IMG/VR virus record: IMGVR_UViG_3300042310_001117
Span: 1-64,000 of that record
DNA from: a virus
Length of the DNA: 64,000 bases
Strand: one strand, 5' to 3'
Part shown: piece after piece, positions 1 through 64,000 of the stretch
How the letters are laid out: each line of letters opens with the position of its first letter
How positions within the stretch are numbered: position 1 is the stretch's first letter
The notes under the pieces: model-generated
Told to the model about the DNA's origin: nothing
The model's database searches: none
The model's input: only the letters and a program-made list of their open reading frames with translations
Translations under genes and position numbers: made by a program

Positions 1-178
1 GTCGCCTCCCATTTGAGGGCTTGCTCCCATTTGAGGGCTTGCTCCCATTTGAGGGCTTGCTCCCATTTGAGGGCTTGCTCCCATTTGAGGGCTTGCTCCC
101 ATTTGAGGGCTTGCTCCCATTTGAGGGTCACCTCCCATTTGAGGGCTTGCTCCCATTTGAGGGCTTGCTCCCATTGGA
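1..178. repeat. 18-bp tandem repeat array, about 10 copies
   Basis: The unit CTCCCATTTGAGGGCTTG (plus strand) is repeated about ten times with almost no variation; one unit carries TCAC in place of CTTG, and the outermost copies are degenerate. Read on the minus strand each unit is six codons, giving PQMGAS, so the array keeps frame within the 1-927 gene. It continues to the window edge and may be longer. Confidence 0.95.
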
Positions 179-927
179 TCGTCAGGCATCATTCCCATTT
201 GATTTTGGCCACCTTGTCCAATTTGCGGAGGAGGTGGAGCAGCGTTCATATTATTTGCGTCTTGTGATTGGGGACCGCCAGCGTTTGCCATATTAAACTG
301 GTCTGCCCCTTCTGGTGATTCTGGTTTATCTTTGTTATCATCTTCTTTATTATGATGACCGCCAAGTAAAATTCCTAGAACATCATCGGTAGCGTGTTTA
401 ATGTGGCTTACAACAAAATTAGCAAACTTCTTGCCAAGATCTCCGTGAGAATGATCTGTCTTGTGATGCATTGGATCTTTTTCAAGACTCAAGAGTTGAT
501 CATCGAAATCGGAGTTGACAATCATATTCAATGCGTGAAGAGAATCAATATTAGTCAAATGTTTAATCAGGCTTTCGTGAGAGAACACATGCTGTAAGTC
601 CTTCAAATTTTTAAATTCATGATTATAGACTTGACGAAGATTGCTGCGAATTCCCTCTTTGGTTTTAGCGTGATTAACTAATGCTGCGGCTATAAATTTC
701 AGACTCTTAGTTCCCTTGCGATGAGAGTCTACCCATCCTTCAATTTTCTTCTTAATGTTTGCAAGATACCTAATAGAACGAGCTTTTTCTTCAAGTTCGT
801 CTTCTTCCTTGGCCTGACGGTGAGCCGCTTTCAGGGCATCCATATCATCGTCTGACATATTCTCTCTAGACATTGTTTCGTAAAGATTACGATCACGACC
901 AAATAACCAATTATCAAAATTTCTCAT
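1..927 (-). CDS. Repeat-tailed protein with capsid-targeting-like N-terminus (partial)
   Basis: The frame is open from an ATG at 927 to the left edge of the window (309 codons, no stop), so the C-terminus is missing. The N-terminus reads MRNFDNWLFGRD, close to the short aromatic/Trp-Leu N-termini of several other genes here. Residues about 20-75 are charged and probably coiled coil. The middle is helical with no family I recognise. From about residue 230 it becomes Pro/Gln/Gly/Met-rich and ends in tandem PQMGAS hexapeptides encoded by the 18-base repeats. AGGAGAAC-like purines precede the ATG (GGGGAGAACT). An internal head or other virion protein is an inference; function is unknown. Confidence 0.75.
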   Translation of the reverse strand, partial: MRNFDNWLFGRDRNLYETMSRENMSDDDMDALKAAHRQAKEEDELEEKARSIRYLANIKKKIEGWVDSHRKGTKSLKFIAAALVNHAKTKEGIRSNLRQVYNHEFKNLKDLQHVFSHESLIKHLTNIDSLHALNMIVNSDFDDQLLSLEKDPMHHKTDHSHGDLGKKFANFVVSHIKHATDDVLGILLGGHHNKEDDNKDKPESPEGADQFNMANAGGPQSQDANNMNAAPPPPQIGQGGQNQMGMMPDDPMGASPQMGASPQMGGDPQMGASPQMGASPQMGASPQMGASPQMGASPQMGASPQMGGD

Positions 928-961
928 AGTTCTCCCCATTGCTTAAATTATTTAGATTGTT

Positions 962-1315
962 TTACAAATTTTTCTCATCATTTATTTGTGTTTCAAGGGA
1001 GTTATCATATTTATTTTGACACATATAGCACATTATGTGGCCAAAATCATATTTACTAGCCTTTAAAATTTCATTTTTACAGTTAATTTCAATGCATAAT
1101 CCAAGTTTATTTTTCTCTAATTTCATTTTGTCTTCGATTTCACGTTCCAGAAAATAACGGTATCCTTTTTCAAACATAGGCATCATAGTATGGATGCCTT
1201 TGATCTCATTGCAAATAATAATCTCTGGGGCATTCAGATTGGCCAAAGCGATGATTCTTTTGCATTTTTTAATCAAATTGTTTCTTGCTTTTTCGTAACA
1301 TTCCTTTTCTGACAT
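962..1315 (-). CDS. Hypothetical protein with C-terminal Cys cluster
   Basis: 117 residues, unrecognised. The N-terminal half is basic and helical. The C-terminal half has four cysteines in the order C-x-EINC ... IMCYMC, which could bind one metal ion. The start at 1315 follows a GGCGGAAGTC purine stretch of Shine-Dalgarno type. It is transcribed divergently from the 1438 operon across a 120-base spacer holding a palindrome (1348-1364), so the two units may be co-regulated. Function unknown. Confidence 0.6.
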   Translation of the reverse strand: MSEKECYEKARNNLIKKCKRIIALANLNAPEIIICNEIKGIHTMMPMFEKGYRYFLEREIEDKMKLEKNKLGLCIEINCKNEILKASKYDFGHIMCYMCQNKYDNSLETQINDEKNL

Positions 1316-1347
1316 GACTTCCGCCTTTTAAGAAAATTCAGCATGTG

Positions 1348-1388
1348 GACAAAACAATTTTGTCAACACCTCTATTTTACATTAGAAA
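1348..1388. promoter_or_regulatory. Divergent promoter/operator candidate with palindrome
   Basis: GACAAAA-CAA-TTTTGTC (1348-1364) is a perfect inverted repeat in the spacer between the leftward 962-1315 gene and the rightward operon at 1438. TTGACA reads leftward at 1361-1366 and TTGTCA rightward at 1360-1365, so a dimeric repressor here would cover both possible -35 boxes. The matching -10 boxes are weak. Confidence 0.35.
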
Positions 1389-1437
1389 ATGGTAATGGTA
1401 AAAATCTTTACAGTTTTTTGTTCCAAAGGAGAAAAGA

Positions 1438-1719
1438 ATGGAAAAGTTCATCACATGTAAGTGTGGAAGCCCAGATCACATTGTCAGACTGTCGATGAAC
1501 AAATGGGAAAAAGATGGTAAGATTTGCGATCTAGATGTTTCAATAGATATCTATTTAAATCCAGAGAGATCATTTTTTAGAAGAATATGGATTGCAATTA
1601 AATATATCTTTGGTCATCAGGTCTTTTCTTATGACGAAATTTTGCTTGATGGTGAAAAATCTAAAACAATAATTAATTTTTTGCAAGAATCAGAATTATT
1701 GAGAGAAAGTCTTGATTAG
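1438..1719 (+). CDS. Hypothetical protein, first gene of a rightward operon
   Basis: 93 residues, preceded by AAAGGAGAAAAGA, a strong ribosome-binding site. The sequence begins MEKFITCKCGSPDH, with a CxCG pair, followed by a beta-rich segment that includes an aromatic stretch near residues 50-60. I do not recognise the family. It opens a co-directional run (1438, 1734, 1916, 2359, 3198) with gaps of -4 to 14 bases that ends in two sigma-factor-like genes, so a role in the same regulatory programme is plausible but unproven. Confidence 0.65.
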   Translation: MEKFITCKCGSPDHIVRLSMNKWEKDGKICDLDVSIDIYLNPERSFFRRIWIAIKYIFGHQVFSYDEILLDGEKSKTIINFLQESELLRESLD

Positions 1720-1733
1720 ATATTGGAGAAAAA

Positions 1734-1916
1734 ATGAGTGAAGTTTCAGATTTTCATGAAAATAATCAACATCTTTTTGACGATGCTATAAAAATGCGTG
1801 AATCAGGTAATGAAAAAGAAGCGAATTTAATTTTTTATCTATTGCATCAGATTGTTGATAAATGTAAAATAATTGACGAGTTGAGAAATGAAACAAAGTA
1901 TCGTTGGAGCAAGTAA
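1734..1916 (+). CDS. Small hypothetical protein
   Basis: 60 residues, acidic and helical (MSEVSDFHENNQHLFDD...). TTGGAGAAAA precedes the ATG. Its stop codon overlaps the next start as TAATG, so translation is probably coupled to the 1916 gene. No family recognised. Confidence 0.6.
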   Translation: MSEVSDFHENNQHLFDDAIKMRESGNEKEANLIFYLLHQIVDKCKIIDELRNETKYRWSK

Positions 1917-2344
1917 TGTCAACGAAATGCAGTATGTATTGGGACGGGGTGGTCCATATTTATCAAGAATGTTTTGACGAAAAAAATATCATAATAGAAA
2001 GATCTGATCCCAAAGTTTTAATTAAAATGGAGTTGAATCTCAAACAAGTAATCAGTCTGACTCGTTGCTTCGATTATGAGTCAATGAAAAAACAAGCATA
2101 TCTTACAGATGAATATATCACGAATCATGTTACATCAACAGTTGATTCAAGAAATAGAGATCCGATAGGTATGATTTCTGAGATGTTAGTTTATGGAGAT
2201 GTTGATGGACCAAGAGAAGATCAGATAAATAATGGAATTAAACATTACACTGACAAAAGAAACTTCTTGAAAAAAATTGTAGATGAAATAGAATCAACAA
2301 ACAGACATTGGAATTTTAATTTCGGATTGGAAGAAATAATATAA
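1916..2344 (+). CDS. Hypothetical protein upstream of the sigma-like pair
   Basis: 142 residues from the ATG at 1916. GGAG at 1906-1909 with six bases of spacing decides this start over the upstream in-frame TTG at 1904. The product is acidic with a conserved-looking core (WDGVVHIYQECFDEK, then LKQVISLTRCFDYES) and a helical C-terminus. No domain recognised. It sits 14 bases before the first sigma-like gene and is overlapped by its upstream neighbour, so it belongs to the same transcript. Confidence 0.6.
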   Translation: MSTKCSMYWDGVVHIYQECFDEKNIIIERSDPKVLIKMELNLKQVISLTRCFDYESMKKQAYLTDEYITNHVTSTVDSRNRDPIGMISEMLVYGDVDGPREDQINNGIKHYTDKRNFLKKIVDEIESTNRHWNFNFGLEEII

Positions 2345-2358
2345 ATAAGGAAGTTATC

Positions 2359-3201
2359 ATGATCAGCAAGATGCATGACGATATAAAAAAACTTGTGGAT
2401 TTTGAAAAACTTAAAAAATGCAATGACATTTGTCATAAATGGTCAACAAGATTTGGTATTGGCAAAAGAGAATACATGAGATTCATGTATAATATCTTTA
2501 AAAATCCAGAATCAGTTAAAAAACAACTTGAAGTAAAATACAGGTCACAGTTTACAAAAGACTGTAAGGTGATGTTTTACGCAGCAGAAGTTGAAAATGT
2601 TCTTATCAAGCAATATCACGCCATGATATTCAACATTATGAAGAAATTCAGGATTGATCAGAATGATTTCGATGAATATGTCACAGACGGTTTCATGGCA
2701 ATTCGTGCTGCTACTTGGCAGTACAGAACATATAAAGTGAAAGCATCATTCACAACTTATGCCCATAGGGCAATATTCATGAGAATTAAAGGTAAGCTTT
2801 GCAAAGAGAAAGAAAAAAGAGATCGTCGTCATAATTTGAGGATAAGTTTTGAAAGTGATTACGACGAAGGATCTTTCAACATTAACAATCATGTTAATTG
2901 CAAACAATATTCTGATTCTGAACGAGAACTTGAGTCAGACATAGAAAATGTTATTATTCAAAATAAATTAAATGATCAGGAAGCGATGATGCTTCGTAGT
3001 TTTGCAAATCATAAGATGGATAATGGAAGATGGTATGATGAATATAGAAAAAAATATATAAATGAAAAAATAGGCCTGCCCTATAGTCGTCAGGCAATTT
3101 ACAATCAACTTGAGATTCTTCATAAAAAACTTCTAAAGTTCTTTGAAAAAAATGATATGTTACCAAAAAATTTCGATATTAGCAGAAAGATAAAGACATG
3201 A
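2359..3201 (+). CDS. Sigma-70-like factor, tandem copy A
   Basis: 280 residues. Residues about 85-150 look like sigma region 2: a helix LIKQYHAMIFNIMKKF, then a conserved acidic turn (FDEYVTDGFMAIRAATWQY) and FTTYAHRAIFMRIKGKL, matching the core-binding and -10 recognition pattern (GxxAIxxA...FxTYAxxxI). The C-terminal 60 residues contain a helix-turn-helix (YSRQAIYNQLEILHKKL) in the place of region 4. The N-terminal 80 residues are unique to this pair. It overlaps the next gene by ATGA and shares its plan throughout, so the pair arose by tandem duplication. A role in directing RNA polymerase to phage promoters is inferred. Confidence 0.65.
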   Translation: MISKMHDDIKKLVDFEKLKKCNDICHKWSTRFGIGKREYMRFMYNIFKNPESVKKQLEVKYRSQFTKDCKVMFYAAEVENVLIKQYHAMIFNIMKKFRIDQNDFDEYVTDGFMAIRAATWQYRTYKVKASFTTYAHRAIFMRIKGKLCKEKEKRDRRHNLRISFESDYDEGSFNINNHVNCKQYSDSERELESDIENVIIQNKLNDQEAMMLRSFANHKMDNGRWYDEYRKKYINEKIGLPYSRQAIYNQLEILHKKLLKFFEKNDMLPKNFDISRKIKT

Positions 3202-4046
3202 TCAGCAAGATGCGTAATAACATTAACGAGCTAGTTGATTTTCAAAAACTAAAAACAGCCAATGATCTTGGCTATAAGTGGTCAAGATATTTCAACATTA
3301 AAAAACGTGATTACATGAAGTTCATTCAAATTCTCAGGAGAGATTCCAGCCATTACAAAAGCATTACAGAAAAAAACTTTAGGTCTCAATTATCAAAAGA
3401 TCTCAAGGTGATGTTTTATGCGGCTGAAATTGAAAATATATTATTAGAACAATATAGCGCCATGATTTTCAACATCATGCGTAAATTTAATTTAACCATA
3501 GATCAATATGATCAATATGTAACTGATGGTTATTTAGCTATTCGCTCTGCCACTTGGCAATATCGAACATATAAAATTGAAGCTAAATTCACAACATTTG
3601 TTCACAAAGCAATCTTTATGAGAATTCGTGGGAAAATGCATAAAGAGCGATTGAAAATTGCAAGACGCTCAAAAATCAACATTTATAATGAATCAGACTA
3701 CAAAGAAAATAAATTTGATCTGACTGTTTTCCCAAAAAACTATTCGGAAGATTACTCAAATTTTGAAAATGATATTCAGTGTGTTATTAAGGAATGTCGT
3801 CTTAGCGAACAAGAATCATTTATGTTAATTAGTTATATCAACAGAGGTCTTGAGGATGGATCTAATTGGTATGATGAATACAGAAGAATTTATAAAAGTC
3901 CCAAAGTTGACACGCCATTAAGTAGACAAACAATTTATAATCAGCTTAATTACATTCAAAACAAGATTGCAAAATATTTACGCAGAAACAATATTGTTCC
4001 TCATGATTTTGTTGTGTGTAAAACACGACAAGGAGATTTGCGTTAG
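3198..4046 (+). CDS. Sigma-70-like factor, tandem copy B
   Basis: 282 residues, paralogous to the preceding gene along its whole length (both open MISKM; both carry QLSKD/QFTKD, KVMFYAAE, then a sigma region 2-like block LLEQYSAMIFNIMRKF ... YVTDGYLAIRSATWQY ... FTTFVHKAIFMRI). The C-terminus again has a helix-turn-helix (LSRQTIYNQLNYIQNKI). The linker between the two DNA-contacting parts is the most diverged stretch. The start overlaps the copy A stop codon. Last gene of the operon, overlapping the convergent glycosyltransferase by four bases. Two divergent copies suggest separate promoter classes; this is inference. Confidence 0.65.
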   Translation: MISKMRNNINELVDFQKLKTANDLGYKWSRYFNIKKRDYMKFIQILRRDSSHYKSITEKNFRSQLSKDLKVMFYAAEIENILLEQYSAMIFNIMRKFNLTIDQYDQYVTDGYLAIRSATWQYRTYKIEAKFTTFVHKAIFMRIRGKMHKERLKIARRSKINIYNESDYKENKFDLTVFPKNYSEDYSNFENDIQCVIKECRLSEQESFMLISYINRGLEDGSNWYDEYRRIYKSPKVDTPLSRQTIYNQLNYIQNKIAKYLRRNNIVPHDFVVCKTRQGDLR

Positions 4047-4888
4047 CGGTTGAAAAACTTGCATTTAATCTTCTTTGGCCCATGCCATTTTCCTGCTCTA
4101 TGAAATTTTAGCCATGTTGCATACCAGTTTGGAGTTATTGTGTGAAATATTTTAGTTGGACCATTTAATTTATACGTTTGCACTTCTGTCGAATCAAAAT
4201 ATGTGCTTTTAAAATTATTTTCAATAACAAATGTGGTGAAAGCTAATTCTTCTCTAAACCCCATACACTTAACAACACTTTCGTTTATTTTATTTGCCAA
4301 ATTTGAAAAATACTTACCAACAGAATGATTTTCTCTCTTTATATTGACGCATAAATCATAAACCTTTCTTCCATACTCTTGGAATGTTCCATTGCGAAAC
4401 AAAATTACTCCAGAATTAAAAGGATAGAAATGTTTTTCACAAATTGGTAAATTAACACCATTCTTTTTCATATTGTTTTTATCGCCAACAATGTCATAGT
4501 TTTTGTACGAATCAAACAATGATGTAATATCAGCAAAAATAAATGTATCTGCGTCCAACAAAAGAATATTTTCACCGTCCACTCTTACAAATTCTTTTCT
4601 CTGAATTGGAGTAAATCCTTGTTCCTCGCCCATGTCTAAATCTTCAACTATATTGAAAATTACATTCATTTTGCTGCATTCATGAACAAATTGACTAAAA
4701 TTAAACCATGGAACACCAAGTTTTTTTTCTTTGTAACCAGAAATTTGACGGCTATGTTGATTTTTATCACGAATGCATAGAATTTCCACTGGAATTTTAG
4801 GATTATATCGCCTCAAAGAAATAAGGCTAAAATAAACTAAAACCATGTAAAATGGAGACTCATTAACAATGTAGACAACTTTCATCAA
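4043..4888 (-). CDS. GT8-like nucleotide-sugar glycosyltransferase
   Basis: 281 residues. It starts with a strand typical of GT-A folds (MMKVVYIVNESPFYM), has the DxD metal/nucleotide-sugar motif in ILLLDADTFIF (about residue 110) and the acceptor-side signature PFNSGVILFR (about residue 160), an order seen in GT8-type retaining enzymes. The C-terminus keeps a His/Trp-rich segment (ITPNWYATWLKFHRAGKWHG). Probably cytoplasmic. Targets could be phage DNA, virion proteins or host glycans; nothing here decides. One of at least four glycosyltransferases in the window. Confidence 0.75.
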   Translation of the reverse strand: MMKVVYIVNESPFYMVLVYFSLISLRRYNPKIPVEILCIRDKNQHSRQISGYKEKKLGVPWFNFSQFVHECSKMNVIFNIVEDLDMGEEQGFTPIQRKEFVRVDGENILLLDADTFIFADITSLFDSYKNYDIVGDKNNMKKNGVNLPICEKHFYPFNSGVILFRNGTFQEYGRKVYDLCVNIKRENHSVGKYFSNLANKINESVVKCMGFREELAFTTFVIENNFKSTYFDSTEVQTYKLNGPTKIFHTITPNWYATWLKFHRAGKWHGPKKIKCKFFNR

Positions 4889-4964
4889 AAACGGAGCAAA
4901 AACTCCGACCTCTCTATGACCACAGCTTAATTATAGTGCGCTTTATTCAGTTGCTGAATAATTA

Positions 4965-5690
4965 TTAGTCTAAACCTAGTTCATGATCTTCAATATTTTT
5001 GATGTAATTTGAGAACTTGTCAATAAGTCCTCTGTTTCTGAGTTCTTTGAAAGCTAAGTTTTCTAAACTGAATTCTCCTCCCTTTTGAAGAGCTATTCCA
5101 CGAAGTGAACGAATTCTTTCCTTGTAAGCTTTCATCTGTGCAACTTTATTGCCTTTATGCTTCATGAACTTTTCCATGTTGCTTGCTATTTCCTTAATCT
5201 TTTTCTGAAGATAAGGATCTTTGTAATCAACTTTTACTTTCTTTGGGTCTTTGATCCATTTATTTTGCATTAAACTGAAAACACCTTGATCGCTACTTGA
5301 CTTGTCATCAGTTCCTTGAGCGTAAAGTTCAACAGGATAACCCTTAACCTTAATATCATGAGTTAAAGAGCAAAGTGCCTTCTTGTTAGAAAGGTAATCA
5401 TCCATTATTTCTGGACTACAAACTTTAAGTTTTTTCTTATCAATTATCAAATGCACGTCAATATCAGATAATTCCGTGTAATTAAAATTTGCATTTCCAC
5501 CCGTGAAAATAATATCTTTGATGGCTTCTTTGGGAATTTTCGCAAAATCACGGAAAAATTCAGCTATTTTCAAAAGATGTTTTCTTACTTCCTGATCCAA
5601 ATTATTGTTCTTCCACAATTTGGGGTTCAACTCGTCATGATATTGAAGAGTTGTCTCCCGCTCGACTAAAAATGAAAAAAAACTTTGCAT
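4965..5690 (-). CDS. Nucleotidyltransferase-fold protein with capsid-targeting-like N-terminus
   Basis: 241 residues. Residues about 60-90 hold the Pol-beta-type nucleotidyltransferase signature: FTGGNANFNYTELSDIDVHL, that is GG...(S)DxDxH, with a later acidic residue in a strand (VELYAQG). The C-terminal half is basic and helical. The first residues MQSFFSFLVERET fit the short aromatic N-terminal pattern shared with other genes here, suggesting packaging in the virion. Proteins of this plan occur in T4-like phages as far as I recall; the transferred nucleotide and target are unknown. Confidence 0.7.
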   Translation of the reverse strand: MQSFFSFLVERETTLQYHDELNPKLWKNNNLDQEVRKHLLKIAEFFRDFAKIPKEAIKDIIFTGGNANFNYTELSDIDVHLIIDKKKLKVCSPEIMDDYLSNKKALCSLTHDIKVKGYPVELYAQGTDDKSSSDQGVFSLMQNKWIKDPKKVKVDYKDPYLQKKIKEIASNMEKFMKHKGNKVAQMKAYKERIRSLRGIALQKGGEFSLENLAFKELRNRGLIDKFSNYIKNIEDHELGLD

Positions 5691-5813
5691 AATAATTATT
5701 TATAGCTTTCGTGACAGAATCATTATGAAGTTGTATTGCTAAATTCATTTTTTAATGATAATTATTTAAAAAAAATGAATAAATAAAGCAAGTAATTATT
5801 TTATGAGGTAAAT

Positions 5814-7025
5814 ATGCGAAGTTATTTTGAATTCATTGAACATAAAAATAAATTTTCATTAATCAATAATAGTTCAATGATTAATGAAAATGTGTTTGAT
5901 GAAGAGGAATTTAATAGAATAGACGAACTGTGGGGCTTTGGTAAAAGAGTTCCAACTCCAGACTATGATTTAGAGTTAATTTCCAAAGATGTTGGATCAA
6001 GATCAGCAGGGTACGATAGTTCTTCTAATCCTTTTAAAGATAAGCCATATGAACCAAGACCTAAACCAAAACCAAGTTATGATTTGAACGCAATTGCATC
6101 AGACATTCAAGCACGAGAAAAACAAAAAGAACTCTCTGCCAAGCCAAATACAAATAACATTCAAAAGCAAATAGAAATTTTGCGTGATCATCTTAGGAAA
6201 AATGGGATAAATGATTCCAAATACAGTGATGAGACGATGAAAAGAACAGTATTTAAAATATTAAGTTTTCCAAAAAATATACAAAAAGAAAAAGTCAAAG
6301 AAATGATTGCTATGCTAAAATCAAAATCTCTTGGACAACCAGTATCTCGTGGACAAGTAGGACTTGGACAAGTAGGCAGCACAGGAACAAAACTCGATTC
6401 TGGAGGAGATCAATCTGGCTCTGTAGGCTTACAACAAAGAGGAAAGCCAACTTATATGGCAGGCAAAGGTCAATCTGGAGGAGATTACAATTTTTCTTCT
6501 ACCCCATCAGACACAAGTAAAATGTTGTCAATGGGATCTGGATTCAACACTGATGGTGCAGGTGGATCATTAATGGGTAATACTAGAACTGGACTTAGCC
6601 CAGAACAAATAGCAGCTTATCAACAAAGAATGAGCGGTAAAGGAAAGATTGCACCAGTAGCCGATACAGGATCAGGAACAGGATCAACTATGAGTTTTGG
6701 CAATGACAAAATGTCATACAATCCAGAAATAGGTTCATCTTCAAATCAATTAACTAGTTTTAATTCACCATCTGAAGCAACACCACGCAGTCTTGATGGA
6801 ATTGAAAGACAAACCGCTTCTAGTCCTTCTAGTGGTTCTGGTCTTAGCCCAGAACAAAAAGCAGCTTATTACAAACGAGTTGGTCTAAATCCAGATGGAA
6901 ATGCTAATAGGCCAATGCCTGTTGCAGATACTGTTCCCCCAGAACAAAACATCATCAGGTCAACTGATAATCCATTTGCCGCAAACGTGACATATGCTAG
7001 AAGAGCAGCAATGCGAAAATGGTAA
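5814..7025 (+). CDS. Low-complexity Gly/Ser/Gln-rich protein with capsid-targeting-like N-terminus
   Basis: 403 residues beginning MRSYFEFIEHKNK, very close in form to T4 internal-protein leaders. AGGTAAAT precedes the ATG. Residues about 100-180 are charged and helical (QKQIEILRDHLRKNG). The remainder is Gly/Ser/Pro-rich and probably disordered, with internal repeats LSPEQIAAYQQRMSGKG and LSPEQKAAYYKRVGLNPDG, each followed by PVADT. No enzymatic motif. It could be a scaffold, internal head or decoration protein; that is inference from composition and leader. Confidence 0.7.
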   Translation: MRSYFEFIEHKNKFSLINNSSMINENVFDEEEFNRIDELWGFGKRVPTPDYDLELISKDVGSRSAGYDSSSNPFKDKPYEPRPKPKPSYDLNAIASDIQAREKQKELSAKPNTNNIQKQIEILRDHLRKNGINDSKYSDETMKRTVFKILSFPKNIQKEKVKEMIAMLKSKSLGQPVSRGQVGLGQVGSTGTKLDSGGDQSGSVGLQQRGKPTYMAGKGQSGGDYNFSSTPSDTSKMLSMGSGFNTDGAGGSLMGNTRTGLSPEQIAAYQQRMSGKGKIAPVADTGSGTGSTMSFGNDKMSYNPEIGSSSNQLTSFNSPSEATPRSLDGIERQTASSPSSGSGLSPEQKAAYYKRVGLNPDGNANRPMPVADTVPPEQNIIRSTDNPFAANVTYARRAAMRKW

Positions 7026-7052
7026 AACAATAGAAATCATATGATTTTTTTA

Positions 7053-7124
7053 TCGAGCCGTTTGGAGTCGAACCAAACTGTACAACTGTATAAGAATTGG
7101 TGCATCACCGGATGCGTCGGCTCG
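7053..7124 (-). tRNA. tRNA-Ile(UAU)-like
   Basis: Reading leftward: acceptor CGAGCCG/CGGCTCG, D-arm GCAT-CCGGTG-ATGC, anticodon arm CAATT-CTTATAC-AGTTG giving anticodon TAT, and T-arm TTTGG-TTCGACT-CCAAA. Discriminator A; CCA is not encoded. Two irregularities: an extra base between D and anticodon stems, and C at position 38. It would read AUA, common in these AT-rich genes. It could be a degenerate tRNA. Confidence 0.7.
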
Positions 7125-7172
7125 TTAAATCAATTTTAGTGTTTACATTACAAATTTTCAAGTCATAAAATA

Positions 7173-8108
7173 ATGAAATTTTTTATTTATCCAGTAGAAT
7201 CTTTTGTTGAAATAACAGGAAAAGAATGGTCGATCACACCGATGACAGATTTCTTCGACAAGTCGAAGCCTGTTATGAACAATGCATTTCATGTGATAGG
7301 TGATTATGATTCAATTCCAACCATAAATTCTTGGTTGGAATGTGATTTTTTAATTGTGCCACTTTTGATAAGACACACTCATCGGTTTGTTGATCAATTG
7401 GAATTACAACAAGTAATAAAAGAAATATTACCATATTATGAAAAAAACAAAGGAAAGCATATTTTCTTTATTGGATCTGACACTGATGTAGAAATCAATT
7501 TCCTTGTGTCTGAATCAATTGTTTTTTCTTTTTCTGTTAAAAAAAGCAGCAACATGTTTTGCATGGCTTATCAACCGATTGTATCACCTCCAGAGACAGT
7601 GACGCCAATAGATCTTGCTTTGTATGATTATTCATTTATGGGCTACGCATGTAATGATATTAGAAAAAAAATGGTCAAAAGGATGACTTGTACTGAAATG
7701 AAATTTGTCATTATTAATATTAGATTTTGGCTAGAGCGTTATTTTGAAAGAGACACAAGTTCTTTGGAGTCATATTATTCTGGCTTGATGAACATGTCAA
7801 AATTTATTTTATGTCCACAAGGCTTTGGTGTTTCATCGATAAGATTATTTGAGGCAATGTCATTTGGTAGAATACCAATAGTTATTTCTGATGAGGCAAA
7901 ACTACCGTTAGAAGATGAGATAGATTATAATTTTTTGATTAGAATTGAAGAAGACAATATAGAATCAATCGAAAAAAGAATAAAAGATTACAAGCAAGAA
8001 TACAATCTTTCTGAAATGTCAGTTAAAGCTAGATCGGTTTGGGAAAATTGGTTTGCTCCGAAAAAAATAGGTAAATTTTTAATTAAAACGCTAAATAAAA
8101 TATGTTAA
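7173..8108 (+). CDS. Exostosin-like (GT47-type) glycosyltransferase
   Basis: 311 residues. The C-terminal half contains FILCPQGFGVSSIRLFEAMSFGRIPIVISD (about residues 210-240), the nucleotide-sugar-binding signature of exostosin-type GT-B enzymes. The N-terminal half has alternating strands and helices and no signal peptide, so a cytosolic enzyme is likely. No clear Shine-Dalgarno is seen before the ATG. Its last codons overlap the start of the next gene (ATGTTAA), implying coupled translation. Substrate unknown. Confidence 0.7.
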   Translation: MKFFIYPVESFVEITGKEWSITPMTDFFDKSKPVMNNAFHVIGDYDSIPTINSWLECDFLIVPLLIRHTHRFVDQLELQQVIKEILPYYEKNKGKHIFFIGSDTDVEINFLVSESIVFSFSVKKSSNMFCMAYQPIVSPPETVTPIDLALYDYSFMGYACNDIRKKMVKRMTCTEMKFVIINIRFWLERYFERDTSSLESYYSGLMNMSKFILCPQGFGVSSIRLFEAMSFGRIPIVISDEAKLPLEDEIDYNFLIRIEEDNIESIEKRIKDYKQEYNLSEMSVKARSVWENWFAPKKIGKFLIKTLNKIC

Positions 8109-10033
8109 ATTCATTTTCTGATTGGCTATATTTAAAAGAAGCATTTCAAAGTTATTTTTTATTTGGACTATGCACACGTCCACTAAACGAAAACACAGAT
8201 GCTAATCCATCTAGTGGAGAAGTATGTGTTAAAACTCCAATCAGTGCTTATCTTCGTGAAATAGAATTTATCAAAGCTTTTGCTCAAACAAATGCCGACC
8301 AAATGGCACAAGTTCTTATGTTTAGTCCACTTACTGCGAATGTAAGTTTTAGTGCTCATTGGGACAATTTCCCGATTATAATGAATATTTTAAAAACATT
8401 ATTTCCTGATAAAATCTCAAAAGAAAATATCATGAAAACATCTCTTAAAAACATACCACTAGACATAAAGGGAACAGGAGATGACAGTAGAAAAACAATT
8501 TATGACGAGTGGCCAAATGATCCTGCTGAAATACTTTCAGCAATATTCCACACTTTAAATGTTGAAGACGCAAAGGTTCTTGAGACTGTCGCTGGATGGA
8601 AATATGATACTATTGTTCATATTTGGAACAATAGACACGAACTATATGAAAGATTAATGGCTGCTAAGAATGATGATGATGAAACATTGATTCGTATATT
8701 AGCCATGATACCCGGAGCAGGGCCAGTTAAGGCTGGTTTTATGGCACAACTAATATTCGGTAGAATTGGTTGTATAGATACTCATAATGTTGATATATAT
8801 AGAAAAGTTTTTCCAGACTTAGTCAGTGAAATAGACCCAGAACTATGGAACATTGATAAAAAATTTACAAAAAAAGATATAAAAATGGGACTGGATGTTC
8901 CAAGCAAAGCAGTAAAGCCAATAAGAGATTATCTTGGAACAATTAATAAATTAGCAAAAAGAAATATTGGTAGCCAACAATTATGGGATGTTTGGGTTGA
9001 TTTCGTGGCTAATTTTTACAAAATGAATGCTTCTGTAAATAAACCCGGTGGACCTTACGCTCAAATGGGAGCGGCTCTTGACCCCAATAGTCCTGAATAT
9101 GCAATGATGCAAGGCATGAAAATCCCCAAAACCCAGAAAAACAGAAAATGGGAGGTTCCTTTGGCTGTAGGATCTCCAGAGGGAGGAGGAGCAAGTCTTA
9201 CTCACATATTAGCGGCAAAAAAACCAGAAGAAATGCTCAGACAATTACAAAGACATGTTGATCCATCTACAAAAGAACCAGAAGATTGGGCGAGATCGGT
9301 AAATCTCAGAGGAGACTTGCCAAGAGCAGTAAAATATGGATTCACAACGGCACTTTCACCAGAAGGAATTAATACAGATAAATTCCAAGACATTATCGGA
9401 CACCATGTTCGTAGAGCCAGTGGCGTTAAAGTAGATCCACAAATTAGAAGAGAAATTGATGCTATTTATCAATTGCCAAAACCAAGAAGCTTAAAACGCA
9501 ACAAAATAATTTCTTTGCCTGAATCTTACAGCGAAATAAGTCGCAAAGCGTCAAATATGGATGTAATAAAAAAATTAAAAGAAAACTTTTTAGTGAATTC
9601 TAAGATGTCAAACATTTATCTGAACGCAACTGAAAATCCATCCATTAGAAAAGAACTTAAAAGTGATAGCTTTTTTTCTGGCTATGAGAAAATGATTACA
9701 CTTATAGGATCAGACGCAGCAACCAGCTTGGCCTTATTTGAATTTTTACATGAGCTTTCCAATGACAGGGAAGAATGTAAACTCAGAAGATTAAAGGAAA
9801 TTATTGAAAATCTTTTGACAATTTCTAAAGAATCATTCAAAAGCTCATTGGACAAAAAGATTTCTTTTAGCTCAACTCATGATGATTGGATCAAATACGC
9901 CAGAGACAATAAGTTTAAATCATTAATATATTTTTACTTGTCACAAATTTCAGATGCCCTTGTCGAAAATGAACATGCTAAAAAGATATCTGAAGATATA
10001 AAAGTTAAATTAAAAATACTTTTAGAAATTTGA
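8102..10033 (+). CDS. Large HhH-domain protein with capsid-targeting-like N-terminus
   Basis: 643 residues. The leader MLNSFSDWLYLKEAF fits the shared N-terminal pattern. Around residues 200-225, MIPGAGPVKAGFMAQLIFGRIGCIDTHNVDIY looks like the helix-hairpin-helix plus catalytic-Asp region of HhH-GPD DNA glycosylases (PGxGPxxA ... DTHN). The middle is Gly/Pro-rich (PGGPYAQMGAALDP). The C-terminal 170 residues are helical and charged. DNA binding or base excision is possible; a virion-carried protein is also possible. Translation is probably coupled to the glycosyltransferase upstream. Confidence 0.6.
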   Translation: MLNSFSDWLYLKEAFQSYFLFGLCTRPLNENTDANPSSGEVCVKTPISAYLREIEFIKAFAQTNADQMAQVLMFSPLTANVSFSAHWDNFPIIMNILKTLFPDKISKENIMKTSLKNIPLDIKGTGDDSRKTIYDEWPNDPAEILSAIFHTLNVEDAKVLETVAGWKYDTIVHIWNNRHELYERLMAAKNDDDETLIRILAMIPGAGPVKAGFMAQLIFGRIGCIDTHNVDIYRKVFPDLVSEIDPELWNIDKKFTKKDIKMGLDVPSKAVKPIRDYLGTINKLAKRNIGSQQLWDVWVDFVANFYKMNASVNKPGGPYAQMGAALDPNSPEYAMMQGMKIPKTQKNRKWEVPLAVGSPEGGGASLTHILAAKKPEEMLRQLQRHVDPSTKEPEDWARSVNLRGDLPRAVKYGFTTALSPEGINTDKFQDIIGHHVRRASGVKVDPQIRREIDAIYQLPKPRSLKRNKIISLPESYSEISRKASNMDVIKKLKENFLVNSKMSNIYLNATENPSIRKELKSDSFFSGYEKMITLIGSDAATSLALFEFLHELSNDREECKLRRLKEIIENLLTISKESFKSSLDKKISFSSTHDDWIKYARDNKFKSLIYFYLSQISDALVENEHAKKISEDIKVKLKILLEI

Positions 10034-10055
10034 GAAAAACAATCCTGATTTTTTC

Positions 10056-10084
10056 TTTACAACAATGGATTGGTTGTCTATATT
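10056..10084 (+). promoter_or_regulatory. Sigma-70-type promoter TTTACA-N17-TATATT
   Basis: TTTACA at 10056-10061 and TATATT at 10079-10084 are spaced by exactly 17 bases, about 40 bases ahead of the ATG at 10127. The same layout recurs before at least four other genes. It also argues against the upstream in-frame TTG at 10070, which lies inside the promoter. Confidence 0.7.
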
Positions 10085-10126
10085 AACAAGTGTGTCAACT
10101 TTTCTAATATAGGATGGAAGCAAAAA

Positions 10127-10810
10127 ATGCTCACTATGATTGTTTTACTTACATTCAGCCAAAATGGGCTGGAGTCGATGTGTCAAGCTGTTGGTTGTGG
10201 CCATGGATCTAATTGCTCTCCAACTCGCAGCAGTTACCTAAATACACCCGCCAGTATCGTCCAGATGAGGCTTCACGCCACTAATTTAGCTCGTAACCTA
10301 AACACGAACAGCGATATGATTGCACCAGCTATTGTGTCGAGCGATCCAACTTACCGTGTTGCAGCAGCTTTCGCTTCTGGAATGAGCTATAAGCCTAATG
10401 AGTCGTTGTATATGTTGCTTGATGATCCTGAGCCTTTGGTATCACAAGCTGCTAGGGAGGCATTAACTCATATCGCCATGGTCCAACTGAACAGGCGAGT
10501 TGATTTTGGCCCATTCCCAAATTCAGATCCAGCGCACAGAGCCGATGCTGCTAATCTTTGGCGTATATTTTACGCAAAAAATCGCATCCCTGACAATTCT
10601 TCTGAAAAAGTGAGTCCAGATGAATCTGTTTCTCGCAAAAGAAACCCTCGTGAAAGCAGCAACAATCTTATGGAGGTCAAAGCGGTAATTCCACCGAAAA
10701 AGCCACCTGTGCGGACAAGGCAGATTTTAGTTGAAACTGAAGATGATTCAATTCCCGGCTTCAAGATAAAAAGAATTAATACAGTAACTGTACCTGATGA
10801 AACAAACTAA
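10127..10810 (+). CDS. Secreted HEAT-like repeat protein
   Basis: 228 residues from the ATG at 10127. The start is chosen because a good promoter lies at 10056-10084, AGGATGG precedes this ATG, and it opens with a hydrophobic signal-like stretch (MLTMIVLLTFSQNGLES). Residues about 80-130 resemble one or two HEAT-like helical repeats (YRVAAAFASGM ... DDPEPLVSQAAREALTHIA) followed by RVDFGPFPNSDPAHRADAANLWRIF, a pattern I associate with planctomycete secreted proteins. The C-terminus is basic and low-complexity. It is followed by a 14-bp terminator hairpin. Possibly host-derived. Confidence 0.7.
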   Translation: MLTMIVLLTFSQNGLESMCQAVGCGHGSNCSPTRSSYLNTPASIVQMRLHATNLARNLNTNSDMIAPAIVSSDPTYRVAAAFASGMSYKPNESLYMLLDDPEPLVSQAAREALTHIAMVQLNRRVDFGPFPNSDPAHRADAANLWRIFYAKNRIPDNSSEKVSPDESVSRKRNPRESSNNLMEVKAVIPPKKPPVRTRQILVETEDDSIPGFKIKRINTVTVPDETN

Positions 10811-10830
10811 TTAATTTGAAAACCCATTAA

Positions 10831-10868
10831 ATTTTAAAGCCTCGTCATTTATGGCGAGGCTTTAAAAT
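10831..10868. terminator. Bidirectional intrinsic terminator
   Basis: Perfect 14-bp stem ATTTTAAAGCCTCG / CGAGGCTTTAAAAT with loop TCATTTATGG. It lies between the converging 10127-10810 and 10876-10971 genes and carries an A/T tract on both sides. Confidence 0.85.
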
Positions 10869-10875
10869 TTGATTT

Positions 10876-10971
10876 CTATGTTTCTGTTAGATCGTACCAA
10901 ACTTTAACAATTATAAAAACAGTGATCATTATAAAACCCATTATCAACGCCAACACACCAGCTTCACTCAT
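10876..10971 (-). CDS. 31-residue single-TM peptide
   Basis: ATG at 10971 follows AGAGGTTTGACA, an acceptable ribosome-binding site, and opens a frame with a short N-terminus, one hydrophobic helix (ALIMGFIMITVFIIV) and the tail KVWYDLTET. It ends five bases... inside the gap before a bidirectional terminator. The composition is that of a small inner-membrane peptide. Function unknown. Confidence 0.5.
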   Translation of the reverse strand: MSEAGVLALIMGFIMITVFIIVKVWYDLTET

Positions 10972-11092
10972 TGTCAAACCTCTAAGATTACTTCATGTTT
11001 CTAAAATTGATTGTAACTTACAAAAAATGAAAATCACTATTGTTTTTTCATTTTTTTAAGTTATTGTATGTTTTAATCAAGGGGGAAAGACC

Positions 11093-11350
11093 ATGTACGA
11101 AGAGATTAAAATTCAACTTGCTGATGAGAATCCTGATGCTCTTTTTGCTGATGGATTTGAGGAAGCTTTGATTGGTGTTGCCAGAAGATGTAGCCAACCT
11201 TCTCTAGCAATTTATGATCGTGAAAAATGTATTAAAATACTTGCCAAAGATATGAGTTATGAAGAAGCAGAAGAATATTTTGAATTCAATGTAAGCGGTG
11301 CTTGGATGGGTCCAAATACACCGCTATTTCTTTATCGCATCACAGAATAA
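11093..11350 (+). CDS. Conserved small hypothetical protein
   Basis: 85 residues with a strong AAGGGGGAAAGACC site before the ATG. The sequence (FADGFEEALIGVARRC ... LAIYDREKCIKIL ... MSYEEAEEYFEFNVSGAWMGPNTPLF) matches a compact family I have seen in phages and bacteria without known function, recognisable by DGF(E/D)xAxIGV and EYFEFNVxGAxxGxNTP. Acidic, soluble, single domain. Confidence 0.75.
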   Translation: MYEEIKIQLADENPDALFADGFEEALIGVARRCSQPSLAIYDREKCIKILAKDMSYEEAEEYFEFNVSGAWMGPNTPLFLYRITE

Positions 11351-11518
11351 TCATTTTTTCCTAATCATTCTTTTTAATAGGTGAATATAAAATTCATGAA
11401 CTTCTCGGATCATGTAATCATGATTATCATCAGTGATTATTTTGATTAATAAAAAAATTAACACTAAAAAACAAACATGAACAGCAATAATATTAATGAT
11501 TAATAGATAAATCCACAT
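11351..11518 (-). CDS. Small membrane protein
   Basis: 55 residues from the ATG at 11518, which follows AAGGAGG with short spacing; the longer frame begins at a TTG that has no support. One long hydrophobic segment (IYLLIINIIAVHVCFLVLIFLLIKII) and a basic C-terminus (HLLKRMIRKK) suggest a single-pass inner-membrane protein with the tail in the cytoplasm. Function unknown. Confidence 0.5.
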   Translation of the reverse strand: MWIYLLIINIIAVHVCFLVLIFLLIKIITDDNHDYMIREVHEFYIHLLKRMIRKK

Positions 11519-11571
11519 AAGCCTCCTTACTTGATGTGACAAGTATATTTATTGATTTGAAGATTAAAAAA

Positions 11572-11600
11572 TTGACTGATCAATAATTTTGTGTTACAAT
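11572..11600 (+). promoter_or_regulatory. Sigma-70-type promoter TTGACT-N17-TACAAT
   Basis: TTGACT (11572-11577) and TACAAT (11595-11600) are 17 bases apart and sit 24 bases before the ATG of the 11624 gene. Confidence 0.65.
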
Positions 11601-11623
11601 TTTGTTTTAATTGAGGCATCGCA

Positions 11624-11833
11624 ATGAGAAGAAAAATAATTTTCTTGTATCCCGGTCACATAACCAAAGGTCTTAACGGAAGAATTTTATGGCATCCAAG
11701 ATTGCCAGAATTTGATTTAAAACAAAATGATTGGCCATCAACAGGTTCGGTTGAAATAACAAGTTGTATTCACGATCCTTGGCCATTTGGAGAAGGTGGC
11801 AAAGAATTCATAATGGAAGTGGAAACGCAATAA
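11624..11833 (+). CDS. Small hypothetical protein
   Basis: 69 residues (MRRKIIFLYPGHITKGLNGR...), preceded by TTGAGGCATCGCA and by its own promoter at 11572-11600, so it is probably expressed alone. Rich in Pro, Trp and Gly (HDPWPFGEGGKEF), beta-type. No family recognised. Confidence 0.6.
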   Translation: MRRKIIFLYPGHITKGLNGRILWHPRLPEFDLKQNDWPSTGSVEITSCIHDPWPFGEGGKEFIMEVETQ

Positions 11834-11849
11834 ATCACAAAAGATATTT

Positions 11850-12254
11850 TTAAAATAACTTATTGAATCCATCCATGTCTGGATTAATTCCTTTATTTTT
11901 CAAAGCAACAATTATCTTGGCAAATTTGGAAGCTTCGCAACTTCCTCTTGCCAAATTTGCGAAACGAGTGCAAATGACAATGTTTTCATATGTATATTCT
12001 TGTAGATTATCAATTCTATCGACACTAGGAGCCATAGGGAACCAAGACTTAAATATCCAATTTGGATCAATTGGCACACCTAGCCAGAAACACTTATTTT
12101 TTTGTTCAGCGAATTTTTTCTGTAAGTCCTGCCAAGTTATAGATATTTTATGCAATGAATTTCTTTCCTCATTGCCATGTAAAGCAGCATAGGCCAAGCC
12201 GACACGACCAGATATTTTTACGTTTGAAATAAGTTTCTTCCATGGATTTTTCAT
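11850..12254 (-). CDS. HNH-like (His-Me finger) endonuclease, Cys-less
   Basis: 134 residues. The core PSVDRIDNLQEYTYENIVICTRFANLARG resembles phage HNH-type nucleases in which PSxDRID supplies the metal-site Asp and the downstream Asn/Arg replace the zinc-binding part; no CxxC pairs are present. The N-terminal segment is basic (KKLISNVKISGRVG), as expected for DNA contact. Stand-alone genes of this kind are often homing endonucleases or packaging-associated nickases. Which one applies here is unknown. Confidence 0.6.
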   Translation of the reverse strand: MKNPWKKLISNVKISGRVGLAYAALHGNEERNSLHKISITWQDLQKKFAEQKNKCFWLGVPIDPNWIFKSWFPMAPSVDRIDNLQEYTYENIVICTRFANLARGSCEASKFAKIIVALKNKGINPDMDGFNKLF

Positions 12255-12392
12255 AATTTTTATATTATAGTTAATCCAAAAATTAATTCTGGCGGCACTT
12301 TATTGAAGTAATTTGCTTCTAAAAAATCTATGCAATTGACGTTTGGCAAAATGAATTTAAGTCTTTTACCTGTTCAAATCATATATAATGAT

Positions 12393-13421
12393 ATGAGAAA
12401 TTTCAGGTTAATTGTTTTGGCCACTATTTCTCTGCTCTTCGTGGCAGACGTAATTCTTTTATATAAAAAAAATATATTGCAAAAATTTGCCATAAGTGTG
12501 GTTAAACACGAAACTAAAGATTATGTTAAAAATAAAATAGAAAAAATTACAAACAAAATTATTGATAAATATTTGCCAAAAAAAGTTTCAGATAAATCTT
12601 TTCAAGTAAGCAATGTGGCCTTAAATTATAAAAAACAAAGTGATATAATTGACCAGCTTGAGAAGTGGAACAAAGAAGCACCAGATTTCACTGACATTGC
12701 AACATATGGTAAAACTGCCAATGGAACAGAATGTCATTATTTTAGGATAGGAACAAAAGACAAACCAAAGGTTCTTATCAACGCAGGTTTATATGGTGAT
12801 GAAGAGTATGCGATACTTGCTACGATGCACACAATAGAAAAGCTTTTGAATGGTTATGGAAAAAACGATGACATAACATGGATTCTTAATAATCGTGATA
12901 TTTATTTCATTCCAACAATGTCGCCAGATACATATTTGAAATCTGACAAGATTGAGGGTTACAATCCTTCGATTAGTTTCCCTTACCCTAAAAGACCCAA
13001 CAATCCTTCTCCTTCACCAATTAAGCTTGTAATGTGTCTAATGAATCACATGAAGTTCAAAGCTGTTATGAACATGCACACATTTGGAGAATCAATTTAT
13101 GCTCCTGAGATTTGTCAAAAAGAAGATGGCGACAAGATAAATAATCTTATTGCTAAGATGATTGGGATAAATGGTTATAAAACTGAAAGACTTGAAAATG
13201 CTCAAGGTTCTGGAACAGATGTTGACTGGTTCTATTCTGCTGGATCAGCAAGTATCAAGATGATGTGGGGCAAGAAAAGCCGCCAATTTGTCGAATACAC
13301 AGAAGTTGGACCATCTGTAGAAAAAAGCTTGCCTGCTATTGTTTTATTCATCAAAGAGGCAGCAGATTTAAACTTGTGTCCAACACCTCTTCATACAGTT
13401 TATTATTACGAAGCCGAATGA
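12393..13421 (+). CDS. M14 carboxypeptidase-like protein, membrane-anchored, altered zinc site
   Basis: 342 residues from the ATG at 12393, chosen because it places a signal-anchor (FRLIVLATISLLFVADVIL) at the N-terminus; the upstream 21 codons add nothing recognisable. The fold follows M14 zinc carboxypeptidases: KPKVLINAGLYGDEEYA (about residue 132), NNRDIYFIPTMSPD, MNMHTFGES (about 227) and the late FVEYTEVGP (about 300) carrying the catalytic Glu. The usual HGxE motif reads YGDE, so the first zinc His is Tyr. It may have altered or lost peptidase activity. Likely periplasmic; peptidoglycan-peptide trimming is a guess. Confidence 0.65.
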   Translation: MRNFRLIVLATISLLFVADVILLYKKNILQKFAISVVKHETKDYVKNKIEKITNKIIDKYLPKKVSDKSFQVSNVALNYKKQSDIIDQLEKWNKEAPDFTDIATYGKTANGTECHYFRIGTKDKPKVLINAGLYGDEEYAILATMHTIEKLLNGYGKNDDITWILNNRDIYFIPTMSPDTYLKSDKIEGYNPSISFPYPKRPNNPSPSPIKLVMCLMNHMKFKAVMNMHTFGESIYAPEICQKEDGDKINNLIAKMIGINGYKTERLENAQGSGTDVDWFYSAGSASIKMMWGKKSRQFVEYTEVGPSVEKSLPAIVLFIKEAADLNLCPTPLHTVYYYEAE

Positions 13422-13422
13422 T

Positions 13423-13839
13423 TTACTTAAGATTCTTAAGCTTATAAATTAGATGATAAACTTCGGTAGAAATTTCATCTAATTGATTATGAATAAATGT
13501 ATCTTTTTTATCAATCGTGTTATGAAAGCCTTCTACAAATTTAGCGAATGATTCAAAATAAGATATTACATCCTGATTGGCTGGCACAGAATTCATTTTG
13601 AATGAAACAAGTCCATATTTCCCAGAATATGTTTCAAAAATTGTGTCGGCAAGATCAACAATTGATTCATAAAAGCCGCCGAGTGCTTTGTGCTGGCTAT
13701 AAGACTTTGATTGCAAATGTGCATAATGAGCAAAATCACGAGATTCAAAGAGTTTGCTGAAAAGAATTGATATTGATTTTTCACCCGATGATGCTGCTTC
13801 GTTATATCCGATAGGTGGCATCAGGTTGTTATTGCTCAT
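13423..13839 (-). CDS. Ferritin-like helical phage protein (DUF5856-type)
   Basis: 138 residues from the ATG at 13839: GGAG at 13846-13849 with six bases of spacing selects it over the upstream ATG. The body is four helices with Glu/His pairs (LFESRDFAHYAHLQSKSYSQHKALGGFYESIVDLAD), which resembles small ferritin-like proteins found in T4-like phages (DUF5856, from memory). No full di-iron motif set can be confirmed by eye. Function unknown. Confidence 0.55.
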   Translation of the reverse strand: MSNNNLMPPIGYNEAASSGEKSISILFSKLFESRDFAHYAHLQSKSYSQHKALGGFYESIVDLADTIFETYSGKYGLVSFKMNSVPANQDVISYFESFAKFVEGFHNTIDKKDTFIHNQLDEISTEVYHLIYKLKNLK

Positions 13840-13864
13840 TTTTTTCTCCATTTTTGAATCTAAA

Positions 13865-14038
13865 TTATTTAGGTAAATTGTGTGAGTTTTTCTTGCGATT
13901 TGGCTTAATTTTTTTAATATTGGTTGTAATTCCCATTTTATTCAATTTACAGCAAACATCGAAAATAGCCTCAAGATACAAATTTACTTCCTCGAAATTT
14001 TTTGATGATAAGTCCAAATGAAATTTATTATACTTAAT
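13865..14038 (-). CDS. Small hypothetical protein, probable ATT start
   Basis: The frame has no ATG near a ribosome-binding site. AAGGAGG at 14044-14050 is followed, after six bases, by ATT at 14036-14038, the best-placed start; GTG further upstream lies before the site. The 57-residue product (IKYNKFHLDLSSKNFEE...) is a basic helical protein ending in a Lys/Asn-rich tail (KIKPNRKKNSHNLPK). ACG at 14039-14041 is an alternative. Function unknown. Confidence 0.45.
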   Translation of the reverse strand: MKYNKFHLDLSSKNFEEVNLYLEAIFDVCCKLNKMGITTNIKKIKPNRKKNSHNLPK

Positions 14039-14154
14039 CGTCCACCTCCTTAAATTTAGGCCCACTTGTTAGGCATAGATACTATTTACTATTTTATGAA
14101 AATTATTCAATTAAAAATGTCGTGATTTTCTATTGAATAATATATAATATAAAC

Positions 14155-14847
14155 ATGGAAAGAGTAAGCATTATTGAAGGCAAGATTCCTGTAATCATTG
14201 TAGCCCCACATGGCTATAGTGGAGACGATGAAAATACTGACATAATGGCTGATCATATTGCCAAGTCAATTGATGCCTATGCAGTTATTAATAAAGGATG
14301 GGAAAGAAGCGAAACCGTTGACTTCATGAGAGACAAGGCCGACTGCAATAATGTCTACCATTGTTTAGAAGATGTTGTCCGTGAAGAATTTCTAGACCCA
14401 ATCATTCGCTTTAAAAATAAAATACTGAAAACAAATCCAATTGTCTACATCTTTTATTTACATGGAATGAGCAATCGCCACAGGAAAATAGCCCAAGATC
14501 CTCTTCTCGATGTTGTTGTCGGCTATGGCGCAGGAAAGCCAAATAGTTTATCTTGTGATATTTGGCAAAAGAACCTTTTTTTAAATTATTTAAATTTAAA
14601 TGGAATCACATCGTATGAAGGAAAAGCTGGTGGTCAGATGAGTGGTTGGTCTAAAAATAACTTAAATCAATATTTTCGCAAATGGGATTATGATCCAAAT
14701 GTCTCATCGATGCAAATAGAAGTTATTTATGAATTAAGACAAGATAAAGACTTAGCAATAATTACTGCTGATTATATGGCCACAGTAATAAACGACACAA
14801 GTGTTGCAAGTGGTTATACAGGAAATGATGCTTTTAAATTATACTAA
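14155..14847 (+). CDS. N-formylglutamate amidohydrolase-like hydrolase
   Basis: 230 residues. The N-terminal VIIVAPHGYSGDDENTDIMAD resembles the metal-binding PHGG..D..T opening of N-formylglutamate amidohydrolase-like enzymes, with a second His in IFYLHGMSNRHR (about residue 105) and a Glu in a late strand (QIEVIYELR, about 190). This fold is related to zinc carboxypeptidases. No signal peptide, so cytoplasmic. Substrate could be an amino-acid amide or peptide. It overlaps the convergent neighbour by four bases. Confidence 0.55.
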   Translation: MERVSIIEGKIPVIIVAPHGYSGDDENTDIMADHIAKSIDAYAVINKGWERSETVDFMRDKADCNNVYHCLEDVVREEFLDPIIRFKNKILKTNPIVYIFYLHGMSNRHRKIAQDPLLDVVVGYGAGKPNSLSCDIWQKNLFLNYLNLNGITSYEGKAGGQMSGWSKNNLNQYFRKWDYDPNVSSMQIEVIYELRQDKDLAIITADYMATVINDTSVASGYTGNDAFKLY

Positions 14848-15431
14848 TTGGGCCTAACAAACTTTTTCAAATATTCCTTGTCATCTTCTGTGAGTTCAAT
14901 ATATTTGGGCATTCTATCAAGAGTCCAATCACGATTGAAGAAAATAAAGTCACTTGCATCAGCACCTTTCATAATCATTGAAAAGTTTTCATTCAATAAC
15001 AATCCCATCAGACCAATTTTAGAAGAATTAACATTTAATTTTGCATTAATTGCATCCAATGAAGATTTGTTTTCTAATTTAAATTTATCTATATCGCTTT
15101 TCAATTTAACAAGTTCAGGGTCAAAGGTTTCTTCTTTTACGACTGAAACAGATTGTTTAGTTTGAAAACTGGAAAAAATCCAATTTTTAAAATGATTACC
15201 AGTTTTATTATCATAAACTAAAATTGTAGCCAAGCCAATTATTACAAGAAGCACAAAAAAAACAAAAGTGCTACTGTCTTTATTTTCTGTGACGGGAACG
15301 ATAACGGGAGAAGGGACTTCAATTTTATTTTTTTGTTGTGGAACTGAATCAACATATTTTTCTGATGCTGATTTTTCTTCAGTTTCTTCAAATTGTTTTC
15401 TTAATTCATTTTCCCAATCTTCTAGTGCCAT
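14844..15431 (-). CDS. Single-TM protein with periplasmic coiled coil
   Basis: 195 residues. An acidic cytoplasmic N-terminus (WENELRKQFEETEEK) and a Val/Pro linker precede one transmembrane helix (FVFFVLLVIIGLATILVY, residues about 75-92). The C-terminal 100 residues are predicted coiled coil (ELVKLKSDIDKFKLENK). CAGAGGAGACAA precedes the ATG. No family recognised. Confidence 0.6.
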   Translation of the reverse strand: MALEDWENELRKQFEETEEKSASEKYVDSVPQQKNKIEVPSPVIVPVTENKDSSTFVFFVLLVIIGLATILVYDNKTGNHFKNWIFSSFQTKQSVSVVKEETFDPELVKLKSDIDKFKLENKSSLDAINAKLNVNSSKIGLMGLLLNENFSMIMKGADASDFIFFNRDWTLDRMPKYIELTEDDKEYLKKFVRPN

Positions 15432-15473
15432 TTGTCTCCTCTGTTCTACTTTATATTATTTATCATTATTTTT

Positions 15474-16373
15474 TCATTTTACAACATCTCCTTTGTATAT
15501 TAATATTGTTTTTCCATTAGGTAAATTGCAAGCGACATCATCATTTATTTCAAGTATTTCTTCTAAGTAAGTTCCTTTTTCAATAAATCCCTTACTTATT
15601 AGCGTTTCTTTTAAGTTTTGAGCATGGATGCAAACTAAGTTTCCATCTTTCTCTATGATGACTAAATCAACTAAACATTGAACAGCATTATTTGGTTTGT
15701 ATGTTGATTTAATGATTAGGTGTGGCCAAGGCTGTTCAATTCTTGATCTTTCTTTTTCAATTAGATCGTGAAGTTTTTTCTTTCCTAGTTTTCTTTTATT
15801 GTTGTTATATAATTTTCTTAATTTACAAACTGATTCTAAAGTTAAATTACTGTGTGCTTTCAAATTGTTACAAATACAGCACATGGTTTGATAATTGTCT
15901 AATTGATCTTCGCCGCCAAATGCTTTCGCCTTTATGTGGTCTTTAGTGAAAAGAATCATTTTCTTATCTTCTTCGCCATAAAAATTAAAATGTGGCACCA
16001 TATCAGATGGATGACATTCTAGTAAAATTTTTGTAGCTTTCAGCCCACATGAAACACAAGCAATATTATCTCTAAACACATGATACCTGTCAGTGTTCAT
16101 CTTTACTTGATAGATGTCATTGTTATTCTTGTATTCACGCTTAATTGGATCGTGAGTGATATAGGGCATTACTTCTTCAAAAAGAAATTCTCCTAAATTA
16201 ATCTTTTCTACTTTTTCCTTCATTTTGTCCAAAGAAAGAATTGTGCGAATATCCTCCACACCTTCTTTTATTGGAATTTCTTCCAAATATTTTTTAGCTA
16301 ATTCCATAGATTTTTCATATGGCAAATTAGATTCAAAATTAAAAATTATAGTGCAAGTTGCACGATACTTCAT
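15474..16373 (-). CDS. HNH endonuclease with N-terminal extension
   Basis: 299 residues. Residues about 100-185 form an HNH module: CVSCG zinc pair, then FTKDHIKAKAFGGEDQLDNYQTMCCICNNLKAHS with the DH, N and CxxCN elements. The first 95 residues are charged and contain no known motif; the last 100 look beta-rich. A stand-alone HNH gene in a phage is often a homing endonuclease, but no intron or inserted target is seen next to it. Confidence 0.7.
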   Translation of the reverse strand: MKYRATCTIIFNFESNLPYEKSMELAKKYLEEIPIKEGVEDIRTILSLDKMKEKVEKINLGEFLFEEVMPYITHDPIKREYKNNNDIYQVKMNTDRYHVFRDNIACVSCGLKATKILLECHPSDMVPHFNFYGEEDKKMILFTKDHIKAKAFGGEDQLDNYQTMCCICNNLKAHSNLTLESVCKLRKLYNNNKRKLGKKKLHDLIEKERSRIEQPWPHLIIKSTYKPNNAVQCLVDLVIIEKDGNLVCIHAQNLKETLISKGFIEKGTYLEEILEINDDVACNLPNGKTILIYKGDVVK

Positions 16374-16430
16374 GATATTGTGGCGTAATGTACCTTGACC
16401 TTTTTAGGGTCGAGCAGGAATGCCCCCTCC

Positions 16431-16859
16431 TTAGAAAACTGTTTTTTTCTCTTCATCTTTTCTTTCTTCATCTTGCGGCTTTTCTAAAATTTGTTTAATG
16501 AGTTGAATTTCTTGTTCTAACTTTTTATTTGTCTCAAGAACTTCATGCTCTAAACTCAAATCAATTTCCACTAATTCTTTGATTTCCCTGAAAAGAGTCC
16601 TATAAATGGCGTCTTGTTTTACTTCAACTCTTTTCTGTGCCATTAGAATAAATGGCGCTTGAAAAGCTGCTATGAGAGAAAGAAATAAATTTAACAAAAT
16701 AAATGGATATTCATCCCAGTGAGGAAGAAAATAAATATTGTTAATTATGCCCCATGCTAAAATAATAGCAAAACCAGAAAGGATAAAGTTCCAAGAACCT
16801 CCAAATCTAGCAACTGAATCACTTACCTTTTCACCCAAGGTGCGACAATCTTTTTCCAT
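16431..16859 (-). CDS. DUF1003 membrane protein
   Basis: 142 residues from the second ATG (16859), which has a workable distance from AAGGAG at 16864-16869; the first ATG is only one base from it. The sequence follows DUF1003: ARFGGSWNFILSGFAIILAWGIIN, then YPFILLNLFLSLIAAFQAPFILMAQKR, two transmembrane helices, then a cytoplasmic coiled coil (IDLSLEHEVLETNKKLEQEI). Biological role of the family is unclear. A 19-bp RNA hairpin overlaps the ribosome-binding site. Confidence 0.75.
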   Translation of the reverse strand: MEKDCRTLGEKVSDSVARFGGSWNFILSGFAIILAWGIINNIYFLPHWDEYPFILLNLFLSLIAAFQAPFILMAQKRVEVKQDAIYRTLFREIKELVEIDLSLEHEVLETNKKLEQEIQLIKQILEKPQDEERKDEEKKTVF

Positions 16860-16866
16860 CATGCTC

Positions 16867-16929
16867 CTTGGTTATGAGTCATTTTAACTTATTTAGACAA
16901 TCAATAAGCAAAAATGACCCACAACCAAG
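16867..16929 (-). promoter_or_regulatory. 19-bp RNA hairpin overlapping the DUF1003 ribosome-binding site
   Basis: On the minus strand CTTGGTTGTGGGTCATTTT (16929-16911) pairs over its full length with AAAATGACTCATAACCAAG (16885-16867). Two of the pairs are G-U, so the helix is continuous only in minus-strand RNA. Its 3' base overlaps the first three bases of the AAGGAG site of the downstream gene. It could attenuate translation or terminate the 16934-17191 transcript, though no U tract follows. Confidence 0.55.
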
Positions 16930-16933
16930 AATT

Positions 16934-17191
16934 TCACAAAAGTTCATTCATCATGTCAGCCTCGTCTTGACTCTCAAGGAGACGATAAACAATCAGAGCA
17001 CAGGCCATAGCGCCAAATCTGTCTTTGGTCTTCTTGGCCCATGCATTAATCCAAGTTGCAATAACAGGGTTTTTCTTCTTTACTTGTTTATACAATTTTT
17101 TAACAAGATCAATATCATTGACATTCATGCATTCTTTTTCAATAGAAAAACATGTCTCAGGCTGGACTAAAGGCAACATAGGCTCAAACAT
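16934..17191 (-). CDS. Small hypothetical protein
   Basis: 85 residues from the ATG at 17191, which follows GAGGACATTCGC and lies 11 bases after the neighbouring stop; the longer frame would overlap that gene. The sequence (FEPMLPLVQPETCFSIEKECMN...) is helical with a conserved-looking core VIATWINAWAKKTKDRFGAMACALIVYRLL. No family recognised. Co-transcribed with the DUF6428-like gene. Confidence 0.6.
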   Translation of the reverse strand: MFEPMLPLVQPETCFSIEKECMNVNDIDLVKKLYKQVKKKNPVIATWINAWAKKTKDRFGAMACALIVYRLLESQDEADMMNELL

Positions 17192-17201
17192 GCGAATGTC
17201 C

Positions 17202-17633
17202 TCAACAACAGTTAGAATTACAACAATTAGTTTTTGGCTTGCATTGATCTTCAGCAAGACACTTAGCAACAATCCGACCCAAATTAAAGATCAAGTGATC
17301 AGAACTATATTGTGCCTCACAAATATCATAAAAAACTAAAGTTTTTTCTTCATATTCAATTTTTACAGGCAAACATTCATTGCCCTTATCAATCGTTGAT
17401 AATAATTTACGCATTTTTTCAGATGTCAATTGATGATCTGTATCATCTGATACCCAAATCTGTAAGCTAATATATTTTTCTTGATGCTTATTACCACCAC
17501 AGTCCGTGAATTTTTTCTCCACAACAGCAGCTTCTGTTATGTGGAAATGACGTGGAACATAATTATGACATGGCAAACGAAAACAAATAGAATAATCTTT
17601 ATCAAGACATTTATTCAAAAAGGATAAGTCCAT
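17202..17633 (-). CDS. DUF6428-like protein
   Basis: 143 residues after a strong TAGGAGG site. RLPCHNYVPRHFHITEAAVV ... FTDCGG ... YISLQIWVSDDTDHQLTSEKM follows the pattern LPxxxxVPxHFHxTEV ... DCGG ... LQxWxAxDxDHRL of a small bacterial family that I place in DUF6428 from memory. The C-terminus ends in a Cys-rich tail (KTNCCNSNCC) that could bind metal. Function not established. Confidence 0.6.
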   Translation of the reverse strand: MDLSFLNKCLDKDYSICFRLPCHNYVPRHFHITEAAVVEKKFTDCGGNKHQEKYISLQIWVSDDTDHQLTSEKMRKLLSTIDKGNECLPVKIEYEEKTLVFYDICEAQYSSDHLIFNLGRIVAKCLAEDQCKPKTNCCNSNCC

Positions 17634-17698
17634 GAAAATTGCCTCCTAGATAATTTTAAGGAAGCAAAAAATATAAAACAAATGAATCAAAATTTCTT

Positions 17699-18376
17699 TT
17701 AATTAAGACTTGGCGCTATCATAGAAAAAAAATCTGGCCGCTTTTGATTTAAAGAAGCAAGATTTTCACATTTAGATTCACTAAAAAAATATTCTTCATC
17801 AGCGTCAATAACTGACCAATAACCTGCCTGAATCTCTGATTCAAGTTGGCCAGAAACCCAAGACTGCTGACCAAAATAAAAACGAAACCTATTTACATCA
17901 ATTTTTTCTGACTCGACAATTTCAGCAAAAGTGAAAGGAGTGCCGAAATAAACTCCTTCTCTCAGTTTATTCTTATTTTTCTCTTCACCAATAACCGAAT
18001 TTAACGTAATTTTTTCTTTGTTTTCATGTGAATCAATTATTTGACTGTATTCTGGATAGGAATGAATAAAATAAATTCCCTTGGTCGTTTCATTACCGCC
18101 AAGGAAAAGAGGGATATCAGACAAATTGCCATTAATCAACATGTCCTTAAATTTTTCATATTTTCCTTCCTTAGTATTGAATATGTCCTTCAACTGATTG
18201 CTAGTAATGTTTCCGATCTTTCCGCCATTAAGCAAAAGACCAATTGCACCTTTTGAATTATGCTGAAAAATATATATTATATGATTTGAATAAGACCCAG
18301 CAAAACATCCAGCAAGATGGCGATTTACAATAATTTTATCAGTGCAATAATACATGAAAATATAATAGCTTTCCAC
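17699..18376 (-). CDS. YqgE/AlgH-like (UPF0301, DUF179) protein
   Basis: 225 residues. VNRHLAGCFAGSYSNHIIYIFQHNSKGAIGLLLN, PLFLGGNETTKGIYFIHS and RFYFGQQSWVSGQLESEIQAGYWSVIDAD match in order the three conserved blocks of YqgE/AlgH. Internal Met at 18355 is an alternative start that fits the usual family length better. The family is common in bacteria, including AlgH linked to alginate regulation, but its biochemical role is not settled. Its presence in phage-like DNA suggests acquisition from a host. Confidence 0.75.
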   Translation of the reverse strand: MESYYIFMYYCTDKIIVNRHLAGCFAGSYSNHIIYIFQHNSKGAIGLLLNGGKIGNITSNQLKDIFNTKEGKYEKFKDMLINGNLSDIPLFLGGNETTKGIYFIHSYPEYSQIIDSHENKEKITLNSVIGEEKNKNKLREGVYFGTPFTFAEIVESEKIDVNRFRFYFGQQSWVSGQLESEIQAGYWSVIDADEEYFFSESKCENLASLNQKRPDFFSMIAPSLN

Positions 18377-18400
18377 TCATGATTCTAGATTTAGAAAATA

Positions 18401-18586
18401 TCAAGAAATGTTGAGCAAAATTCTATTTTTAACAAAACAAACATTTTCTATAGAATGTTTGTTTTCCTCAATTTTAACTTGAGTTAAAATTTTAATTTCC
18501 TTGTAAATATTTCTGTAAGACAAAAGAATGGATTTCCCATCATCAAAATAATCCAAAATATCATCTTTGTTAATTTCAATTTCCAT
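18401..18586 (-). CDS. Small hypothetical protein
   Basis: 61 residues, acidic N-terminus and beta-rich (MEIEINKDDILDYFDDGKSILLSYRNIYKEIKILTQ). It lies between the YqgE-like gene and an AT-rich spacer on the same strand. No ribosome-binding site stands out and no family is recognised; the open frame and composition are the only support. Confidence 0.4.
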   Translation of the reverse strand: MEIEINKDDILDYFDDGKSILLSYRNIYKEIKILTQVKIEENKHSIENVCFVKNRILLNIS

Positions 18587-18677
18587 TATGAAATTCCATT
18601 GACAACAAAATAAACACCACTGACAGTTAATATATTTCTAAGAAAAAATGAAAACAATTCTACCTATCAAGTTATAT

Positions 18678-19259
18678 TTATTTTCCATTACTTATTGTTT
18701 GCCTTTTTATTGCAGCAATCAAATCTTCATAATTAATTGCTGGCCCTATGCAATTGGCATTCGTAGCATCAAAACCCATCTGATCATTTAAATGATACCC
18801 AATCCAAACTGTGTCTGAAATAGAAGAATCAAATAATTTATAAAAATCACTGGGAACCTGACGCTTAACTACAACCCAACCATATCCAACTTCATGCGCT
18901 GCATCAGGATAATTCCTCCCAAGAAATATCCAAGTTGGTGTGCCAATTTTCCACCCCTCATGAATAATCCTTACAGGACTGCTAGGAACATTCGGAAATG
19001 CAGGAACCTCTGAACCATCAGCCATTTCATGGCTACGAATTAATTCTGCACAAATAGAATAATCTTTTTTGTCTATTTTGTCATCAATATATTCTTGCAA
19101 TAATTCGTAAGCACGATGAATCCATCTTGGCTCTAATGATCCATTGATACGCCTTGAATTGTAAAAATCAATAATCAAACATGCTTTTTGCTTAACTGAT
19201 TTACACAAACTTAATGATTCAGTTAACTTGTAACTATTTTCTGAAAAATCAATTGTCAT
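18678..19259 (-). CDS. Hypothetical protein
   Basis: 193 residues. The N-terminal half is helical (WIHRAYELLQEYIDDKID), the C-terminal half beta-rich with a conserved-looking block RNYPDAAHEVGYGWVVVKR ... DTVWIGYHLNDQMGFDATNANCIGP. The order of His/Gly/Trp residues suggests a globular soluble domain, but I cannot name a family. It is separated from the 19329 gene by a terminator. Confidence 0.6.
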   Translation of the reverse strand: MTIDFSENSYKLTESLSLCKSVKQKACLIIDFYNSRRINGSLEPRWIHRAYELLQEYIDDKIDKKDYSICAELIRSHEMADGSEVPAFPNVPSSPVRIIHEGWKIGTPTWIFLGRNYPDAAHEVGYGWVVVKRQVPSDFYKLFDSSISDTVWIGYHLNDQMGFDATNANCIGPAINYEDLIAAIKRQTISNGK

Positions 19260-19273
19260 AATTCACCAGCAAA

Positions 19274-19310
19274 TTATAAGGGGGAAAGCATTGAGCCTTC
19301 CCCCTTATAT
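19274..19310 (-). terminator. Intrinsic terminator
   Basis: Inverted repeat ATAAGGGGGAA / TTCCCCCTTAT around a ten-base loop, followed on the minus strand by an AT-rich run. It closes the 19329-20222 gene before the next leftward gene. Confidence 0.75.
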
Positions 19311-19328
19311 TAACAACTTTAGGTTTTA

Positions 19329-20222
19329 TTATCCACCTAAAATTTCCGCAGCAGCCGTGATTTTTCGCTGTGCCTGCACTGTCACAGAATCATTCGTGGC
19401 AAACTTAGCATACGCTGGATAGACTACAGGTTGGATCAAGCCTAAAACTGCCACAACCTGATCCACAGAACGGCAATAGGTTGAGAGACGATCAAAGAAC
19501 CCAGCCCTGATTTTCACGGAAGCTGAACTCACAACCACCAAAGCCTTCTCTTCATCGGTCAAAGCAGCAGGAGCTTTACCTTGTCCATTCCACAAGACAA
19601 GGGCAGTCATTTTTTCACCTGCCAACTTTTCTGCTGGAGTGGATTCGACCCATTCCCTGTTCTCGCCGTAACGACCCGAAGTCAATTCTTTGGGACTGCG
19701 GAATTCAATGCTTGGCGAAAGATCGAGTTCGCTTTCAACCAAATTGTTAGCATCGTGAGGATGCAAACCCAAATCAGAAAAGATGGTAGCGTAAAATTCT
19801 GCTACATCCTGATCAACTGGAGCTTCAGGCAGCTTCACTTTGAACTTGTCTGTCATCAAAAACTGAAAAGTGCTATCGATGCTCCCATCCTCTTTGCGGA
19901 TGACAACAACTGGGTTGGAGGGTTTGCTCTTGCTGTCGAAAAGCTTCTGGGCCATCACACCCATGGCATATTGGACGAATTCGTCCTTGCTGTTCTCGAC
20001 ACGAGCCATCACAGGCTCAAGGACGCTTTTGGCGGCGATCCATCGTTGAGCCTGCAATTGAGACTCAGGAGTCAAAGGCATTTCCCATTTCTGGGGCTTG
20101 TTGTTTGACGACGATGACTTACTGGCAATATTGGCAAGACCAGCCAGACCAGTTTTTTTGACACCCACAGAGGCAACAGTAGAGGAAATCTGTTGCGAAG
20201 AAACAGCACGCTTAGTTGACAT
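19329..20222 (-). CDS. Unknown protein of host-like base composition
   Basis: 297 residues from the ATG at 20222, after AAAGGGTTAGATGAC; a Shine-Dalgarno-less ATG lies 18 codons upstream. N-terminal 40 residues are Ser/Thr/Lys-rich and probably disordered. The rest is globular (RWIAAKSVLEPVMARVENSKDE ... LGLHPHDANNLVESELD). GC content is visibly higher than in neighbours, with many C- and G-ending codons, and it has its own promoter and terminator. Such features suggest recent acquisition or high expression. Family not recognised; a major virion or early protein is possible. Confidence 0.65.
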   Translation of the reverse strand: MSTKRAVSSQQISSTVASVGVKKTGLAGLANIASKSSSSNNKPQKWEMPLTPESQLQAQRWIAAKSVLEPVMARVENSKDEFVQYAMGVMAQKLFDSKSKPSNPVVVIRKEDGSIDSTFQFLMTDKFKVKLPEAPVDQDVAEFYATIFSDLGLHPHDANNLVESELDLSPSIEFRSPKELTSGRYGENREWVESTPAEKLAGEKMTALVLWNGQGKAPAALTDEEKALVVVSSASVKIRAGFFDRLSTYCRSVDQVVAVLGLIQPVVYPAYAKFATNDSVTVQAQRKITAAAEILGG

Positions 20223-20317
20223 GTCATCTAACCCTTTGCTGACACATACTTTGCGAAGGTTGACCTGACTTACCACACATTGTGAGTCAGGACCACATCG
20301 TTTGCGTCAACAAAATC

Positions 20318-20346
20318 AGTATACTCGTCTTTTTATTGAATGTAAA
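20318..20346 (-). promoter_or_regulatory. Sigma-70-type promoter TTTACA-N17-TATACT
   Basis: On the minus strand GCTTTACA (TTTACA at 20346-20341), 17 bases, then TATACT (20323-20318), about 95 bases ahead of the 20222 start. It shares the GCTTTACA form with the promoters at 28926-28954 and 36715-36743. Confidence 0.75.
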
Positions 20347-20354
20347 GCAAAAAT

Positions 20355-21257
20355 CTAATCATCAATAGAAAGTCCTAATTCCAGCACCTTTTCCCTAATC
20401 CATTCTAAGCCTTTTTCTTTTAACTGTCGGACTCTTTCTTTCGTGACTCCTACTTCTTCGCTGATTTGTTCAAGCGTCATTTTATCACGACCGTTAACCC
20501 CGAAGTATTTTTCAAGCACATATGCCTGTCTCACTCTGTCTGTGCCAATATTCTCACGAACCAGCATTCCAATCAGTCGTTTAATTAGACATTGTCTCGA
20601 CTCATGGTTCTTTTCATCAGCTTCTCCAGTTCCTCTGTCCTCGATCATTTCCGCACGGGAATCATCGAGGTAGGCAACTTTTTCAGCCTGATTCATTTTG
20701 GTCTTAGCGTCTCGAAAGAAATTCTTTTTCACTACCCAAGTAGCATATGTTGAAAACCTGTGGCCAAGTGTCCAGTTGAAGTAATCAACAGCTTTCAAAA
20801 CATCGAAATAAGCATCACTTAGCATTTGTTCAGTGCTGTTGCCATCTTGCATTGCATTTTTATGTTTCATGATTTGCGTTGCTAAACGGAAATTGCATTC
20901 AGCAATTTGGTTTCTGACTTCGAGAGATTTTCGATGAATATGATTTGCAAGTTTTTTTTTCGCTTCTGGGTATTTTACGTCTGTATTAGCAAATAAATTC
21001 TTTGCACGATATTTCAAAAAATTAAGTTTTCTGAAAAGATGTTGTTCTTGTGGGAAGTTGAGGAGAGCAGATTGATAACATGGAAGCATTTCTGGGTTTA
21101 TTTTATCAGTCTTGATTTTTTGAACTTTGTTTAGACTTTTCTGGAATTCTTTGTGTTCGGGAATTATTCCCATTATTTTCATACGTTGATTAATGTCATC
21201 AAAACTAACATGATGAAAGAATTTAATTTTTTCGTGAGAAAAATCAGACTTATTCAT
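20355..21257 (-). CDS. Sigma-70 family RNA polymerase factor (planctomycete-type)
   Basis: 300 residues. QEQHLFRKLNFLKYRAKNLF (about residue 70) corresponds to region 1.2-2.1. RFSTYATWVVKKNFFR (about 185) is region 2.3-2.4. KMTLEQISEEVGVTKERVRQLKEKGLEWIRE (near the C-terminus) is the region 4.2 helix-turn-helix with the canonical SKERVRQL-like element. The first domain resembles sigma factors I associate with Planctomycetes. As a third complete sigma-like protein in the window it may serve a particular promoter class; which one is unknown. Confidence 0.9.
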   Translation of the reverse strand: MNKSDFSHEKIKFFHHVSFDDINQRMKIMGIIPEHKEFQKSLNKVQKIKTDKINPEMLPCYQSALLNFPQEQHLFRKLNFLKYRAKNLFANTDVKYPEAKKKLANHIHRKSLEVRNQIAECNFRLATQIMKHKNAMQDGNSTEQMLSDAYFDVLKAVDYFNWTLGHRFSTYATWVVKKNFFRDAKTKMNQAEKVAYLDDSRAEMIEDRGTGEADEKNHESRQCLIKRLIGMLVRENIGTDRVRQAYVLEKYFGVNGRDKMTLEQISEEVGVTKERVRQLKEKGLEWIREKVLELGLSIDD

Positions 21258-21413
21258 AGATGCCTCTGATCAAAAATAAATAGCCATATACATAAAATAT
21301 TACCAATAAAGTCTGTTGTCAAATTAAATCTGAAGAAAATTTTATAAATACATAGGTGATTTTTTATGCATTTAGGATAAAGAAGTGAATTAAAACTTAT
21401 TTTAAGGAATATT

Positions 21414-21992
21414 ATGGATAGAAATAAAACACATCAATATATTGGAATAACGAAAAACAATCGTTATCCTGATTTGTTTGATTACTGTTCAAAATTAAAA
21501 ACAGGAAAAATCCGAATTATGTCTTTCGGATGTTCAATTGGATTAGAATGCAAAACATTAAAAAATTACTTCCCAGAATCGGAAATTGTTGGAGTTGATA
21601 TTAATAAAAGACTTATAAAAGTTGCTAATAGAATGAAAAATAGTGATAAAATATCTTATGATACAACGGTTGAAGGTCATGGTACATTTGATTTTATTTT
21701 TGCATTATCTGTTTTCTGTCGATATCCACAATTGGAAAATAAAGAAGATTGCAGTGAAATTTATCCTTTCTCTAAATTTGAGAAAGCTGTTATTGAATTG
21801 TCCAATAAGCTCAACAAGGATGGTTATTTTGTAATTTATAATTCAAATTTCAAGATGACAGATACAAGTATTGCTGATTCATTTGAACCATTATCAGTGA
21901 AAAATGATAGCGGCACATTTGTAAAATTTGGAAAAGATAACAAGAAATATAATGAAAATTATCCATATTCTGTTTTCAAGAAAATAAAGTAA
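21414..21992 (+). CDS. Class I SAM-dependent methyltransferase
   Basis: 192 residues, TAAGGAATATT before the ATG. IRIMSFGCSIGLECKTL is motif I (the glycine-rich SAM loop), IVGVDINKRLIKVANR gives the acidic ribose-binding residue, and FDFIFALSVFCRYPQ is motif IV. CheR-like order but without its N-terminal domain. It is followed ten bases later by the RCC1 gene, so it might modify a host-recognition protein or be unrelated; substrate unknown. Confidence 0.7.
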   Translation: MDRNKTHQYIGITKNNRYPDLFDYCSKLKTGKIRIMSFGCSIGLECKTLKNYFPESEIVGVDINKRLIKVANRMKNSDKISYDTTVEGHGTFDFIFALSVFCRYPQLENKEDCSEIYPFSKFEKAVIELSNKLNKDGYFVIYNSNFKMTDTSIADSFEPLSVKNDSGTFVKFGKDNKKYNENYPYSVFKKIK

Positions 21993-22001
21993 AGGAGCAT
22001 T

Positions 22002-23318
22002 ATGGCTGGCAATGAGCTTTGGGCGTGGGGGATTAACAATTCTGGTGTATTAGGAGATGGAACTGTTATTAACAGATCTTCTCCAGTTCAAAACATACTA
22101 TCTGGAGGCGTTTGGGCAAAAGTTTCTACCAGTTCCACTCATACTCTTGGCATTAAAACAAATGGAACACTTTGGTCTTGGGGCGAAGGCTCAGGAGGAT
22201 CAATTGGAAATAACGAAAACATTAGTTATTCATCTCCAGTTCAAATAGGAAGTTTTTCATGGAAAGAAATTTCAGCAGGATTTTTCAATAATTCTGCTAT
22301 TAGATCAGATGGCACTTTGTGGACATGGGGAGTTAATTATTCTGGTATTCTTGGATTAAATGATACCGATGCTAGATCATCTCCTGTGCAGGTTGGAAGT
22401 GATTCTAATTGGGATCAAATTTCAAATACAGGTGCCCATGCATTAGCAATCAAAACAGATGGAACTCTTTGGGGATGGGGAGAAGGTAGTAGTGGACAAT
22501 TGGGTCAAAATGACACATTTACATATTCTTCCCCAGTTCAAATAACAACAGATAATGATTGGAAGCAAATTTCTGCTTCAGCTTTATCTTCTTTTGCCAT
22601 AAAAAACAATGGAACTCTTTGGTCTTGGGGAGAAGGAAATTTTGGAATTTTGGGAAACGGCGATACCATTAGTTTGTCTTCGCCTGCTCAAGTTGGAAGT
22701 CTAAGTAATTGGTCAAGTGTTTCTGTCAGTTTATATAATGCAGTAGCACTGAAAGAAAATGGCACTCTCTGGGCATGGGGCGAGGGAGACAGCGGAGCAT
22801 TAGGGAACGGATATACAGCAATAGTATCGTCTCCAGTTCAAGTCGGAAATGCTTCTAATTGGGCAAGTGCTTCTGCTGGAACCAGTAGTGTTGTCGCATT
22901 AAAGTCTAATGGTACTTTATGGGTATGGGGAGACAACTACAGCGGTAAATTAGGAAACGGAACTGAAAATGACAGTTCTTCACCAATTCAAATTGCTTCA
23001 GACAAAAATTGGAAATTCGTTTCAGCCGGAGGCTACGGCAGTACTATGGCCATAACGGATGATACAAGTACAAATTATCCATTACCAGCTTACACATTTA
23101 GAGTTAATGTTATAGATTACACGGCTATAGTCAGTCAGAATCTTCCAGATAGAATAGAACATATTGTTCTTAATCTTGAAAATCAAACTGTTTATGTTTC
23201 TTATGTTGATAAACCTTTGAAGCATGGCGATACATTTACCTTGTATGGACAAAAAGCAATTAAGTGTTATCAGCAGTATATTGGCAAGTTACCGAAAATA
23301 CTAGAGCTAGTTAACTAA
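22002..23318 (+). CDS. RCC1-type seven-bladed propeller protein with shared C-terminal module
   Basis: 438 residues behind AAAGGAGCATT. Residues 1-355 consist of about seven RCC1 repeats of 50 residues, each with GTLWxWGxxxxGxLG and SSPVQ. Residues about 360-438 are an extra module (FRVNVIDYTAIVSQNLPD ... KPLKHGDTFTLYGQKAIKC) also found at the C-terminus of the next gene and alone at 25960-26214. No signal peptide. Propellers of this type bind proteins or glycans. A tail-associated receptor-binding role is an inference from the neighbouring adhesin-like genes. Confidence 0.85.
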   Translation: MAGNELWAWGINNSGVLGDGTVINRSSPVQNILSGGVWAKVSTSSTHTLGIKTNGTLWSWGEGSGGSIGNNENISYSSPVQIGSFSWKEISAGFFNNSAIRSDGTLWTWGVNYSGILGLNDTDARSSPVQVGSDSNWDQISNTGAHALAIKTDGTLWGWGEGSSGQLGQNDTFTYSSPVQITTDNDWKQISASALSSFAIKNNGTLWSWGEGNFGILGNGDTISLSSPAQVGSLSNWSSVSVSLYNAVALKENGTLWAWGEGDSGALGNGYTAIVSSPVQVGNASNWASASAGTSSVVALKSNGTLWVWGDNYSGKLGNGTENDSSSPIQIASDKNWKFVSAGGYGSTMAITDDTSTNYPLPAYTFRVNVIDYTAIVSQNLPDRIEHIVLNLENQTVYVSYVDKPLKHGDTFTLYGQKAIKCYQQYIGKLPKILELVN

Positions 23319-23329
23319 GCTGATGAATT
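23094..23329 (+). repeat. Direct repeat copy 1: shared C-terminal module
   Basis: 236 bases, about 90 percent identical by eye to 24172-24407. The similarity begins at ACATTTAGAGTTAATG, covers the last 76 codons and continues past the stop codon through TAAGCTGATGAATT, so the DNA itself was duplicated. Confidence 0.9.
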
Positions 23330-23391
23330 ATTAATCATTGCAAAAAATATTGAGACAGTGAATTTGTAAATCACATTGAAAAAGGAATATT

Positions 23392-24396
23392 ATGGGTATT
23401 GAAGCAGTTTTGACAAGATTGAATCTTGGATATCAAACAATCACTGAAAACATTATCAATCCATATTATTTCAGCGACGAACCAGAAGATGATGGAGTTA
23501 ACACCAACATTTCTGATGGTGGCGGTGACATGTATGATGATGCAAATTGCCTAAATACAAATCTAACTCAGCTTTATGCCAATATGGATAATGATGGTGT
23601 AGATAATGATACTGCCCGTGCTAATTCCATTCCATACACTCATACTGTTGCAGTTGCAGAAGGAAGTGGAGATTACACTGATCCTCCCATGGATGGAATA
23701 ATTGCCGATGGCAGTTCATATTTTGGTGCTGGGAGCCAATATTTTACAAATATGTATCCAGACATGTTTGTGATGGCGGCAACTGGTATTGATATTGAAG
23801 AATTTTCAATCACAGGAGATATTGGCGCTGATGGCAATGGTGATTATGAAGTTAATGTGTTTACTTTGACAAGTAAAGGTCGCCAATTTACATGTTTTAA
23901 TAAGCAAGTTTATGACTCTAACGATCCATCTATCAATCATTTTATTTTTGTACCCGGAAACGGAAGTGGAATTGTTCATCTTTATGATGCCGACAATGAG
24001 CATGATGATCATTGTTTGCAAAATTTAACTGGAATTGATGAAATTTATTTTCTACTAATTGCAAAAGACGAAAACGAATACATGGACAATTCTGAGCGGC
24101 AAATTATTGCTCAGGCTTTTTTAGACCTTATTGTTGAACCAAGCAGGCTAACCTATCTTAATCCAACAATTACATTTAGAGTTAATGTTATAGATTACAC
24201 GGCTATAGTCAGTCAAAATCTTCCAGACAGTTTAGAACATATTATTCTTAATCTTGAAAATCAAAGTGTTTATGTTCCTTATGTCGATAAGCCTTTGAAG
24301 CATGGTGATACATTTACTTTGTATGGTCAAAAAGCAATTAAGTGCAGTCAGCAATATATTGGTAAATTGCCAAAAATATTAGAGATAGTTGACTAA
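23392..24396 (+). CDS. Adhesin-like protein with shared C-terminal module
   Basis: 334 residues, AAAAAGGAATATT before the ATG. Residues 1-255 are acidic and Gly/Asp/Asn-rich (DGGGDMYDDANCLNTNLTQLY, ITGDIGADGNGDYEVNVFTL), consistent with a calcium-binding beta structure, and unrelated to the RCC1 gene before it. Residues about 257-334 repeat the module of the RCC1 protein almost exactly. One C-terminus under two different N-terminal bodies argues for modular assembly of surface proteins. Function is inferred. Confidence 0.75.
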   Translation: MGIEAVLTRLNLGYQTITENIINPYYFSDEPEDDGVNTNISDGGGDMYDDANCLNTNLTQLYANMDNDGVDNDTARANSIPYTHTVAVAEGSGDYTDPPMDGIIADGSSYFGAGSQYFTNMYPDMFVMAATGIDIEEFSITGDIGADGNGDYEVNVFTLTSKGRQFTCFNKQVYDSNDPSINHFIFVPGNGSGIVHLYDADNEHDDHCLQNLTGIDEIYFLLIAKDENEYMDNSERQIIAQAFLDLIVEPSRLTYLNPTITFRVNVIDYTAIVSQNLPDSLEHIILNLENQSVYVPYVDKPLKHGDTFTLYGQKAIKCSQQYIGKLPKILEIVD

Positions 24397-24407
24397 GCTG
24401 ATGAATT
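24172..24407 (+). repeat. Direct repeat copy 2: shared C-terminal module
   Basis: Second copy of the 236-base repeat at 23094-23329. Its end also encodes, on the other strand, the last residues (FISLVNYL) of the convergent PaaK-like gene, so that C-terminus overlaps the duplicated segment. Confidence 0.9.
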
Positions 24408-25425
24408 CTTCATGCTTATAATTAGGGAATGATTCAACATATTTAATTGTCACATTTACTTCTGCTTCAAGCCATTTTTTAACAACGGCTTGAAGCTCTT
24501 TTTCTCTTTCTCCAAGATTTTCCGCAATAATATGAAGCTCTAATTCTTCGATTGATTTTTGAATTACTTTATACCTTTTAATGCCAAATTGTTCATAATA
24601 GACTTTACTTCCAATCAATGGCCACTTTTTGTCACCATTTGGCAGAACGAACATATTTCTTACACGACCATTTATTTTTTTGATTGTTTGTAATTTTCTA
24701 CCACAATTACATTCTCCAAGCTCAATGCAATCGCCATTTTTATATCTTTTGACGTATTTGTTTGTCATAGTCGTAATGATCATGTTTCCAGATTCGTCTA
24801 CTTCGACGATTTGGTTTTCCATCACATGATGGACGGAAGGATTGTCAGGACATTGAATTGAAATCGTTCCGCACTCTTCGCTGCTGAACATTGTCCCACC
24901 GAGTTCACCTGTGCTTTTAACATCAATAAGGTTTGGTATTTTAGTCAAATCTAGTTCAGCAAGAATAGATGGCCTACTGTGAATGTAGTGAGGATTCTTT
25001 TCCTCAAGCCAAGATTGGATTTGAGAAATAGGTGCAAAATTTATTTGATATGTATTCCCTTGTATTGGAGCAATGTTTTGTGGAATGCCCCACCCACTCA
25101 AGTCTCTTATTTTTGAATCAGGCCTTATCACGGCAATATTCTTTGTGAAATCCCATTTCCTCCAGATCATTTCCCTTACGTTCGTAGCCGTGTACCAGAC
25201 ATAATCTGCATAACTTTTTTGTACTTTAAGAGATTCGCCTGTTGAGCCTGAAGTGCTACATTCAAACATGCCTTTTTCCATTGGCATATTTCTTAATTCT
25301 TCTCTCGTAATAACAGGGAAATGTTTAATTGAATCAAAATTGGGGCTGTAAATCCATTGGCTTTTTTCAAATTTGTCTATTATATTCTTAACATCAACAT
25401 TCGGATTATGCATCAAAATCTCCAA
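24379..25425 (-). CDS. PaaK/CapK-like adenylate-forming enzyme
   Basis: 348 residues. FECSTSGSTGESLKVQKS (about residue 37) is the phosphate-binding loop of adenylate-forming enzymes. STGELGGTMFSSEECG and the later NKYVKRYKNGDCIELGECNCGRKL and KINGRVRNMF correspond to the acyl-adenylate and hinge regions seen in phenylacetate-CoA ligase/CapK-type proteins. Shorter than typical PaaK (about 430), missing part of the N-terminal domain. It overlaps the methyltransferase-like gene upstream by 13 bases, forming a two-gene operon. The activated acid is unknown; polysaccharide or peptide modification is a guess. Confidence 0.75.
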   Translation of the reverse strand: MEILMHNPNVDVKNIIDKFEKSQWIYSPNFDSIKHFPVITREELRNMPMEKGMFECSTSGSTGESLKVQKSYADYVWYTATNVREMIWRKWDFTKNIAVIRPDSKIRDLSGWGIPQNIAPIQGNTYQINFAPISQIQSWLEEKNPHYIHSRPSILAELDLTKIPNLIDVKSTGELGGTMFSSEECGTISIQCPDNPSVHHVMENQIVEVDESGNMIITTMTNKYVKRYKNGDCIELGECNCGRKLQTIKKINGRVRNMFVLPNGDKKWPLIGSKVYYEQFGIKRYKVIQKSIEELELHIIAENLGEREKELQAVVKKWLEAEVNVTIKYVESFPNYKHEEFISLVNYL

Positions 25426-25862
25426 ACATAAAAATTATAATCAATTAGTTGTCTTGAGATATATGGAGTTATCTTAAAATCTTTAGCTTCGGGAAAATAA
25501 TCTGCAACTCTCATCCAAGATTCTTTTCTTTTGAAGCTTCTGACGACTAAGTTTTTAGAATGTTTTTTTGCCATTTTCAAAAGACCATTTGCTAAATCTT
25601 TGGTGAGATTCATAACTCCATCGCCGATAATATTGACAAAATCTTGATTGTTCTCTATCCAATCGCCCTTTATGACATTTGGACCTTTGAGCCAAGGATC
25701 TAAATCCATCTGATAATCTGATATGGAAACCAGCTTTTTTGTGCATCCAAGAAGCAATGTAGATCCATCAAGCATATATTCTTTATATATTTTTGCATCA
25801 TTCGTATTAGGATTAAGTGGATGAGGTTGTGGGCTACGCCAATACTCTTGATTTGCTTTCAT
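25413..25862 (-). CDS. Methyltransferase-like protein paired with the PaaK-like gene
   Basis: 149 residues. YWRSPQPHPLNPNTND, then STLLLGCTKKLVSISDYQMD and VIKGDWIENNQDFVNIIGDGVMNL, follow the order of a class I SAM-binding fold (TLLLGxT loop, acidic residue, DGVMN in place of motif IV), a form I have seen called methyltransferase-like in bacterial operons. The start at 25862 has no strong Shine-Dalgarno. Its tight overlap with the adenylating enzyme suggests they act on the same product. Confidence 0.6.
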   Translation of the reverse strand: MKANQEYWRSPQPHPLNPNTNDAKIYKEYMLDGSTLLLGCTKKLVSISDYQMDLDPWLKGPNVIKGDWIENNQDFVNIIGDGVMNLTKDLANGLLKMAKKHSKNLVVRSFKRKESWMRVADYFPEAKDFKITPYISRQLIDYNFYVWRF

Positions 25863-25959
25863 TTTTGACCAAAATATTTTTGTTGTGATACATAATATTG
25901 TATTGTGAAGCTAGTAAAAAAAATAATTTTTTAAAACAAATTGTGTTTCAAGGTTTTTA

Positions 25960-26214
25960 ATGATTAAAAATATGGATAATTTTCCTGAATACACTTTTCG
26001 TGTCAATACTATTGATCCTGTTGCTTTGGCGAGTCAAACATTGCCGAACAGCATGGAGAATATTATTTTGGGATTAAAAAATGCTGAAGTTCTTATTCCT
26101 TATTGGAACAAACCATTAAAACATGGTGATGTATTCACCCTTAATGGAAGTAAGGCAATAAGATGTTATGAAACTTATATTGGCAAAGAACCAAAAGTTC
26201 TTGAATTAATTTGA
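25960..26214 (+). CDS. Stand-alone copy of the shared C-terminal module
   Basis: 84 residues, nearly all of which align with the C-terminal module of the 22002 and 23392 genes (YTFRVNTIDPVALASQTLPN ... NKPLKHGDVFTLNGSKAIRC ... YIGKEPKVLEL), at lower identity. AAGG precedes the ATG. It sits eight bases before the 26222 gene. A free module could form mixed complexes with the two larger proteins, cap them, or anchor them to the virion; none is shown. Confidence 0.75.
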   Translation: MIKNMDNFPEYTFRVNTIDPVALASQTLPNSMENIILGLKNAEVLIPYWNKPLKHGDVFTLNGSKAIRCYETYIGKEPKVLELI

Positions 26215-26221
26215 GGTAAAT

Positions 26222-27835
26222 ATGAATAATCTATCTTTTTATAAATGGTTTGATCTAAGAGAAGCTGATGAGTATTCCCCTGATATAAAAAATGGTTTAG
26301 AAATATTCATGAAGCCAGATGACAATGTTATGATTTCAGCCGCTTCGATTATAGATGGAAATCTTACAGATACCCATGTTCCATTTATTTATCTAGAATC
26401 TACAGACACGATTTATTCGGGCATAACTGAAGGTTATCATGATAATTTAATTTATGCAAAAATTCGAGAAGACGCAAATATAGGTCTACAACTTAGAAAA
26501 GCTTATGATGGAATTTACCAAACACGTCCTGATGTGGTTGCTGCTGTTGGCAGGATAGGTTATAGGATTAATTTTGATAAATTAAAAAGAAGGCTTCCAA
26601 ATGATAATATCAAAAGATTTTTATATGGAGAGGATCAGACAAATTGGCCTGAACGTGTGAATTTAGACGCTATAGGCGATTCATTCAAAAGAATATTCAA
26701 TCAAATTGATTTAATAGCAATTTATGCTACCTCTAGACACCCTACCATCTCAGTTGGTGCAGCAGCATGTAAAAAATTAGAACAAGATGGTAAAATTATT
26801 GATCCATTAAAAACCATTGTTGTTTTTGGTAATAAAGCATACATATTCAGTGAATTTATTTCTTATTATGTGCCTCCTTATAAACCAGAACCTGTAATTA
26901 ATGTTGAACCACCTAAAGATATTAAAAAACCTATGAGTCTTTATCCGAAGGATTTCAAGCCAGAAACATGGCCACAAGCCAAAAAATGGGTAGGTCTTCC
27001 ACCCACAATAGGTGATTGGAACACAAACCATCAGAAATGGTTTAATTTGCGAGAAGCTGATGAATATTTTCCTACTATAGAAAATGGTTTAGAAATATTC
27101 AAAAAACCAGACGAAATCATTGATATTTCAGCTGCTGAAATTATAGATGGGGAGCTTACAGCGGCTCATAAACCATTTATTTATCTTGAATCCACAGACA
27201 CAAATTACTTAGGAGAAAATAAAACATATCACAGACAATTAATTGACAATGAAACCCGTAAAGACGAAAATATAGGAAGAAAACTTATCAAAGCTTATAA
27301 TGGAATTTATTCTAGATTTGGCGATGTTGTTTCTGCTGTTGGCAGGATAGGCTATAGGACTGATTTTGATCAATTAAAATTCACAGTTACAGAAAATAAT
27401 TTAAAAAAGTTTTTATATGGAGATGATCAGACAAATTGGCCTGAAACTATAAATTTTTACGCTATTTCCAATAAGGTCAAAAGAATTTTCGATCAAATTG
27501 ATTTAATATCAATTTATCAGGGGCCTCAAACACCCATATCAGTTGCAGCAGCAGCTTGCAAAAAATTAAAAGAAGATGGAGAACTTCGTGACCCATTAAA
27601 AACTATTGTGTTTTTTAACAACAAAATATACATGTTTGACGAATTTATTCCTCATGCAGAGTACTTCCAAAGCATTGTTGAACCTGAACCTGTAATTCAG
27701 CGTGAACCATCTAAAGATACGAAAAAAGAACCAGCCAGCTTTTTCCCTAAAGATTTCAAACCCAAAACATGGAAGGATGCTCGCAAATGGGCTGGTCTTC
27801 CACCCACAATAGGCGATTGGAATACGAACAGGTGA
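26222..27835 (+). CDS. Tandem-duplicated protein of unknown function with capsid-targeting-like N-terminus
   Basis: 537 residues behind TGAGGTAAAT. Two copies of a 260-residue domain: FYKWFDLREADEYSPDIKNGLEIFMKP (about residue 5) and HQKWFNLREADEYFPTIENGLEIFKKP (about 273), each followed by AAVGRIGYR, YGxDQTNWPE, IDLIxIY and ending in PKDFKPxTWxxAxKWxGLPPTIGDWNTN. Each half has a mixed alpha/beta make-up. No known family. The opening MNNLSFYKWFDLREA fits the shared leader pattern. The final TIGDWNTN at both repeat ends marks clean domain borders. Confidence 0.75.
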   Translation: MNNLSFYKWFDLREADEYSPDIKNGLEIFMKPDDNVMISAASIIDGNLTDTHVPFIYLESTDTIYSGITEGYHDNLIYAKIREDANIGLQLRKAYDGIYQTRPDVVAAVGRIGYRINFDKLKRRLPNDNIKRFLYGEDQTNWPERVNLDAIGDSFKRIFNQIDLIAIYATSRHPTISVGAAACKKLEQDGKIIDPLKTIVVFGNKAYIFSEFISYYVPPYKPEPVINVEPPKDIKKPMSLYPKDFKPETWPQAKKWVGLPPTIGDWNTNHQKWFNLREADEYFPTIENGLEIFKKPDEIIDISAAEIIDGELTAAHKPFIYLESTDTNYLGENKTYHRQLIDNETRKDENIGRKLIKAYNGIYSRFGDVVSAVGRIGYRTDFDQLKFTVTENNLKKFLYGDDQTNWPETINFYAISNKVKRIFDQIDLISIYQGPQTPISVAAAACKKLKEDGELRDPLKTIVFFNNKIYMFDEFIPHAEYFQSIVEPEPVIQREPSKDTKKEPASFFPKDFKPKTWKDARKWAGLPPTIGDWNTNR

Positions 27836-27860
27836 GGACGTATTTCTTTACTAGCCGCTG

Positions 27861-28877
27861 TTAGTTGCCGCCAAAATCGAATTCTGGCTTGAGATTAATT
27901 TCAACAATATCTTTGGAGGTACTCCATCTCCAAAAAGCGTAGCCAAAGCTACCGTCATGGCTACGCCAGCGAAGATAATACTTAATTGCGCCACTTGGAT
28001 AAATGCAATAGTTTTCTAGGCCACAATCTCTAACTAAACCAGTTTTAATGCTTTTGATTTTTGCAGCGCCAATCAAATCTTCTTCATTCAACCTCGAAGA
28101 AAATACTTCAACATTCTTCGCCCAAACACATTCGGGGTTATATGTGTATGGCCTTTTATTGATAATAAAGTTATCTGCAATAGGCAAATTATCAAAAAGC
28201 TGCTTTTGAACAACTGCTTTTTCTGTTGTTTCTAATTCATTGTTGCCTTTAACAGAAAACCAATGACGAACAACAGACTTGCAACCTTTTGCAGTTCTCT
28301 TCTCAACTGCCTTCATAAAAATCAAATTTTTATTTTCGAGAAAACTGATACAGTCCTGAAGTATTTTTCCAGTTGCGTGTCCACCTAGCACAATATGCAT
28401 TTCTCCTTTTGACAAACCATCTTTGTTTCCAGAAATTGCTCTCAATAACTTCATACGATATTTTTTCCTATTTGCTTTGTAGGCCGCTATAAATCTATTA
28501 TGATTTTCGCTAAAACTTTTTTCTACATCTTTTTTAATGGTAATTTTTGGAACTGTAATTTTTGGAACTGGAACAGAAGGAATGCCTTCTTTAATGGCTC
28601 TAAGCTGATGAGACAATTCAAGCATTTGTTTTTCTAATTCTTCGACCTTGTTCTGTCTAATTTGATCAACAAATATTTTGTTAAAAAGACCATGCTTGCG
28701 AATAATATTCAAATCAGATGCAAACAAATTATTGCAATTTTTACGAATATTTTTAATCCACTGCAATGCAGCGTGTTCCAAAGATCCAATATCACCAGAG
28801 GAAGGAATGCCAGAAGTTTGCAAAAACTTGCAAAAAATCATTGTTCGATCATTGCCTTGCTTTTCGTCTTGCGTCAT
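27861..28877 (-). CDS. Hypothetical protein with coiled coil and winged-helix-like middle
   Basis: 338 residues after GAGGTTAGAGTC. Residues about 75-100 are coiled coil (VEELEKQMLELSHQLRAIKE), then a Pro/Val/Ile-rich linker with a repeated VPKITVPKIT. Residues about 140-210 look like a winged helix (LLRAISGNKDGLSKGEMHIVLGGHATGKILQDCISFLENKNLI). The C-terminus is Trp- and Tyr-rich (YYLRWRSHDGSFGYAFWRWS). DNA binding is plausible. It has its own promoter at 28926-28954. Confidence 0.6.
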   Translation of the reverse strand: MTQDEKQGNDRTMIFCKFLQTSGIPSSGDIGSLEHAALQWIKNIRKNCNNLFASDLNIIRKHGLFNKIFVDQIRQNKVEELEKQMLELSHQLRAIKEGIPSVPVPKITVPKITIKKDVEKSFSENHNRFIAAYKANRKKYRMKLLRAISGNKDGLSKGEMHIVLGGHATGKILQDCISFLENKNLIFMKAVEKRTAKGCKSVVRHWFSVKGNNELETTEKAVVQKQLFDNLPIADNFIINKRPYTYNPECVWAKNVEVFSSRLNEEDLIGAAKIKSIKTGLVRDCGLENYCIYPSGAIKYYLRWRSHDGSFGYAFWRWSTSKDIVEINLKPEFDFGGN

Positions 28878-28925
28878 GACTCTAACCTCATCTTGTGTCT
28901 GTCGGAGCTAAAGCTCAACAATAAG

Positions 28926-28954
28926 ATAATATGGTATTAAGATCCAGTTGTAAA
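28926..28954 (-). promoter_or_regulatory. Sigma-70-type promoter TTTACA-N17-TATTAT
   Basis: On the minus strand GCTTTACA (TTTACA 28954-28949), 17 bases, TATTAT (28931-28926), about 50 bases ahead of the 28877 start. Confidence 0.75.
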
Positions 28955-29072
28955 GCAATTTTCCAAGCAACTGCCACAAATTTAAGCCAAAATGTTATGT
29001 TTTTGTCAGTCAAAAGCATAAATATCATGGTTGAATGGAATTTTTCGCCCAGTGTCCATAACAAGGAGGTAT

Positions 29073-29411
29073 ATGGAATGTTTACTTTTATTTCTAGCTA
29101 GCATTGTATATTTTTCTTATGCATACATAGCATTTAATGATTTTTTTGATAAAAACAGTTATAATTATTTTACGATTTGCATGATCATAGGTTTTTTTTA
29201 CAGTCTACTTTGGTATTGGTCCACCAAAATTGTTGACAATAAAGAAGAATTCTTCATATTTGTTTTAATGTGGGACTTGGTTTATATAGCGGTTTTTTAC
29301 TTTACCCCTTTAATTTTCTTCAACGTAAAACTAGACTATTGGGGAATTTTTGGAATGATAACAATGTTTATAGGCTTAATAATCATGAAAATTGGCCACA
29401 TGATTAACTAA
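29073..29411 (+). CDS. Four-helix membrane protein
   Basis: 112 residues from the ATG at 29073, directly downstream of AAGGAGG; the longer frame starts 14 codons earlier without support. Four hydrophobic helices (LLLFLASIVYFSYAYIAF, FTICMIIGFFYSLLWYW, FFIFVLMWDLVYIAVFYF, YWGIFGMITMFIGLIIMKI). The overall plan resembles small four-TM inner-membrane proteins, but no family motif is certain. A terminator follows. Confidence 0.65.
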   Translation: MECLLLFLASIVYFSYAYIAFNDFFDKNSYNYFTICMIIGFFYSLLWYWSTKIVDNKEEFFIFVLMWDLVYIAVFYFTPLIFFNVKLDYWGIFGMITMFIGLIIMKIGHMIN

Positions 29412-29431
29412 TGGAAATTTTTAGAGTGAAT

Positions 29432-29463
29432 AAAAAAGGCCAGCTTTTTAGCTGGCCTTTTCA
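29432..29463. terminator. Bidirectional intrinsic terminator
   Basis: AAAAGGCCAGC / GCTGGCCTTTT with loop TTTTTA, between the converging 29073 and 29467 genes. Confidence 0.9.
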
Positions 29464-29466
29464 TTA

Positions 29467-30255
29467 TCACTCGACAATTCCGGGTACAGGTCCAATATTC
29501 TCTAAAATCCACTCTTTACCCTTTACCTTACAGAGCATCATAAAAAGTATATATTCAAAAAAATTATCACTTTCTAGATAAATCTTTCTCTTCTTAGGTG
29601 ACATAAAAGCCAACTTCTTAGCAAGTTCTAAAGCTTTCCTGTACTCATCTCTAGCCCTTTTTCTTTCATCACGAAGAATGATCTTTTTCTTCTCGATTTT
29701 TATGTCTTTCCATTCTGGAAATCTTCGATCAATCACCAATGTTGCTAATTCCTTAGAATAATTGTGGAATTTTACGAGGTTATAAATATACATCTTCCTC
29801 CTTTCCACTTTGATCTCATTTGAGAAATTCAATTTATGGCCACTGCTGATAGAAGCATTCTCTTCAGCGAGATAAGCAGGCTGTCCCGAAAGAGTGTTTT
29901 GCAACTTCCCAAGAATAAAATTAGCAAACTGTAAATCATCGGGAACATCATATAAGTCAAAAAAACCAAACCGACAGACAGCAGCATGATGCTTTTCTGT
30001 CAAATATTCATGCCTTTCGGCATTATATCGCTTGCTTCCTGAGTGGAAATGACCCAGAAACTTTTTGTTTTCAACGAGCTTCTCGATGACCCAAGAGGAT
30101 GGGTCTTTACCCATATCACTGCACAACAGGATGCACTTGTCACCTTCGACAGTAGGCTTGATGAACGGATACTTCCTGAGAATTATGCTAGCCACATGTG
30201 CGGTCTTGGCGGCATCGAAACGATGGATGTAAAACCAAACTTTCTTGACGTTCAT
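29467..30255 (-). CDS. Hypothetical protein
   Basis: 262 residues from the ATG at 30255, selected by GGAG with eight bases of spacing; an in-frame ATG 11 codons upstream lacks one. The product is basic and helical, with VWFYIHRFDAAKTAHVASIILR at the N-terminus and a long charged helix near residue 200 (KKKIILRDERKRARDEYRKALE). The N-terminal part resembles a DHH-like or nucleotide-binding strand-helix order only loosely. No family assigned. Confidence 0.6.
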   Translation of the reverse strand: MNVKKVWFYIHRFDAAKTAHVASIILRKYPFIKPTVEGDKCILLCSDMGKDPSSWVIEKLVENKKFLGHFHSGSKRYNAERHEYLTEKHHAAVCRFGFFDLYDVPDDLQFANFILGKLQNTLSGQPAYLAEENASISSGHKLNFSNEIKVERRKMYIYNLVKFHNYSKELATLVIDRRFPEWKDIKIEKKKIILRDERKRARDEYRKALELAKKLAFMSPKKRKIYLESDNFFEYILFMMLCKVKGKEWILENIGPVPGIVE

Positions 30256-30341
30256 TTCCAGTTCTCCGTCTGTTACCCTGATCTCCACATCTCTTATTCG
30301 GATTGAATCTCAGTTATTTCATAAAATTCTTCTGCTAAAAA

Positions 30342-30611
30342 TCAAACTTTTCTCAAGCATACTATTGGTTTATTGCTATTACGATGAACGACAAATATGT
30401 CATTCTTGGAAATATAGGCAATATGCTTCTTCCTGCAAAGTTTAACCTTGCTGCATATTTCTTCTTGACTTGGACTTGAAATTTGCAAGATTGAATCAGT
30501 GTCGGAAATCTTGTCTATCATCCATTCATCGACTTCCTTGTCATAGGTGCTGTCAACCAAGCATAATCTCAGATCGACATTTTTGCCTAATGGGTTTTTC
30601 ATTTTATCCAT
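30342..30611 (-). CDS. Small hypothetical protein
   Basis: 89 residues, with AAGGGA at the first ATG and an alternative ATG three codons on (30602) at a better distance. Beta-rich with several Cys (LRLCLVDSTYDKEVDEW, EEICSKVKLCRKKH). No family recognised. A TTTACA box lies upstream at the minus strand 30676 region but its -10 is off-spacing. Confidence 0.5.
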   Translation of the reverse strand: MDKMKNPLGKNVDLRLCLVDSTYDKEVDEWMIDKISDTDSILQISSPSQEEICSKVKLCRKKHIAYISKNDIFVVHRNSNKPIVCLRKV

Positions 30612-30689
30612 TCCCTTCGATAGTTTGTTTTATCCCCTATTAACTTATAGAATTTAAGGTAATTTGTAAACAGAAAATGAAAAAAAATT

Positions 30690-31163
30690 ATGATATATTG
30701 TGATTTAGATGGTGTTCTTGTTGATTTAGTTGGAAAGCTAAGTGAGATATATGGATTTAAACTTAACAATGGAGAAACATTTATAGATTATTTTAACAAT
30801 TATATTGACAAGCTTACAAGCAAAGAAAAAATTGATTTTTGGGCAAATTTACCTGAAACAAAAGACTGTCAAATTCTATGGAATTATATAAAAAAATATA
30901 AACCTTATATCCTGACATCATGTTCGGAATCAAAGGAAGCATGTGATGGGAAAAACATATGGTGCCAGAATCATATTGGTGTTTCTGGTAAAAGAATCAT
31001 CTGTGTCGAGAAAAGCAAGGTGAAAAAATATTACGCTAGTGCAGGGAAAATACTAATAGATGATCTTCACATCAACATTCAAGAATGGCGTGATTGGGGT
31101 GGGAATGGAATATTGCATGTTAATGCAGAAAGCACTATCAAAGCATTAACATCAATTCGGTAA
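30690..31163 (+). CDS. HAD-superfamily 5'(3')-deoxyribonucleotidase-like phosphatase
   Basis: 157 residues. Motif I is MIYCDLDGVLVDL (nucleophile Asp5, acid Asp7), motif II is the Thr/Ser in ILTSCSESKE (about residue 73), a Lys in the RIICVEKSKVKKYY stretch, and motif IV is ILIDDLHINIQEW. The length and motif spacing fit the 5'-nucleotidase group found in many phages, which dephosphorylate deoxynucleotides. No clear ribosome-binding site. Confidence 0.75.
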   Translation: MIYCDLDGVLVDLVGKLSEIYGFKLNNGETFIDYFNNYIDKLTSKEKIDFWANLPETKDCQILWNYIKKYKPYILTSCSESKEACDGKNIWCQNHIGVSGKRIICVEKSKVKKYYASAGKILIDDLHINIQEWRDWGGNGILHVNAESTIKALTSIR

Positions 31164-31712
31164 TTGAGTCTTAGGCATTAAAATTTTTAATTTGTCTTTT
31201 AATGATTCGGCAATTTTCTGAACATAGTCTAATTTGCTAGTTTGCATGATCTTCAGAATGCTTTCTAAGTAAAAATAAACAGACGATGCTAATTTGGCAA
31301 CTAGCAATATGGCTTCTTGATTTGCCGCAAAACCTGTCAAATGCGCTATTCCAATTGCTGCTGGTCCCGCAATTAATGGATTAATTGCTGCCAATTTGAC
31401 TAATTCAATAAGTTGATCTTTCAATTCAATCCAATTTGAAATTTTTTTCGGTTCATTTAATATCTTTGACAAAGAAATTCCACTGCTAACCAAAACATGT
31501 GTTGTGGGACCCAAAAGAAAAAACATCTTCTTCATCCCTATAAATTTATCTAATTTTTCTGCTATTTTTAAAGTTTTTTCGCCGTAACTCAATGCCTTTT
31601 TAATATGCTTTTCTGCTGCCAATTCTTCCCAAGCATCCAATATGTTATTGGACCCCATATGTAAACCCATATCAGTATACGATTCAATATATTTTCTAAA
31701 ACTAATTTCCAT
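31152..31712 (-). CDS. Helical protein with capsid-targeting-like N-terminus
   Basis: 186 residues starting MEISFRKYIESYTD, matching the aromatic leader pattern. The body is helical with moderately hydrophobic stretches (FFLLGPTTHVLVSSGISL, AAINPLIAGPAAIGIAHL) that could insert in a membrane. Converges with the nucleotidase gene, overlapping it by 12 bases. No family recognised. Confidence 0.6.
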   Translation of the reverse strand: MEISFRKYIESYTDMGLHMGSNNILDAWEELAAEKHIKKALSYGEKTLKIAEKLDKFIGMKKMFFLLGPTTHVLVSSGISLSKILNEPKKISNWIELKDQLIELVKLAAINPLIAGPAAIGIAHLTGFAANQEAILLVAKLASSVYFYLESILKIMQTSKLDYVQKIAESLKDKLKILMPKTQLPN

Positions 31713-31779
31713 ACAATTATCTATAATGATTTATTGTTTTTTAGACAATAGCATCATTAGTAAAAAATTCAACGATTTG

Positions 31780-32913
31780 TCAAGTAGCTGTAGAAATATT
31801 ATTGAATATGCAAGAGATATTATGAAGGTATTTCACATATTCTCCTGTGTCATAATATGCTTCATTATTGATGAAGAAGCAAAATTTTGGAAATGGATTT
31901 TTTCTTAATGGATCAACGAGTTTTGCTGTCGTATTAAGAAATCCAATTTTTTGCCCATGATCGGAATAAATTTGTGCAATTTCAAGAAGATGTTCATTTC
32001 TTTCGGGGCAAAAAGGCTCTGCTTGCATCAAAGACAAAAGAGCCGATTCATCATCCCCCAGTTTTCTTTGGCACTCAGAAATGAAAACCAAGACCATGTA
32101 GCCCATTTCATCTAAGCGATCTGCTTTTGATGTGTTGTTGAAATTGTGAACAATATTAAGATATTGTTGGAAAAAGAAAATAGCTCTTCTGGCACATTCT
32201 TTCATGTGTGAGTCACCAAATGGCCATATGCTTTTTTTATCAACAACTGCATCTCGGTAACTTTTGGCAATATAAAACAAATGATATATGTCAATATTCA
32301 TTTTATTTTCTAGCAAAAGATCTTTTTCAATTTCTAGAGCATCACTATAAAATTTATAAGGACTAAACCAAGTTTTGCCATCTCCATAAATAACATGTCT
32401 AAATTTTGATGAAAGACTGTTCCTGACAAAATCTTCTCCAACTTCTTCCATGTAAATGGTTTCATGTCGTTTATCGTGTTTAAATTTCCATGGTAATTTA
32501 GAATTCCATAGCCAACATCTATAATAAACGCAATTGTTTTGTTGTGCAGTAATATTAAAGCTTTGATTTGATGTATCGTTGATTGGTGTCCAATCGAAAT
32601 CATCATCAACTAGAATAATTTCGTCGGCATCTATTCTTAAAATCCAATCGCAATTATGTGAGGCCTGTAAAGCTTTTTGTAGAGCATGATCACGATTGTA
32701 GCCGGGATATTGCCAAGGAATTTCATAAATGAACCCGGGTATATTTTTCTCTTTAAAAAAATTACGAATTATATCTTGAGTGCCATCATTAGATCCATTA
32801 TCTTGAATGACCCAATAATCAATAAACTTGTAACAAGATTCTAGCATTCTGTGAATAACATGTGCCTCGTTGGCAACCATTGTATTCAAACAGATTTTTA
32901 CTTTCTTGAGCAT
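31780..32913 (-). CDS. GT2-family glycosyltransferase with helical C-terminus
   Basis: 377 residues from the ATG at 32913 (AAGGATTGTATA upstream); the longer frame runs into the repeated hairpin element. GT-A fold: KICLNTMVANEAHVIHRML, then VIQDNGSNDGTQDII and the DxD motif in WILRIDADEIILVDDD. The C-terminal half is alpha-helical, in the manner of tetratricopeptide-bearing GT2 proteins (AYRDAVVDKK... DDESALLSLMQAEPFCPER). Acceptor unknown; the group includes enzymes acting on proteins and lipid-linked glycans. Confidence 0.8.
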   Translation of the reverse strand: MLKKVKICLNTMVANEAHVIHRMLESCYKFIDYWVIQDNGSNDGTQDIIRNFFKEKNIPGFIYEIPWQYPGYNRDHALQKALQASHNCDWILRIDADEIILVDDDFDWTPINDTSNQSFNITAQQNNCVYYRCWLWNSKLPWKFKHDKRHETIYMEEVGEDFVRNSLSSKFRHVIYGDGKTWFSPYKFYSDALEIEKDLLLENKMNIDIYHLFYIAKSYRDAVVDKKSIWPFGDSHMKECARRAIFFFQQYLNIVHNFNNTSKADRLDEMGYMVLVFISECQRKLGDDESALLSLMQAEPFCPERNEHLLEIAQIYSDHGQKIGFLNTTAKLVDPLRKNPFPKFCFFINNEAYYDTGEYVKYLHNISCIFNNISTAT

Positions 32914-32930
32914 TATACAATCCTTATTCG

Positions 32931-32955
32931 CCGTCAACGGATGACGGATTTCTTT
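32931..32955 (-). repeat. Recurrent hairpin element, copy 1
   Basis: Plus-strand CCGTC-AACGGAT-GACGG plus ATTTCTTT. It forms a 5-bp hairpin with a seven-base loop and lies 18 bases upstream of the leftward 32913 start. The same 25-base element recurs at 38769-38793 and 47748-47772. Confidence 0.8.
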
Positions 32956-32978
32956 CCCAAAGAAATAAACTTTGAATG

Positions 32979-33347
32979 TCAATCTTCGTCAATAATAGAT
33001 GGCAGTTCAGGTAAAGACATACCTTTATTTTTCATTTGACGAAAAATAAGACTGGTAGCCAAGTGTAATAATCCTACACTATCATAAGGTGTGAATCTAT
33101 TTAATTCTATTTTTATTCCTTGTTCATCTTTATTAGACATTGGCAACAAAAGAATGTAAGAATTATTGGGACGTTTGCGGAATTCATTAAGAAGCTGTTC
33201 TTTCGTTGCTAATTCCAAATCATCCAAAACAGCTTGTGACTGTAATGATTCAATTTTACGCAGCATAATAGAACGATATATCAATAAAAAAATTGTTAAT
33301 ACCGACACACCTAAAATAAAACCAGATAATAAATAATTCATATTCAT
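32979..33347 (-). CDS. Single-TM protein
   Basis: 122 residues from the ATG at 33347 (GGTAGTGAAATA upstream), the likeliest start since the longer frame overlaps the preceding gene. N-terminal transmembrane helix (LLSGFILGVSVLTIFLLIY) then a coiled-coil segment (RKIESLQSQAVLDDLELATKEQLL) and a soluble cytoplasmic or periplasmic domain. No family recognised. Confidence 0.6.
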   Translation of the reverse strand: MNMNYLLSGFILGVSVLTIFLLIYRSIMLRKIESLQSQAVLDDLELATKEQLLNEFRKRPNNSYILLLPMSNKDEQGIKIELNRFTPYDSVGLLHLATSLIFRQMKNKGMSLPELPSIIDED

Positions 33348-33354
33348 TATTTCA

Positions 33355-33783
33355 CTACCTTTTATGCCAAAAGGAACCACAGATAGCAGCACCATATATA
33401 TTCTGTTTGTAAATATAAGATAATGCTATTTTATCTTCTATTGAACGCCATACAGATTTATCAAGAGGCAATCTTGAAAGCGTAAACTCATCAATATTTA
33501 TTGCTTTCCTTTCAAACAAATCAATATCTGTGCTTTCTATTTTATCGATTTTAGTAATTGCTTCTTCGTCTACCTCCCAAATTTCACCAAATACAGAAGT
33601 AGAAACTTGAAGTTTATTTTTTTCAGCCATTCTTTGATCAACCAAAGCTGGATAACCATTTAGTGCATACATGCTGTATTCGGGCTTTGTTTTAGCAGTA
33701 CCCAAATAAATCTGTCCATTCAAAGCGTAGTTTCTAGAGAACCCCATTTTTAGAGTTCCATAAACAAAAAGCAATATGTTCAT
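33355..33783 (-). CDS. Gamma-glutamylcyclotransferase-like (AIG2-like) protein
   Basis: 142 residues. It starts MNILLFVYGTLKMGFSRNYAL with the YGTL motif typical of the family; GEIWEVDEEAITKIDKIES corresponds to the strand-helix carrying the second conserved block. Such enzymes release 5-oxoproline from gamma-glutamyl peptides, and are used in glutathione turnover. The catalytic Glu is not securely identified. Start overlaps the preceding small gene as ATGA. Confidence 0.75.
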   Translation of the reverse strand: MNILLFVYGTLKMGFSRNYALNGQIYLGTAKTKPEYSMYALNGYPALVDQRMAEKNKLQVSTSVFGEIWEVDEEAITKIDKIESTDIDLFERKAINIDEFTLSRLPLDKSVWRSIEDKIALSYIYKQNIYGAAICGSFWHKR

Positions 33784-33911
33784 TCATCTTCCTTAATTCT
33801 TGTTGTTTCTTCTTTATTAGTTCTTGTAAGAGCAACCATGAAAGCACAAATTACAAACATGCTTAACATGAAAAACATAAAAGAACCAAAGTGATAGAGT
33901 ATTAATTCCAT
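33780..33911 (-). CDS. 43-residue membrane peptide
   Basis: ATG at 33911 opens a frame with one hydrophobic helix (FMFFMLSMFVICAFMVAL) and a charged tail (TRTNKEETTRIKEDE). Its stop overlaps the start of the gamma-glutamylcyclotransferase-like gene (GAATGA), which is the pattern of translational coupling. Function unknown. Confidence 0.5.
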   Translation of the reverse strand: MELILYHFGSFMFFMLSMFVICAFMVALTRTNKEETTRIKEDE

Positions 33912-33915
33912 AGTT

Positions 33916-34512
33916 TCAACAATAGTCCTTTATTTCTACTGAAAAAGAATGTGCGAATGCAACAAAAAAGTTTAAAACGAGATCGTCGTCTTCTGAATTT
34001 TCAACCAAATAACCTCGTTCGTGCAAATAAGACTTACAACCAAAAAAACCGTTCCAAAAATCTGTCGTTCCCAACATATAATTGGCAGACAAATACTTAT
34101 TATGAACTGACTCAATGTGTTGAGACAACGATTCTATCATCGCCGCTCTGTCATAGAGATTGATAACAGAACTGACTATTTTACTTATAGGGGAATCAGA
34201 AAGACCACATATCAAATCTGCTTCTCCTATAATACCAGCTTTTGGTAAAATTTCAGGTTTTGTCCACAAACATCTACTATTTTTTGGTAGATTGCATACC
34301 AGTGTGTGCATTGCATTGCAATTTTTTTTAAATTTGTCTAAAACAGGAAAATAAAGAAAATTTAATTCTGCGATTTTTGCAATTGCGTCTTCTGGCAGAT
34401 CCTTACCTATAATTATAGCGTCGAGTGATGCGGATTTAGCATTGCGAACCCAATTCAAACCGAACTTATTCCAATCTTCCTCATCAAAAAAAGTAGAGAC
34501 AATATAATTCAT
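33916..34512 (-). CDS. Hypothetical protein, glycosyltransferase-like order
   Basis: 198 residues after GAAGAGGTATTTTTAC. Short alpha/beta protein: IVSTFFDEEDW, DAIIIGKDLPEDAIAKI, CLWTKPEILPKAG, ADLICGLSDSP. The order resembles the N-terminal half of GT-A proteins, but no DxD motif is obvious. Family unassigned. A copy of the core GTCAACGGAT lies at 34534-34543 just ahead of its ribosome-binding site. Confidence 0.5.
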   Translation of the reverse strand: MNYIVSTFFDEEDWNKFGLNWVRNAKSASLDAIIIGKDLPEDAIAKIAELNFLYFPVLDKFKKNCNAMHTLVCNLPKNSRCLWTKPEILPKAGIIGEADLICGLSDSPISKIVSSVINLYDRAAMIESLSQHIESVHNKYLSANYMLGTTDFWNGFFGCKSYLHERGYLVENSEDDDLVLNFFVAFAHSFSVEIKDYC

Positions 34513-34624
34513 GTAAAAATACCTCTTCCGTTTGTCAACGGATTATAAAAGTCATAATCATTCAAGTCTAACTATAATTAACATAATTTACAATAATAAA
34601 TTTAAGAAAATTAGAAGAAAAATT

Positions 34625-34681
34625 GGTCAACTACCTGACCGTCAACTTCTCAAGTATTGTGCGCCAGTAAGGTAGTTGACC
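34625..34681 (-). terminator. Long inverted repeat after clpX
   Basis: GGTCAACTACCT (34625-34636) and AGGTAGTTGACC (34670-34681) pair perfectly (12 bp) around a 33-base loop, 14 bases after the ClpX stop. No clean U tract follows, so it may act as terminator, RNA-end protector or protein site. Confidence 0.55.
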
Positions 34682-34695
34682 AGTATCCATACAGA

Positions 34696-35970
34696 CTAGG
34701 CTGCAAACTTCTTGTTAAAAACAGCAGGCTGTCCAAGAACCACATCCTTAGTCACAGTGATCTCTTCGCCACTATGATCCGTTAGATTGTACATAATGTC
34801 AATCATGAATCCTTCTATGACTGTTCTAAGTCCACGAGCGCCTGTACCCTTTTCCATTGCCTTGCTTGCAATTTGAACCAACGCTTCATTGGTGAACAGT
34901 AACTTAACATTGTCTTGCCAACACATCTTCTGGTACTGCTTCACCAAAGCATCTTTTGGTTCGGTCAAAATCTTAAGCAATGCTTCTTGGTCAAGTCCTT
35001 TTAATGGCGTAATTACTGGCAGGCGACCAACAATTTCTGGAATCATACCAAATTCAATCAAGTCGTCATGGGTAATGTGTTCTAAAATCCATTCATCGTC
35101 ATCTTGCTTGCTGTTAACACCACCAAAACCCATGACATTCTTACCAATTCGACGCTTAATTATTTCTTCCAAACCAACAAATGCACCGCCACAAATAAAT
35201 AGAACATTAGTTGTGTCAACCTGAACAAATTGCTGTTCTGGATGCTTTCTTCCACCGCCGGGAGGCACATTGCATATCGTGCCTTCAATCATCTTAAGCA
35301 GAGCCTGTTGAACACCTTCGCCGCTGACATCACGGGTGATGCTTACATTCTGACTTGTCTTGCCAATCTTATCTATTTCATCAAGAAAAATAATTCCTGT
35401 CTGAGCCGCTTCGACTTCAAAGCTAGCTTCACGGAGCAATTTAAGGATCAAATTCTCAACATCTTCACCAACATAACCAGCTTCCGTCAAAGTCGTAGCA
35501 TCGCCAATTGCAAATGGCACTTGAAGCATTTTAGCAAGTGTTCGAGCCAATGAAGTTTTACCAGAACCAGTTGGACCTATCAGCAAAATATTAGATTTCT
35601 CAATATTAACATCAGAAAATGGATTGTCATCAGATTTAATTGTGTTTTGCATCAAACGCTTATAATGGTTCGTAATAGCAACAGCAAGGGTGCGCTTGGC
35701 CTTATCTTGACCGATGATGCTTTTGTCCAGATGCTCAACAAGTTGCTTTGGCGTTGGAATCCCTTTGGCAAGATTTACTAGTGATGGAGATTTTGTTTGC
35801 TTATCAACCATTGATTTGCAAAGGTTAATACATTCAGAGCAGATATAAACTCTGCTGCCCACAGGCCTGCCATTTTGCTCATGTTCAGTAACTGGTCCTT
35901 CGACCAGAACATTTACTTCTGCGCTGCTTTTACCACAATAATCACAACAGGTCTGCTTACGCTTGGCCAT
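34696..35970 (-). CDS. clpX: ClpX, ATP-dependent unfoldase
   Basis: 424 residues, full length. Zinc-binding domain CCDYCGKS ... [10 protein letters not shown] (residues about 8-48). AAA+ core with Walker [12 protein letters not shown] (about 132), pore loops GYVGEDVE and [10 protein letters not shown], Walker [12 protein letters not shown] (about 196) and GARGLRTV near the end. The ClpP-docking loop reads MGFGG in place of IGFGA. A ClpP gene is not present, so the protein may use host ClpP or act as an unfoldase. A promoter is not obvious. Confidence 0.95.
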
Positions 35971-36130
35971 GACAATCTCCTTGATGTGGATGACTCGTCT
36001 AACTCTAGTTTACATTAAAAAACAGCTTTTATAAAATAATTTCCAAAATTTATTCTCGAAATGAATATTAAAAAATACAACTGTCGAAAAAAATGTGTGT
36101 CATATATCTATCGATAACTGTAAAAATATT

Positions 36131-36166
36131 TACCAACAACCCTTTGTTAAGAAAGGGTTGTTGGTA
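36131..36166 (-). terminator. Intrinsic terminator
   Basis: 15-bp perfect stem TACCAACAACCCTTT / AAAGGGTTGTTGGTA, loop GTTAAG, after the 36183-36665 gene on the minus strand. The minus-strand flank continues AAATATTTTT. Confidence 0.85.
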
Positions 36167-36182
36167 AAAAATTAAATCGACA

Positions 36183-36665
36183 TCAATCATTATTACCAGC
36201 GTAATGATACTCTTGAGTTTCTGGATTCCTGACGAACACACCCTTCTTGCACAACTTTTGGAGGCACTGATAAACCATGTTGTTAAAATCTTTACTATTG
36301 GTCTTATAGCCAGAAGATTTTACCAATATGGCCAAATCATCATACCTCATCGATTTGCCATGTTGTTGACCAATTGTTTCAAGCAAATTTGGAAGCTTGA
36401 GTGATTTCACGGCAACTTCATCCGATGGATTTTTGCGAGGACGACCACGACGACGAGGTTCGCTACCATCATTATTTGCAACAATTCGAGGATTATTTTC
36501 ATGCCTATGTGAAGTCGATTGATTTTCATTTGATGTGGGAGCATCAAATGCATGTTCGTTTTCTAATTCAATAAGATCTTCCAGCAACGAAATCTTCTTG
36601 GAAATCTTGGAATGTTCGGCTCGAAGGTTATTCAGTTCAACAGACCATACATTAATCTTCATCAC
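36183..36665 (-). CDS. AT-hook DNA-binding protein with winged-helix-like C-terminus
   Basis: 160 residues. An N-terminal coiled coil (LRAEHSKISKKISLLEDLIELENE) for oligomerisation, a disordered linker, then EPRRRGRPRKNP, a classic AT-hook, then a compact C-terminal domain (LPNLLETIGQQHGKSMRYDDLAILVKSSGYKT ... FVRNPETQEYHY). I associate this plan with planctomycete regulators. The start at 36665 is supported by GCAGAGTGAT. It has the GCTTTACA-type promoter at 36715-36743 and a strong terminator. Nucleoid or transcription regulation is likely. Confidence 0.75.
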   Translation of the reverse strand: MMKINVWSVELNNLRAEHSKISKKISLLEDLIELENEHAFDAPTSNENQSTSHRHENNPRIVANNDGSEPRRRGRPRKNPSDEVAVKSLKLPNLLETIGQQHGKSMRYDDLAILVKSSGYKTNSKDFNNMVYQCLQKLCKKGVFVRNPETQEYHYAGNND

Positions 36666-36714
36666 TCTGCTCCTGTTAAAGCTGGCGTTGTTAATTTTTA
36701 ATGCCAGTAAGTAA

Positions 36715-36743
36715 TTAATATATAAATCCTTTTTGGTTGTAAA
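36715..36743 (-). promoter_or_regulatory. Sigma-70-type promoter TTTACA-N17-TATTAA
   Basis: On the minus strand GCTTTACA (TTTACA 36743-36738), 17 bases, TATTAA (36720-36715), 50 bases ahead of the 36665 start. Confidence 0.7.
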
Positions 36744-36846
36744 GCCCTATTTTGGGAAATATTTTAAAAAGAACAAAAAATTTCAAAAGATCGACTCAAT
36801 TAATATGGTCTACGACAACACATGGAAAGCAACGAAAGGACGTAAA

Positions 36847-37092
36847 ATGCTAGTGCTAAGTCGAAAGAAGGACGAAGAAATCATCCTAAAAGTTCCGGGT
36901 CTAAAAGAAGACATAAGGATCACGGTTGTAAGAATTGACAACAGGAACAAAGTCAGATTGGGTATTCAGGCTCAGAAAGAGGTAACTGTACTTCGTTCTG
37001 AACTGGAAACAAATGTCGTAGAGATTGATTCTCGTGCGCCAACTGGCCAAATTTCAGCAATTACATCTGATGATGATGATCAATCAAATTGA
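36847..37092 (+). CDS. csrA: CsrA-like RNA-binding translational regulator
   Basis: 81 residues from the ATG at 36847 (AAAGGACGTAAA). MLVLSRKKDEEIIL is the canonical CsrA opening. The beta-strand core RITVVRIDNRNKVRLGIQA keeps the conserved VRLGI strand and the C-terminal Glu/Arg helix region (EVTVLRSELE). CsrA binds GGA in leader RNAs to repress or stabilise them. Phage-encoded copies are unusual; here it could target host or phage leaders, many of which contain AAGGA. The longer frame start at 36733 is not supported. Confidence 0.9.
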   Translation: MLVLSRKKDEEIILKVPGLKEDIRITVVRIDNRNKVRLGIQAQKEVTVLRSELETNVVEIDSRAPTGQISAITSDDDDQSN

Positions 37093-37401
37093 TTATTTTT
37101 CGTAATTAATGTAACATTTGTTTGCGACACCTAGTTTTGTCAAGATTGTAAAAAATTCTTGATGAGAGTAGTCATTGTCTAATACATATGCAAAAACTAA
37201 TATTGCCATATCATCTTCTATTTTAGTGTGCCATTTCAATTGCTCAAGATTATAGTGATGCTTTCGTATTAGCCATCCTGCCGAAAGAAGTTGATTTAAA
37301 TCGCTAGAATCAAAAAATTGATGACATTTATCACAGTTAGATAAACCGTCATTAAGCTTTTCGTGTAAATCATGACCACAATGTGGACAAGCGATAATCA
37401 T
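37093..37401 (-). CDS. Zinc-ribbon protein
   Basis: 102 residues. N-terminal zinc ribbon CPHCGHDLHEK ... LSNCDKCHQFF (two CxxC pairs about 18 residues apart), then a helical C-terminal domain (LVFAYVLDNDYSHQEFFTILTKLG). The gene abuts the csrA stop, convergent. Function unknown; ribbons of this kind often bind nucleic acid. Confidence 0.7.
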   Translation of the reverse strand: MIIACPHCGHDLHEKLNDGLSNCDKCHQFFDSSDLNQLLSAGWLIRKHHYNLEQLKWHTKIEDDMAILVFAYVLDNDYSHQEFFTILTKLGVANKCYINYEK

Positions 37402-37426
37402 TGATATATTTATGCAATAAAAAAAT

Positions 37427-37465
37427 AAAACAACACTGCTTTTTAAAAAAAGCAGTGTTGTTTTT
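37427..37465 (-). terminator. Intrinsic terminator
   Basis: AAAACAACACTGCTTTTT / AAAAAGCAGTGTTGTTTT-type stem with a tight AT loop, after the stop of the ParB-like gene at 37481. Confidence 0.85.
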
Positions 37466-37480
37466 GTTAAAAGCTATGTT

Positions 37481-38710
37481 TTAAGCAGAATAATGCTTTC
37501 TAATTGTTGCAGCCCAATCAGGATTATTGTTTAAAATATTGTCGTTTATGACCTTGATTAACAATTTGAGTGATTCAACACTGGCTGTAAAAGAACCATC
37601 AGGTGCTTCGCCATTGTTTTTCAAAAGCTCAACAAAAAGATCACGACCCTCTTTAATCTTGATTTCTCTCATGCGACGAGGACCACCCTTAGGGCCTCGT
37701 TTTCCTACAGGGCGAGGTCTTGTGCCAGCAATTTGATTACTGGCATCAATAACCGCTCTCGAAGTCGTGACAGGCCTAGTTTCATCTCGTTGTCGAGCAA
37801 TGGCCCGACTTTGCGCTTCTGTCTGATCAATCCGCTCTTGTGCCTCTTGCTTTTCTTCAGATGTTTCAGAAAAAACAAGATCACCCTTTGCCTTTTCGTT
37901 CTCCTCAACAACTTGGGTGATTCTCCGCTGCAAACGATAAATCTTACGACCCCATGTCTCTGTCGAGGATTCATTGGCAGCAATTCTTACCTTGTCCCTA
38001 ATCTCTATATCATTGATTGCTGCAAGTTCAATCGCTGCATTTCGATCAAGCCTACCCTCGATGAGATCGGCCAAACTACTGTGATCAAGAGAGCCGATTA
38101 ACCGATCAGTATCGGCCAACCATTTCTGATCTCGCTGAAGAATGTTCATAATATCAGCATCTTTAGCGCCTACATCACGAAGCTTAATAACTTCAGCAAT
38201 CTCATGTCCTTCCGTCAAATTTACACGATTTTTATTATCTGCCCAAGCTAGTGCCAAAGCCTCTAAATCGTTGTTGCAGAAAAATACTTGACACGGAACA
38301 AACTCGTAAGCTTCGTTGGCTGGGACCATACTTCGATGCCATTGTCCATTTTCATCCACCTTGATGTTGCGAGGATCAACAACAATTTCCTTGCGACGGA
38401 TCAAATAATCTAACGAACGATATCGACGATCACCGCCTTCGACAATCGGAAACAAATTACCGTTTTCGTCTTTAGTCCAACGACAAACCAAAGGATTGAG
38501 CAGTGTATTATTCTTAATGCTTTCTCGAAGCTCATTCGCCAACTGCTTATCAATGATGTTGGCAAGACCACTCTCTGTCAAAAGTCTAGGGTTCCCTTCT
38601 GGTGCCCTAATACTGGAAAACGGAACCATGAAAAGATTCCCAGTCAGATGCTGACTACCTTCTGGCAAAGGTAAATTGCTCACAGATAAATCTTCCTTGA
38701 TCTTCGACAT
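37481..38710 (-). CDS. ParB/Srx-like nuclease-domain protein
   Basis: 409 residues from the ATG at 38710 (the upstream nine codons lack support). FMVPFSSIRAPEGNPRLLTE, LANELRESIKNNTLLNPLVC and FPIVEGGDRRYRSLDYL (about residues 35-110) are the ParB N-terminal domain with the GxRRY(R/A) box that binds CTP in ParB proteins. Then an HTH-like central part (DVGAKDADIMNILQRDQKWL), a coiled coil (VVEENEKAKGDLVFSETSEEKQEAQERI) and a basic GKRGPKGGPRRMREIK stretch. No ParA nearby. Plasmid-like partition, transcription regulation or phage-nucleus-style organisation are all possible. Confidence 0.8.
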   Translation of the reverse strand: MSKIKEDLSVSNLPLPEGSQHLTGNLFMVPFSSIRAPEGNPRLLTESGLANIIDKQLANELRESIKNNTLLNPLVCRWTKDENGNLFPIVEGGDRRYRSLDYLIRRKEIVVDPRNIKVDENGQWHRSMVPANEAYEFVPCQVFFCNNDLEALALAWADNKNRVNLTEGHEIAEVIKLRDVGAKDADIMNILQRDQKWLADTDRLIGSLDHSSLADLIEGRLDRNAAIELAAINDIEIRDKVRIAANESSTETWGRKIYRLQRRITQVVEENEKAKGDLVFSETSEEKQEAQERIDQTEAQSRAIARQRDETRPVTTSRAVIDASNQIAGTRPRPVGKRGPKGGPRRMREIKIKEGRDLFVELLKNNGEAPDGSFTASVESLKLLIKVINDNILNNNPDWAATIRKHYSA

Positions 38711-38890
38711 GATAAAACCTCGCTGTAAAGGAAACAAACCATAACGATCCGTCTATGCGTCCGTCCGTCCGTCAACGGAAGACGGATTTCTTTCCTATGA
38801 GTCCCGTCAATGGCTTCATAGTGGCTTTGCCAAAACATTCAAGAAGATTGCCCGAACACCTTGGCGAAAAACCATGTGTTTGTTGTATAC
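38711..38890. other. Leader of the ParB-like gene with hairpin element
   Basis: No gene seen. Holds the AGCGAGGTTTTATC stretch before the 38710 start, a (GTCC)n microsatellite-like run at 38758-38770, and the recurrent hairpin element copy 2. The remainder shows nothing I can assign. Confidence 0.5.
38769..38793 (-). repeat. Recurrent hairpin element, copy 2
   Basis: CCGTC-AACGGAA-GACGG plus ATTTCTTT on the plus strand, about 60 bases upstream of the leftward ParB-like start. It differs from copy 1 by a single loop base. Confidence 0.8.
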
Positions 38891-38986
38891 TCAAAACTTC
38901 CTCAAAGCTAGTCCCAAACGACAAAAAAAATCGTCCAAAGAAATAATATTTTGGGAAACTTTTGATATAAACCCATATACAAACAT
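38891..38986 (-). CDS. 31-residue peptide, possible
   Basis: TGAGGAGGTAAGACAT, a strong ribosome-binding site, precedes an ATG at 38986 opening 31 codons (MFVYGFISKVSQ...). The product has no TM helix. The Shine-Dalgarno is the main reason to call it; function unknown. Confidence 0.35.
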   Translation of the reverse strand: MFVYGFISKVSQNIISLDDFFCRLGLALRKF

Positions 38987-39151
38987 ATGTCTTACCTCCT
39001 CAGATTGGTCGATCATTTTCTTCTAGACACTATATGTGATTTGGTTTGAGAAAATTTTAAAATTTTTTAATGGCGACTAATTTAATTAGTCAAGACAACC
39101 ATTTGCCAATATTTCGCAAAATAAAAATAGATAAAATTTTAAGGATATTCC

Positions 39152-39559
39152 ATGAAAGAATGTGAATTGGATCAGAAAAATTTTATAAAAAGCGAACAAA
39201 TCCAACAAGAATTTAAAGATTATAAGAAATTTGCTTACAAGAAGAACTTTTTTGTAATGGCTTTAGCACTAATACTTGCTACTCAAACACAAAAGTTTGC
39301 ATCTTGTATCACAGAATCATTACTTATGCCTATTATCAATTACACGCTATCTGCTACGAATGGCAATTGGCGCAGCTTAATTTTTATTCCTTTGGAAGGC
39401 ATGGAAATAGAAATAGGAAAAATTCTCAATTCATTTCTTGAATTCACAATCATCACAATATTGCTATATTTAGTTTTTCAGAAAATAATCAAAAGAATCG
39501 ATCCAGAAGCAGAATTGGAATTGCCTCATGCTAATCATCAAGCGGGGAAACACAAGTAA
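39152..39559 (+). CDS. MscL-like mechanosensitive channel
   Basis: 135 residues. FKDYKKFAYKKNFFVMALALILATQTQKFASCITESLLMPIIN follows the MscL pattern (FxxFxxxxNxxxLAxxxxxxxxFxxxVxxxxxxxxMPxxx), with the first transmembrane pore helix, an extracellular loop, and the second helix LEFTIITILLYLVFQKII, then a charged C-terminus. Length is typical. TTAAGGATATTCC precedes the ATG. In MscL it would relieve osmotic pressure; a role in lysis or in protecting the infected cell is inferred. Confidence 0.7.
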   Translation: MKECELDQKNFIKSEQIQQEFKDYKKFAYKKNFFVMALALILATQTQKFASCITESLLMPIINYTLSATNGNWRSLIFIPLEGMEIEIGKILNSFLEFTIITILLYLVFQKIIKRIDPEAELELPHANHQAGKHK

Positions 39560-40223
39560 ATTTACTTTTGCATCGCTCACATGTAATCTCTGGAGCATTA
39601 TTACCGTCTGGCCTTCTCCCAGAACGAATACTGTTGAAAGGAGCGGGACAACGACATTCGTACTTTAAAAAGAAAACCTTTGAAGGCTTCAAGGAAGCAA
39701 TTGATTCACGCATAGCATTATAATCAAGAGACAATTTGTGTGTATCAATATTAATCTTTTCTATATAATTAATAAGTTCTTTATTCTTGGCAGTATCAAT
39801 CTTAACATCTTTATCATTAGATTGATCGAGCGTAGTAATTGACCATCCTTGGTTTTTATCTTTAAATATTCCCAATCCCAAATTTATAGCCATATTCATA
39901 AATTTTTTGTTATGATATTGATTTTCGTTAACATCTTGAATGCGAAGTGAATAATTATACATGTGAATCATTTCGTGCAACATAGCCACACAAATTTCAC
40001 GCTTATTCATGTCAATTGACGCTGAACCAATACATAAAACTTCATCATCACTAATCCAACGAAAATTAAATTTTCTCACAACGTCCAATTGAAATTCAGG
40101 CATTATAATTTTATTTGAAAAACAAAATTGATTTAGATCGGCAAAAATTTTCTTAATCAGGTCAATCACAAGTCTTCTCCGTGTTGATTTTTTTATATTA
40201 CAAATATTTAAATTAATTGTCAA
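39531..40223 (-). CDS. SprT-like zinc metallopeptidase
   Basis: 230 residues. Central VAMLHEMIHMYNY is the HExxH active site (about residue 105), with the third ligand in a following helix (NQYHNKKF). The C-terminus has a zinc ribbon of CRCP ... CERCKSKFTC. The order is that of SprT/Spartan-type proteases, which act on DNA-protein crosslinks, though bacterial SprT function is less clear. It converges on the MscL-like gene with a 29-base overlap. Confidence 0.75.
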   Translation of the reverse strand: MTINLNICNIKKSTRRRLVIDLIKKIFADLNQFCFSNKIIMPEFQLDVVRKFNFRWISDDEVLCIGSASIDMNKREICVAMLHEMIHMYNYSLRIQDVNENQYHNKKFMNMAINLGLGIFKDKNQGWSITTLDQSNDKDVKIDTAKNKELINYIEKINIDTHKLSLDYNAMRESIASLKPSKVFFLKYECRCPAPFNSIRSGRRPDGNNAPEITCERCKSKFTCVSPLDD

Positions 40224-40234
40224 GACAAAAAAAA

Positions 40235-40257
40235 ATGACTGGCATAAAGCCAGTCAT
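40235..40257. terminator. Intrinsic terminator
   Basis: ATGACTGGC-ATAAA-GCCAGTCAT, perfect 9-bp stem; the minus-strand flank continues in a T-rich run. It closes the 40284 gene. Confidence 0.8.
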
Positions 40258-40283
40258 CGTTTAAAAAATTATTTTAAAATCAA

Positions 40284-40439
40284 TCAAAAAAGCCTTAAGC
40301 TACAGACGACGGTCGCTGCAACCCATGCGCCAGAAACTCCTGAACAAATGCCAAGAGCCTGTTGATTTCTAGTACACTGAGCAGTGTAGTATTTCCAAGT
40401 CGTAGTGGTATAAGTGTTGTCTTCTTTTTTGCAACGCAT
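40284..40439 (-). CDS. 51-residue hypothetical peptide
   Basis: Perfect TAGGAGG precedes an ATG at 40439 opening 51 codons: an N-terminal polar segment (MRCKKEDNTYTTTTWKYY), then a hydrophobic C-terminal third (GICSGVSGAWVAATVVCSL) that may insert in the membrane. Followed by a terminator. No family known. Confidence 0.6.
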   Translation of the reverse strand: MRCKKEDNTYTTTTWKYYTAQCTRNQQALGICSGVSGAWVAATVVCSLRLF

Positions 40440-40462
40440 GAAAACCTCCTATGTAAGATACA

Positions 40463-41248
40463 TTATATATTATTATCGTTTGTGTTTTTGTGTGTCAGCA
40501 AATACTCTTCATATGTATTTCGCAATATTTTGTTAACTTTCTTATCATTTTCATATTGTTTCAATGTTGCGCCGCCAATGTGATGAACCCAACTACTGCC
40601 GCAAACTCCTTGTTTAAACCCCTTGGATCGCATTCTGTAGGCAAATTCTTCTGCTTCTGTTCCAGCATATGGAAATTCTTTTAGAAAACCGATTCTGTTA
40701 AATAATTCTCTATTTGCAATAACACAATACATAGGCAAATAACCATTTGACAAAACAACATCATTTTTCACAACACCTTTTTCGCCACATAACGCTGCGA
40801 CATCAGCCATAGGATTATCTGTCAAAGATGAAATCATTTTCACGCCGTTATTTTTCATTGAAACAAGTGTTTGGCCAAGATTAAACAACCAGTTGTTATC
40901 TTTGACTCTAACGTCAGAATGCATAATAACAACAAAGGGAATGTTTTTATTGTGAGGATTTCTCAAAGCAGTATTTACAGATGCTCCAAAACCCTTGCAT
41001 TTATCATGACTCAAAAAACGAAGACCCTCAACCTTTTTTTCTCGCAATTGTTTTAAAAAATTCTTATTATCCGAACCATCATCAACAAGCGTAATAACAT
41101 ACATGTTCTTTTGCACAGTAATAAATATATCATTAATAAGGTCAATTACTTTTGATTGCTCATTGTGAAAAGGAATAATTATTTCAACTGGCGACATGTA
41201 AAACGGTTTATTTTCAATCGGCTTACCAACAAAAATTTTATCTACCAC
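40463..41248 (-). CDS. GT2-family glycosyltransferase
   Basis: 261 residues. PVEIIIPFHNEQSKVIDLI, then ITLVDDGSDNKNFLKQL, GFGASVNTALRN and VVIMHSDVRVKDNNW (the DxD-equivalent SDV) are the GT-A donor-site blocks; YAGTEAEEFAYRMRSKGFKQGVCGSSWVHHIGG carries the acceptor-side ED and HH. No TM helix. It shares its strand and an adjacent boundary with the vWA-like gene upstream. Acceptor unknown. Confidence 0.85.
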   Translation of the reverse strand: MVDKIFVGKPIENKPFYMSPVEIIIPFHNEQSKVIDLINDIFITVQKNMYVITLVDDGSDNKNFLKQLREKKVEGLRFLSHDKCKGFGASVNTALRNPHNKNIPFVVIMHSDVRVKDNNWLFNLGQTLVSMKNNGVKMISSLTDNPMADVAALCGEKGVVKNDVVLSNGYLPMYCVIANRELFNRIGFLKEFPYAGTEAEEFAYRMRSKGFKQGVCGSSWVHHIGGATLKQYENDKKVNKILRNTYEEYLLTHKNTNDNNI

Positions 41249-41770
41249 TTAAACTCCCATCTTTTCAAAAATAAAAGACAAATCTTCTGCTAAATCAATA
41301 TGTTGAAAATTTCCTTCACATTCTAATACTAATGATTCTAAAATTGAACGGTCATAGTTTTTACCAAAACCGACAAATGAAATGGTAAAATCATAATTTT
41401 TATATTTCTTCAAATTAAAAATTGACTTGTAGTGACCTTTGAATTTATCCTTAAATCGATCAGTAATAAATAAAACATACTTTTCTTTATCTTCAGATGT
41501 TTCTCCAATAATTTTAGTTATTTTCTTAACAGTTTCACCAATATTAAAATCAATTGGATCTTGATATGAAGCAACTTCTTGAACACTTTCCCCACAATGT
41601 TTTGGTATTTTATTCAAAAAAAATAAAACCTCTTCATTGCTTTTTGATATTTTTTTAACAATTTGACTTTTGATTCCATCGATAATTCTTCGCCCTTTTT
41701 TATCATGAGCTATAGATAAATCAAAAACCAAAGCAATAAGCTTTGTTTTCCCAAAATCAAATGTTTCCAT
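41249..41770 (-). CDS. von Willebrand A-like domain protein
   Basis: 173 residues. LIALVFDLSIAHDKKGRR, a central VLFITDRFKDKF and the late TISFVGFGKNYDRSILESL follow the Rossmann-like layout of vWA domains, although the canonical DxSxS metal site is only partial (DLSIA). A protein-interaction role is likely. It sits between SET-domain and glycosyltransferase genes in a run of closely spaced leftward genes. Confidence 0.5.
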   Translation of the reverse strand: METFDFGKTKLIALVFDLSIAHDKKGRRIIDGIKSQIVKKISKSNEEVLFFLNKIPKHCGESVQEVASYQDPIDFNIGETVKKITKIIGETSEDKEKYVLFITDRFKDKFKGHYKSIFNLKKYKNYDFTISFVGFGKNYDRSILESLVLECEGNFQHIDLAEDLSFIFEKMGV

Positions 41771-41785
41771 AAATTTTGCCTTAAG

Positions 41786-42319
41786 CTAAATTAATTCTTT
41801 CATATTGTACAAATCAAAATCTAAAAATTCTTGCCAAGACTTTTTAGCATAGCCAGTTTTATTGTGAACTTCATTAACCCAATCTAAAACATTATTCCAT
41901 CCTTGTCCATAATTACCAAATATTTCCTCATCCTTTTCAATGTCTCGTAAAAACCAATAAACAGCTTTGCCAGCATGTGGAGTTTTCTGCGGATATTGAT
42001 CACCACAATAACGAATTTCAACACCTTGTAATGTTAAACTGTCAATATGATTGACAATTCCAGCATAGCCAAGAGGAACAATAACATATTCTCCAATATC
42101 AACCAAATCACCTTTTTTCTTCATATTAGCTGCGAATTTATATGAATTGAAAAAATATGTGCATTCATCAGCAATAGAATTTCTTTTGACCATAATGCCA
42201 CTAATTGGCAAATATTCATCTTTTTCAATTTTTCTTTTAGCAAAAAGACCTTTCCCCGCCGTCTTTATGGTTGATTCCTTGATGTAAAATCTATCGTCAT
42301 TTTCTTCAAAAATAATCAT
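41786..42319 (-). CDS. SET-domain methyltransferase
   Basis: 177 residues. STIKTAGKGLFAKRKIEKDE is the SET-N GxG region, GYAGIVNHIDS contains the NH motif near the SAM site, and YWFLRDIEKDEEIFGNYGQGW has the GEE(I/L)xxxYG-type catalytic Tyr block. Compact with no pre- or post-SET zinc clusters. Substrates of bacterial and viral SET proteins include histones and ribosomal proteins; here it is unknown. Start overlaps the next leftward gene by one base. Confidence 0.75.
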   Translation of the reverse strand: MIIFEENDDRFYIKESTIKTAGKGLFAKRKIEKDEYLPISGIMVKRNSIADECTYFFNSYKFAANMKKKGDLVDIGEYVIVPLGYAGIVNHIDSLTLQGVEIRYCGDQYPQKTPHAGKAVYWFLRDIEKDEEIFGNYGQGWNNVLDWVNEVHNKTGYAKKSWQEFLDFDLYNMKELI

Positions 42320-42585
42320 TATAATTTTCCCTCTCTCACAGCATTATTGAATTCTTCAAGATTTATATCTCTTCCAATAAATTCTGAAAAACATTCAAGA
42401 AAATGATCTATCATAGATAAAACTATAGACTCAGATAATTCATTATGATTAGAAATAGTTGCTTTCGCTTGAACTAATGCATTAGGGTCTATACCCCAAT
42501 CAAAAACCTCTCCATCAACAGAAACCATTGTGACTTCTTTTTGAAAATCTTCACTATAAATTTTCATTAATTCAATTTTTTTCAT
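42319..42585 (-). CDS. Small hypothetical protein upstream of SET
   Basis: 88 residues (MKKIELMKIYSEDFQKEVTMVSVDGEVFDWGIDPNAL), acidic with an alpha-helical second half. Its stop touches the SET start (AATTATAATG), giving coupled translation. No recognised family. Confidence 0.55.
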   Translation of the reverse strand: MKKIELMKIYSEDFQKEVTMVSVDGEVFDWGIDPNALVQAKATISNHNELSESIVLSMIDHFLECFSEFIGRDINLEEFNNAVREGKL

Positions 42586-42647
42586 GATTTGCCAATTATA
42601 AAATATTATATAAAATTAATTATATCACTTCTATATGAGTGTAAATC

Positions 42648-43595
42648 ATGAAAAATAATCCAACAAATCAAAAGGTATCAATGGAAATAAAAAATGTTAA
42701 GCAATTCATAAGCACACTTGAAAATATGTTGGTTTTTATGAATCGATTTCTTGAACAAGAAAATGCTTTGATCGCCGAACCAGAATCGAATGATGAAAAA
42801 CTTCGAGAATTAACAGAACTGAGAATTTTATCAAAAACTGGCGCATGGCCCGAAGCAATTGATGAATCAGAAATTGTTGGAGACAATGATGAAGAAAAAT
42901 TACACAAGGCAGCAGCAATATTAAACTCATTAGTCACAACTGACATAACAGATAAAAAAGTTTTAGATTTTGGCTGCGGAGAAGGCCATCTCTGTTATGT
43001 TGCTAATAATCTATTCGGAACTAAAAAAGTTGTTGGATATGATATTGAAGAAAAAAAATGGACCAATTTTAAAAAAGACCCCAATCTAATCTATACAACC
43101 AAATGGTCAGAAATTATAGAAAATGGTCCATATGACGTGATTGTGATAAATGATGTTTTAGATCATGCACAAGATTTTGAAAATTCACTCAAAAAAATAA
43201 ATGAAATAAAATCAGAGGCTGGTCGAATATTCATCCGCTGCCATCCATGGACGAGCAGACATGGATGCCACACTCACACAACACTAAACAAAGCATTTAT
43301 ACATCTCGTTTTTACAGAAAATGAATTATACGAAATGGGAATAAAATCATTGAAAACACAAGCATTTCTAAATCCAATAAAAAGTTATAAAAAAATGTTT
43401 CAAAGCGTTGGCCTAACAATCATGCGTGAAAATATCATCAAACATGATGTGGAATTATTCTTCGCACATAACCCAAGAATTCTTCGCCGCATTAAAGAAA
43501 AATGGCAAAAAAGTGATGATCAAGATTTAGCAAACGGTAAGAAATTTCCAAGAGAAATAATGGAAATAGAATATGTAGATTTTACTTTGATGTGA
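42648..43595 (+). CDS. Class I SAM-dependent methyltransferase
   Basis: 315 residues. KVLDFGCGEGHLCYVANN is motif I, KKVVGYDIEEKKW carries the acidic ribose-binding residue, and YDVIVINDVLDHAQD is motif IV. The first 75 residues are helical and unmatched. The C-terminal half includes FIRCHPWTSRHGCHTHTTLNKAF, unusual His/Cys content. An ATG at 42681 after AAAAGGTATCA is an alternative start. Substrate unknown; small-molecule or glycan methylation is a guess. Confidence 0.75.
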   Translation: MKNNPTNQKVSMEIKNVKQFISTLENMLVFMNRFLEQENALIAEPESNDEKLRELTELRILSKTGAWPEAIDESEIVGDNDEEKLHKAAAILNSLVTTDITDKKVLDFGCGEGHLCYVANNLFGTKKVVGYDIEEKKWTNFKKDPNLIYTTKWSEIIENGPYDVIVINDVLDHAQDFENSLKKINEIKSEAGRIFIRCHPWTSRHGCHTHTTLNKAFIHLVFTENELYEMGIKSLKTQAFLNPIKSYKKMFQSVGLTIMRENIIKHDVELFFAHNPRILRRIKEKWQKSDDQDLANGKKFPREIMEIEYVDFTLM

Positions 43596-44760
43596 TTATA
43601 TTCTCGGCAGCAAACCAATCTTCTCTGTCGTTTCCGGGCAAATTAAACGCCATTCTACGCCGATAAATGTTTTCAGCAATTCTATTGATTTGCGTACAAT
43701 CAATATTTTTTCCTAATTTCAGCATAACTTCTTTGAAAGTCAGTCCTTGATCTTGGTATTCCTTAATCCGATAGATTTGATCCAAATTCATTCCTGCTGT
43801 CAAATCAGCCCAATCTCTTCCCAATATCCTGTCCCTAGCCTCAAAAGATGGATTGTCAAAATGCTTGACGAATTTGAAACGACTCGGTCTATTCTTCAAA
43901 GCATCATCAACCTTATCGATATCATTAACAGTCATAATGAAAACGACTTTATCATAAGTGTTATAAACGCCATCTAAACCATTAAGAATTATATCAAAAG
44001 TAAATTTAATATAATTCCTGTCATTACCCATAGTGCATTGTCTTTTATTAAAATAATTATCAAAATCTTCCATAAGAACTATGCATTTTGATGGAATGTT
44101 TGAAAACATAAACAAAAGGTCATGGTTGTTCCACTCTGGATTCAAAGTAAAAATCATAATTGGCAAATCATATTTCGTTGACAAATATTTGACTAAAGAT
44201 GTTTTACCAGTTCCCGGCAAACCATGAAGAAGTGCGCTTGTCTTCATCCTCTTGCCAGCAAGCATTTCACCAACTTCATTGTCGAAGTCCCGCCATAAAA
44301 CAGGATCTATCATTGGTTCATTCATTCTTATTTTCAGAGAACCAATCTTATCAGTTCCAAAAGGCAACAACAATCGAATTGGAACACCACTTATTTTGAA
44401 GCTGGCATCTTTCAAACCAACATTTAAAAAATTCTTGAATCTATTATAATCCCACCTTAAACAAGTGATCACCGTTAAATAGTCTTTGCTCTGCCAACCT
44501 GCTTGAAATAGACGCTCATTACGAGTCAAGAAAAAAAATGGAACTGACTTGGGCAAACAGAAAACAGAATAGAAAACAGGATATTGTGCTTCTGAAGTAA
44601 ATTCCTCATACAAAACAAATTTATTTTCATCCTTAAAATAATCATAAAGAGTCTTGAACGTGTTACCGTCTACTCTCATTTCAATGAAAACAACATACTT
44701 ACAGAAAGCCCATATTCCTAAAAAAGATGCAGCCAAAGTTAAAATAGTGGAAAACATCAT
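43582..44760 (-). CDS. BCS1-like AAA ATPase
   Basis: 392 residues. N-terminal TM segment (STILTLAASFLGIWAFCKYVV), an intermediate beta domain, then an AAA core: Walker A LLHGLPGTGKTSLVKYL (about residue 187), Walker B KCIVLMEDFDNYF, sensor VVFIMTVNDIDKVDDAL and arginine-finger-like NRPSRFKFVKHFDNP. The order matches BCS1-type AAA proteins, known from mitochondria and also in some bacteria and viruses. Role here unknown. A terminator-like hairpin ends eight bases before the start and no good Shine-Dalgarno is visible. Confidence 0.75.
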   Translation of the reverse strand: MMFSTILTLAASFLGIWAFCKYVVFIEMRVDGNTFKTLYDYFKDENKFVLYEEFTSEAQYPVFYSVFCLPKSVPFFFLTRNERLFQAGWQSKDYLTVITCLRWDYNRFKNFLNVGLKDASFKISGVPIRLLLPFGTDKIGSLKIRMNEPMIDPVLWRDFDNEVGEMLAGKRMKTSALLHGLPGTGKTSLVKYLSTKYDLPIMIFTLNPEWNNHDLLFMFSNIPSKCIVLMEDFDNYFNKRQCTMGNDRNYIKFTFDIILNGLDGVYNTYDKVVFIMTVNDIDKVDDALKNRPSRFKFVKHFDNPSFEARDRILGRDWADLTAGMNLDQIYRIKEYQDQGLTFKEVMLKLGKNIDCTQINRIAENIYRRRMAFNLPGNDREDWFAAENIITSK

Positions 44761-44767
44761 GCTTTCT

Positions 44768-44788
44768 AAAACCCATGAAAATCATGGG
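44768..44788 (-). terminator. Intrinsic terminator-like hairpin before the BCS1-like gene
   Basis: CCCATGA-TTT-TCATGGG followed by TTTT on the minus strand (stem 44788-44772). It would end transcription of the methyltransferase gene just ahead of the 44760 start, or occlude initiation there. Confidence 0.65.
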
Positions 44789-44893
44789 ACTCCAAAATCG
44801 CCCTCTTTCAAGGGCTACAAACCTAAGTTTTGCTCCCTGCGAGCAGTTCTTGCAGGAAGGCTTCACCCCAAATCTCGCCGTGAATGACCTGTA

Positions 44894-45718
44894 TCATACA
44901 GCCTCTTCCAAATGCTTGATCGCCATATCGCAATACTCTTTGGAAATATCCATGCCGATGTATTGCCTGTTCATCTTTTTGCAAGCCAAAGCAGTCGTCC
45001 CCACACCCAAAAACGGATCAAGGACTACATCTTCAATGAAACTCCAACCCTCAATACAACGAAGTGGTAGTTCCATCGGAAACTGTGCGGGATGGCCCTT
45101 ACTTCCGACGACTCCGTTGAACTCCCAAATCTGCCCCGACAACTGCATCCACCGTTCCTTGGTAATTTTGCTCTGCTCCTTCTTTTGTTTGTCAACCTTC
45201 TCGTACAAGCCGTTCTTTCGGAAATGCAGAATGTACTCTATCTCCGATGGGACATGGCAGTTCTTGGGATATGGATAAGTACCACAGAACCGAGCATTCG
45301 CACCAAACTGAGCGTTGTGGTTACTTGGCTTCTTCCAGATGATCGGATTGAGGTACTGACCGCCCAAAGCAATCATTTCACCGATGACAACCGTGTGATT
45401 GGGAACAACGTAAAAGTTTCCCCGCTCGCCAATCCTATGCTCGCCTTTCGCATCTTTGTTGGAAATGCCAACGTCACAGATGTTCACGAAGATGTTGCTG
45501 TTGGGCTTGATGACCCTGTACATCGCATGGCACATCTTCCTGAGCCATTGGTGGTAGTCGGCAAAATCCAGACTATCGTTGTACCCAGAATACGGCTTGC
45601 CGATGTTATACGGTGGGCTGGTAACTATCAGATCAATGCAGTTTTCTGGCATCGTCTGCATCAAATCCAAGCAGTCGCCGTGGATGATTTTGTTTAGAAA
45701 GTCCTCTGGGTACTTCAT
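44894..45718 (-). CDS. N4/N6-type DNA methyltransferase (beta class)
   Basis: 274 residues. Motif IV IVTSPPYNIGKPY precedes motif I DPFLGVGTTALACK, the beta-class order of N4-cytosine/N6-adenine enzymes. HGDCLDLMQTMPENCIDLI is the usual opening and YIGMDISKEYCDMAIKHLEE the C-terminal end. No cognate restriction gene is nearby, so anti-restriction or regulation is likely. The base composition is visibly richer in G+C than the neighbours, suggesting a separate origin. AAGGAAGGACAAGA precedes the ATG. Confidence 0.9.
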   Translation of the reverse strand: MKYPEDFLNKIIHGDCLDLMQTMPENCIDLIVTSPPYNIGKPYSGYNDSLDFADYHQWLRKMCHAMYRVIKPNSNIFVNICDVGISNKDAKGEHRIGERGNFYVVPNHTVVIGEMIALGGQYLNPIIWKKPSNHNAQFGANARFCGTYPYPKNCHVPSEIEYILHFRKNGLYEKVDKQKKEQSKITKERWMQLSGQIWEFNGVVGSKGHPAQFPMELPLRCIEGWSFIEDVVLDPFLGVGTTALACKKMNRQYIGMDISKEYCDMAIKHLEEAV

Positions 45719-45743
45719 TCTTGTCCTTCCTTAATCCTTTCAG

Positions 45744-45766
45744 TTTGTCCTCTGTTGACGGACAAA
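45744..45766. repeat. Hairpin-element relative, opposite orientation
   Basis: TTTGTCC-TCTGTTGAC-GGACAAA: 7-bp stem and nine-base loop. It carries the same GTTGAC core as the recurrent element, but inverted relative to the downstream leftward methyltransferase gene. Confidence 0.55.
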
Positions 45767-45775
45767 ATTCTGAAA

Positions 45776-46097
45776 TGGGCCTCCTGAGACTTGAACTCAG
45801 AACCGAACGATTATGCTTACCACTACAACTTTCGTTGCCCCTTTCGGGTTTGTGGTCTGGACTATACCTTCCCTTTCGGGTCTGCCGTCTAGTCTCTACA
45901 CCTTCCCGATTTCTCAGGCTTGGCTCGGTATTCCCATTTTACAGGGTTCACCGAATTTGACAGATTCTACTAATAGCTTCCACATAATTATATGAAAACA
46001 ATTAGCAACCCTATAGAAGTCAACCATGCAAGATTTAACTTGTTTAGGTTGCCTTCCTTTCTAAGTCGTTTGCTCTAACCAGTTGAGCTAGAGGCCC
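45776..46097 (-). tRNA. tRNA-Ile2(CAU) with group I intron
   Basis: 5' exon GGGCCTC-TA-GCTC-AACTGGTTA-GAGC-A-AACGACT (46097-46064); 3' exon CATAA-TCGTT-CGGTT-CTGAG-TTCAAGT-CTCAG-GAGGCCC-A (45815-45776). Joined, the anticodon loop is CTCATAA (anticodon CAT) on a 5-bp stem. The body closely resembles tRNA-Ile(CAU) of E. coli (GACTCATAATC), whose C34 becomes lysidine to read AUA, so Ile2 is preferred over Met. CCA is not encoded. The 248-base insertion lies between U33 and C34. Confidence 0.9.
45816..46063 (-). ncRNA. Group I intron (IC3-like) in tRNA-Ile2(CAU)
   Basis: 248 bases, without an internal ORF. Core elements are plain on the minus strand: AAATTCGGTGAACCC and ACCGAGCCAAGCC (P3-P4-P6 side), R element TGTAGAGACTAGACGGCA (45882-45899), S element AAGGTATAGTCC (45859-45870). 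GAAA-capped hairpins CCCGAAAGGG (twice) and CAACGAAAGTTG give P8/P9-type arms. The last intron base is G and the preceding exon base is U. The core is strikingly like the Azoarcus tRNA-Ile intron, from memory. The internal guide pairing is short and not resolved by eye. Confidence 0.9.
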
Positions 46098-46214
46098 TTA
46101 ACAATTTAATAATACACATAATAAAAAAAAATACAAGAACAATCCCGTCAACGGAGGAAAATTTTTTTCAAGAATCAAATAAATTTTTAACAGAATTTAA
46201 TTTGACTATGATTC

Positions 46215-46910
46215 TCACAAATTGGTCCATATGACTTCTTCATATTTTTTGTTACTGGCATTAGAAGTTTTTTGAAAAGTAGAAAACTCCAACCAGTTGG
46301 CTCCACTTTGTTCACACACAATTGTTTGTCCATGTCTTTCTTTGCACCACGAAGCAAGTTGTTCATAATTTATGTTATTGTTTCTGTATCGTTTACCAGC
46401 CTGTGAATATGGAGGATCAATAAACCAAGTGCATTTTTGGTTGAAATCTATTTCATCATAAGACTTATTTTTTACTTCCCAGTGTTTTATGCAATTAACT
46501 TGATTTGCAATCATATTTCTTTTGCGTTCCGTCCAATTACCGCCTCTTGACTTTGACAAAGGATAACGAGAAGAAGAAGTTTGAGATTCTGTTAGCCAAA
46601 AGCCAATTAAGAGCTTGGCTTCTGCTGCAATATTGCAATCAGAAACGGGATACTCTTTAGAAAACTGGTGACCATTATTGTCAAGAGGAAGACTTAGTAT
46701 TTCCTCCTTTTTTACTTTAATTAAATAGTCCCATAGCTCAACTATTGGTTCGTAATTATCATATAAGATTATTTTTTTTTCTGGGTATAATAAAGAATAT
46801 CCAGCAGCGCCAGCAAATGGCTCAATGACAATATCATATAATGGCTTTGGATAATGTTTTGCCATTCTATATTTTGAGCCAAAGTATGAAAAAAACGGAT
46901 GCAACATCAT
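46215..46910 (-). CDS. D12-class N6-adenine DNA methyltransferase
   Basis: 231 residues. HPFFSYFGSKYRMAKHY (FxGxK), IEPFAGAAGYSLLYP (motif I) and CTWFIDPPYSQAGKRY (motif IV, DPPY) are the alpha-class Dam/D12 signature. Shorter than Dam (about 270) with a reduced recognition domain. A TATATTGAGG stretch precedes the ATG. No restriction enzyme is near, so a role in evading host restriction is likely. Recognition sequence unknown. Confidence 0.85.
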   Translation of the reverse strand: MMLHPFFSYFGSKYRMAKHYPKPLYDIVIEPFAGAAGYSLLYPEKKIILYDNYEPIVELWDYLIKVKKEEILSLPLDNNGHQFSKEYPVSDCNIAAEAKLLIGFWLTESQTSSSRYPLSKSRGGNWTERKRNMIANQVNCIKHWEVKNKSYDEIDFNQKCTWFIDPPYSQAGKRYRNNNINYEQLASWCKERHGQTIVCEQSGANWLEFSTFQKTSNASNKKYEEVIWTNL

Positions 46911-46937
46911 GAAACCTCAATATGCATTTGAAACAGT

Positions 46938-47399
46938 CTAAAATTTAAGCTTGAACCAAGCTAATGGCACTGTTTTCACAGATTGCATTACCCCACTATT
47001 TGTGCTTTTCATTTCCCTACGAGGCTGTTTCAACAATTCATCGACCCTTGATGAATTTATAACAGCAGCCCTTTTATCTCCCATAATATCAACCACAAAA
47101 ATAAAACCCTTATCTTTGCTTTTTCTTATAGTCAATTCATTAAGAAATATTCCACCATCATTAATTAAAAAATTAGTTTCCCAACCTTTACTAAAAAAGA
47201 AAGTCCTTCCTCTATGGTTAGGATATCCTTTCCGCCTTGCTTCAACTCTTTTTGGCTTACCTTCATATTCAATAAAACCATCTGTTTCACCATCATCGTC
47301 ATCTTCTTGTAATTTAACTACCTTAGCTTTGATTTTTTCTGCAAAGTCTGTAATTAATCGTCTTTCAGCAATCTTTTCTTCAATAGGCTGAAATGCCAT
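46938..47399 (-). CDS. Hypothetical protein
   Basis: 153 residues from the ATG at 47399 after GGAAGGAGATTGTGAT; the longer frame lacks support. Central IEYEGKPKRVEARRKGYPNHRGRTFFFSKGW is basic, the rest alpha/beta (FIFVVDIMGDKRAAVINSSRVDELL). No family recognised. A hairpin with the GTCAAC core lies just upstream (47424-47438). Confidence 0.6.
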   Translation of the reverse strand: MAFQPIEEKIAERRLITDFAEKIKAKVVKLQEDDDDGETDGFIEYEGKPKRVEARRKGYPNHRGRTFFFSKGWETNFLINDGGIFLNELTIRKSKDKGFIFVVDIMGDKRAAVINSSRVDELLKQPRREMKSTNSGVMQSVKTVPLAWFKLKF

Positions 47400-47479
47400 A
47401 TCACAATCTCCTTCCTTCCTATCTGTCAACGTGAGACATATTCACCTAGCAATCATAGACGAAAAACACAAAAATCCAA

Positions 47480-47728
47480 TCACTTTTTGACAGAACTAAA
47501 AAACCCCTTGGTCTTGGTCTTGACAGCCTTGATTTCTACAGGAGGCACAATCTGATCATTAAGCCATTTTTCTACAAGATCTGCGTCTGGACCTTGTACA
47601 AATGTTCGATCCTGACCACCTGTTTTTGTAGAATAAAAGGTGGCTACCTTAGTGTTGCCTTCAACCTTAAATTCAACTCGCACAATATGAGACATGTTAA
47701 CCCATTGATTCGACAATTTCAACCACAT
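47480..47728 (-). CDS. Small hypothetical protein
   Basis: 82 residues from an ATG at 47728; upstream codons of the open frame span the recurrent hairpin element and are not counted. The sequence (MWLKLSNQWVNMSHIVRVEFKVEGNTKVATFYSTKTGG) is beta-rich with a Lys-rich C-terminus (KAVKTKTKGFFSSVKK). No family recognised. A second ATG at 47695 is possible. Confidence 0.5.
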   Translation of the reverse strand: MWLKLSNQWVNMSHIVRVEFKVEGNTKVATFYSTKTGGQDRTFVQGPDADLVEKWLNDQIVPPVEIKAVKTKTKGFFSSVKK

Positions 47729-47747
47729 ATAAAAACTGCTTTCCCGT

Positions 47748-47772
47748 CCGTCAACAGAGGACGAATTTCTTT
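47748..47772 (-). repeat. Recurrent hairpin element, copy 3
   Basis: CCGTC-AACAGAG-GACGA plus ATTTCTTT on the plus strand, 20 bases upstream of the leftward 47728 start. Four differences from copies 1 and 2, all in the loop or lower stem. Confidence 0.75.
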
Positions 47773-47826
47773 GAAAAAAAATAAAAATTAACGAACAAAT
47801 CAATTGTAGTCAAAATAAGAATTTAA

Positions 47827-48420
47827 TCAAGCAACATCTTCTGCAACAAGAAAATGAACCCAAGATTCAGCCCTTGATTCATCCAAATGCAAGTTAGACA
47901 AAGGTTTTTTGGGTTCGCAAAGAAGCTTCATACCAGCTTGCTTTGGCGTTCTGCCAGCTTTTTGGGAATTACAGTCAACACAAGCAACAACAATGTTTTC
48001 CCAATTAGTTTTGCCGCCCTGACAACGAGGGACAATATGATCCAAGGATAATTCATCGTTCTTTTTTTTCTCGCCACAATATTGGCAAGTACTATTGTCT
48101 CTTCGATAAATACTTCTTCTGTTAAACTGCGCCTTAGTACATGGAACTTTATCATATTTTGTGTATAATATAACCTCTGGAACCTTATAGGACGCACTTA
48201 CAGTCCTAATTTTTAACTCGTCATCATCTGGCATGATCTGTGACCACTCATGCCATTCAAACATCATAAAATCATTGCTAGGATCAATAATTTTTGCTTT
48301 TGGTGTTCCATCATCATATGTCGAAAAAACCTTGCTAAGGGCCTTCTCAAGAGTAATAATCGCAATAGCACGCCATGATTTGTTAAGGACAAGAACTTTT
48401 CTCTCGGCCAACACAAGCAC
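47827..48420 (-). CDS. HNH endonuclease, host-like
   Basis: 197 residues after GCGGAGGTGCTTGTG. Opening KVLVLNKSWRAIAIITLEKALSKVFS is the N-terminal domain of a common bacterial HNH family; the catalytic part is NRRSIYRRDNSTCQYCGEKK ... LSLDHIVPRCQGGKTNWENIVVACVDCNSQKAGRTP with both zinc CxxC pairs and the DH...N...H-type core. Family members are widespread in Planctomycetes as far as I recall. Not associated with an intron here. Confidence 0.85.
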   Translation of the reverse strand: MLVLAERKVLVLNKSWRAIAIITLEKALSKVFSTYDDGTPKAKIIDPSNDFMMFEWHEWSQIMPDDDELKIRTVSASYKVPEVILYTKYDKVPCTKAQFNRRSIYRRDNSTCQYCGEKKKNDELSLDHIVPRCQGGKTNWENIVVACVDCNSQKAGRTPKQAGMKLLCEPKKPLSNLHLDESRAESWVHFLVAEDVA

Positions 48421-48501
48421 CTCCGCTTAATCTATCTAAGACATTGAAGGCGAACTATTTTTATATGTTTGATGCCTACAGAAATATTTTTCCCAAAAAC
48501 A

Positions 48502-48729
48502 CTATTCTTCATCATTTTCAAGATCATTATTCTCAGACGATGTGCTGCTGTTGAAAGATTCCTTGAAAATAGTCGCTTGAAGCTCTCGAACAAGCTTCAA
48601 AGCCTCATCACGCTGAAAACCAGCGTTTACCAAATCCTTATGATAAGAATAAAGAAAATTGGCAAAGATATTGAGAAATGCTCCAACTTGTTCAAATGCG
48701 GCAATGGTGCGAATATGTTTATCATTCAT
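48502..48729 (-). CDS. Small helical protein
   Basis: 75 residues, AAGGGGAAAACATT before the ATG, a solid ribosome-binding site. Helical (AFEQVGAFLNIFANFLYSYHKDLVNAGFQRDEALKLVRELQ) with an acidic tail (NNDLENDEE). Family not recognised. Confidence 0.65.
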   Translation of the reverse strand: MNDKHIRTIAAFEQVGAFLNIFANFLYSYHKDLVNAGFQRDEALKLVRELQATIFKESFNSSTSSENNDLENDEE

Positions 48730-48774
48730 AATGTTTTCCCCTTAATTCAATTATTAAGGAATTAAAAATTAAAG

Positions 48775-49191
48775 TCAAATAGGTGGCAGGTTTGAATACT
48801 CAGGACTTATACATTTGATCTTAGTCACAAGCCTTAAAAATCCCTTATATGGCACTTCTTTACCGAGAACATTATGATCTAATGGTTTTTTAGATTTGCC
48901 GGGAAGAACATTTATGTTCCACGGCTCACCTTCACCATTATTTATTTTATCGCCATATTGCTTATGTCCGGGTAGATGTGTGATGTCCCAAGGAGCTCCA
49001 TCTCCATTACACCATAATCTCTCATCCTGCGATACATATAGAATGGCATCAGCAGCTTGAGGAAGATAGTGAGCAGGAGGATAATTACCCAGCCCACCAT
49101 AAGAAAGTGGGTAAAGCAAAGACTTCAATGCCGTGCGGCTATTACCTTCTTTAAGCAAAACAAATTCATCAAAAGAACATAGTCTTTCCAT
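48775..49191 (-). CDS. Small protein with capsid-targeting-like N-terminus
   Basis: 138 residues from an ATG at 49191. The opening MERLCSFDEFVLLKEGN fits the shared leader pattern. Pro/Gly-rich centre with two like blocks (GDGAPWDITHLPG and GEGEPWNINVLPG), echoing the CQGAPWDVDP motif of the lectin-like proteins. No recognised family and no evident ribosome-binding site. A minor virion component is plausible. Confidence 0.6.
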   Translation of the reverse strand: MERLCSFDEFVLLKEGNSRTALKSLLYPLSYGGLGNYPPAHYLPQAADAILYVSQDERLWCNGDGAPWDITHLPGHKQYGDKINNGEGEPWNINVLPGKSKKPLDHNVLGKEVPYKGFLRLVTKIKCISPEYSNLPPI

Positions 49192-49251
49192 GAACTTATA
49201 TATAAACACATAATATATAATTCAAAGCAAAATCGTTGCATATTCAAGAAG

Positions 49252-49503
49252 TTAATCTTTAGCTATTGGGAAATTAAATATTCTTCCTGTAAAGAAAATC
49301 AAAAAAATCATACCTGTGCTTTGCCAATAATTTATTTCCTTGCAACAAGTCAAAACTTCAACACAAATATTATTCCAAGCATATTGAAAAGGGAAAGCCA
49401 TAATACAGGCCATGCAAAAAACAGCAGTAATGCCAATTACAAAAGATCCTGCTGGAGTAAGAATCTTTTCAATCTTATCGTCTTCATCCATGTCTTTTTT
49501 CAT
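49252..49503 (-). CDS. Two-TM membrane protein
   Basis: 83 residues. A charged N-terminus (KKDMDEDDKIEKI), then two hydrophobic helices (FVIGITAVFCMACIMAF; TGMIFLIFFTGRIFNF) separated by a Cys-containing loop (CVEVLTCCKEIN). Holin-like dimensions, but nothing specific identifies a holin. GTGGCACGATG precedes the start weakly. Confidence 0.55.
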   Translation of the reverse strand: MKKDMDEDDKIEKILTPAGSFVIGITAVFCMACIMAFPFQYAWNNICVEVLTCCKEINYWQSTGMIFLIFFTGRIFNFPIAKD

Positions 49504-49662
49504 CGTGCCACCAAAATGGGTTGGTAATTCAAATCAATTTGATTCTAAAACTTTTGAATCGTTAATGCAAGGCAAGAAAAGCAGAAATAATTTTTAATTT
49601 TTACTAATTGTTTCTCAGTTGGATATATAATTGTAACAAAACAATTAAGATACAGGATTATC

Positions 49663-50451
49663 ATGCCAACATGCAAGAAGTGTCAAGCTAATTTCCCCAA
49701 TCGCATCAAAATAGATGGTAAAGAAAAAAATCTCGGCAACAGAAGTTATTGTCTTGATTGCTCGCCATATGGGGAACACAATACCAAAAAATTAGAAACA
49801 GGAAAAGCAAAGCAAATAATAGAAAATAATGAAATAAAAAGAAAATGTATTAAATGTAATGAATATAAATGTGTCAATTATTTTCACAAGATAAAGGGAA
49901 AAAGAAAATATTATTCTTATTGCAAGGTTTGTTTGTATGAAATACAAAAAAATAGATGGTTAGATCGTAAAATGGAAGCAATAAAATTAATGGGAGGAAA
50001 GTGTGTTATTTGTGGATATTGCAAAAACTATGCGGCAATGGAATTTCACCATTTAGATCCATCAGTTAAAGAAATGACATGGGTAAAAGCAAGAGAAATG
50101 AAGTGGAATAAAACTATTGAAGAACTTAAAAAATGTGTTCTTCTTTGTGCCAATTGTCATCGAGAAACACACAATCCAGATGCATCATTGATACAGACAA
50201 GAGAAGCCAACCCATTGTTAACTAATACTTTGAAACCAACAGGAAAATGTCCAAATTGTCAAACTGATGTCTACAACACGAAACATTGCTCTGTTCAATG
50301 TGCTGCTGCAAGTAAAAGAAAAGTTGATCGTCCAACAAGAGATGAATTAAAAAAACTTTTAGAAAAACACAATTTTTCACAATTGGGAATAATGTTTGGA
50401 GTTACTGATAGTTCCATAAGAAAATGGGTTAAATTTTATGATCTAAAATAA
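49663..50451 (+). CDS. HNH homing-type endonuclease with zinc ribbons
   Basis: 262 residues. Zinc ribbon 1: MPTCKKCQANF ... CLDC; ribbon 2: CIKCNEYKC ... CKVC; HNH core: CVICGYCKNYAAMEFHHLDP ... CVLLCANCHRETHNP. The C-terminus adds CPNCQTDVY and a helix-turn-helix (EKHNFSQLGIMFGVTDSSIRKW). Such architecture is typical of free-standing HNH homing endonucleases. Its stop codon directly abuts the 3' end of the tRNA-Arg gene on the other strand. It may target that tRNA locus. Confidence 0.85.
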   Translation: MPTCKKCQANFPNRIKIDGKEKNLGNRSYCLDCSPYGEHNTKKLETGKAKQIIENNEIKRKCIKCNEYKCVNYFHKIKGKRKYYSYCKVCLYEIQKNRWLDRKMEAIKLMGGKCVICGYCKNYAAMEFHHLDPSVKEMTWVKAREMKWNKTIEELKKCVLLCANCHRETHNPDASLIQTREANPLLTNTLKPTGKCPNCQTDVYNTKHCSVQCAAASKRKVDRPTRDELKKLLEKHNFSQLGIMFGVTDSSIRKWVKFYDLK

Positions 50452-50532
50452 TACCGCTGGCGGGAGTCGAACCCACATGGCTTTCGCCGTTGCTTTAGAA
50501 GAGCAATCCAGTTCCATTTCTGGGTCAGCGGC
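50452..50532 (-). tRNA. tRNA-Arg(UCU) with an extended variable arm
   Basis: Leftward: acceptor GCCGCTG / CAGCGGT (one G-U), D-arm CCAG-AAATGGAA-CTGG, anticodon arm TTGCT-CTTCTAA-AGCAA (anticodon TCT), a variable region CGGCGAAAGCCAT folding as GGC-GAAA-GCC, T-arm GTGGG-TTCGACT-CCCGC, discriminator A, no CCA. A class II-like variable arm is not expected on tRNA-Arg, so charging identity should be checked. It reads AGA. Confidence 0.8.
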
Positions 50533-50593
50533 AATACATTCAATTTTACAAAGAAGTGTTGGCCATGTCAATTGAATGTGGTTATAATTTTTC

Positions 50594-51070
50594 ATGAAAG
50601 CCTCTACTCTCCATAAATGTGTTTGCCTCATGTTAGAAGATTGGGGAGAGGACAAAAGCCGCACTGGTTTTCACTATGCGTTTGCAATAAGAAAAAATAG
50701 AATCATGGAAATGGGGAAGAACAATCCCGTCATGATGTCAGCGAAAGCATATAAATTAGCTCAAAAATTTAATATCGCACACTGGAAAAAATACCCATTC
50801 CTTCATGCTGAAGCAGACCTTCTCCTCAAACTTGATGAAAAGTATTACAACAGAAAGACAACAATACTTAGCATGAAAATAAATAGACATGGAAAATTCA
50901 GACTGGCAAAACCATGTTACAAATGCGAAATAGCATTGCAAAAATCTAATTTGATGAATGTTGTTTGGAGTCTAAATGACAATAAAAATCTAACATTACC
51001 AATTCTTGGAAACTATCAAGAAAAGACCGCCTCGACCAGCTTGTTTAGCACCGAAGTACAAACAATTTAA
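50594..51070 (+). CDS. Cytidine/dCMP deaminase-like protein
   Basis: 158 residues. Residues about 73-80 PFLHAEADLLLKL give the HAE motif, and residues about 110-117 AKPCYKCEIAL the PCxxC zinc motif of the cytidine-deaminase superfamily. The N-terminus up to residue 65 is a short extra region. TTTTTC-rich sequence precedes the ATG and no Shine-Dalgarno stands out. Overall 158 residues is close to the deaminase size; substrate may be a nucleotide, nucleoside or tRNA base. Confidence 0.7.
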   Translation: MKASTLHKCVCLMLEDWGEDKSRTGFHYAFAIRKNRIMEMGKNNPVMMSAKAYKLAQKFNIAHWKKYPFLHAEADLLLKLDEKYYNRKTTILSMKINRHGKFRLAKPCYKCEIALQKSNLMNVVWSLNDNKNLTLPILGNYQEKTASTSLFSTEVQTI

Positions 51071-51148
51071 TAATCCTAAGACTGGTTGTCATCAGCGTGT
51101 CGAAGCACGAATGCTCTGAAATATTTAGAAATCTAACTTCAATATTTT

Positions 51149-51443
51149 ATGGAATCAAAAATAATAAATTCAGATTGCCTCGAAGGATTAAAACAAATCG
51201 AGCGTAATAGTGTACAAACATGCATAACATCTCCTCCTTACTGGCAATTAAGAGATTATGGCCAGAAAGATCAACTCGGAACAGAGAAGACTCCAGAAGA
51301 GTTCGTCAGCAGTTGCAAATAAACTTAAAAGAAATTTTATTGGAATAGATCTTAATCCTGATTATTGTATCATGGCACAAGAAAGAATCAAAAAAGAAAA
51401 TCCGCCTTGTGAAGGCGGATTACAACAATTCAAAATTGATTAA
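51149..51443 (+). pseudogene. DNA methyltransferase remnant with internal deletion
   Basis: An ATG at 51149 opens 57 codons with motif IV of an N4/N6 methyltransferase (CITSPPYWQLRDYGQKDQLG then TPEEFVSS) ending at a stop at 51320-51322. In the +1 frame the C-terminus of the same kind of enzyme continues (AVANKLKRNFIGIDLNPDYCIMAQERI) to 51443. The middle part, including the DPFxGxGTT SAM-binding motif, is gone. The junction lies near 51309. A deletion with frameshift has destroyed the gene. Confidence 0.75.
51399..51421. terminator. Intrinsic terminator
   Basis: AATCCGCCTT-GTG-AAGGCGGATT perfect 10-bp stem, inside the end of the methyltransferase remnant and just before the end of the convergent lectin-like gene at 51446, so it may serve both. 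Confidence 0.8.
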
Positions 51444-51445
51444 CA

Positions 51446-52291
51446 TCAACCATTGATTGCAAGCCAAGGATTTGCACTCATTACCTTGAATGACCTGCAA
51501 ATATGAAAATTATTATCTGTACCAGTGACACCATAAATTCCAATATAATTGCCACCGGGAATCCACACGCCACCAGAAAGATACATGTTATATCTTAAAA
51601 TCTTAACATTATTCATACAAACATGAAGATATTGCTCTGTTGCAGAAGCATATTCGTAAATAATTTCCCAAACTCTATAAGTCGCATCATCAAGTGTTTG
51701 ATTGGTTGAGATTGCGTCTTCTATTAAAGAGTTATTTTTATAAACCTTAACAGTATCACCATCATCTTCATCGATGTATACAGATATTGAGCCATTAGCG
51801 CCACCTCCAGCACTATTTGACCCCATGAAAATTGTAATGTTGTCTGCGCCATCCCCTTCGCCAGAATAAGTTGTAGCCCTTATGTAAATATTTTTATTGT
51901 AATCATAATTTTTTTCCCAATAAAGATATCCAAGCTGCTCATCAATATCTTCTGTCAATACAACACCATTATTTATAGTGTCATAAAAAGCATCGTCAGA
52001 TATAGTTGCATCAGCAACAATGGATGGATCTCCCTGATCAGCACACCAGTCAATTGGAGTATCACCAATACTGACTTTTGAAACTGGGCTACTACGTTTC
52101 AAAGTTGCTTGTATGGCAACCTTGCCATCAATTATTTCTTTGGCTTTTTCAAAATCAACTTTTTTGTTGAATTTCAAAGTGGTGGTCAAACCATCAGAGC
52201 TTGTGCCAACTATTCGATGATAAACATTAGCATCGTTGAATAGTTTTTTCAAATCTGCAATTTTATCCGTTGATACATCAATATTTAACAT
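51446..52291 (-). CDS. Lectin-like beta-sandwich protein, copy 1
   Basis: 281 residues from the ATG at 52291; GAGGAG four bases upstream selects it over the in-frame TTG at 52303. Residues about 1-75 are an alpha/beta N-terminal domain not seen in the other copies. Residues about 75-281 are a beta-rich module: DTPIDWCADQGDPSIVADATI ... YLYWEKNYDYNKNIYIRATT ... NITIFMGSNSAGGG ... ISVYIDEDDGDTVKVYKNN ... RVWEIIYEYASATEQYLHVCMNNVKI. It resembles L-type/concanavalin-like sandwiches in strand order. Likely a surface or tail protein that binds a host glycan. Confidence 0.65.
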   Translation of the reverse strand: MLNIDVSTDKIADLKKLFNDANVYHRIVGTSSDGLTTTLKFNKKVDFEKAKEIIDGKVAIQATLKRSSPVSKVSIGDTPIDWCADQGDPSIVADATISDDAFYDTINNGVVLTEDIDEQLGYLYWEKNYDYNKNIYIRATTYSGEGDGADNITIFMGSNSAGGGANGSISVYIDEDDGDTVKVYKNNSLIEDAISTNQTLDDATYRVWEIIYEYASATEQYLHVCMNNVKILRYNMYLSGGVWIPGGNYIGIYGVTGTDNNFHICRSFKVMSANPWLAING

Positions 52292-52299
52292 ATAACTCC

Positions 52300-53631
52300 T
52301 CAAGATTGCAAAATAGACTCAAGCAAATGTAGCCAACCACCATCTTCTGGACCTATCGGCGCAGCATCATACCAATCCCAGCCAAGAACATATATTTTCC
52401 CAGAACCATATGGAATCATGGTTACTACAGATTCATCCGCACCATTTCCCTCGTAAATTGTTACAGAATTTACTGGCAAACTAGTAGTGTCTAAAGAATT
52501 AGTATCACTGAGATTTGGAATAGTAGCACTTTCACTTGGGAAAAGACCAGAACCATCAACTGTGAGGCTTATTGGCGCAGAAGCTCCACCATCAGTGATG
52601 CTAAAACTAAACACATCATTCAAGAAAGGCACCAAGTCTCCATTTCCGGGGCTGAACATCAAAAGATTACCACCAGAAGAAACAAAATTGTTAATTTTAT
52701 TTTTAGCACCTGAAGTCAAATCTGGAAGAATGTCACTAGTTTCAAGTTCGGGAATAATAACATAACCAGCTTTTCCTAAAACAAATATATCATCCCATCC
52801 AGATTCAGATATATCTGTAAATGTTTCATAATCTATAGTATTAGCATCTAAGTAAGCAATAATATTGTTTGGTTCATTGGAAAAGAACGATTCTCCAACA
52901 ACATAATCAACATAAGTGTCATTGATGAGAATAAAAATTTTATCATTTTTATTTGTAATTTTCGGTACATTTATTGAAAACCAAGGAATTGCGCTTCTTA
53001 CTTCAAAAGACTTGCAATAATGAATATTGGTTAAAGTTGCTGTGTTGGCAAATACTCCAACAGTTGGTTCAGTGGTGTATCCGCCACCAATATCTACTCT
53101 GCAAATATGTTTTCCGTTCATTAAAACTGTTACATATATCACATCGCTTTTCTTGTATTCATAAATAACTTCAAAAGTACGCCAAGTGGTATCGCCAAGA
53201 ATATCACCAGAATCATAACCATCGCTAGTAAATCCACTTGTTTCTACATATATGGAATTATCTGTGTCATTAAAATAAACATAAACACCACAAACATAAA
53301 TTCCACAATTATTGCCACCAGTTCCAAGTCCAGCCAGAAATGTTCCTTTGAGATAAATATCTTTTGTCAGATCATATTGTCTATCCCAGTAAACCGCACC
53401 AGATTGGTTGGCACTATTAGGAGTAAGAATTAAACCTGTATTATGATTATCGTATGATGCATCTCCATCATAATTAGCATCGGGATCAACATCCCAAGGA
53501 GCGCCTTGACAAGCATTCCAAAATATTTTTGAATCTCCAATATTAACAGGACGAAGAGGATCACGATTGCTTTTTCCGCTACGATGACCAATCTTGCCAC
53601 CCTGAGCAGTGACTTCTTGATTGTTTTCCAT
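52300..53631 (-). CDS. Lectin-like protein fused to a Rossmann-like domain, copy 2
   Basis: 443 residues; TAAAGGAATAAATT before the ATG. Residues about 28-215 are the lectin-like module (CQGAPWDVDPDANYDG ... AVYWDRQYDLTKDIYLKG ... TFEVIYEYKKSDVIYVTVLMNGKHI). Residues about 220-443 add an alpha/beta domain (KIFILINDTYVDYVVGESFF ... SSGGNLLMFSPGNGDLVPFL ... GSGKIYVLGWDWYD) reminiscent of class I glutamine amidotransferase-like or DUF4350-type folds without a catalytic Cys that I can identify. The fusion is specific to this copy. Role in adsorption is inferred. Confidence 0.65.
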   Translation of the reverse strand: MENNQEVTAQGGKIGHRSGKSNRDPLRPVNIGDSKIFWNACQGAPWDVDPDANYDGDASYDNHNTGLILTPNSANQSGAVYWDRQYDLTKDIYLKGTFLAGLGTGGNNCGIYVCGVYVYFNDTDNSIYVETSGFTSDGYDSGDILGDTTWRTFEVIYEYKKSDVIYVTVLMNGKHICRVDIGGGYTTEPTVGVFANTATLTNIHYCKSFEVRSAIPWFSINVPKITNKNDKIFILINDTYVDYVVGESFFSNEPNNIIAYLDANTIDYETFTDISESGWDDIFVLGKAGYVIIPELETSDILPDLTSGAKNKINNFVSSGGNLLMFSPGNGDLVPFLNDVFSFSITDGGASAPISLTVDGSGLFPSESATIPNLSDTNSLDTTSLPVNSVTIYEGNGADESVVTMIPYGSGKIYVLGWDWYDAAPIGPEDGGWLHLLESILQS

Positions 53632-53650
53632 AATTTATTCCTTTATCAAA

Positions 53651-54358
53651 TTATCTGTTTAGTGCCAGCCAAGGATTTGCGTTTTTGACATCAAATGATT
53701 TACATTGGTGATTGTTATCTGCTGCACCGCACCAACCGCTTGCGCCGATATATGTTCCTGCGTCACCTACCCAAGACCCAACATCAACACGGCAAACATA
53801 TACATTATCTATTTGGACTTGAACAAAGGCGCTTGAACTGTCTATGTATTCATAGATAATTTCAAATTTTCTCCACTGAAGATCATCTAACGTCAAATTT
53901 GTGTTAAATGTTGTGTCAATCAAGACTCCGTTTTTGTATACTTTAACAACATCATCATTATATTCATCAAAAAATACAGCTATTCCATTTGTTGCGTCAC
54001 TTGAAACTGTTAGACTATCATCTACACCAAAAAAAACAGTTATTCCGTCTCCATCATCTACTGCTCCTTCTCCTCCAGCAAGAAATGTACCAGAAATATA
54101 AATGTTTTTAGTATAATCAAAATCTTTATCCCAATATAAAGAACCTTTTGTATCAGCTGTGGCTTCTGTTAGGTAAACGCCCTGATTTATATTATCATAA
54201 TATGCAGTAAAATTATTGCCATCAAATTCAGCGTTTGCGACTGCTTCGGGGTCACCCATACAGCTATCCCATTTAATTGGTGTATCGCCAATGTTCTGAT
54301 CTGCCAATGCATCAGAACGAATTAATTCAACTTGTGCTTGTACTTCATTATTTTCCAC
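53651..54358 (-). CDS. Lectin-like beta-sandwich protein, copy 3
   Basis: 235 residues. GAGGAGTTTTC precedes a GTG start at 54358. It consists of the module alone: GDTPIKWDSCMGDPEAVANA ... GSLYWDKDFDYTKNIYISGT ... GITVFFGVDDSLTVSSD ... GIAVFFDEYNDDVVKVYKNG ... KFEIIYEYIDSSSAFVQVQIDNV ... KSFDVKNANPWLAL. Paralogous to copies 1 and 2 (about half identical by eye in the core). Fixed DNA order with three divergent copies suggests duplication followed by diversification of binding specificity. Confidence 0.65.
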   Translation of the reverse strand: MENNEVQAQVELIRSDALADQNIGDTPIKWDSCMGDPEAVANAEFDGNNFTAYYDNINQGVYLTEATADTKGSLYWDKDFDYTKNIYISGTFLAGGEGAVDDGDGITVFFGVDDSLTVSSDATNGIAVFFDEYNDDVVKVYKNGVLIDTTFNTNLTLDDLQWRKFEIIYEYIDSSSAFVQVQIDNVYVCRVDVGSWVGDAGTYIGASGWCGAADNNHQCKSFDVKNANPWLALNR

Positions 54359-54406
54359 GAAAACTCCTCTACGGAAAATTTTATCTTATATTATATATGT
54401 TAAAAA

Positions 54407-54436
54407 AAAATATCTCTCCATAAAGAGAGATATTTT
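54407..54436. terminator. Intrinsic terminator
   Basis: AAAATATCTCTC-CATAAA-GAGAGATATTTT, in the gap between the leftward oxygenase gene (ends 54461) and the leftward lectin-like gene starting at 54358. Confidence 0.85.
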
Positions 54437-54460
54437 AACATTAAAATATTACCAAAAGCG

Positions 54461-55270
54461 TCATCTAACAGTAAAGAAGAAAAGTTGAACCATTCTTGCC
54501 TTGTCAACGACATCACTTTGTAGTCCTTCATAGGTGCTTGCTGAGTGAATCATTTTCGCATCCCAAATTGCCAATCTGTTATAAATGGCTCCAACCTTAT
54601 CGACTAATTCCCAATTATCTGGATGGAGTATGTTATAATCGTTGTAAATTTCTTCATCTGCTGCTCTGCGTTGGTCATCAGTTTGGAATCTATCAAATTC
54701 TAAAGGATGATTTGTTGGACGACGAGAATGATGTTTTTTATCCCTCCAAAAACTTGTGCCAGCAGATGGTGGTGAAAATGGAGTCAAATAAATTGCTGCT
54801 GCGTAGCTTTGAGCATCGCTATGATAGACAAGTGGATCATTATAGCCTGTAATTTGGAAGCACCCGTTAGCAGGCTGATTGAGCCAATCGATAATTGGCC
54901 TGCCGATAATACGCTCAAATTCTTCTTTAAGGAAAGGCCAAAGGAATCTTTCTTTAGTTCTCTTACCCTTATAAAATCTATTATCAGCTTCAAATTCTTG
55001 TTCCATGGCAAAAGAACGAATTTCATCAGGATTTTTATAAAAACTATCAACAATGATTAAGTGAGGTGTTCTTCGATTAAAATGAGTCAAAGGTGGTCCA
55101 GTAGGATTGCCATCTTCTAAATTATTTTCAAGAACCCACATTGTGAGTCCAGATTCTCCTATTTGACAATAATACTTATTGATGCCATCTGAATTTTCTT
55201 TTTGCGAAAGAATAACTGAGATTTGATTTTGGAAAATAACTCGTTGACCAATAAAAAATTTAGGTTCCAT
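54461..55270 (-). CDS. 2OG-Fe(II) oxygenase (DUF6445/P4H-like) with SH3-like N-terminus
   Basis: 269 residues from the ATG at 55270; the longer frame crosses a terminator. Residues 1-60 form a small beta domain (FFIGQRVIFQNQISVILSQ). Then an oxygenase core: HLIIVDSFYKNPDEIRSFAM, the iron-binding H-x-D in LVYHSDAQSYAAAIYLTPF, and the distal His in AIWDAKMIHSASTYEG with Arg nearby (DKARMVQLFFF). Similar phage enzymes are known, substrates unproven. A role in modifying protein, nucleic acid or glycan is possible. Confidence 0.8.
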   Translation of the reverse strand: MEPKFFIGQRVIFQNQISVILSQKENSDGINKYYCQIGESGLTMWVLENNLEDGNPTGPPLTHFNRRTPHLIIVDSFYKNPDEIRSFAMEQEFEADNRFYKGKRTKERFLWPFLKEEFERIIGRPIIDWLNQPANGCFQITGYNDPLVYHSDAQSYAAAIYLTPFSPPSAGTSFWRDKKHHSRRPTNHPLEFDRFQTDDQRRAADEEIYNDYNILHPDNWELVDKVGAIYNRLAIWDAKMIHSASTYEGLQSDVVDKARMVQLFFFTVR

Positions 55271-55313
55271 TTTATTCCTCGATGATTGACAAAATAATAT
55301 AGTATGAAACGAA

Positions 55314-55341
55314 AAAGATCGGGACAAAAGTCCCGATCTTT
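55314..55341 (-). terminator. Intrinsic terminator
   Basis: AAAGATCGGGAC-AAAA-GTCCCGATCTTT perfect 12-bp stem. It follows the leftward 55429 gene, ending transcription before the oxygenase gene. Confidence 0.9.
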
Positions 55342-55428
55342 AGGATAAATCGGGCCAGTAACACTTAACAACACACTATGTCATCTTGCCCAAGACACAC
55401 AATATGCAGTATTGCTGGCCCAATACGA

Positions 55429-55773
55429 TTAATATCGATTGCAAGCATACCACATGCCATTACTTCCTTGAGCTACACCTTGATCTTTGATGGAATATTG
55501 CCCATAGAAGCAACAGTTGCGAATAGCTTGTTGTGCAGTTCCGCCCATGCCAACTCCTTCACGGGAATACGGGTTGCCTCCAAAGTGTCCAATCCTTCCA
55601 ATTTTAGACATATGGTTGGCTACGGCTTGAGCAGAAGAAAGACTGTGAGAAACAGCATTAGCAATAGGACGACTAGAATTGGTTGTCTTAGTGGTCTTAT
55701 TGAATGGTCTAGCTTGAATGCTAGTGGTGACAACAACCATAGTCAAAGTCAAAGCGATCAAGTTCTTAATCAT
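55429..55773 (-). CDS. Small secreted Cys-containing protein of planctomycete type
   Basis: 114 residues from the ATG at 55773. A signal peptide (MIKNLIALTLTMVVVTTSIQA) precedes a short Ser/Asn-rich linker, then GRIGHFGGNPYSREGVGMGGTAQQAIRNCCFYGQ and QGVAQGSNGMWYACNRY, with three cysteines. The last part resembles a secreted domain I have seen repeatedly in Planctomycetes (AxxxxCCFYG...GxxxxWYACxRY). Preceded by a GC-richer composition than its neighbours and by the promoter at 55849-55877. Likely host-derived; function unknown. Confidence 0.7.
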   Translation of the reverse strand: MIKNLIALTLTMVVVTTSIQARPFNKTTKTTNSSRPIANAVSHSLSSAQAVANHMSKIGRIGHFGGNPYSREGVGMGGTAQQAIRNCCFYGQYSIKDQGVAQGSNGMWYACNRY

Positions 55774-55848
55774 CTCGTGGCACTTCCATACCAAAAAAGC
55801 GTAATATCAGGTTCACGCTAAACCCCGTGTTCTGCAACACGCAAAGAC

Positions 55849-55877
55849 ACTATACAGCAGTAGACGATGAATGTAAA
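55849..55877 (-). promoter_or_regulatory. Sigma-70-type promoter TTTACA-N17-TATAGT
   Basis: On the minus strand TTTACA (55877-55872), 17 bases, TATAGT (55854-55849), about 75 bases ahead of the 55773 start. Confidence 0.8.
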
Positions 55878-55896
55878 GAAAAAACCAAGGTGAGAT

Positions 55897-56670
55897 TTAA
55901 ATCAACTTTGACATAGTTTTCCTTGCCAGCCACATTGTCATTTTATTTGCCATGTAATCACGAATGTCTTTCATGCTCCAAGGTGTTCCAAATCCAACAC
56001 CTTCACGAATGTTGTCTACGCCAACATCGAGAGTAAGATCAATTCCGTTGACTGACGCACAAACTGCCAACAGATCATTTATGATTAATTTATTTTTTAT
56101 TCCATGTCTTTCAAGAACAGAGGCAAATCCATCGTTGAAAATCCTACTGTGATAAGAAGAAATTCTGCCATTGTCTTCTTCATAGTAAGCATTATGAACG
56201 TGTCCGTAGAGCATCCAAGATCCTTTTGATGCTTTGTCCCAAGATCTTGCTGGATAGTGACTGGTGAAAATGCTTTGCCCATCAATGTTAAAAAGATAAT
56301 TTTCATATACAGATTTAAAAACATCTATTGAATTTTTTCTATCATCATGATTTCCTAAAATCAGATATACATTTTTACATTTTATGTGATTTCTATATTC
56401 TTTGATTTTTTCTTTTTTCCCATTATGGCAAAAATCTCCTATTATGACTAGGTTGTCATCTTTGCCAACAGAATAGTTAATATTTTGAATAATTGTCTCG
56501 TCCATCAATTCAATTGTTTCTTTGCTAATTTTCAATTCAGTATGTGGTACAATGCCACGCTTAATTAAATCGCAAAAATCTAATTCTTCTTTATTTAAAA
56601 ATGGTCTTTTGCAGTATTTAATTATATTTCCGTGTCCAAAATGAGTATCAGCAGTGAAAAACCACGACAT
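55897..56670 (-). CDS. Calcineurin-like metallophosphoesterase
   Basis: 257 residues. The metal-binding series is complete by eye: FTADTHFGHGNIIKY (D-x-H), NLVIIGDFCHNG (GD), VYLILGNHDDRKN (GNHD), IFTSHYPARSW (H) and WMLYGHVHNAYY (GHxH). The length suits a phage metallophosphoesterase. The enzyme hydrolyses phosphodiesters or phosphomonoesters. Its substrate is unknown. The gene lies 12 bases downstream of 56683, sharing the leftward operon. Confidence 0.85.
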   Translation of the reverse strand: MSWFFTADTHFGHGNIIKYCKRPFLNKEELDFCDLIKRGIVPHTELKISKETIELMDETIIQNINYSVGKDDNLVIIGDFCHNGKKEKIKEYRNHIKCKNVYLILGNHDDRKNSIDVFKSVYENYLFNIDGQSIFTSHYPARSWDKASKGSWMLYGHVHNAYYEEDNGRISSYHSRIFNDGFASVLERHGIKNKLIINDLLAVCASVNGIDLTLDVGVDNIREGVGFGTPWSMKDIRDYMANKMTMWLARKTMSKLI

Positions 56671-56682
56671 AAAAGTCTCCAG

Positions 56683-57354
56683 TTAAGCCCACAGAGAATC
56701 TGCGCCAACAATATTGATTTTTTTCTTTATATTTTCTGGTAGAATTAATCTTTGTTTAATTTCATTTTCATCTAATTTGTAAAATTCTTCTTTCCATCCA
56801 TGTTTTATTACTGTAGATTGTCCGACAACAGGACTGATTCCAGTATATTTGGTGAAGCCGAACATAAATCTCATTACGGCTGGCTTTGTATCGATTAGAC
56901 AAGATGATTCTTTGTATTGAACGCCGAATAGAGCTTCATCGAAATTATCTTCTTTTATTTTATAATTATGACCACATCTTACAATCAAAGTGTAAATTGA
57001 CCTCTTAAAGTAGCAGTCGAGCCAAAATGGCGAAGGCTCGATATAAATTATTGATTGAACATTTGTTTTTGCAAATTTAGTGTATTGGAAGTTAGAGAAA
57101 TTTTTACTTTTATGCAAAACATTTTCAAATTTTTTGATTAGTCCTACAATTTCTTTTTCCATATCAGGTTTATGAGAAAAATAAAAGCCTTTGGTGTTTT
57201 CAGTAAACTTAGCTGCAAACTGTTCTCTACAATGATCCCAGTGATTTACTTTATGGTTTTCTGATTCTAAACCAAAGCTACTTATTGCTGGATTGCAATA
57301 GGCCAAAGTTATATTCCTAATTGGCAATTTTATAACTTTGGCTTGTGTTTTCAT
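56683..57354 (-). CDS. Hypothetical protein of a four-gene leftward operon
   Basis: 223 residues, with an ATGA overlap at its start. Central GFYFSHKPDMEKEIVGLIKKFENVL and a beta-rich C-terminal half (IYTLIVRCGHNYKIKEDNFDEALFGVQYKESSCL). No family recognised. Overlaps in the run 58821, 58159, 57351, 56683, with gaps of 8 bases or less, mark a single transcriptional unit ending with the phosphoesterase. Confidence 0.6.
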   Translation of the reverse strand: MKTQAKVIKLPIRNITLAYCNPAISSFGLESENHKVNHWDHCREQFAAKFTENTKGFYFSHKPDMEKEIVGLIKKFENVLHKSKNFSNFQYTKFAKTNVQSIIYIEPSPFWLDCYFKRSIYTLIVRCGHNYKIKEDNFDEALFGVQYKESSCLIDTKPAVMRFMFGFTKYTGISPVVGQSTVIKHGWKEEFYKLDENEIKQRLILPENIKKKINIVGADSLWA

Positions 57355-58199
57355 TTTTCAACCTTTGAAAATAAAACATTGCATCCGAATTCTAATTCTT
57401 CTGACTTAATTCTACTTACAACAACGACTGAGTGAACACATTTTTTAGGTTTTTTGCCCAAAAAATTAATGTTTGTTGTGGGTATTTTAGGCAAAAGTAA
57501 AGCCTTGTAAATAGAACTTTTACCTCGCCAAGAACAATAAACTTTAATTATTCTTTTTTCATTATTTGAATTAATGAATATAATATGACCGCCATCATAT
57601 TTAGAAAAAGGTAATTCTGACAAGTATTCAATGCTTTTTTGATCAAATCTAAATCTAAAAAAATATTCAAAAGCAGGTTGTGAATCAAATTCACCATCAC
57701 ATATGTTTCGTTCAACTCTGGTTGAATTTTGAATCAGTTCAAGGTGCAAATCACCGCAAGAAATAAAACATTGCCATTTTTCGGCTATGTCGCTATGAAC
57801 AACAACATCTAAAACCTGATTGGGTCTTAAGTTGCAACTAATGTTTTTAGGATTAATGACTCTAAGATAATCATCGTTTTTATGATTACTTACAACACAA
57901 AGAGAAGACTTATTCTCATTATTACCATCAAAAAAATTAATTCCACCAAGGAACAATGTACTTTCATTGTATTTGATAATATCTTTTTTTTGAGATATTG
58001 ATGTCATCCAACCATTGGATGTTTCAGAAACTTCATCAACTTTCAAAAATGTACCTAAAATATCAATTTTATAGTCTTGATAGTCTTTACCATCAAAAAA
58101 TATATTCATTTTTTGGCCCGATAACAATTGGACCAAAGAATTTTTAGAACTAGGGTTCTTAATCTTTACAGGGCAATAATTCTTTTTCATCTTTTTCAA
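57351..58199 (-). CDS. Hypothetical protein
   Basis: 282 residues, beta-rich with scattered Asn/Lys (NIFFDGKDYQDYKIDILGTF ... FISCGDLHLELIQNSTRVE ... IKVYCSWRGKSSIYKALLLP). Overlaps the previous gene's end by 41 bases, so coding efficiency is tight. No motif recognised. Probably acts with its operon partners. Confidence 0.55.
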   Translation of the reverse strand: MKKMKKNYCPVKIKNPSSKNSLVQLLSGQKMNIFFDGKDYQDYKIDILGTFLKVDEVSETSNGWMTSISQKKDIIKYNESTLFLGGINFFDGNNENKSSLCVVSNHKNDDYLRVINPKNISCNLRPNQVLDVVVHSDIAEKWQCFISCGDLHLELIQNSTRVERNICDGEFDSQPAFEYFFRFRFDQKSIEYLSELPFSKYDGGHIIFINSNNEKRIIKVYCSWRGKSSIYKALLLPKIPTTNINFLGKKPKKCVHSVVVVSRIKSEELEFGCNVLFSKVEK

Positions 58200-58812
58200 T
58201 TAATTTAACAAGCCATTCAGAGTAATTTTGTATCTTTTGAAAAACTTCGTTTTTCCAACTTCTCATAACTGATGTGTGAAAATGAGAAATTTTTCTTAAT
58301 ATTTCACTTGCATATTCCATTCTGAAATTAACTGGAACATCTTCATCTAAAGATTGGAATAGCATATATTTTATATCTCCTCCTTGCTTGGCAAACCAAC
58401 CATCAAAAGCACCAACGAACATTTCCCATCCTGCCAAAAATGTTTCGTTTTGACCTTTGATTAATTCAAATTTTTTGAATTTTTTTGTATAAATCTGCAT
58501 GAAGTTTTCATATTCATGCCACTTCAAGTTTGCTATTTGACAAGTGTTTAGTATTTTATCTTGTGCATATCCATCGTGAATTTGATTGTAAATAGAGGCT
58601 TCGTAATGGCCGGGATGGTGATCACTTTGAATCCATCGAACTTGAAAAATTCCATATAAAGGCTTATATGTTTGGATTGAAGATTGATTAACTAATTCAG
58701 CCCACAAATTTATATCTTTTAATTTAAAAAATATACAAGAATTTAATGCATGGTGTACCATTGGCACATCATTAATTTGATGTCTACTTAAATATTCTTC
58801 ATATAAACGCAT
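58159..58812 (-). CDS. Hypothetical protein
   Basis: 217 residues. His- and Trp-rich (MVHHALNSCIFFKLKDINLWAEL ... RWIQSDHHPGHYEASIYN ... GWEMFVGAFDGWFAKQGGDIKYML), helical in the second half. The His pair DHHPGH could bind metal. No known family. Only eight bases separate it from the 58821 gene. Confidence 0.55.
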   Translation of the reverse strand: MRLYEEYLSRHQINDVPMVHHALNSCIFFKLKDINLWAELVNQSSIQTYKPLYGIFQVRWIQSDHHPGHYEASIYNQIHDGYAQDKILNTCQIANLKWHEYENFMQIYTKKFKKFELIKGQNETFLAGWEMFVGAFDGWFAKQGGDIKYMLFQSLDEDVPVNFRMEYASEILRKISHFHTSVMRSWKNEVFQKIQNYSEWLVKLIEKDEKELLPCKD

Positions 58813-58820
58813 ATAGATTA

Positions 58821-59045
58821 TTATTTAAAGTCGCTTAAAAACTGTTCAATTAAATAAGGGTCACTCACAGTTGACCACCTATTGTCCTTTTCGTTCCACA
58901 GCAAGGGATAAACCTTTGGAACCGTATCGATGATATCAAATAAATCTCCATTGGTTTTAGATCTCTCTAAAGAACGATGGAACAAAAGCGGATGCAATTG
59001 TGAATATGTTTCTTTTAATTTCGCTACAACTGTTTGATCAAGCAT
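58821..59045 (-). CDS. Small hypothetical protein, first gene of the operon
   Basis: 74 residues (MLDQTVVAKLKETYSQLHPLLFHRSLERSKTNGDLFDIIDTVPKVYPLLW...), N-terminal helix then a loop-rich part. No clear ribosome-binding site. Not recognised. Confidence 0.55.
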   Translation of the reverse strand: MLDQTVVAKLKETYSQLHPLLFHRSLERSKTNGDLFDIIDTVPKVYPLLWNEKDNRWSTVSDPYLIEQFLSDFK

Positions 59046-59080
59046 ATAAAATTGTACTCATCTATAAGAAAGAAAACAAA

Positions 59081-59380
59081 TTATCGAATCTTTTTACCCA
59101 TCAAAAAACTTTTAGGACCACCATCTGAACTTTTAAGTTTATAGTATCTCCATGCTGCACAAAAAATAATTCCGCCAATAATTGACATCAAAAGACCTGA
59201 TGCCTGAAAGGGATTATGGCCCATTCCAAGAACATAATTGATTCCACCGCCAATAAAAGAACCAACAACGCCAATAGCCAAAGTTGGCACATATCCAATC
59301 GGCTCATCGCCGGGATGCAAAGATTTTGCAAGACATCCAACAATTAAACCAAAAATGAGCCACGAAAAAATAAAAAACAT
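59081..59380 (-). CDS. GlsB/YeaQ/YmgE-type (transglycosylase-associated) membrane protein
   Basis: 99 residues. Three hydrophobic segments: FSWLIFGLIVGCLAKSLHPG, LAIGVVGSFIGGGINYVLG and GLLMSIIGGIIFCAAWRYY. The first block with GLIVGxLAxxxxPG and the second GxxGSFIGG match the GlsB/YeaQ family. Bacterial members respond to stress; function is unclear. A phage copy may alter the host envelope. Confidence 0.8.
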   Translation of the reverse strand: MFFIFSWLIFGLIVGCLAKSLHPGDEPIGYVPTLAIGVVGSFIGGGINYVLGMGHNPFQASGLLMSIIGGIIFCAAWRYYKLKSSDGGPKSFLMGKKIR

Positions 59381-59473
59381 AAAATCTGCTTTCTAAAAAG
59401 TGTAAAATTGTGCAATTCTTGCATCAACCATAAAACTTGCTAAATCAAACATAGAATCAGTCGGCAGAGACGT

Positions 59474-60346
59474 TTAATTGGACGGTTTTATTTCCAGATA
59501 CGAATCTGGCGTTTTTTCGTCAACAATATCAGAACACAAATCTTTCATGTACCGAACATATTGTTTGTCAAAATTTGAAAAACTGCTGAAACCATAAATG
59601 AGTCTTAAGACATCTTCTGGTTTATTCTTTATTTGCAACCTTATAAAGCCCTGAAGCTTAGCTTCCCCAAATTCCTTACGGAGCATTAAACATAAACAAG
59701 CCGCCTGCTGATCAAAAATCTTTTTACTTTCTGTGTTCTGCTTATTATAATCATCTTCGGCAACTGTAAACATCTGCTCAGAAGAATAAGTAAATTGTTC
59801 TTTTCGAGCAACATCATTGAAAGATTTCAATAAATCTTTAACATCTGGAATAGAATTATTGATAGCGATGCATCCACGTTTAAACCAAAATGGCAGAACT
59901 GTTGACTTAGATGTTTCATATTCAGACAAACAAACCTGAGTAACAAAAGGAAGAAGAGATCTGCTTGGATTGTCATCACCGATACACCAAATAACATTGA
60001 TTTCTTTTCTAAGCTGCACCTTTCCAGTGTTTATATTAAACAACTTCTTTAGAAGACTATAATTGGGAACACAAAAAATACGACATTCTTTGTTGAATTT
60101 CACATCTGGGAAGCCCCAACGAATCAAGGCTGATGCCTTTATCGATTCAATGTTTTCGCTAATTTCTTTCCCTTTTTTATCATCAATGCTTAAAATTGTA
60201 AAATTATTTGTAACATACCGATTCCATTCTAAATTTTTTATTTCAGGATCATCAGCAACAACATCAATTGCAGTTGTCGCTGGTAAATTATCTTGAGCAA
60301 TAAGAGATTGAATAAAAATTAATGATATAAAAATTGATTTTTTCAT
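59474..60346 (-). CDS. Secreted protein, peptidase-MA-like order
   Basis: 290 residues with a signal peptide (MKKSIFISLIFIQSLIAQ). The mature part contains NRYVTNNFTILSIDDKKGKEI (an opening seen in MA-type secreted peptidase-like proteins), RIFCVPNYSLLKKLFN, and LPFWFKRGCIAINNSIPD where a HExxH would be expected; no such motif is present. AAGGTGAATT precedes the ATG. Possibly an inactive homologue, planctomycete-like. Periplasmic or extracellular. Confidence 0.6.
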   Translation of the reverse strand: MKKSIFISLIFIQSLIAQDNLPATTAIDVVADDPEIKNLEWNRYVTNNFTILSIDDKKGKEISENIESIKASALIRWGFPDVKFNKECRIFCVPNYSLLKKLFNINTGKVQLRKEINVIWCIGDDNPSRSLLPFVTQVCLSEYETSKSTVLPFWFKRGCIAINNSIPDVKDLLKSFNDVARKEQFTYSSEQMFTVAEDDYNKQNTESKKIFDQQAACLCLMLRKEFGEAKLQGFIRLQIKNKPEDVLRLIYGFSSFSNFDKQYVRYMKDLCSDIVDEKTPDSYLEIKPSN

Positions 60347-60385
60347 AATTCACCTTGAATACATTTGTAATTATTTAGTTGCTCA

Positions 60386-60901
60386 CTAGTTTATTTGATT
60401 TTTCTCTAATTGAGTTTTTAGCTTATCCCTAGCACTTGAAAGCATTTGAGATGCCATTGATATTTTAACATTATATTGAGAAGCAATTGATTGAAGGTTT
60501 TTGCCCATTAAATAATATTCTCTTAAAATTTCTTTATATTTAACAATATTAACATTGCCTATCAATTTTTCAAAATCTTCTGTAAAATTATCCGAAATGA
60601 AAACATTACGAGATTGTATCATTTCAAAATCAACTTCTTTTTTCTCCAAATTATTTTTACACCACTTCAATTCACGCAAATAATCACTAATCGAGCCAAC
60701 TATTCGAGCATAAGCATACAACAAAAAATTATCATTTTTTTTTGGATTAAAGCGGTTTGCTGCTTGAACTAAACCAAAAAAAGCAGCAGAACGAAGGTCA
60801 TCGTATGGTATATGAGTTATTTTACGTTTTTTTATTTTAGCAATTTTTTCAGCATAACCAATGTTTGAAACAATAAGATTGTTAATTTCTTTTGTGTTCA
60901 T
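60386..60901 (-). CDS. Sigma-70 family factor (region 2 and 4), short
   Basis: 171 residues. YDDLRSAAFFGLVQAANRFNP (region 2.2), YAYARIVGSISDYLRELKW (region 2.3-2.4, with the FLiA/SigB-like ARxRG(S/A)I(x)D(x)LR signature) and a C-terminal helix-turn-helix (LREYYLMGKNLQSIASQYNVKISMASQMLSSARDKLK) in the place of region 4. Lacks regions 1 and 3. AAGGAACTTTC precedes the ATG. Most closely of the alternative flagellar/sporulation type. The fourth sigma-like protein of this window. Confidence 0.85.
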   Translation of the reverse strand: MNTKEINNLIVSNIGYAEKIAKIKKRKITHIPYDDLRSAAFFGLVQAANRFNPKKNDNFLLYAYARIVGSISDYLRELKWCKNNLEKKEVDFEMIQSRNVFISDNFTEDFEKLIGNVNIVKYKEILREYYLMGKNLQSIASQYNVKISMASQMLSSARDKLKTQLEKNQIN

Positions 60902-60965
60902 GAAAGTTCCTTAAAAGTAGGTTGGTAGTTAACTAGTTAGATTATATAGTTGCTTTAAATAAAAA

Positions 60966-61973
60966 TCAAGAATAAACACGAATTGGCCTCCACATTTCAT
61001 TCAAGATCAATCTTGCCTCATCCGCTATTTTAACCAATTTTTCATCTTTGTGAAAAATGATTGCATCAGGGTTATAATCAATAATTCTTTCAAGAAACCA
61101 TGTTTTAGTTTCTTGAATTGAAGCACTCATGATTGAAAAATTATTGTTCGTATTCAATAATCCGAAATAATCAAGCGCCTCTTTTAAATTGCAAGATTTT
61201 AAATTGGTAGGCATTTTTTTATTTTTACAATTTTCTATAAAAATCAAAAACAATTTTACCCAACAACGAATGTCACGAGGGTCCAGAGTTCCTTCTGGCC
61301 ATCTCAATTCAATTGTTTTTCTATTATTGTGATTATACTTAATTGCTCGAACTAAATTGACAAGATTTAAATTGTATCGACGATCATCGTTGTCGTAATA
61401 ACTCAAATTTTTCGGAGAAAGCATACTCCATAAATTATCAGGTGAGTAAAACTTGTCCCGACAAATATTATTTTCGTTTTTTTCAACATCAATTGGAAAT
61501 ATGAACTTACAATATTCGCTTTTATTTCTACGCATCGGTAAAATTAAACTAAAAATTTTTTCTAATTTTATCCAATGAGCCATGAAAATACTCACTTGCT
61601 CAACAGAAAGATCGCTGACTTCCGCATGAACATGAAGACCGCAATTTTCATTAACACGACATCCTATTTCTGACAACTTGGAAGCAATGAAAGATATATG
61701 ATTAATATCATTAATTCCATGGCCAACAAAAGAAGCTATTTCTACGCCTTTAGGACCTTTACGACCCTTGATCCCACACGTTGCATCATCTTTAATGTGC
61801 CAGTAACGATTGTTCGTAGAAAGAGAGTATCGGCTTACATGAGCATCATATTTAGATGATGCCATAATAGCCGTTTGCACAACTTTCTTTTTTACTTCAC
61901 TGCCTACCTCTATTTCGACTCCGAATCTTCGGAGACTATCAAATTTTTTGTATTTCAATTTTAATTGATCCAC
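60966..61973 (-). CDS. Amidoligase-like (Amidoligase_2) enzyme
   Basis: 335 residues with a GTG start at 61973, selected by GGAG (61981-61984) seven bases upstream; the frame extends 17 codons further without support. SLRRFGVEIEVGSEV (about residue 12) and CGLHVHAEVSDLSVEQ (about 145) are the FGxEIE and CGxHVH blocks of the ATP-grasp-related amidoligase (glutamine-synthetase-fold) family. TIELRWPEGTLDPRD adds the late EFR-type block. Such enzymes join amino groups to carboxylates in peptides or peptidoglycan-like targets; here the substrate is unknown. Confidence 0.8.
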   Translation of the reverse strand: MDQLKLKYKKFDSLRRFGVEIEVGSEVKKKVVQTAIMASSKYDAHVSRYSLSTNNRYWHIKDDATCGIKGRKGPKGVEIASFVGHGINDINHISFIASKLSEIGCRVNENCGLHVHAEVSDLSVEQVSIFMAHWIKLEKIFSLILPMRRNKSEYCKFIFPIDVEKNENNICRDKFYSPDNLWSMLSPKNLSYYDNDDRRYNLNLVNLVRAIKYNHNNRKTIELRWPEGTLDPRDIRCWVKLFLIFIENCKNKKMPTNLKSCNLKEALDYFGLLNTNNNFSIMSASIQETKTWFLERIIDYNPDAIIFHKDEKLVKIADEARLILNEMWRPIRVYS

Positions 61974-62042
61974 TTCACTTCTCCGAATGCACAGGATCAT
62001 AGCCATTTTGATCGGCACAAGCAAGCAATTTTTTGAAGATTA

Positions 62043-62348
62043 TTATTTGTTCGGTAAATCATAAGACGGACTGTTTGGCAAATCAGAAAGACCTGAATCA
62101 ATCCGCAATCTTCTTTGAACTGATTCTAATTCCATTTCATATTTTTCATCCCAAGTTGTTGGTTTTTTCTTTGCAACAGAAGGAGTAGGAGGCGCAACTG
62201 AAGGTTCCTGAGAAATAATTGCTATAAGATCAGACATCATTAAATTTATTCTGTCGCTCAATCTAACAAGATAAACACCAAGAAAGAATAAGAAGACTGA
62301 ATTAACAATCACAATCAACAAAACTAACGAATAAATAATTAATTCCAT
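62043..62348 (-). CDS. Single-TM protein
   Basis: 101 residues. Starts with a TM helix (LIIYSLVLLIVIVNSVFLFFLGVYLV), then a polar linker (SVAPPTPSVAKKKPTTW) and a charged C-terminus (RRLRIDSGLSDLPNSPSYD). AGAGGGATTT precedes the ATG. Spacing to the larger upstream gene is eight bases, so it is probably co-expressed. Function unknown. Confidence 0.6.
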   Translation of the reverse strand: MELIIYSLVLLIVIVNSVFLFFLGVYLVRLSDRINLMMSDLIAIISQEPSVAPPTPSVAKKKPTTWDEKYEMELESVQRRLRIDSGLSDLPNSPSYDLPNK

Positions 62349-62356
62349 AAATCCCT

Positions 62357-63883
62357 CTATTTAACCAAAGTATTGGAATTGCCGAACACTTGACCTTGCT
62401 GATAAAAAGTATCGGGGGCTGGGAATATAGAACTAATGTCTTTCATTTCAACCTTTGTGCTGAGTCCGCTGCTAGAAATTCTTATATTTAAACCCGGATT
62501 ATTTGTCCAATATAAAGAATTGAACAAACCAATCTTATCATTAAGAAAAACACTGTTTGCAGTAATGCCATTTGAATTATAAATAAAATTTGTCTTAGTG
62601 TTCAAGCTAAAAGACAAACTATCTTTAAAATTTCTAACTAAATTACAAACTTCATCAGAAGGAAATAATACCACAATACGACTTTCAATATTAACAGCTG
62701 TCCCAGTATTCTTTTTGATGACAGAAATAGCAAACTTTAAATTTGGCGTGCCAATTTCTTCACCGCCATATTCACTTAAACACGACCATTCAAATGTAAA
62801 TCTCCAATTTTCTTGATTTATATTATCATCAGATAAACCAGTAAAATGCTGATGACCAACCCAAATACCTAGTTTGGCATTATACGAAACTAAAACAGAA
62901 ATAGGCAAAGTCAACCCATTTCGCTGAATAAAATTATAAAAAACACTTTGATTATTGATGTTGTGTTCAATGTACAAATTCAAAGGGAAAGCTATACATG
63001 AGCCACAAGCAGTTGCAATAGTGTTTTTGGGAGCCACTAAATCACTTACAGATACTCCAGTACCAAAAATAATTTGCTCTTGTGACAATGTAGCAGAAAC
63101 ACCAGCATATGTCAAAAGAATTGCATCCCAAGAAGAACTCACTTCGGCAGAACCGCCAGTATAAATAGGATCAAAACTAGGATCATATAAATAACTTCCA
63201 ACAACTGGAGTTACAGCACCGCTAGATATTATGGTGTCAGCATTGCCAGATAGTTTAGCAGTTCCTGAACCACTATATTTTAAAACTGTCATTGCTACCG
63301 AATGAGCGCCTATTTTCGTCAAAGCTCTAACACTTACTGAAAATTCAGGACATGTCGCTGAAACTAATTTGGTTAAATTATTACAATATGAATCTGGACG
63401 AGGCAAAGTAAAATCAGCAGGACGAGCATAACGCTTAATGTTTACAATTTCCCAGTTCAAATCCTGACGAGAAAATTGCGAACACAAATCAGAAACATTT
63501 GTTGCCAAAATTGTTTGAATAAAATTTTGTCTTTCCTGAACAGTTATGTCAAGACATTGAGTGTCATCTGGAGGCCAAACATAACCCTCTACTACATACC
63601 AATATTGAGCAACAATACCTGTTGTCCAAACAAATGAAATATCAAAATCAAACTGTGCGTCTGTGGCATATGTGATTAATTGATCATTGCTGAATTCTTG
63701 AATAAGAAGTATGCTGCCATCAAGTGAAATGCCATCTTCTGAAATTTTGTCAAAAATCAAATAAAAATTAAAAATTCCATTTGCAAGTACGCCTCCAGAT
63801 GCTTCCAAACTTGTTTCCTTAGAAACAAGTGAAGTGCCATCTAACAAGACGCCATCAGACATTGTATCATTGTAAATTGTCAT
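62357..63883 (-). CDS. Large beta-rich protein, putative structural or adhesin
   Basis: 508 residues. The N-terminus has two like repeats (SDGVLLDGTSLVSKETSLEASGG and SEDGISLDGSILLIQEFSND). The middle is Ser/Gly/Thr-rich beta (VLKYSGSGTAKLSGNADTIISSGAVTP) and contains QNGL-type turns. No enzymatic motif; composition suits a tail or baseplate-associated structural protein. No ribosome-binding site is certain. The gene's rightward neighbour lies outside the window. Confidence 0.6.
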   Translation of the reverse strand: MTIYNDTMSDGVLLDGTSLVSKETSLEASGGVLANGIFNFYLIFDKISEDGISLDGSILLIQEFSNDQLITYATDAQFDFDISFVWTTGIVAQYWYVVEGYVWPPDDTQCLDITVQERQNFIQTILATNVSDLCSQFSRQDLNWEIVNIKRYARPADFTLPRPDSYCNNLTKLVSATCPEFSVSVRALTKIGAHSVAMTVLKYSGSGTAKLSGNADTIISSGAVTPVVGSYLYDPSFDPIYTGGSAEVSSSWDAILLTYAGVSATLSQEQIIFGTGVSVSDLVAPKNTIATACGSCIAFPLNLYIEHNINNQSVFYNFIQRNGLTLPISVLVSYNAKLGIWVGHQHFTGLSDDNINQENWRFTFEWSCLSEYGGEEIGTPNLKFAISVIKKNTGTAVNIESRIVVLFPSDEVCNLVRNFKDSLSFSLNTKTNFIYNSNGITANSVFLNDKIGLFNSLYWTNNPGLNIRISSSGLSTKVEMKDISSIFPAPDTFYQQGQVFGNSNTLVK

Positions 63884-64000
63884 ATAAACTATTTATTGGA
63901 CAAACGGAAAATCCAACAATTAATAAGCAATGGCCAAGAATATTTATTTTTTCTCACTGATTCATAATATTCAAAAAAAATATTTTAGTTTGCACTACTT
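63884..64000. other. Right edge, no gene seen
   Basis: AT-rich, non-coding as far as I can see; presumably the leader of the leftward 62357-63883 gene. Confidence 0.4.

Follow-up and report, generated by a model that had tools for sequence, protein, structure and literature searches.

Does a phage-like contig encode a tRNA-Ile2(CAU) whose anticodon loop is interrupted by a group I intron, and how does such an intron relate to those of bacterial tRNA genes? We addressed this question in the first 64,000 nucleotides (referred to here as the window) of the IMG/VR record IMGVR_UViG_3300042310_001117, which is 65,736 bases long in full. A sequence-only reading of the window had proposed a group I intron of 248 bases between U33 and C34. 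We consider it very likely that the locus is a phage tRNA-Ile2(CAU) gene with an ORF-less, bacterial-tRNA-type group I intron of 248 nt at U33|C34, which would splice to yield an AUA-reading tRNA.

The interrupted gene and its splice junction

The gene and its parts are located as follows.

45776..46097, minus strand: whole interrupted tRNA-Ile2(CAU) gene, with identical ends from ARAGORN with introns allowed
46064..46097, minus strand: 5' exon, 34 nt, last base U33; the joined exons fold as a tRNA
45816..46063, minus strand: group I intron, 248 nt, last base G, placed by RF00028, covariation and reading frames
45776..45815, minus strand: 3' exon, 40 nt, first base C34, CCA not encoded

When joined, the exons form a cloverleaf in ARAGORN in which every stem is paired, the loop is CUCAUAA and the anticodon is CAU. 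ARAGORN labels this product tRNA-Met(cat). We assign it to Ile2 rather than Met because it contains C4-G69 and C5-G68, which we take to be determinants for TilS, and because of its likeness to the bacterial genes described below; this likeness and the intact CAU cloverleaf agree with the identity first proposed.

The split gene is absent from the default output of ARAGORN, in which the intron option is off. With that option, the program reports a tRNA-Ser(AGA) with a 228-nt intron, whose ends fall exactly at 45776-46097 while its splice points differ. That reading is the program's own output, but its intron would terminate inside the P9 hairpins, whereas removing 248 nt gives a plain cloverleaf, and both the CAU loop and a 30-row alignment (see below) agree with U33|C34; we regard a tRNA-Ser(AGA) as scarcely credible. 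A splitter purpose-made for this analysis, with scoring built to favor U before the intron and G last, gave 7.5 for U33|C34 and 6.0 for the 228-nt split of ARAGORN. The 248-base insertion at U33|C34 is therefore borne out by splitter, alignment and the fold of the joined exons. In the frame listing of the 248-nt intron we found no endonuclease gene, the longest open stretch being 48 codons, and thus the window intron is not a homing intron in the sense of one with an endonuclease gene inside.

Group I fold and proposed splicing

The Rfam model RF00028 (Intron_gpI) matched 46004..45835 across all 253 model positions with 42.5 bits (E 1.4e-9, 501 bases searched). The covariance-model check thus argues for a group I intron, though the match falls below the curated gathering score of 50, and the intron is unlisted in a gathering-level Rfam scan of the whole window. 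The GIR1 model gave a weak match (17.4 bits, E 0.085). Low scores are common at this site: among the bacterial U33|C34 introns listed as matching RF00028, 13 of 14 fall under 50 and one passes at 53.3 bits. Since only one of 14 bacterial members reaches the gathering score, default Rfam annotation overlooks the U33|C34 class. The RNA of the 322-nt gene folds with a z of -5.83, and none of 100 dinucleotide shuffles was equally low; its minimum-energy fold differs from the group I fold.

We aligned 30 rows, i.e., the window, one sister phage, and 28 bacterial genes. A group I structure (P1, P1 extension, P2-P9, P7 pseudoknot) pairs 95.7% of cells in this alignment, a value biased upward in that the structure was drawn with the alignment in view. 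Both-sided changes occur at 42 of its 79 pairs (a total that includes the tRNA stems), also in the P3/P7 pseudoknot. None of 500 shuffles matches the structure on any of five measures, and versions slid along the alignment pair at most 42.9%. Unaided, RNAalifold found compensatory change at 38 of 82 pairs by a method that cannot draw P7 together with P3. The parts of the window intron in this structure are the following.

46012..46063, minus strand: P1 extension hairpin, intron nt 1-52, two covarying helices
46005..46011, minus strand: guide GGGUUGC, intron nt 53-59, the same in all 30 rows; its GGUU would pair with G30-U33 and place a G across from U33
45969..46006, minus strand: P2 hairpin, a helix of the 30-row structure
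45959..45964, minus strand: P3 5' strand, 4 of 6 pairs with both-sided changes
45881..45886, minus strand: P3 3' strand, partner of the P3 5' strand
45890..45894, minus strand: P7 5' strand, within the R segment, one varying pair and four invariant
45860..45864, minus strand: P7 3' strand, within the S segment, partner of the P7 5' strand
45819..45856, minus strand: P9 and two GAAA-capped side hairpins, three helices of the 30-row structure

Besides P3, both-sided changes were found at 1 of 5 pairs in P7, 1 of 5 in P4, 4 of 4 in the P6 arm and 2 of 3 in P8, and 97.5-100% of the cells of these five helices are paired. The varying pair of P7 is A-U in 17 rows, G-C in 12, and C-G in one. All core helices are intact in the window row, and the near-canonical P, Q, R, and S segments and GAAA-capped hairpins noted previously are present both by eye and in the alignment. 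U33 and the intron-final G are likewise invariant in 30 of 30 rows, so that the expected U before and G at the end of the intron hold throughout, with U33 opposite a guide G by a pairing inferred from sequence. P1 itself (G30.U, A31-U, C32-G, U33.G) never varies, and its pairs are read from sequence rather than from covariation. An alternative P1 just after the splice site (C32-G8, U33.G7) was rejected; it is missing from the second phage copy (L016/L096), while GGGUUGC is invariant. The two helices of the P1 extension pair 76% and 86% of cells, with both-sided changes at 13 of 15 pairs, and the window phage has one G.A mismatch and one bulge there.

The window intron very probably splices and is active. 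By the steps general to group I introns, GGGUUGC would first pair with G30-U33 of the precursor to form P1 at the expense of the anticodon stem; a guanosine in P7 would attack after U33; and the freed U33 would attack after the final intron G, which would restore the 7-base loop CUCAUAA. TilS of the host would then convert C34 to lysidine and CCA would be added, and the mature tRNA would read AUA. Since a search for TilS (PF01171) found it in none of three records of this phage group, the host must presumably supply the enzyme, and CCA as well. An AUA-reading tRNA makes sense given that 39 ORFs, picked by hand from 106, use AUA for 27.1% of their 1049 Ile codons, even if a tRNA-Ile(UAU) of the phage would read this codon too. 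A role for the intron in protecting the anticodon loop against anticodon nucleases was also considered and dropped for want of evidence.

Phage context and the sister copy

Is the contig phage DNA? A chromosomal or plasmid origin, with an ordinary bacterial tRNA intron, would fit with its many bacterial-looking genes (ClpX-like, sigma factors, glycosyltransferases), with the terminase family PF03237 not being found in its record, and with the lack of any head or tail family among the 30 of 106 listed window ORFs scanned with PHROGs, which instead yielded methyltransferases, HNH endonucleases, a sigma factor, and ClpX-like and clamp-loader-like ATPases. However, the source is a virus record of IMG/VR, and a second contig (G034) is 99.99% identical to it over 16,746 bases and extends approximately 18 kb beyond its end. 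This extension encodes phrog_1645 (a head-and-packaging virion structural protein, 1.4e-99), PhoH, IF3, and DnaJ among the 10 of 30 ORFs scanned. In addition, terminase-bearing phages with tRNA introns do exist (PF03237 is found in 7 of 49 intron-bearing records, which reach 385 kb). Bacterial or plasmid DNA is thus very unlikely, and the virion structural protein on the near-identical longer contig agrees with the DNA having been described as phage-like. Five further viral contigs represent the same population as the window. The IF3 (translation initiation factor) and DnaJ genes of this phage group lie beyond the window, at 8505-9113 and 10984-12051 of L095.

Counting pieces longer than 200 bases, a sister phage (contig G010) and the window can be aligned across 42,776 bases, with an average identity of 78.0%. 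Judged by its 2-kb stretch at L016, this contig had appeared unrelated to the window phage, a view overturned by the whole-contig alignment. The piece with the tRNA gene is 97.9% identical over 329 bases, the highest among the listed pieces. In the sister phage, the interrupted gene adjoins a tRNA-Ile(UAU) gene, and the position that matches its place in the window spans 51 bases versus approximately 2.7 kb in the window. The tRNA gene reads as a cassette that has moved. Between the two copies, 7 of 322 bases differ, and five of these belong to the 5' strand of the P1 extension (intron nt 3-12). Given so few differences against a genome average of 78% over 42.8 kb, we infer that the tRNA gene is being kept.

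A decayed intron or tRNA, from which no mature tRNA is made, would be consistent with the sub-threshold Rfam score, with the weak and bulged P1 extension, and with a second would-be AUA reader, a tRNA-Ile(UAU), that ARAGORN finds in the same genome. The tRNA stems all pair once the intron is removed, the core helices are intact in the window, and the gene is far better preserved than the genomes around it; all three argue against a dead copy, which we consider unlikely. Elsewhere in the window, at 49663-50533, an HNH endonuclease gene (phrog_2255, plus strand) lies end to end with a tRNA-Arg(UCU) gene (minus strand), and it is possible that this gene is a free-standing homing endonuclease.

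Related introns in bacteria and phages

Scanning bacterial genome contigs for the 18-base 3' junction returned 44 stretches, 33 of which hold full split genes. Four of these (L107, L111, L117, and L131) were dropped as mischained, the 5' half having been taken from an intact upstream tRNA (ARAGORN gives L107 and L111 introns of 250 and 254 nt), and an acidobacterial gene with a 642-nt intron (L101) was left out for length, which leaves 28 genes with an intron of 240-260 nt. The other 11 of 44 comprise nine without a readable T arm, one without a 5' half and one with a low score. By record title, 24 of the 28 are betaproteobacterial (Accumulibacter, Polynucleobacter, Limnohabitans, and others), one is from Stutzerimonas, one is from a Pirellulales MAG, and two are titled just Proteobacteria or Pseudomonadota. 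The junction is sparse, occurring in 4 of 300 genomes from the order to which a Limnohabitans genome belongs; two of the four (G055 and G049) were known beforehand.

The window intron is 62-72% identical to the 28. It shares with these 28 tRNA-Ile2(CAU) introns, mostly betaproteobacterial, the U33|C34 site, which is not peculiar to this phage, the P1 extension, the guide, and the core; it differs from the 28 in residing in a phage, in a P2 that is 7 bases longer and in shorter P5 and P6 arms. By its site, its length of approximately 250 nt, its P1 extension and GGGUUGC, the window intron is, as judged from sequence, a phage member of the bacterial tRNA-Ile2 U33|C34 class. Ile2 group I introns in Acidovorax and Burkholderia appear in the accessible part of the tRNAscan-SE 2.0 paper, which does not state an insertion site there (PMC8450103), and the accessible part of a tRNA review places most bacterial tRNA introns at 37/38 (PMC4033280). 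One Limnohabitans contig (G055:C2, 183-215 kb) holds three group I introns (L144, L162, and L159) within 32 kb, two of them in tRNA-Ile2 at different sites (CT^CATAA and CTCAT^AA).

The intron of the Azoarcus pre-tRNA-Ile(CAU), which we take to be a subgroup IC3 intron of approximately 205 nt inserted after U36, presumably has core segments like those of the window intron, a candidate for the same subgroup. Bearing on this candidate assignment, the window core matches phage tRNA-Leu(UAA) introns, with which it stands in one common tree. Could the window intron be of the Azoarcus type, with its site misplaced in our reading? The tRNA is identical in kind and the cores are alike, but introns of the Azoarcus-type class split CTCAT^AA and end in ACAAACCGG or near it, whereas the window splits CU^CAUAA and ends in GUAGUGGUAAG; moreover, the nine CTCAT^AA introns are separate in the tree (98). 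We hold this alternative to be highly improbable, and the site is indeed, as had been suspected, different from the Azoarcus position (CT^CATAA versus CTCAT^AA). The CTCAT^AA class, which fits the Azoarcus site, has members in phages and one Limnohabitans genome, which stand apart from the window in the tree.

Introns of tRNA-Leu(UAA), which occur in cyanobacteria and plastids and also in phages, resemble the window intron in the core and, in many, in the 3' end GUAGUGGUAAG, but they are inserted at U34|A35 and have a short P1 loop versus the 52-nt hairpin of the window. Phage protein-gene introns (HTVC120P capsid, cr116_1 DNA polymerase, and RHph_N3_13 nrdA), which were inferred from split annotations, have a similar core, while the gene that they interrupt is protein-coding. 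A quick-method tree of 79 introns (197 columns, midpoint root) groups its rows by insertion site far above shuffles; it leaves 36 of its 76 inner branches open and gives no direction of transfer. The window and its sister L096 are joined (99) outside the main bacterial set, beside the Pirellulales gene (L120) and between the bacterial Ile2 and Leu sets. That the window intron is a jumped tRNA-Leu intron is an idea that this tree, with so many open branches and a midpoint root, does not settle.

We found that a 17-base core pattern, which was derived from the window intron and thus biases the mix toward similar introns, occurs in 70 viral stretches of IMG/VR, 52 of which lie inside split tRNA genes called by ARAGORN; five of the 52 are the window population, one is the sister L016, and three (L024, L041, and L052) have a doubtful 687-nt split. 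As a control, ARAGORN with introns called 54 of 72 real motif windows and 0 of 360 dinucleotide shuffles. In a set of 23 viral stretches, rows were dropped as follows: seven of the 16 new ones lack a T arm beside the motif, and three are cut or without a 5' half. Counting two from named records, the distinct viral introns comprise 26 in Leu(UAA) at U34|A35, eight in Ile2 at U36|A37, six besides the window in Ile2 at U33|C34, two in Lys, two in Leu at U33|U34, and one doubtful case. Two viral introns at U33|C34 (L080 and L081) seem, by eye, to have a short P1 in place of the extension, and the site may therefore have been hit more than once.

Such introns are also present in cultured phages. 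In Agrobacterium phage Atu_ph07 (MF403008.1, L073 2383-2744), ARAGORN reports an intron of 278 nt in a tRNA-Leu(UAA), and in Gordonia phage Daredevil (NC_048021.1, L167, approximately 41820-42131) one of 238 nt in a tRNA-Lys(UUU); the Atu_ph07 intron is unannotated at the match. A hypothetical protein is annotated across part of the split tRNA-Leu of Atu_ph07, and the split tRNA-Lys of Daredevil, where the match has no annotated feature, lies approximately 570 bases from an integrase gene. In LR756501 (735 kb) and LR756511 (595 kb), ARAGORN splits a tRNA-Leu by 205 nt and approximately 700 nt, respectively, each unannotated at the match. With introns allowed, ARAGORN found no split tRNA in HTVC120P, cr116_1, pYD6-A, RHph_N3_13, or KT997847; there the core matches are intergenic by annotation, and several of the flanking genes are each half of a single protein.

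The sequence-only reading had called a group I intron in a phage tRNA unusual. This stands for the literature, which we searched without most subscription journals and in which we found no paper on one, but not for the sequence data, where tRNA introns in phages are not rare (they occur in numerous viral contigs and in two or more cultured phages). The word 'intron' is absent from the accessible parts of the Atu_ph07 paper, which reports 33 tRNAs (PMC6102473), and of a huge-phage paper (PMC7162821). In its accessible part, a 2014 review places phage introns all in protein genes (Hausner 2014, PMC3984707), a statement that the gene described here and its relatives directly contradict. Our data also indicate a detection gap: neither tRNA finders run without introns nor Rfam with its gathering cut-off detects the class, so that counts of phage tRNAs come out too low. 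With cultured phages at hand, the spread of tRNA introns among bacteria becomes testable. We tentatively suggest, as a possibility somewhat short of even, that phages both maintain a lasting reservoir of tRNA group I introns and carry them about, with whole intron-bearing tRNA genes changing place within phage genomes and passing between phages and bacteria that belong to different phyla. If true, such a reservoir would account for the scattered bacterial distribution of tRNA introns.
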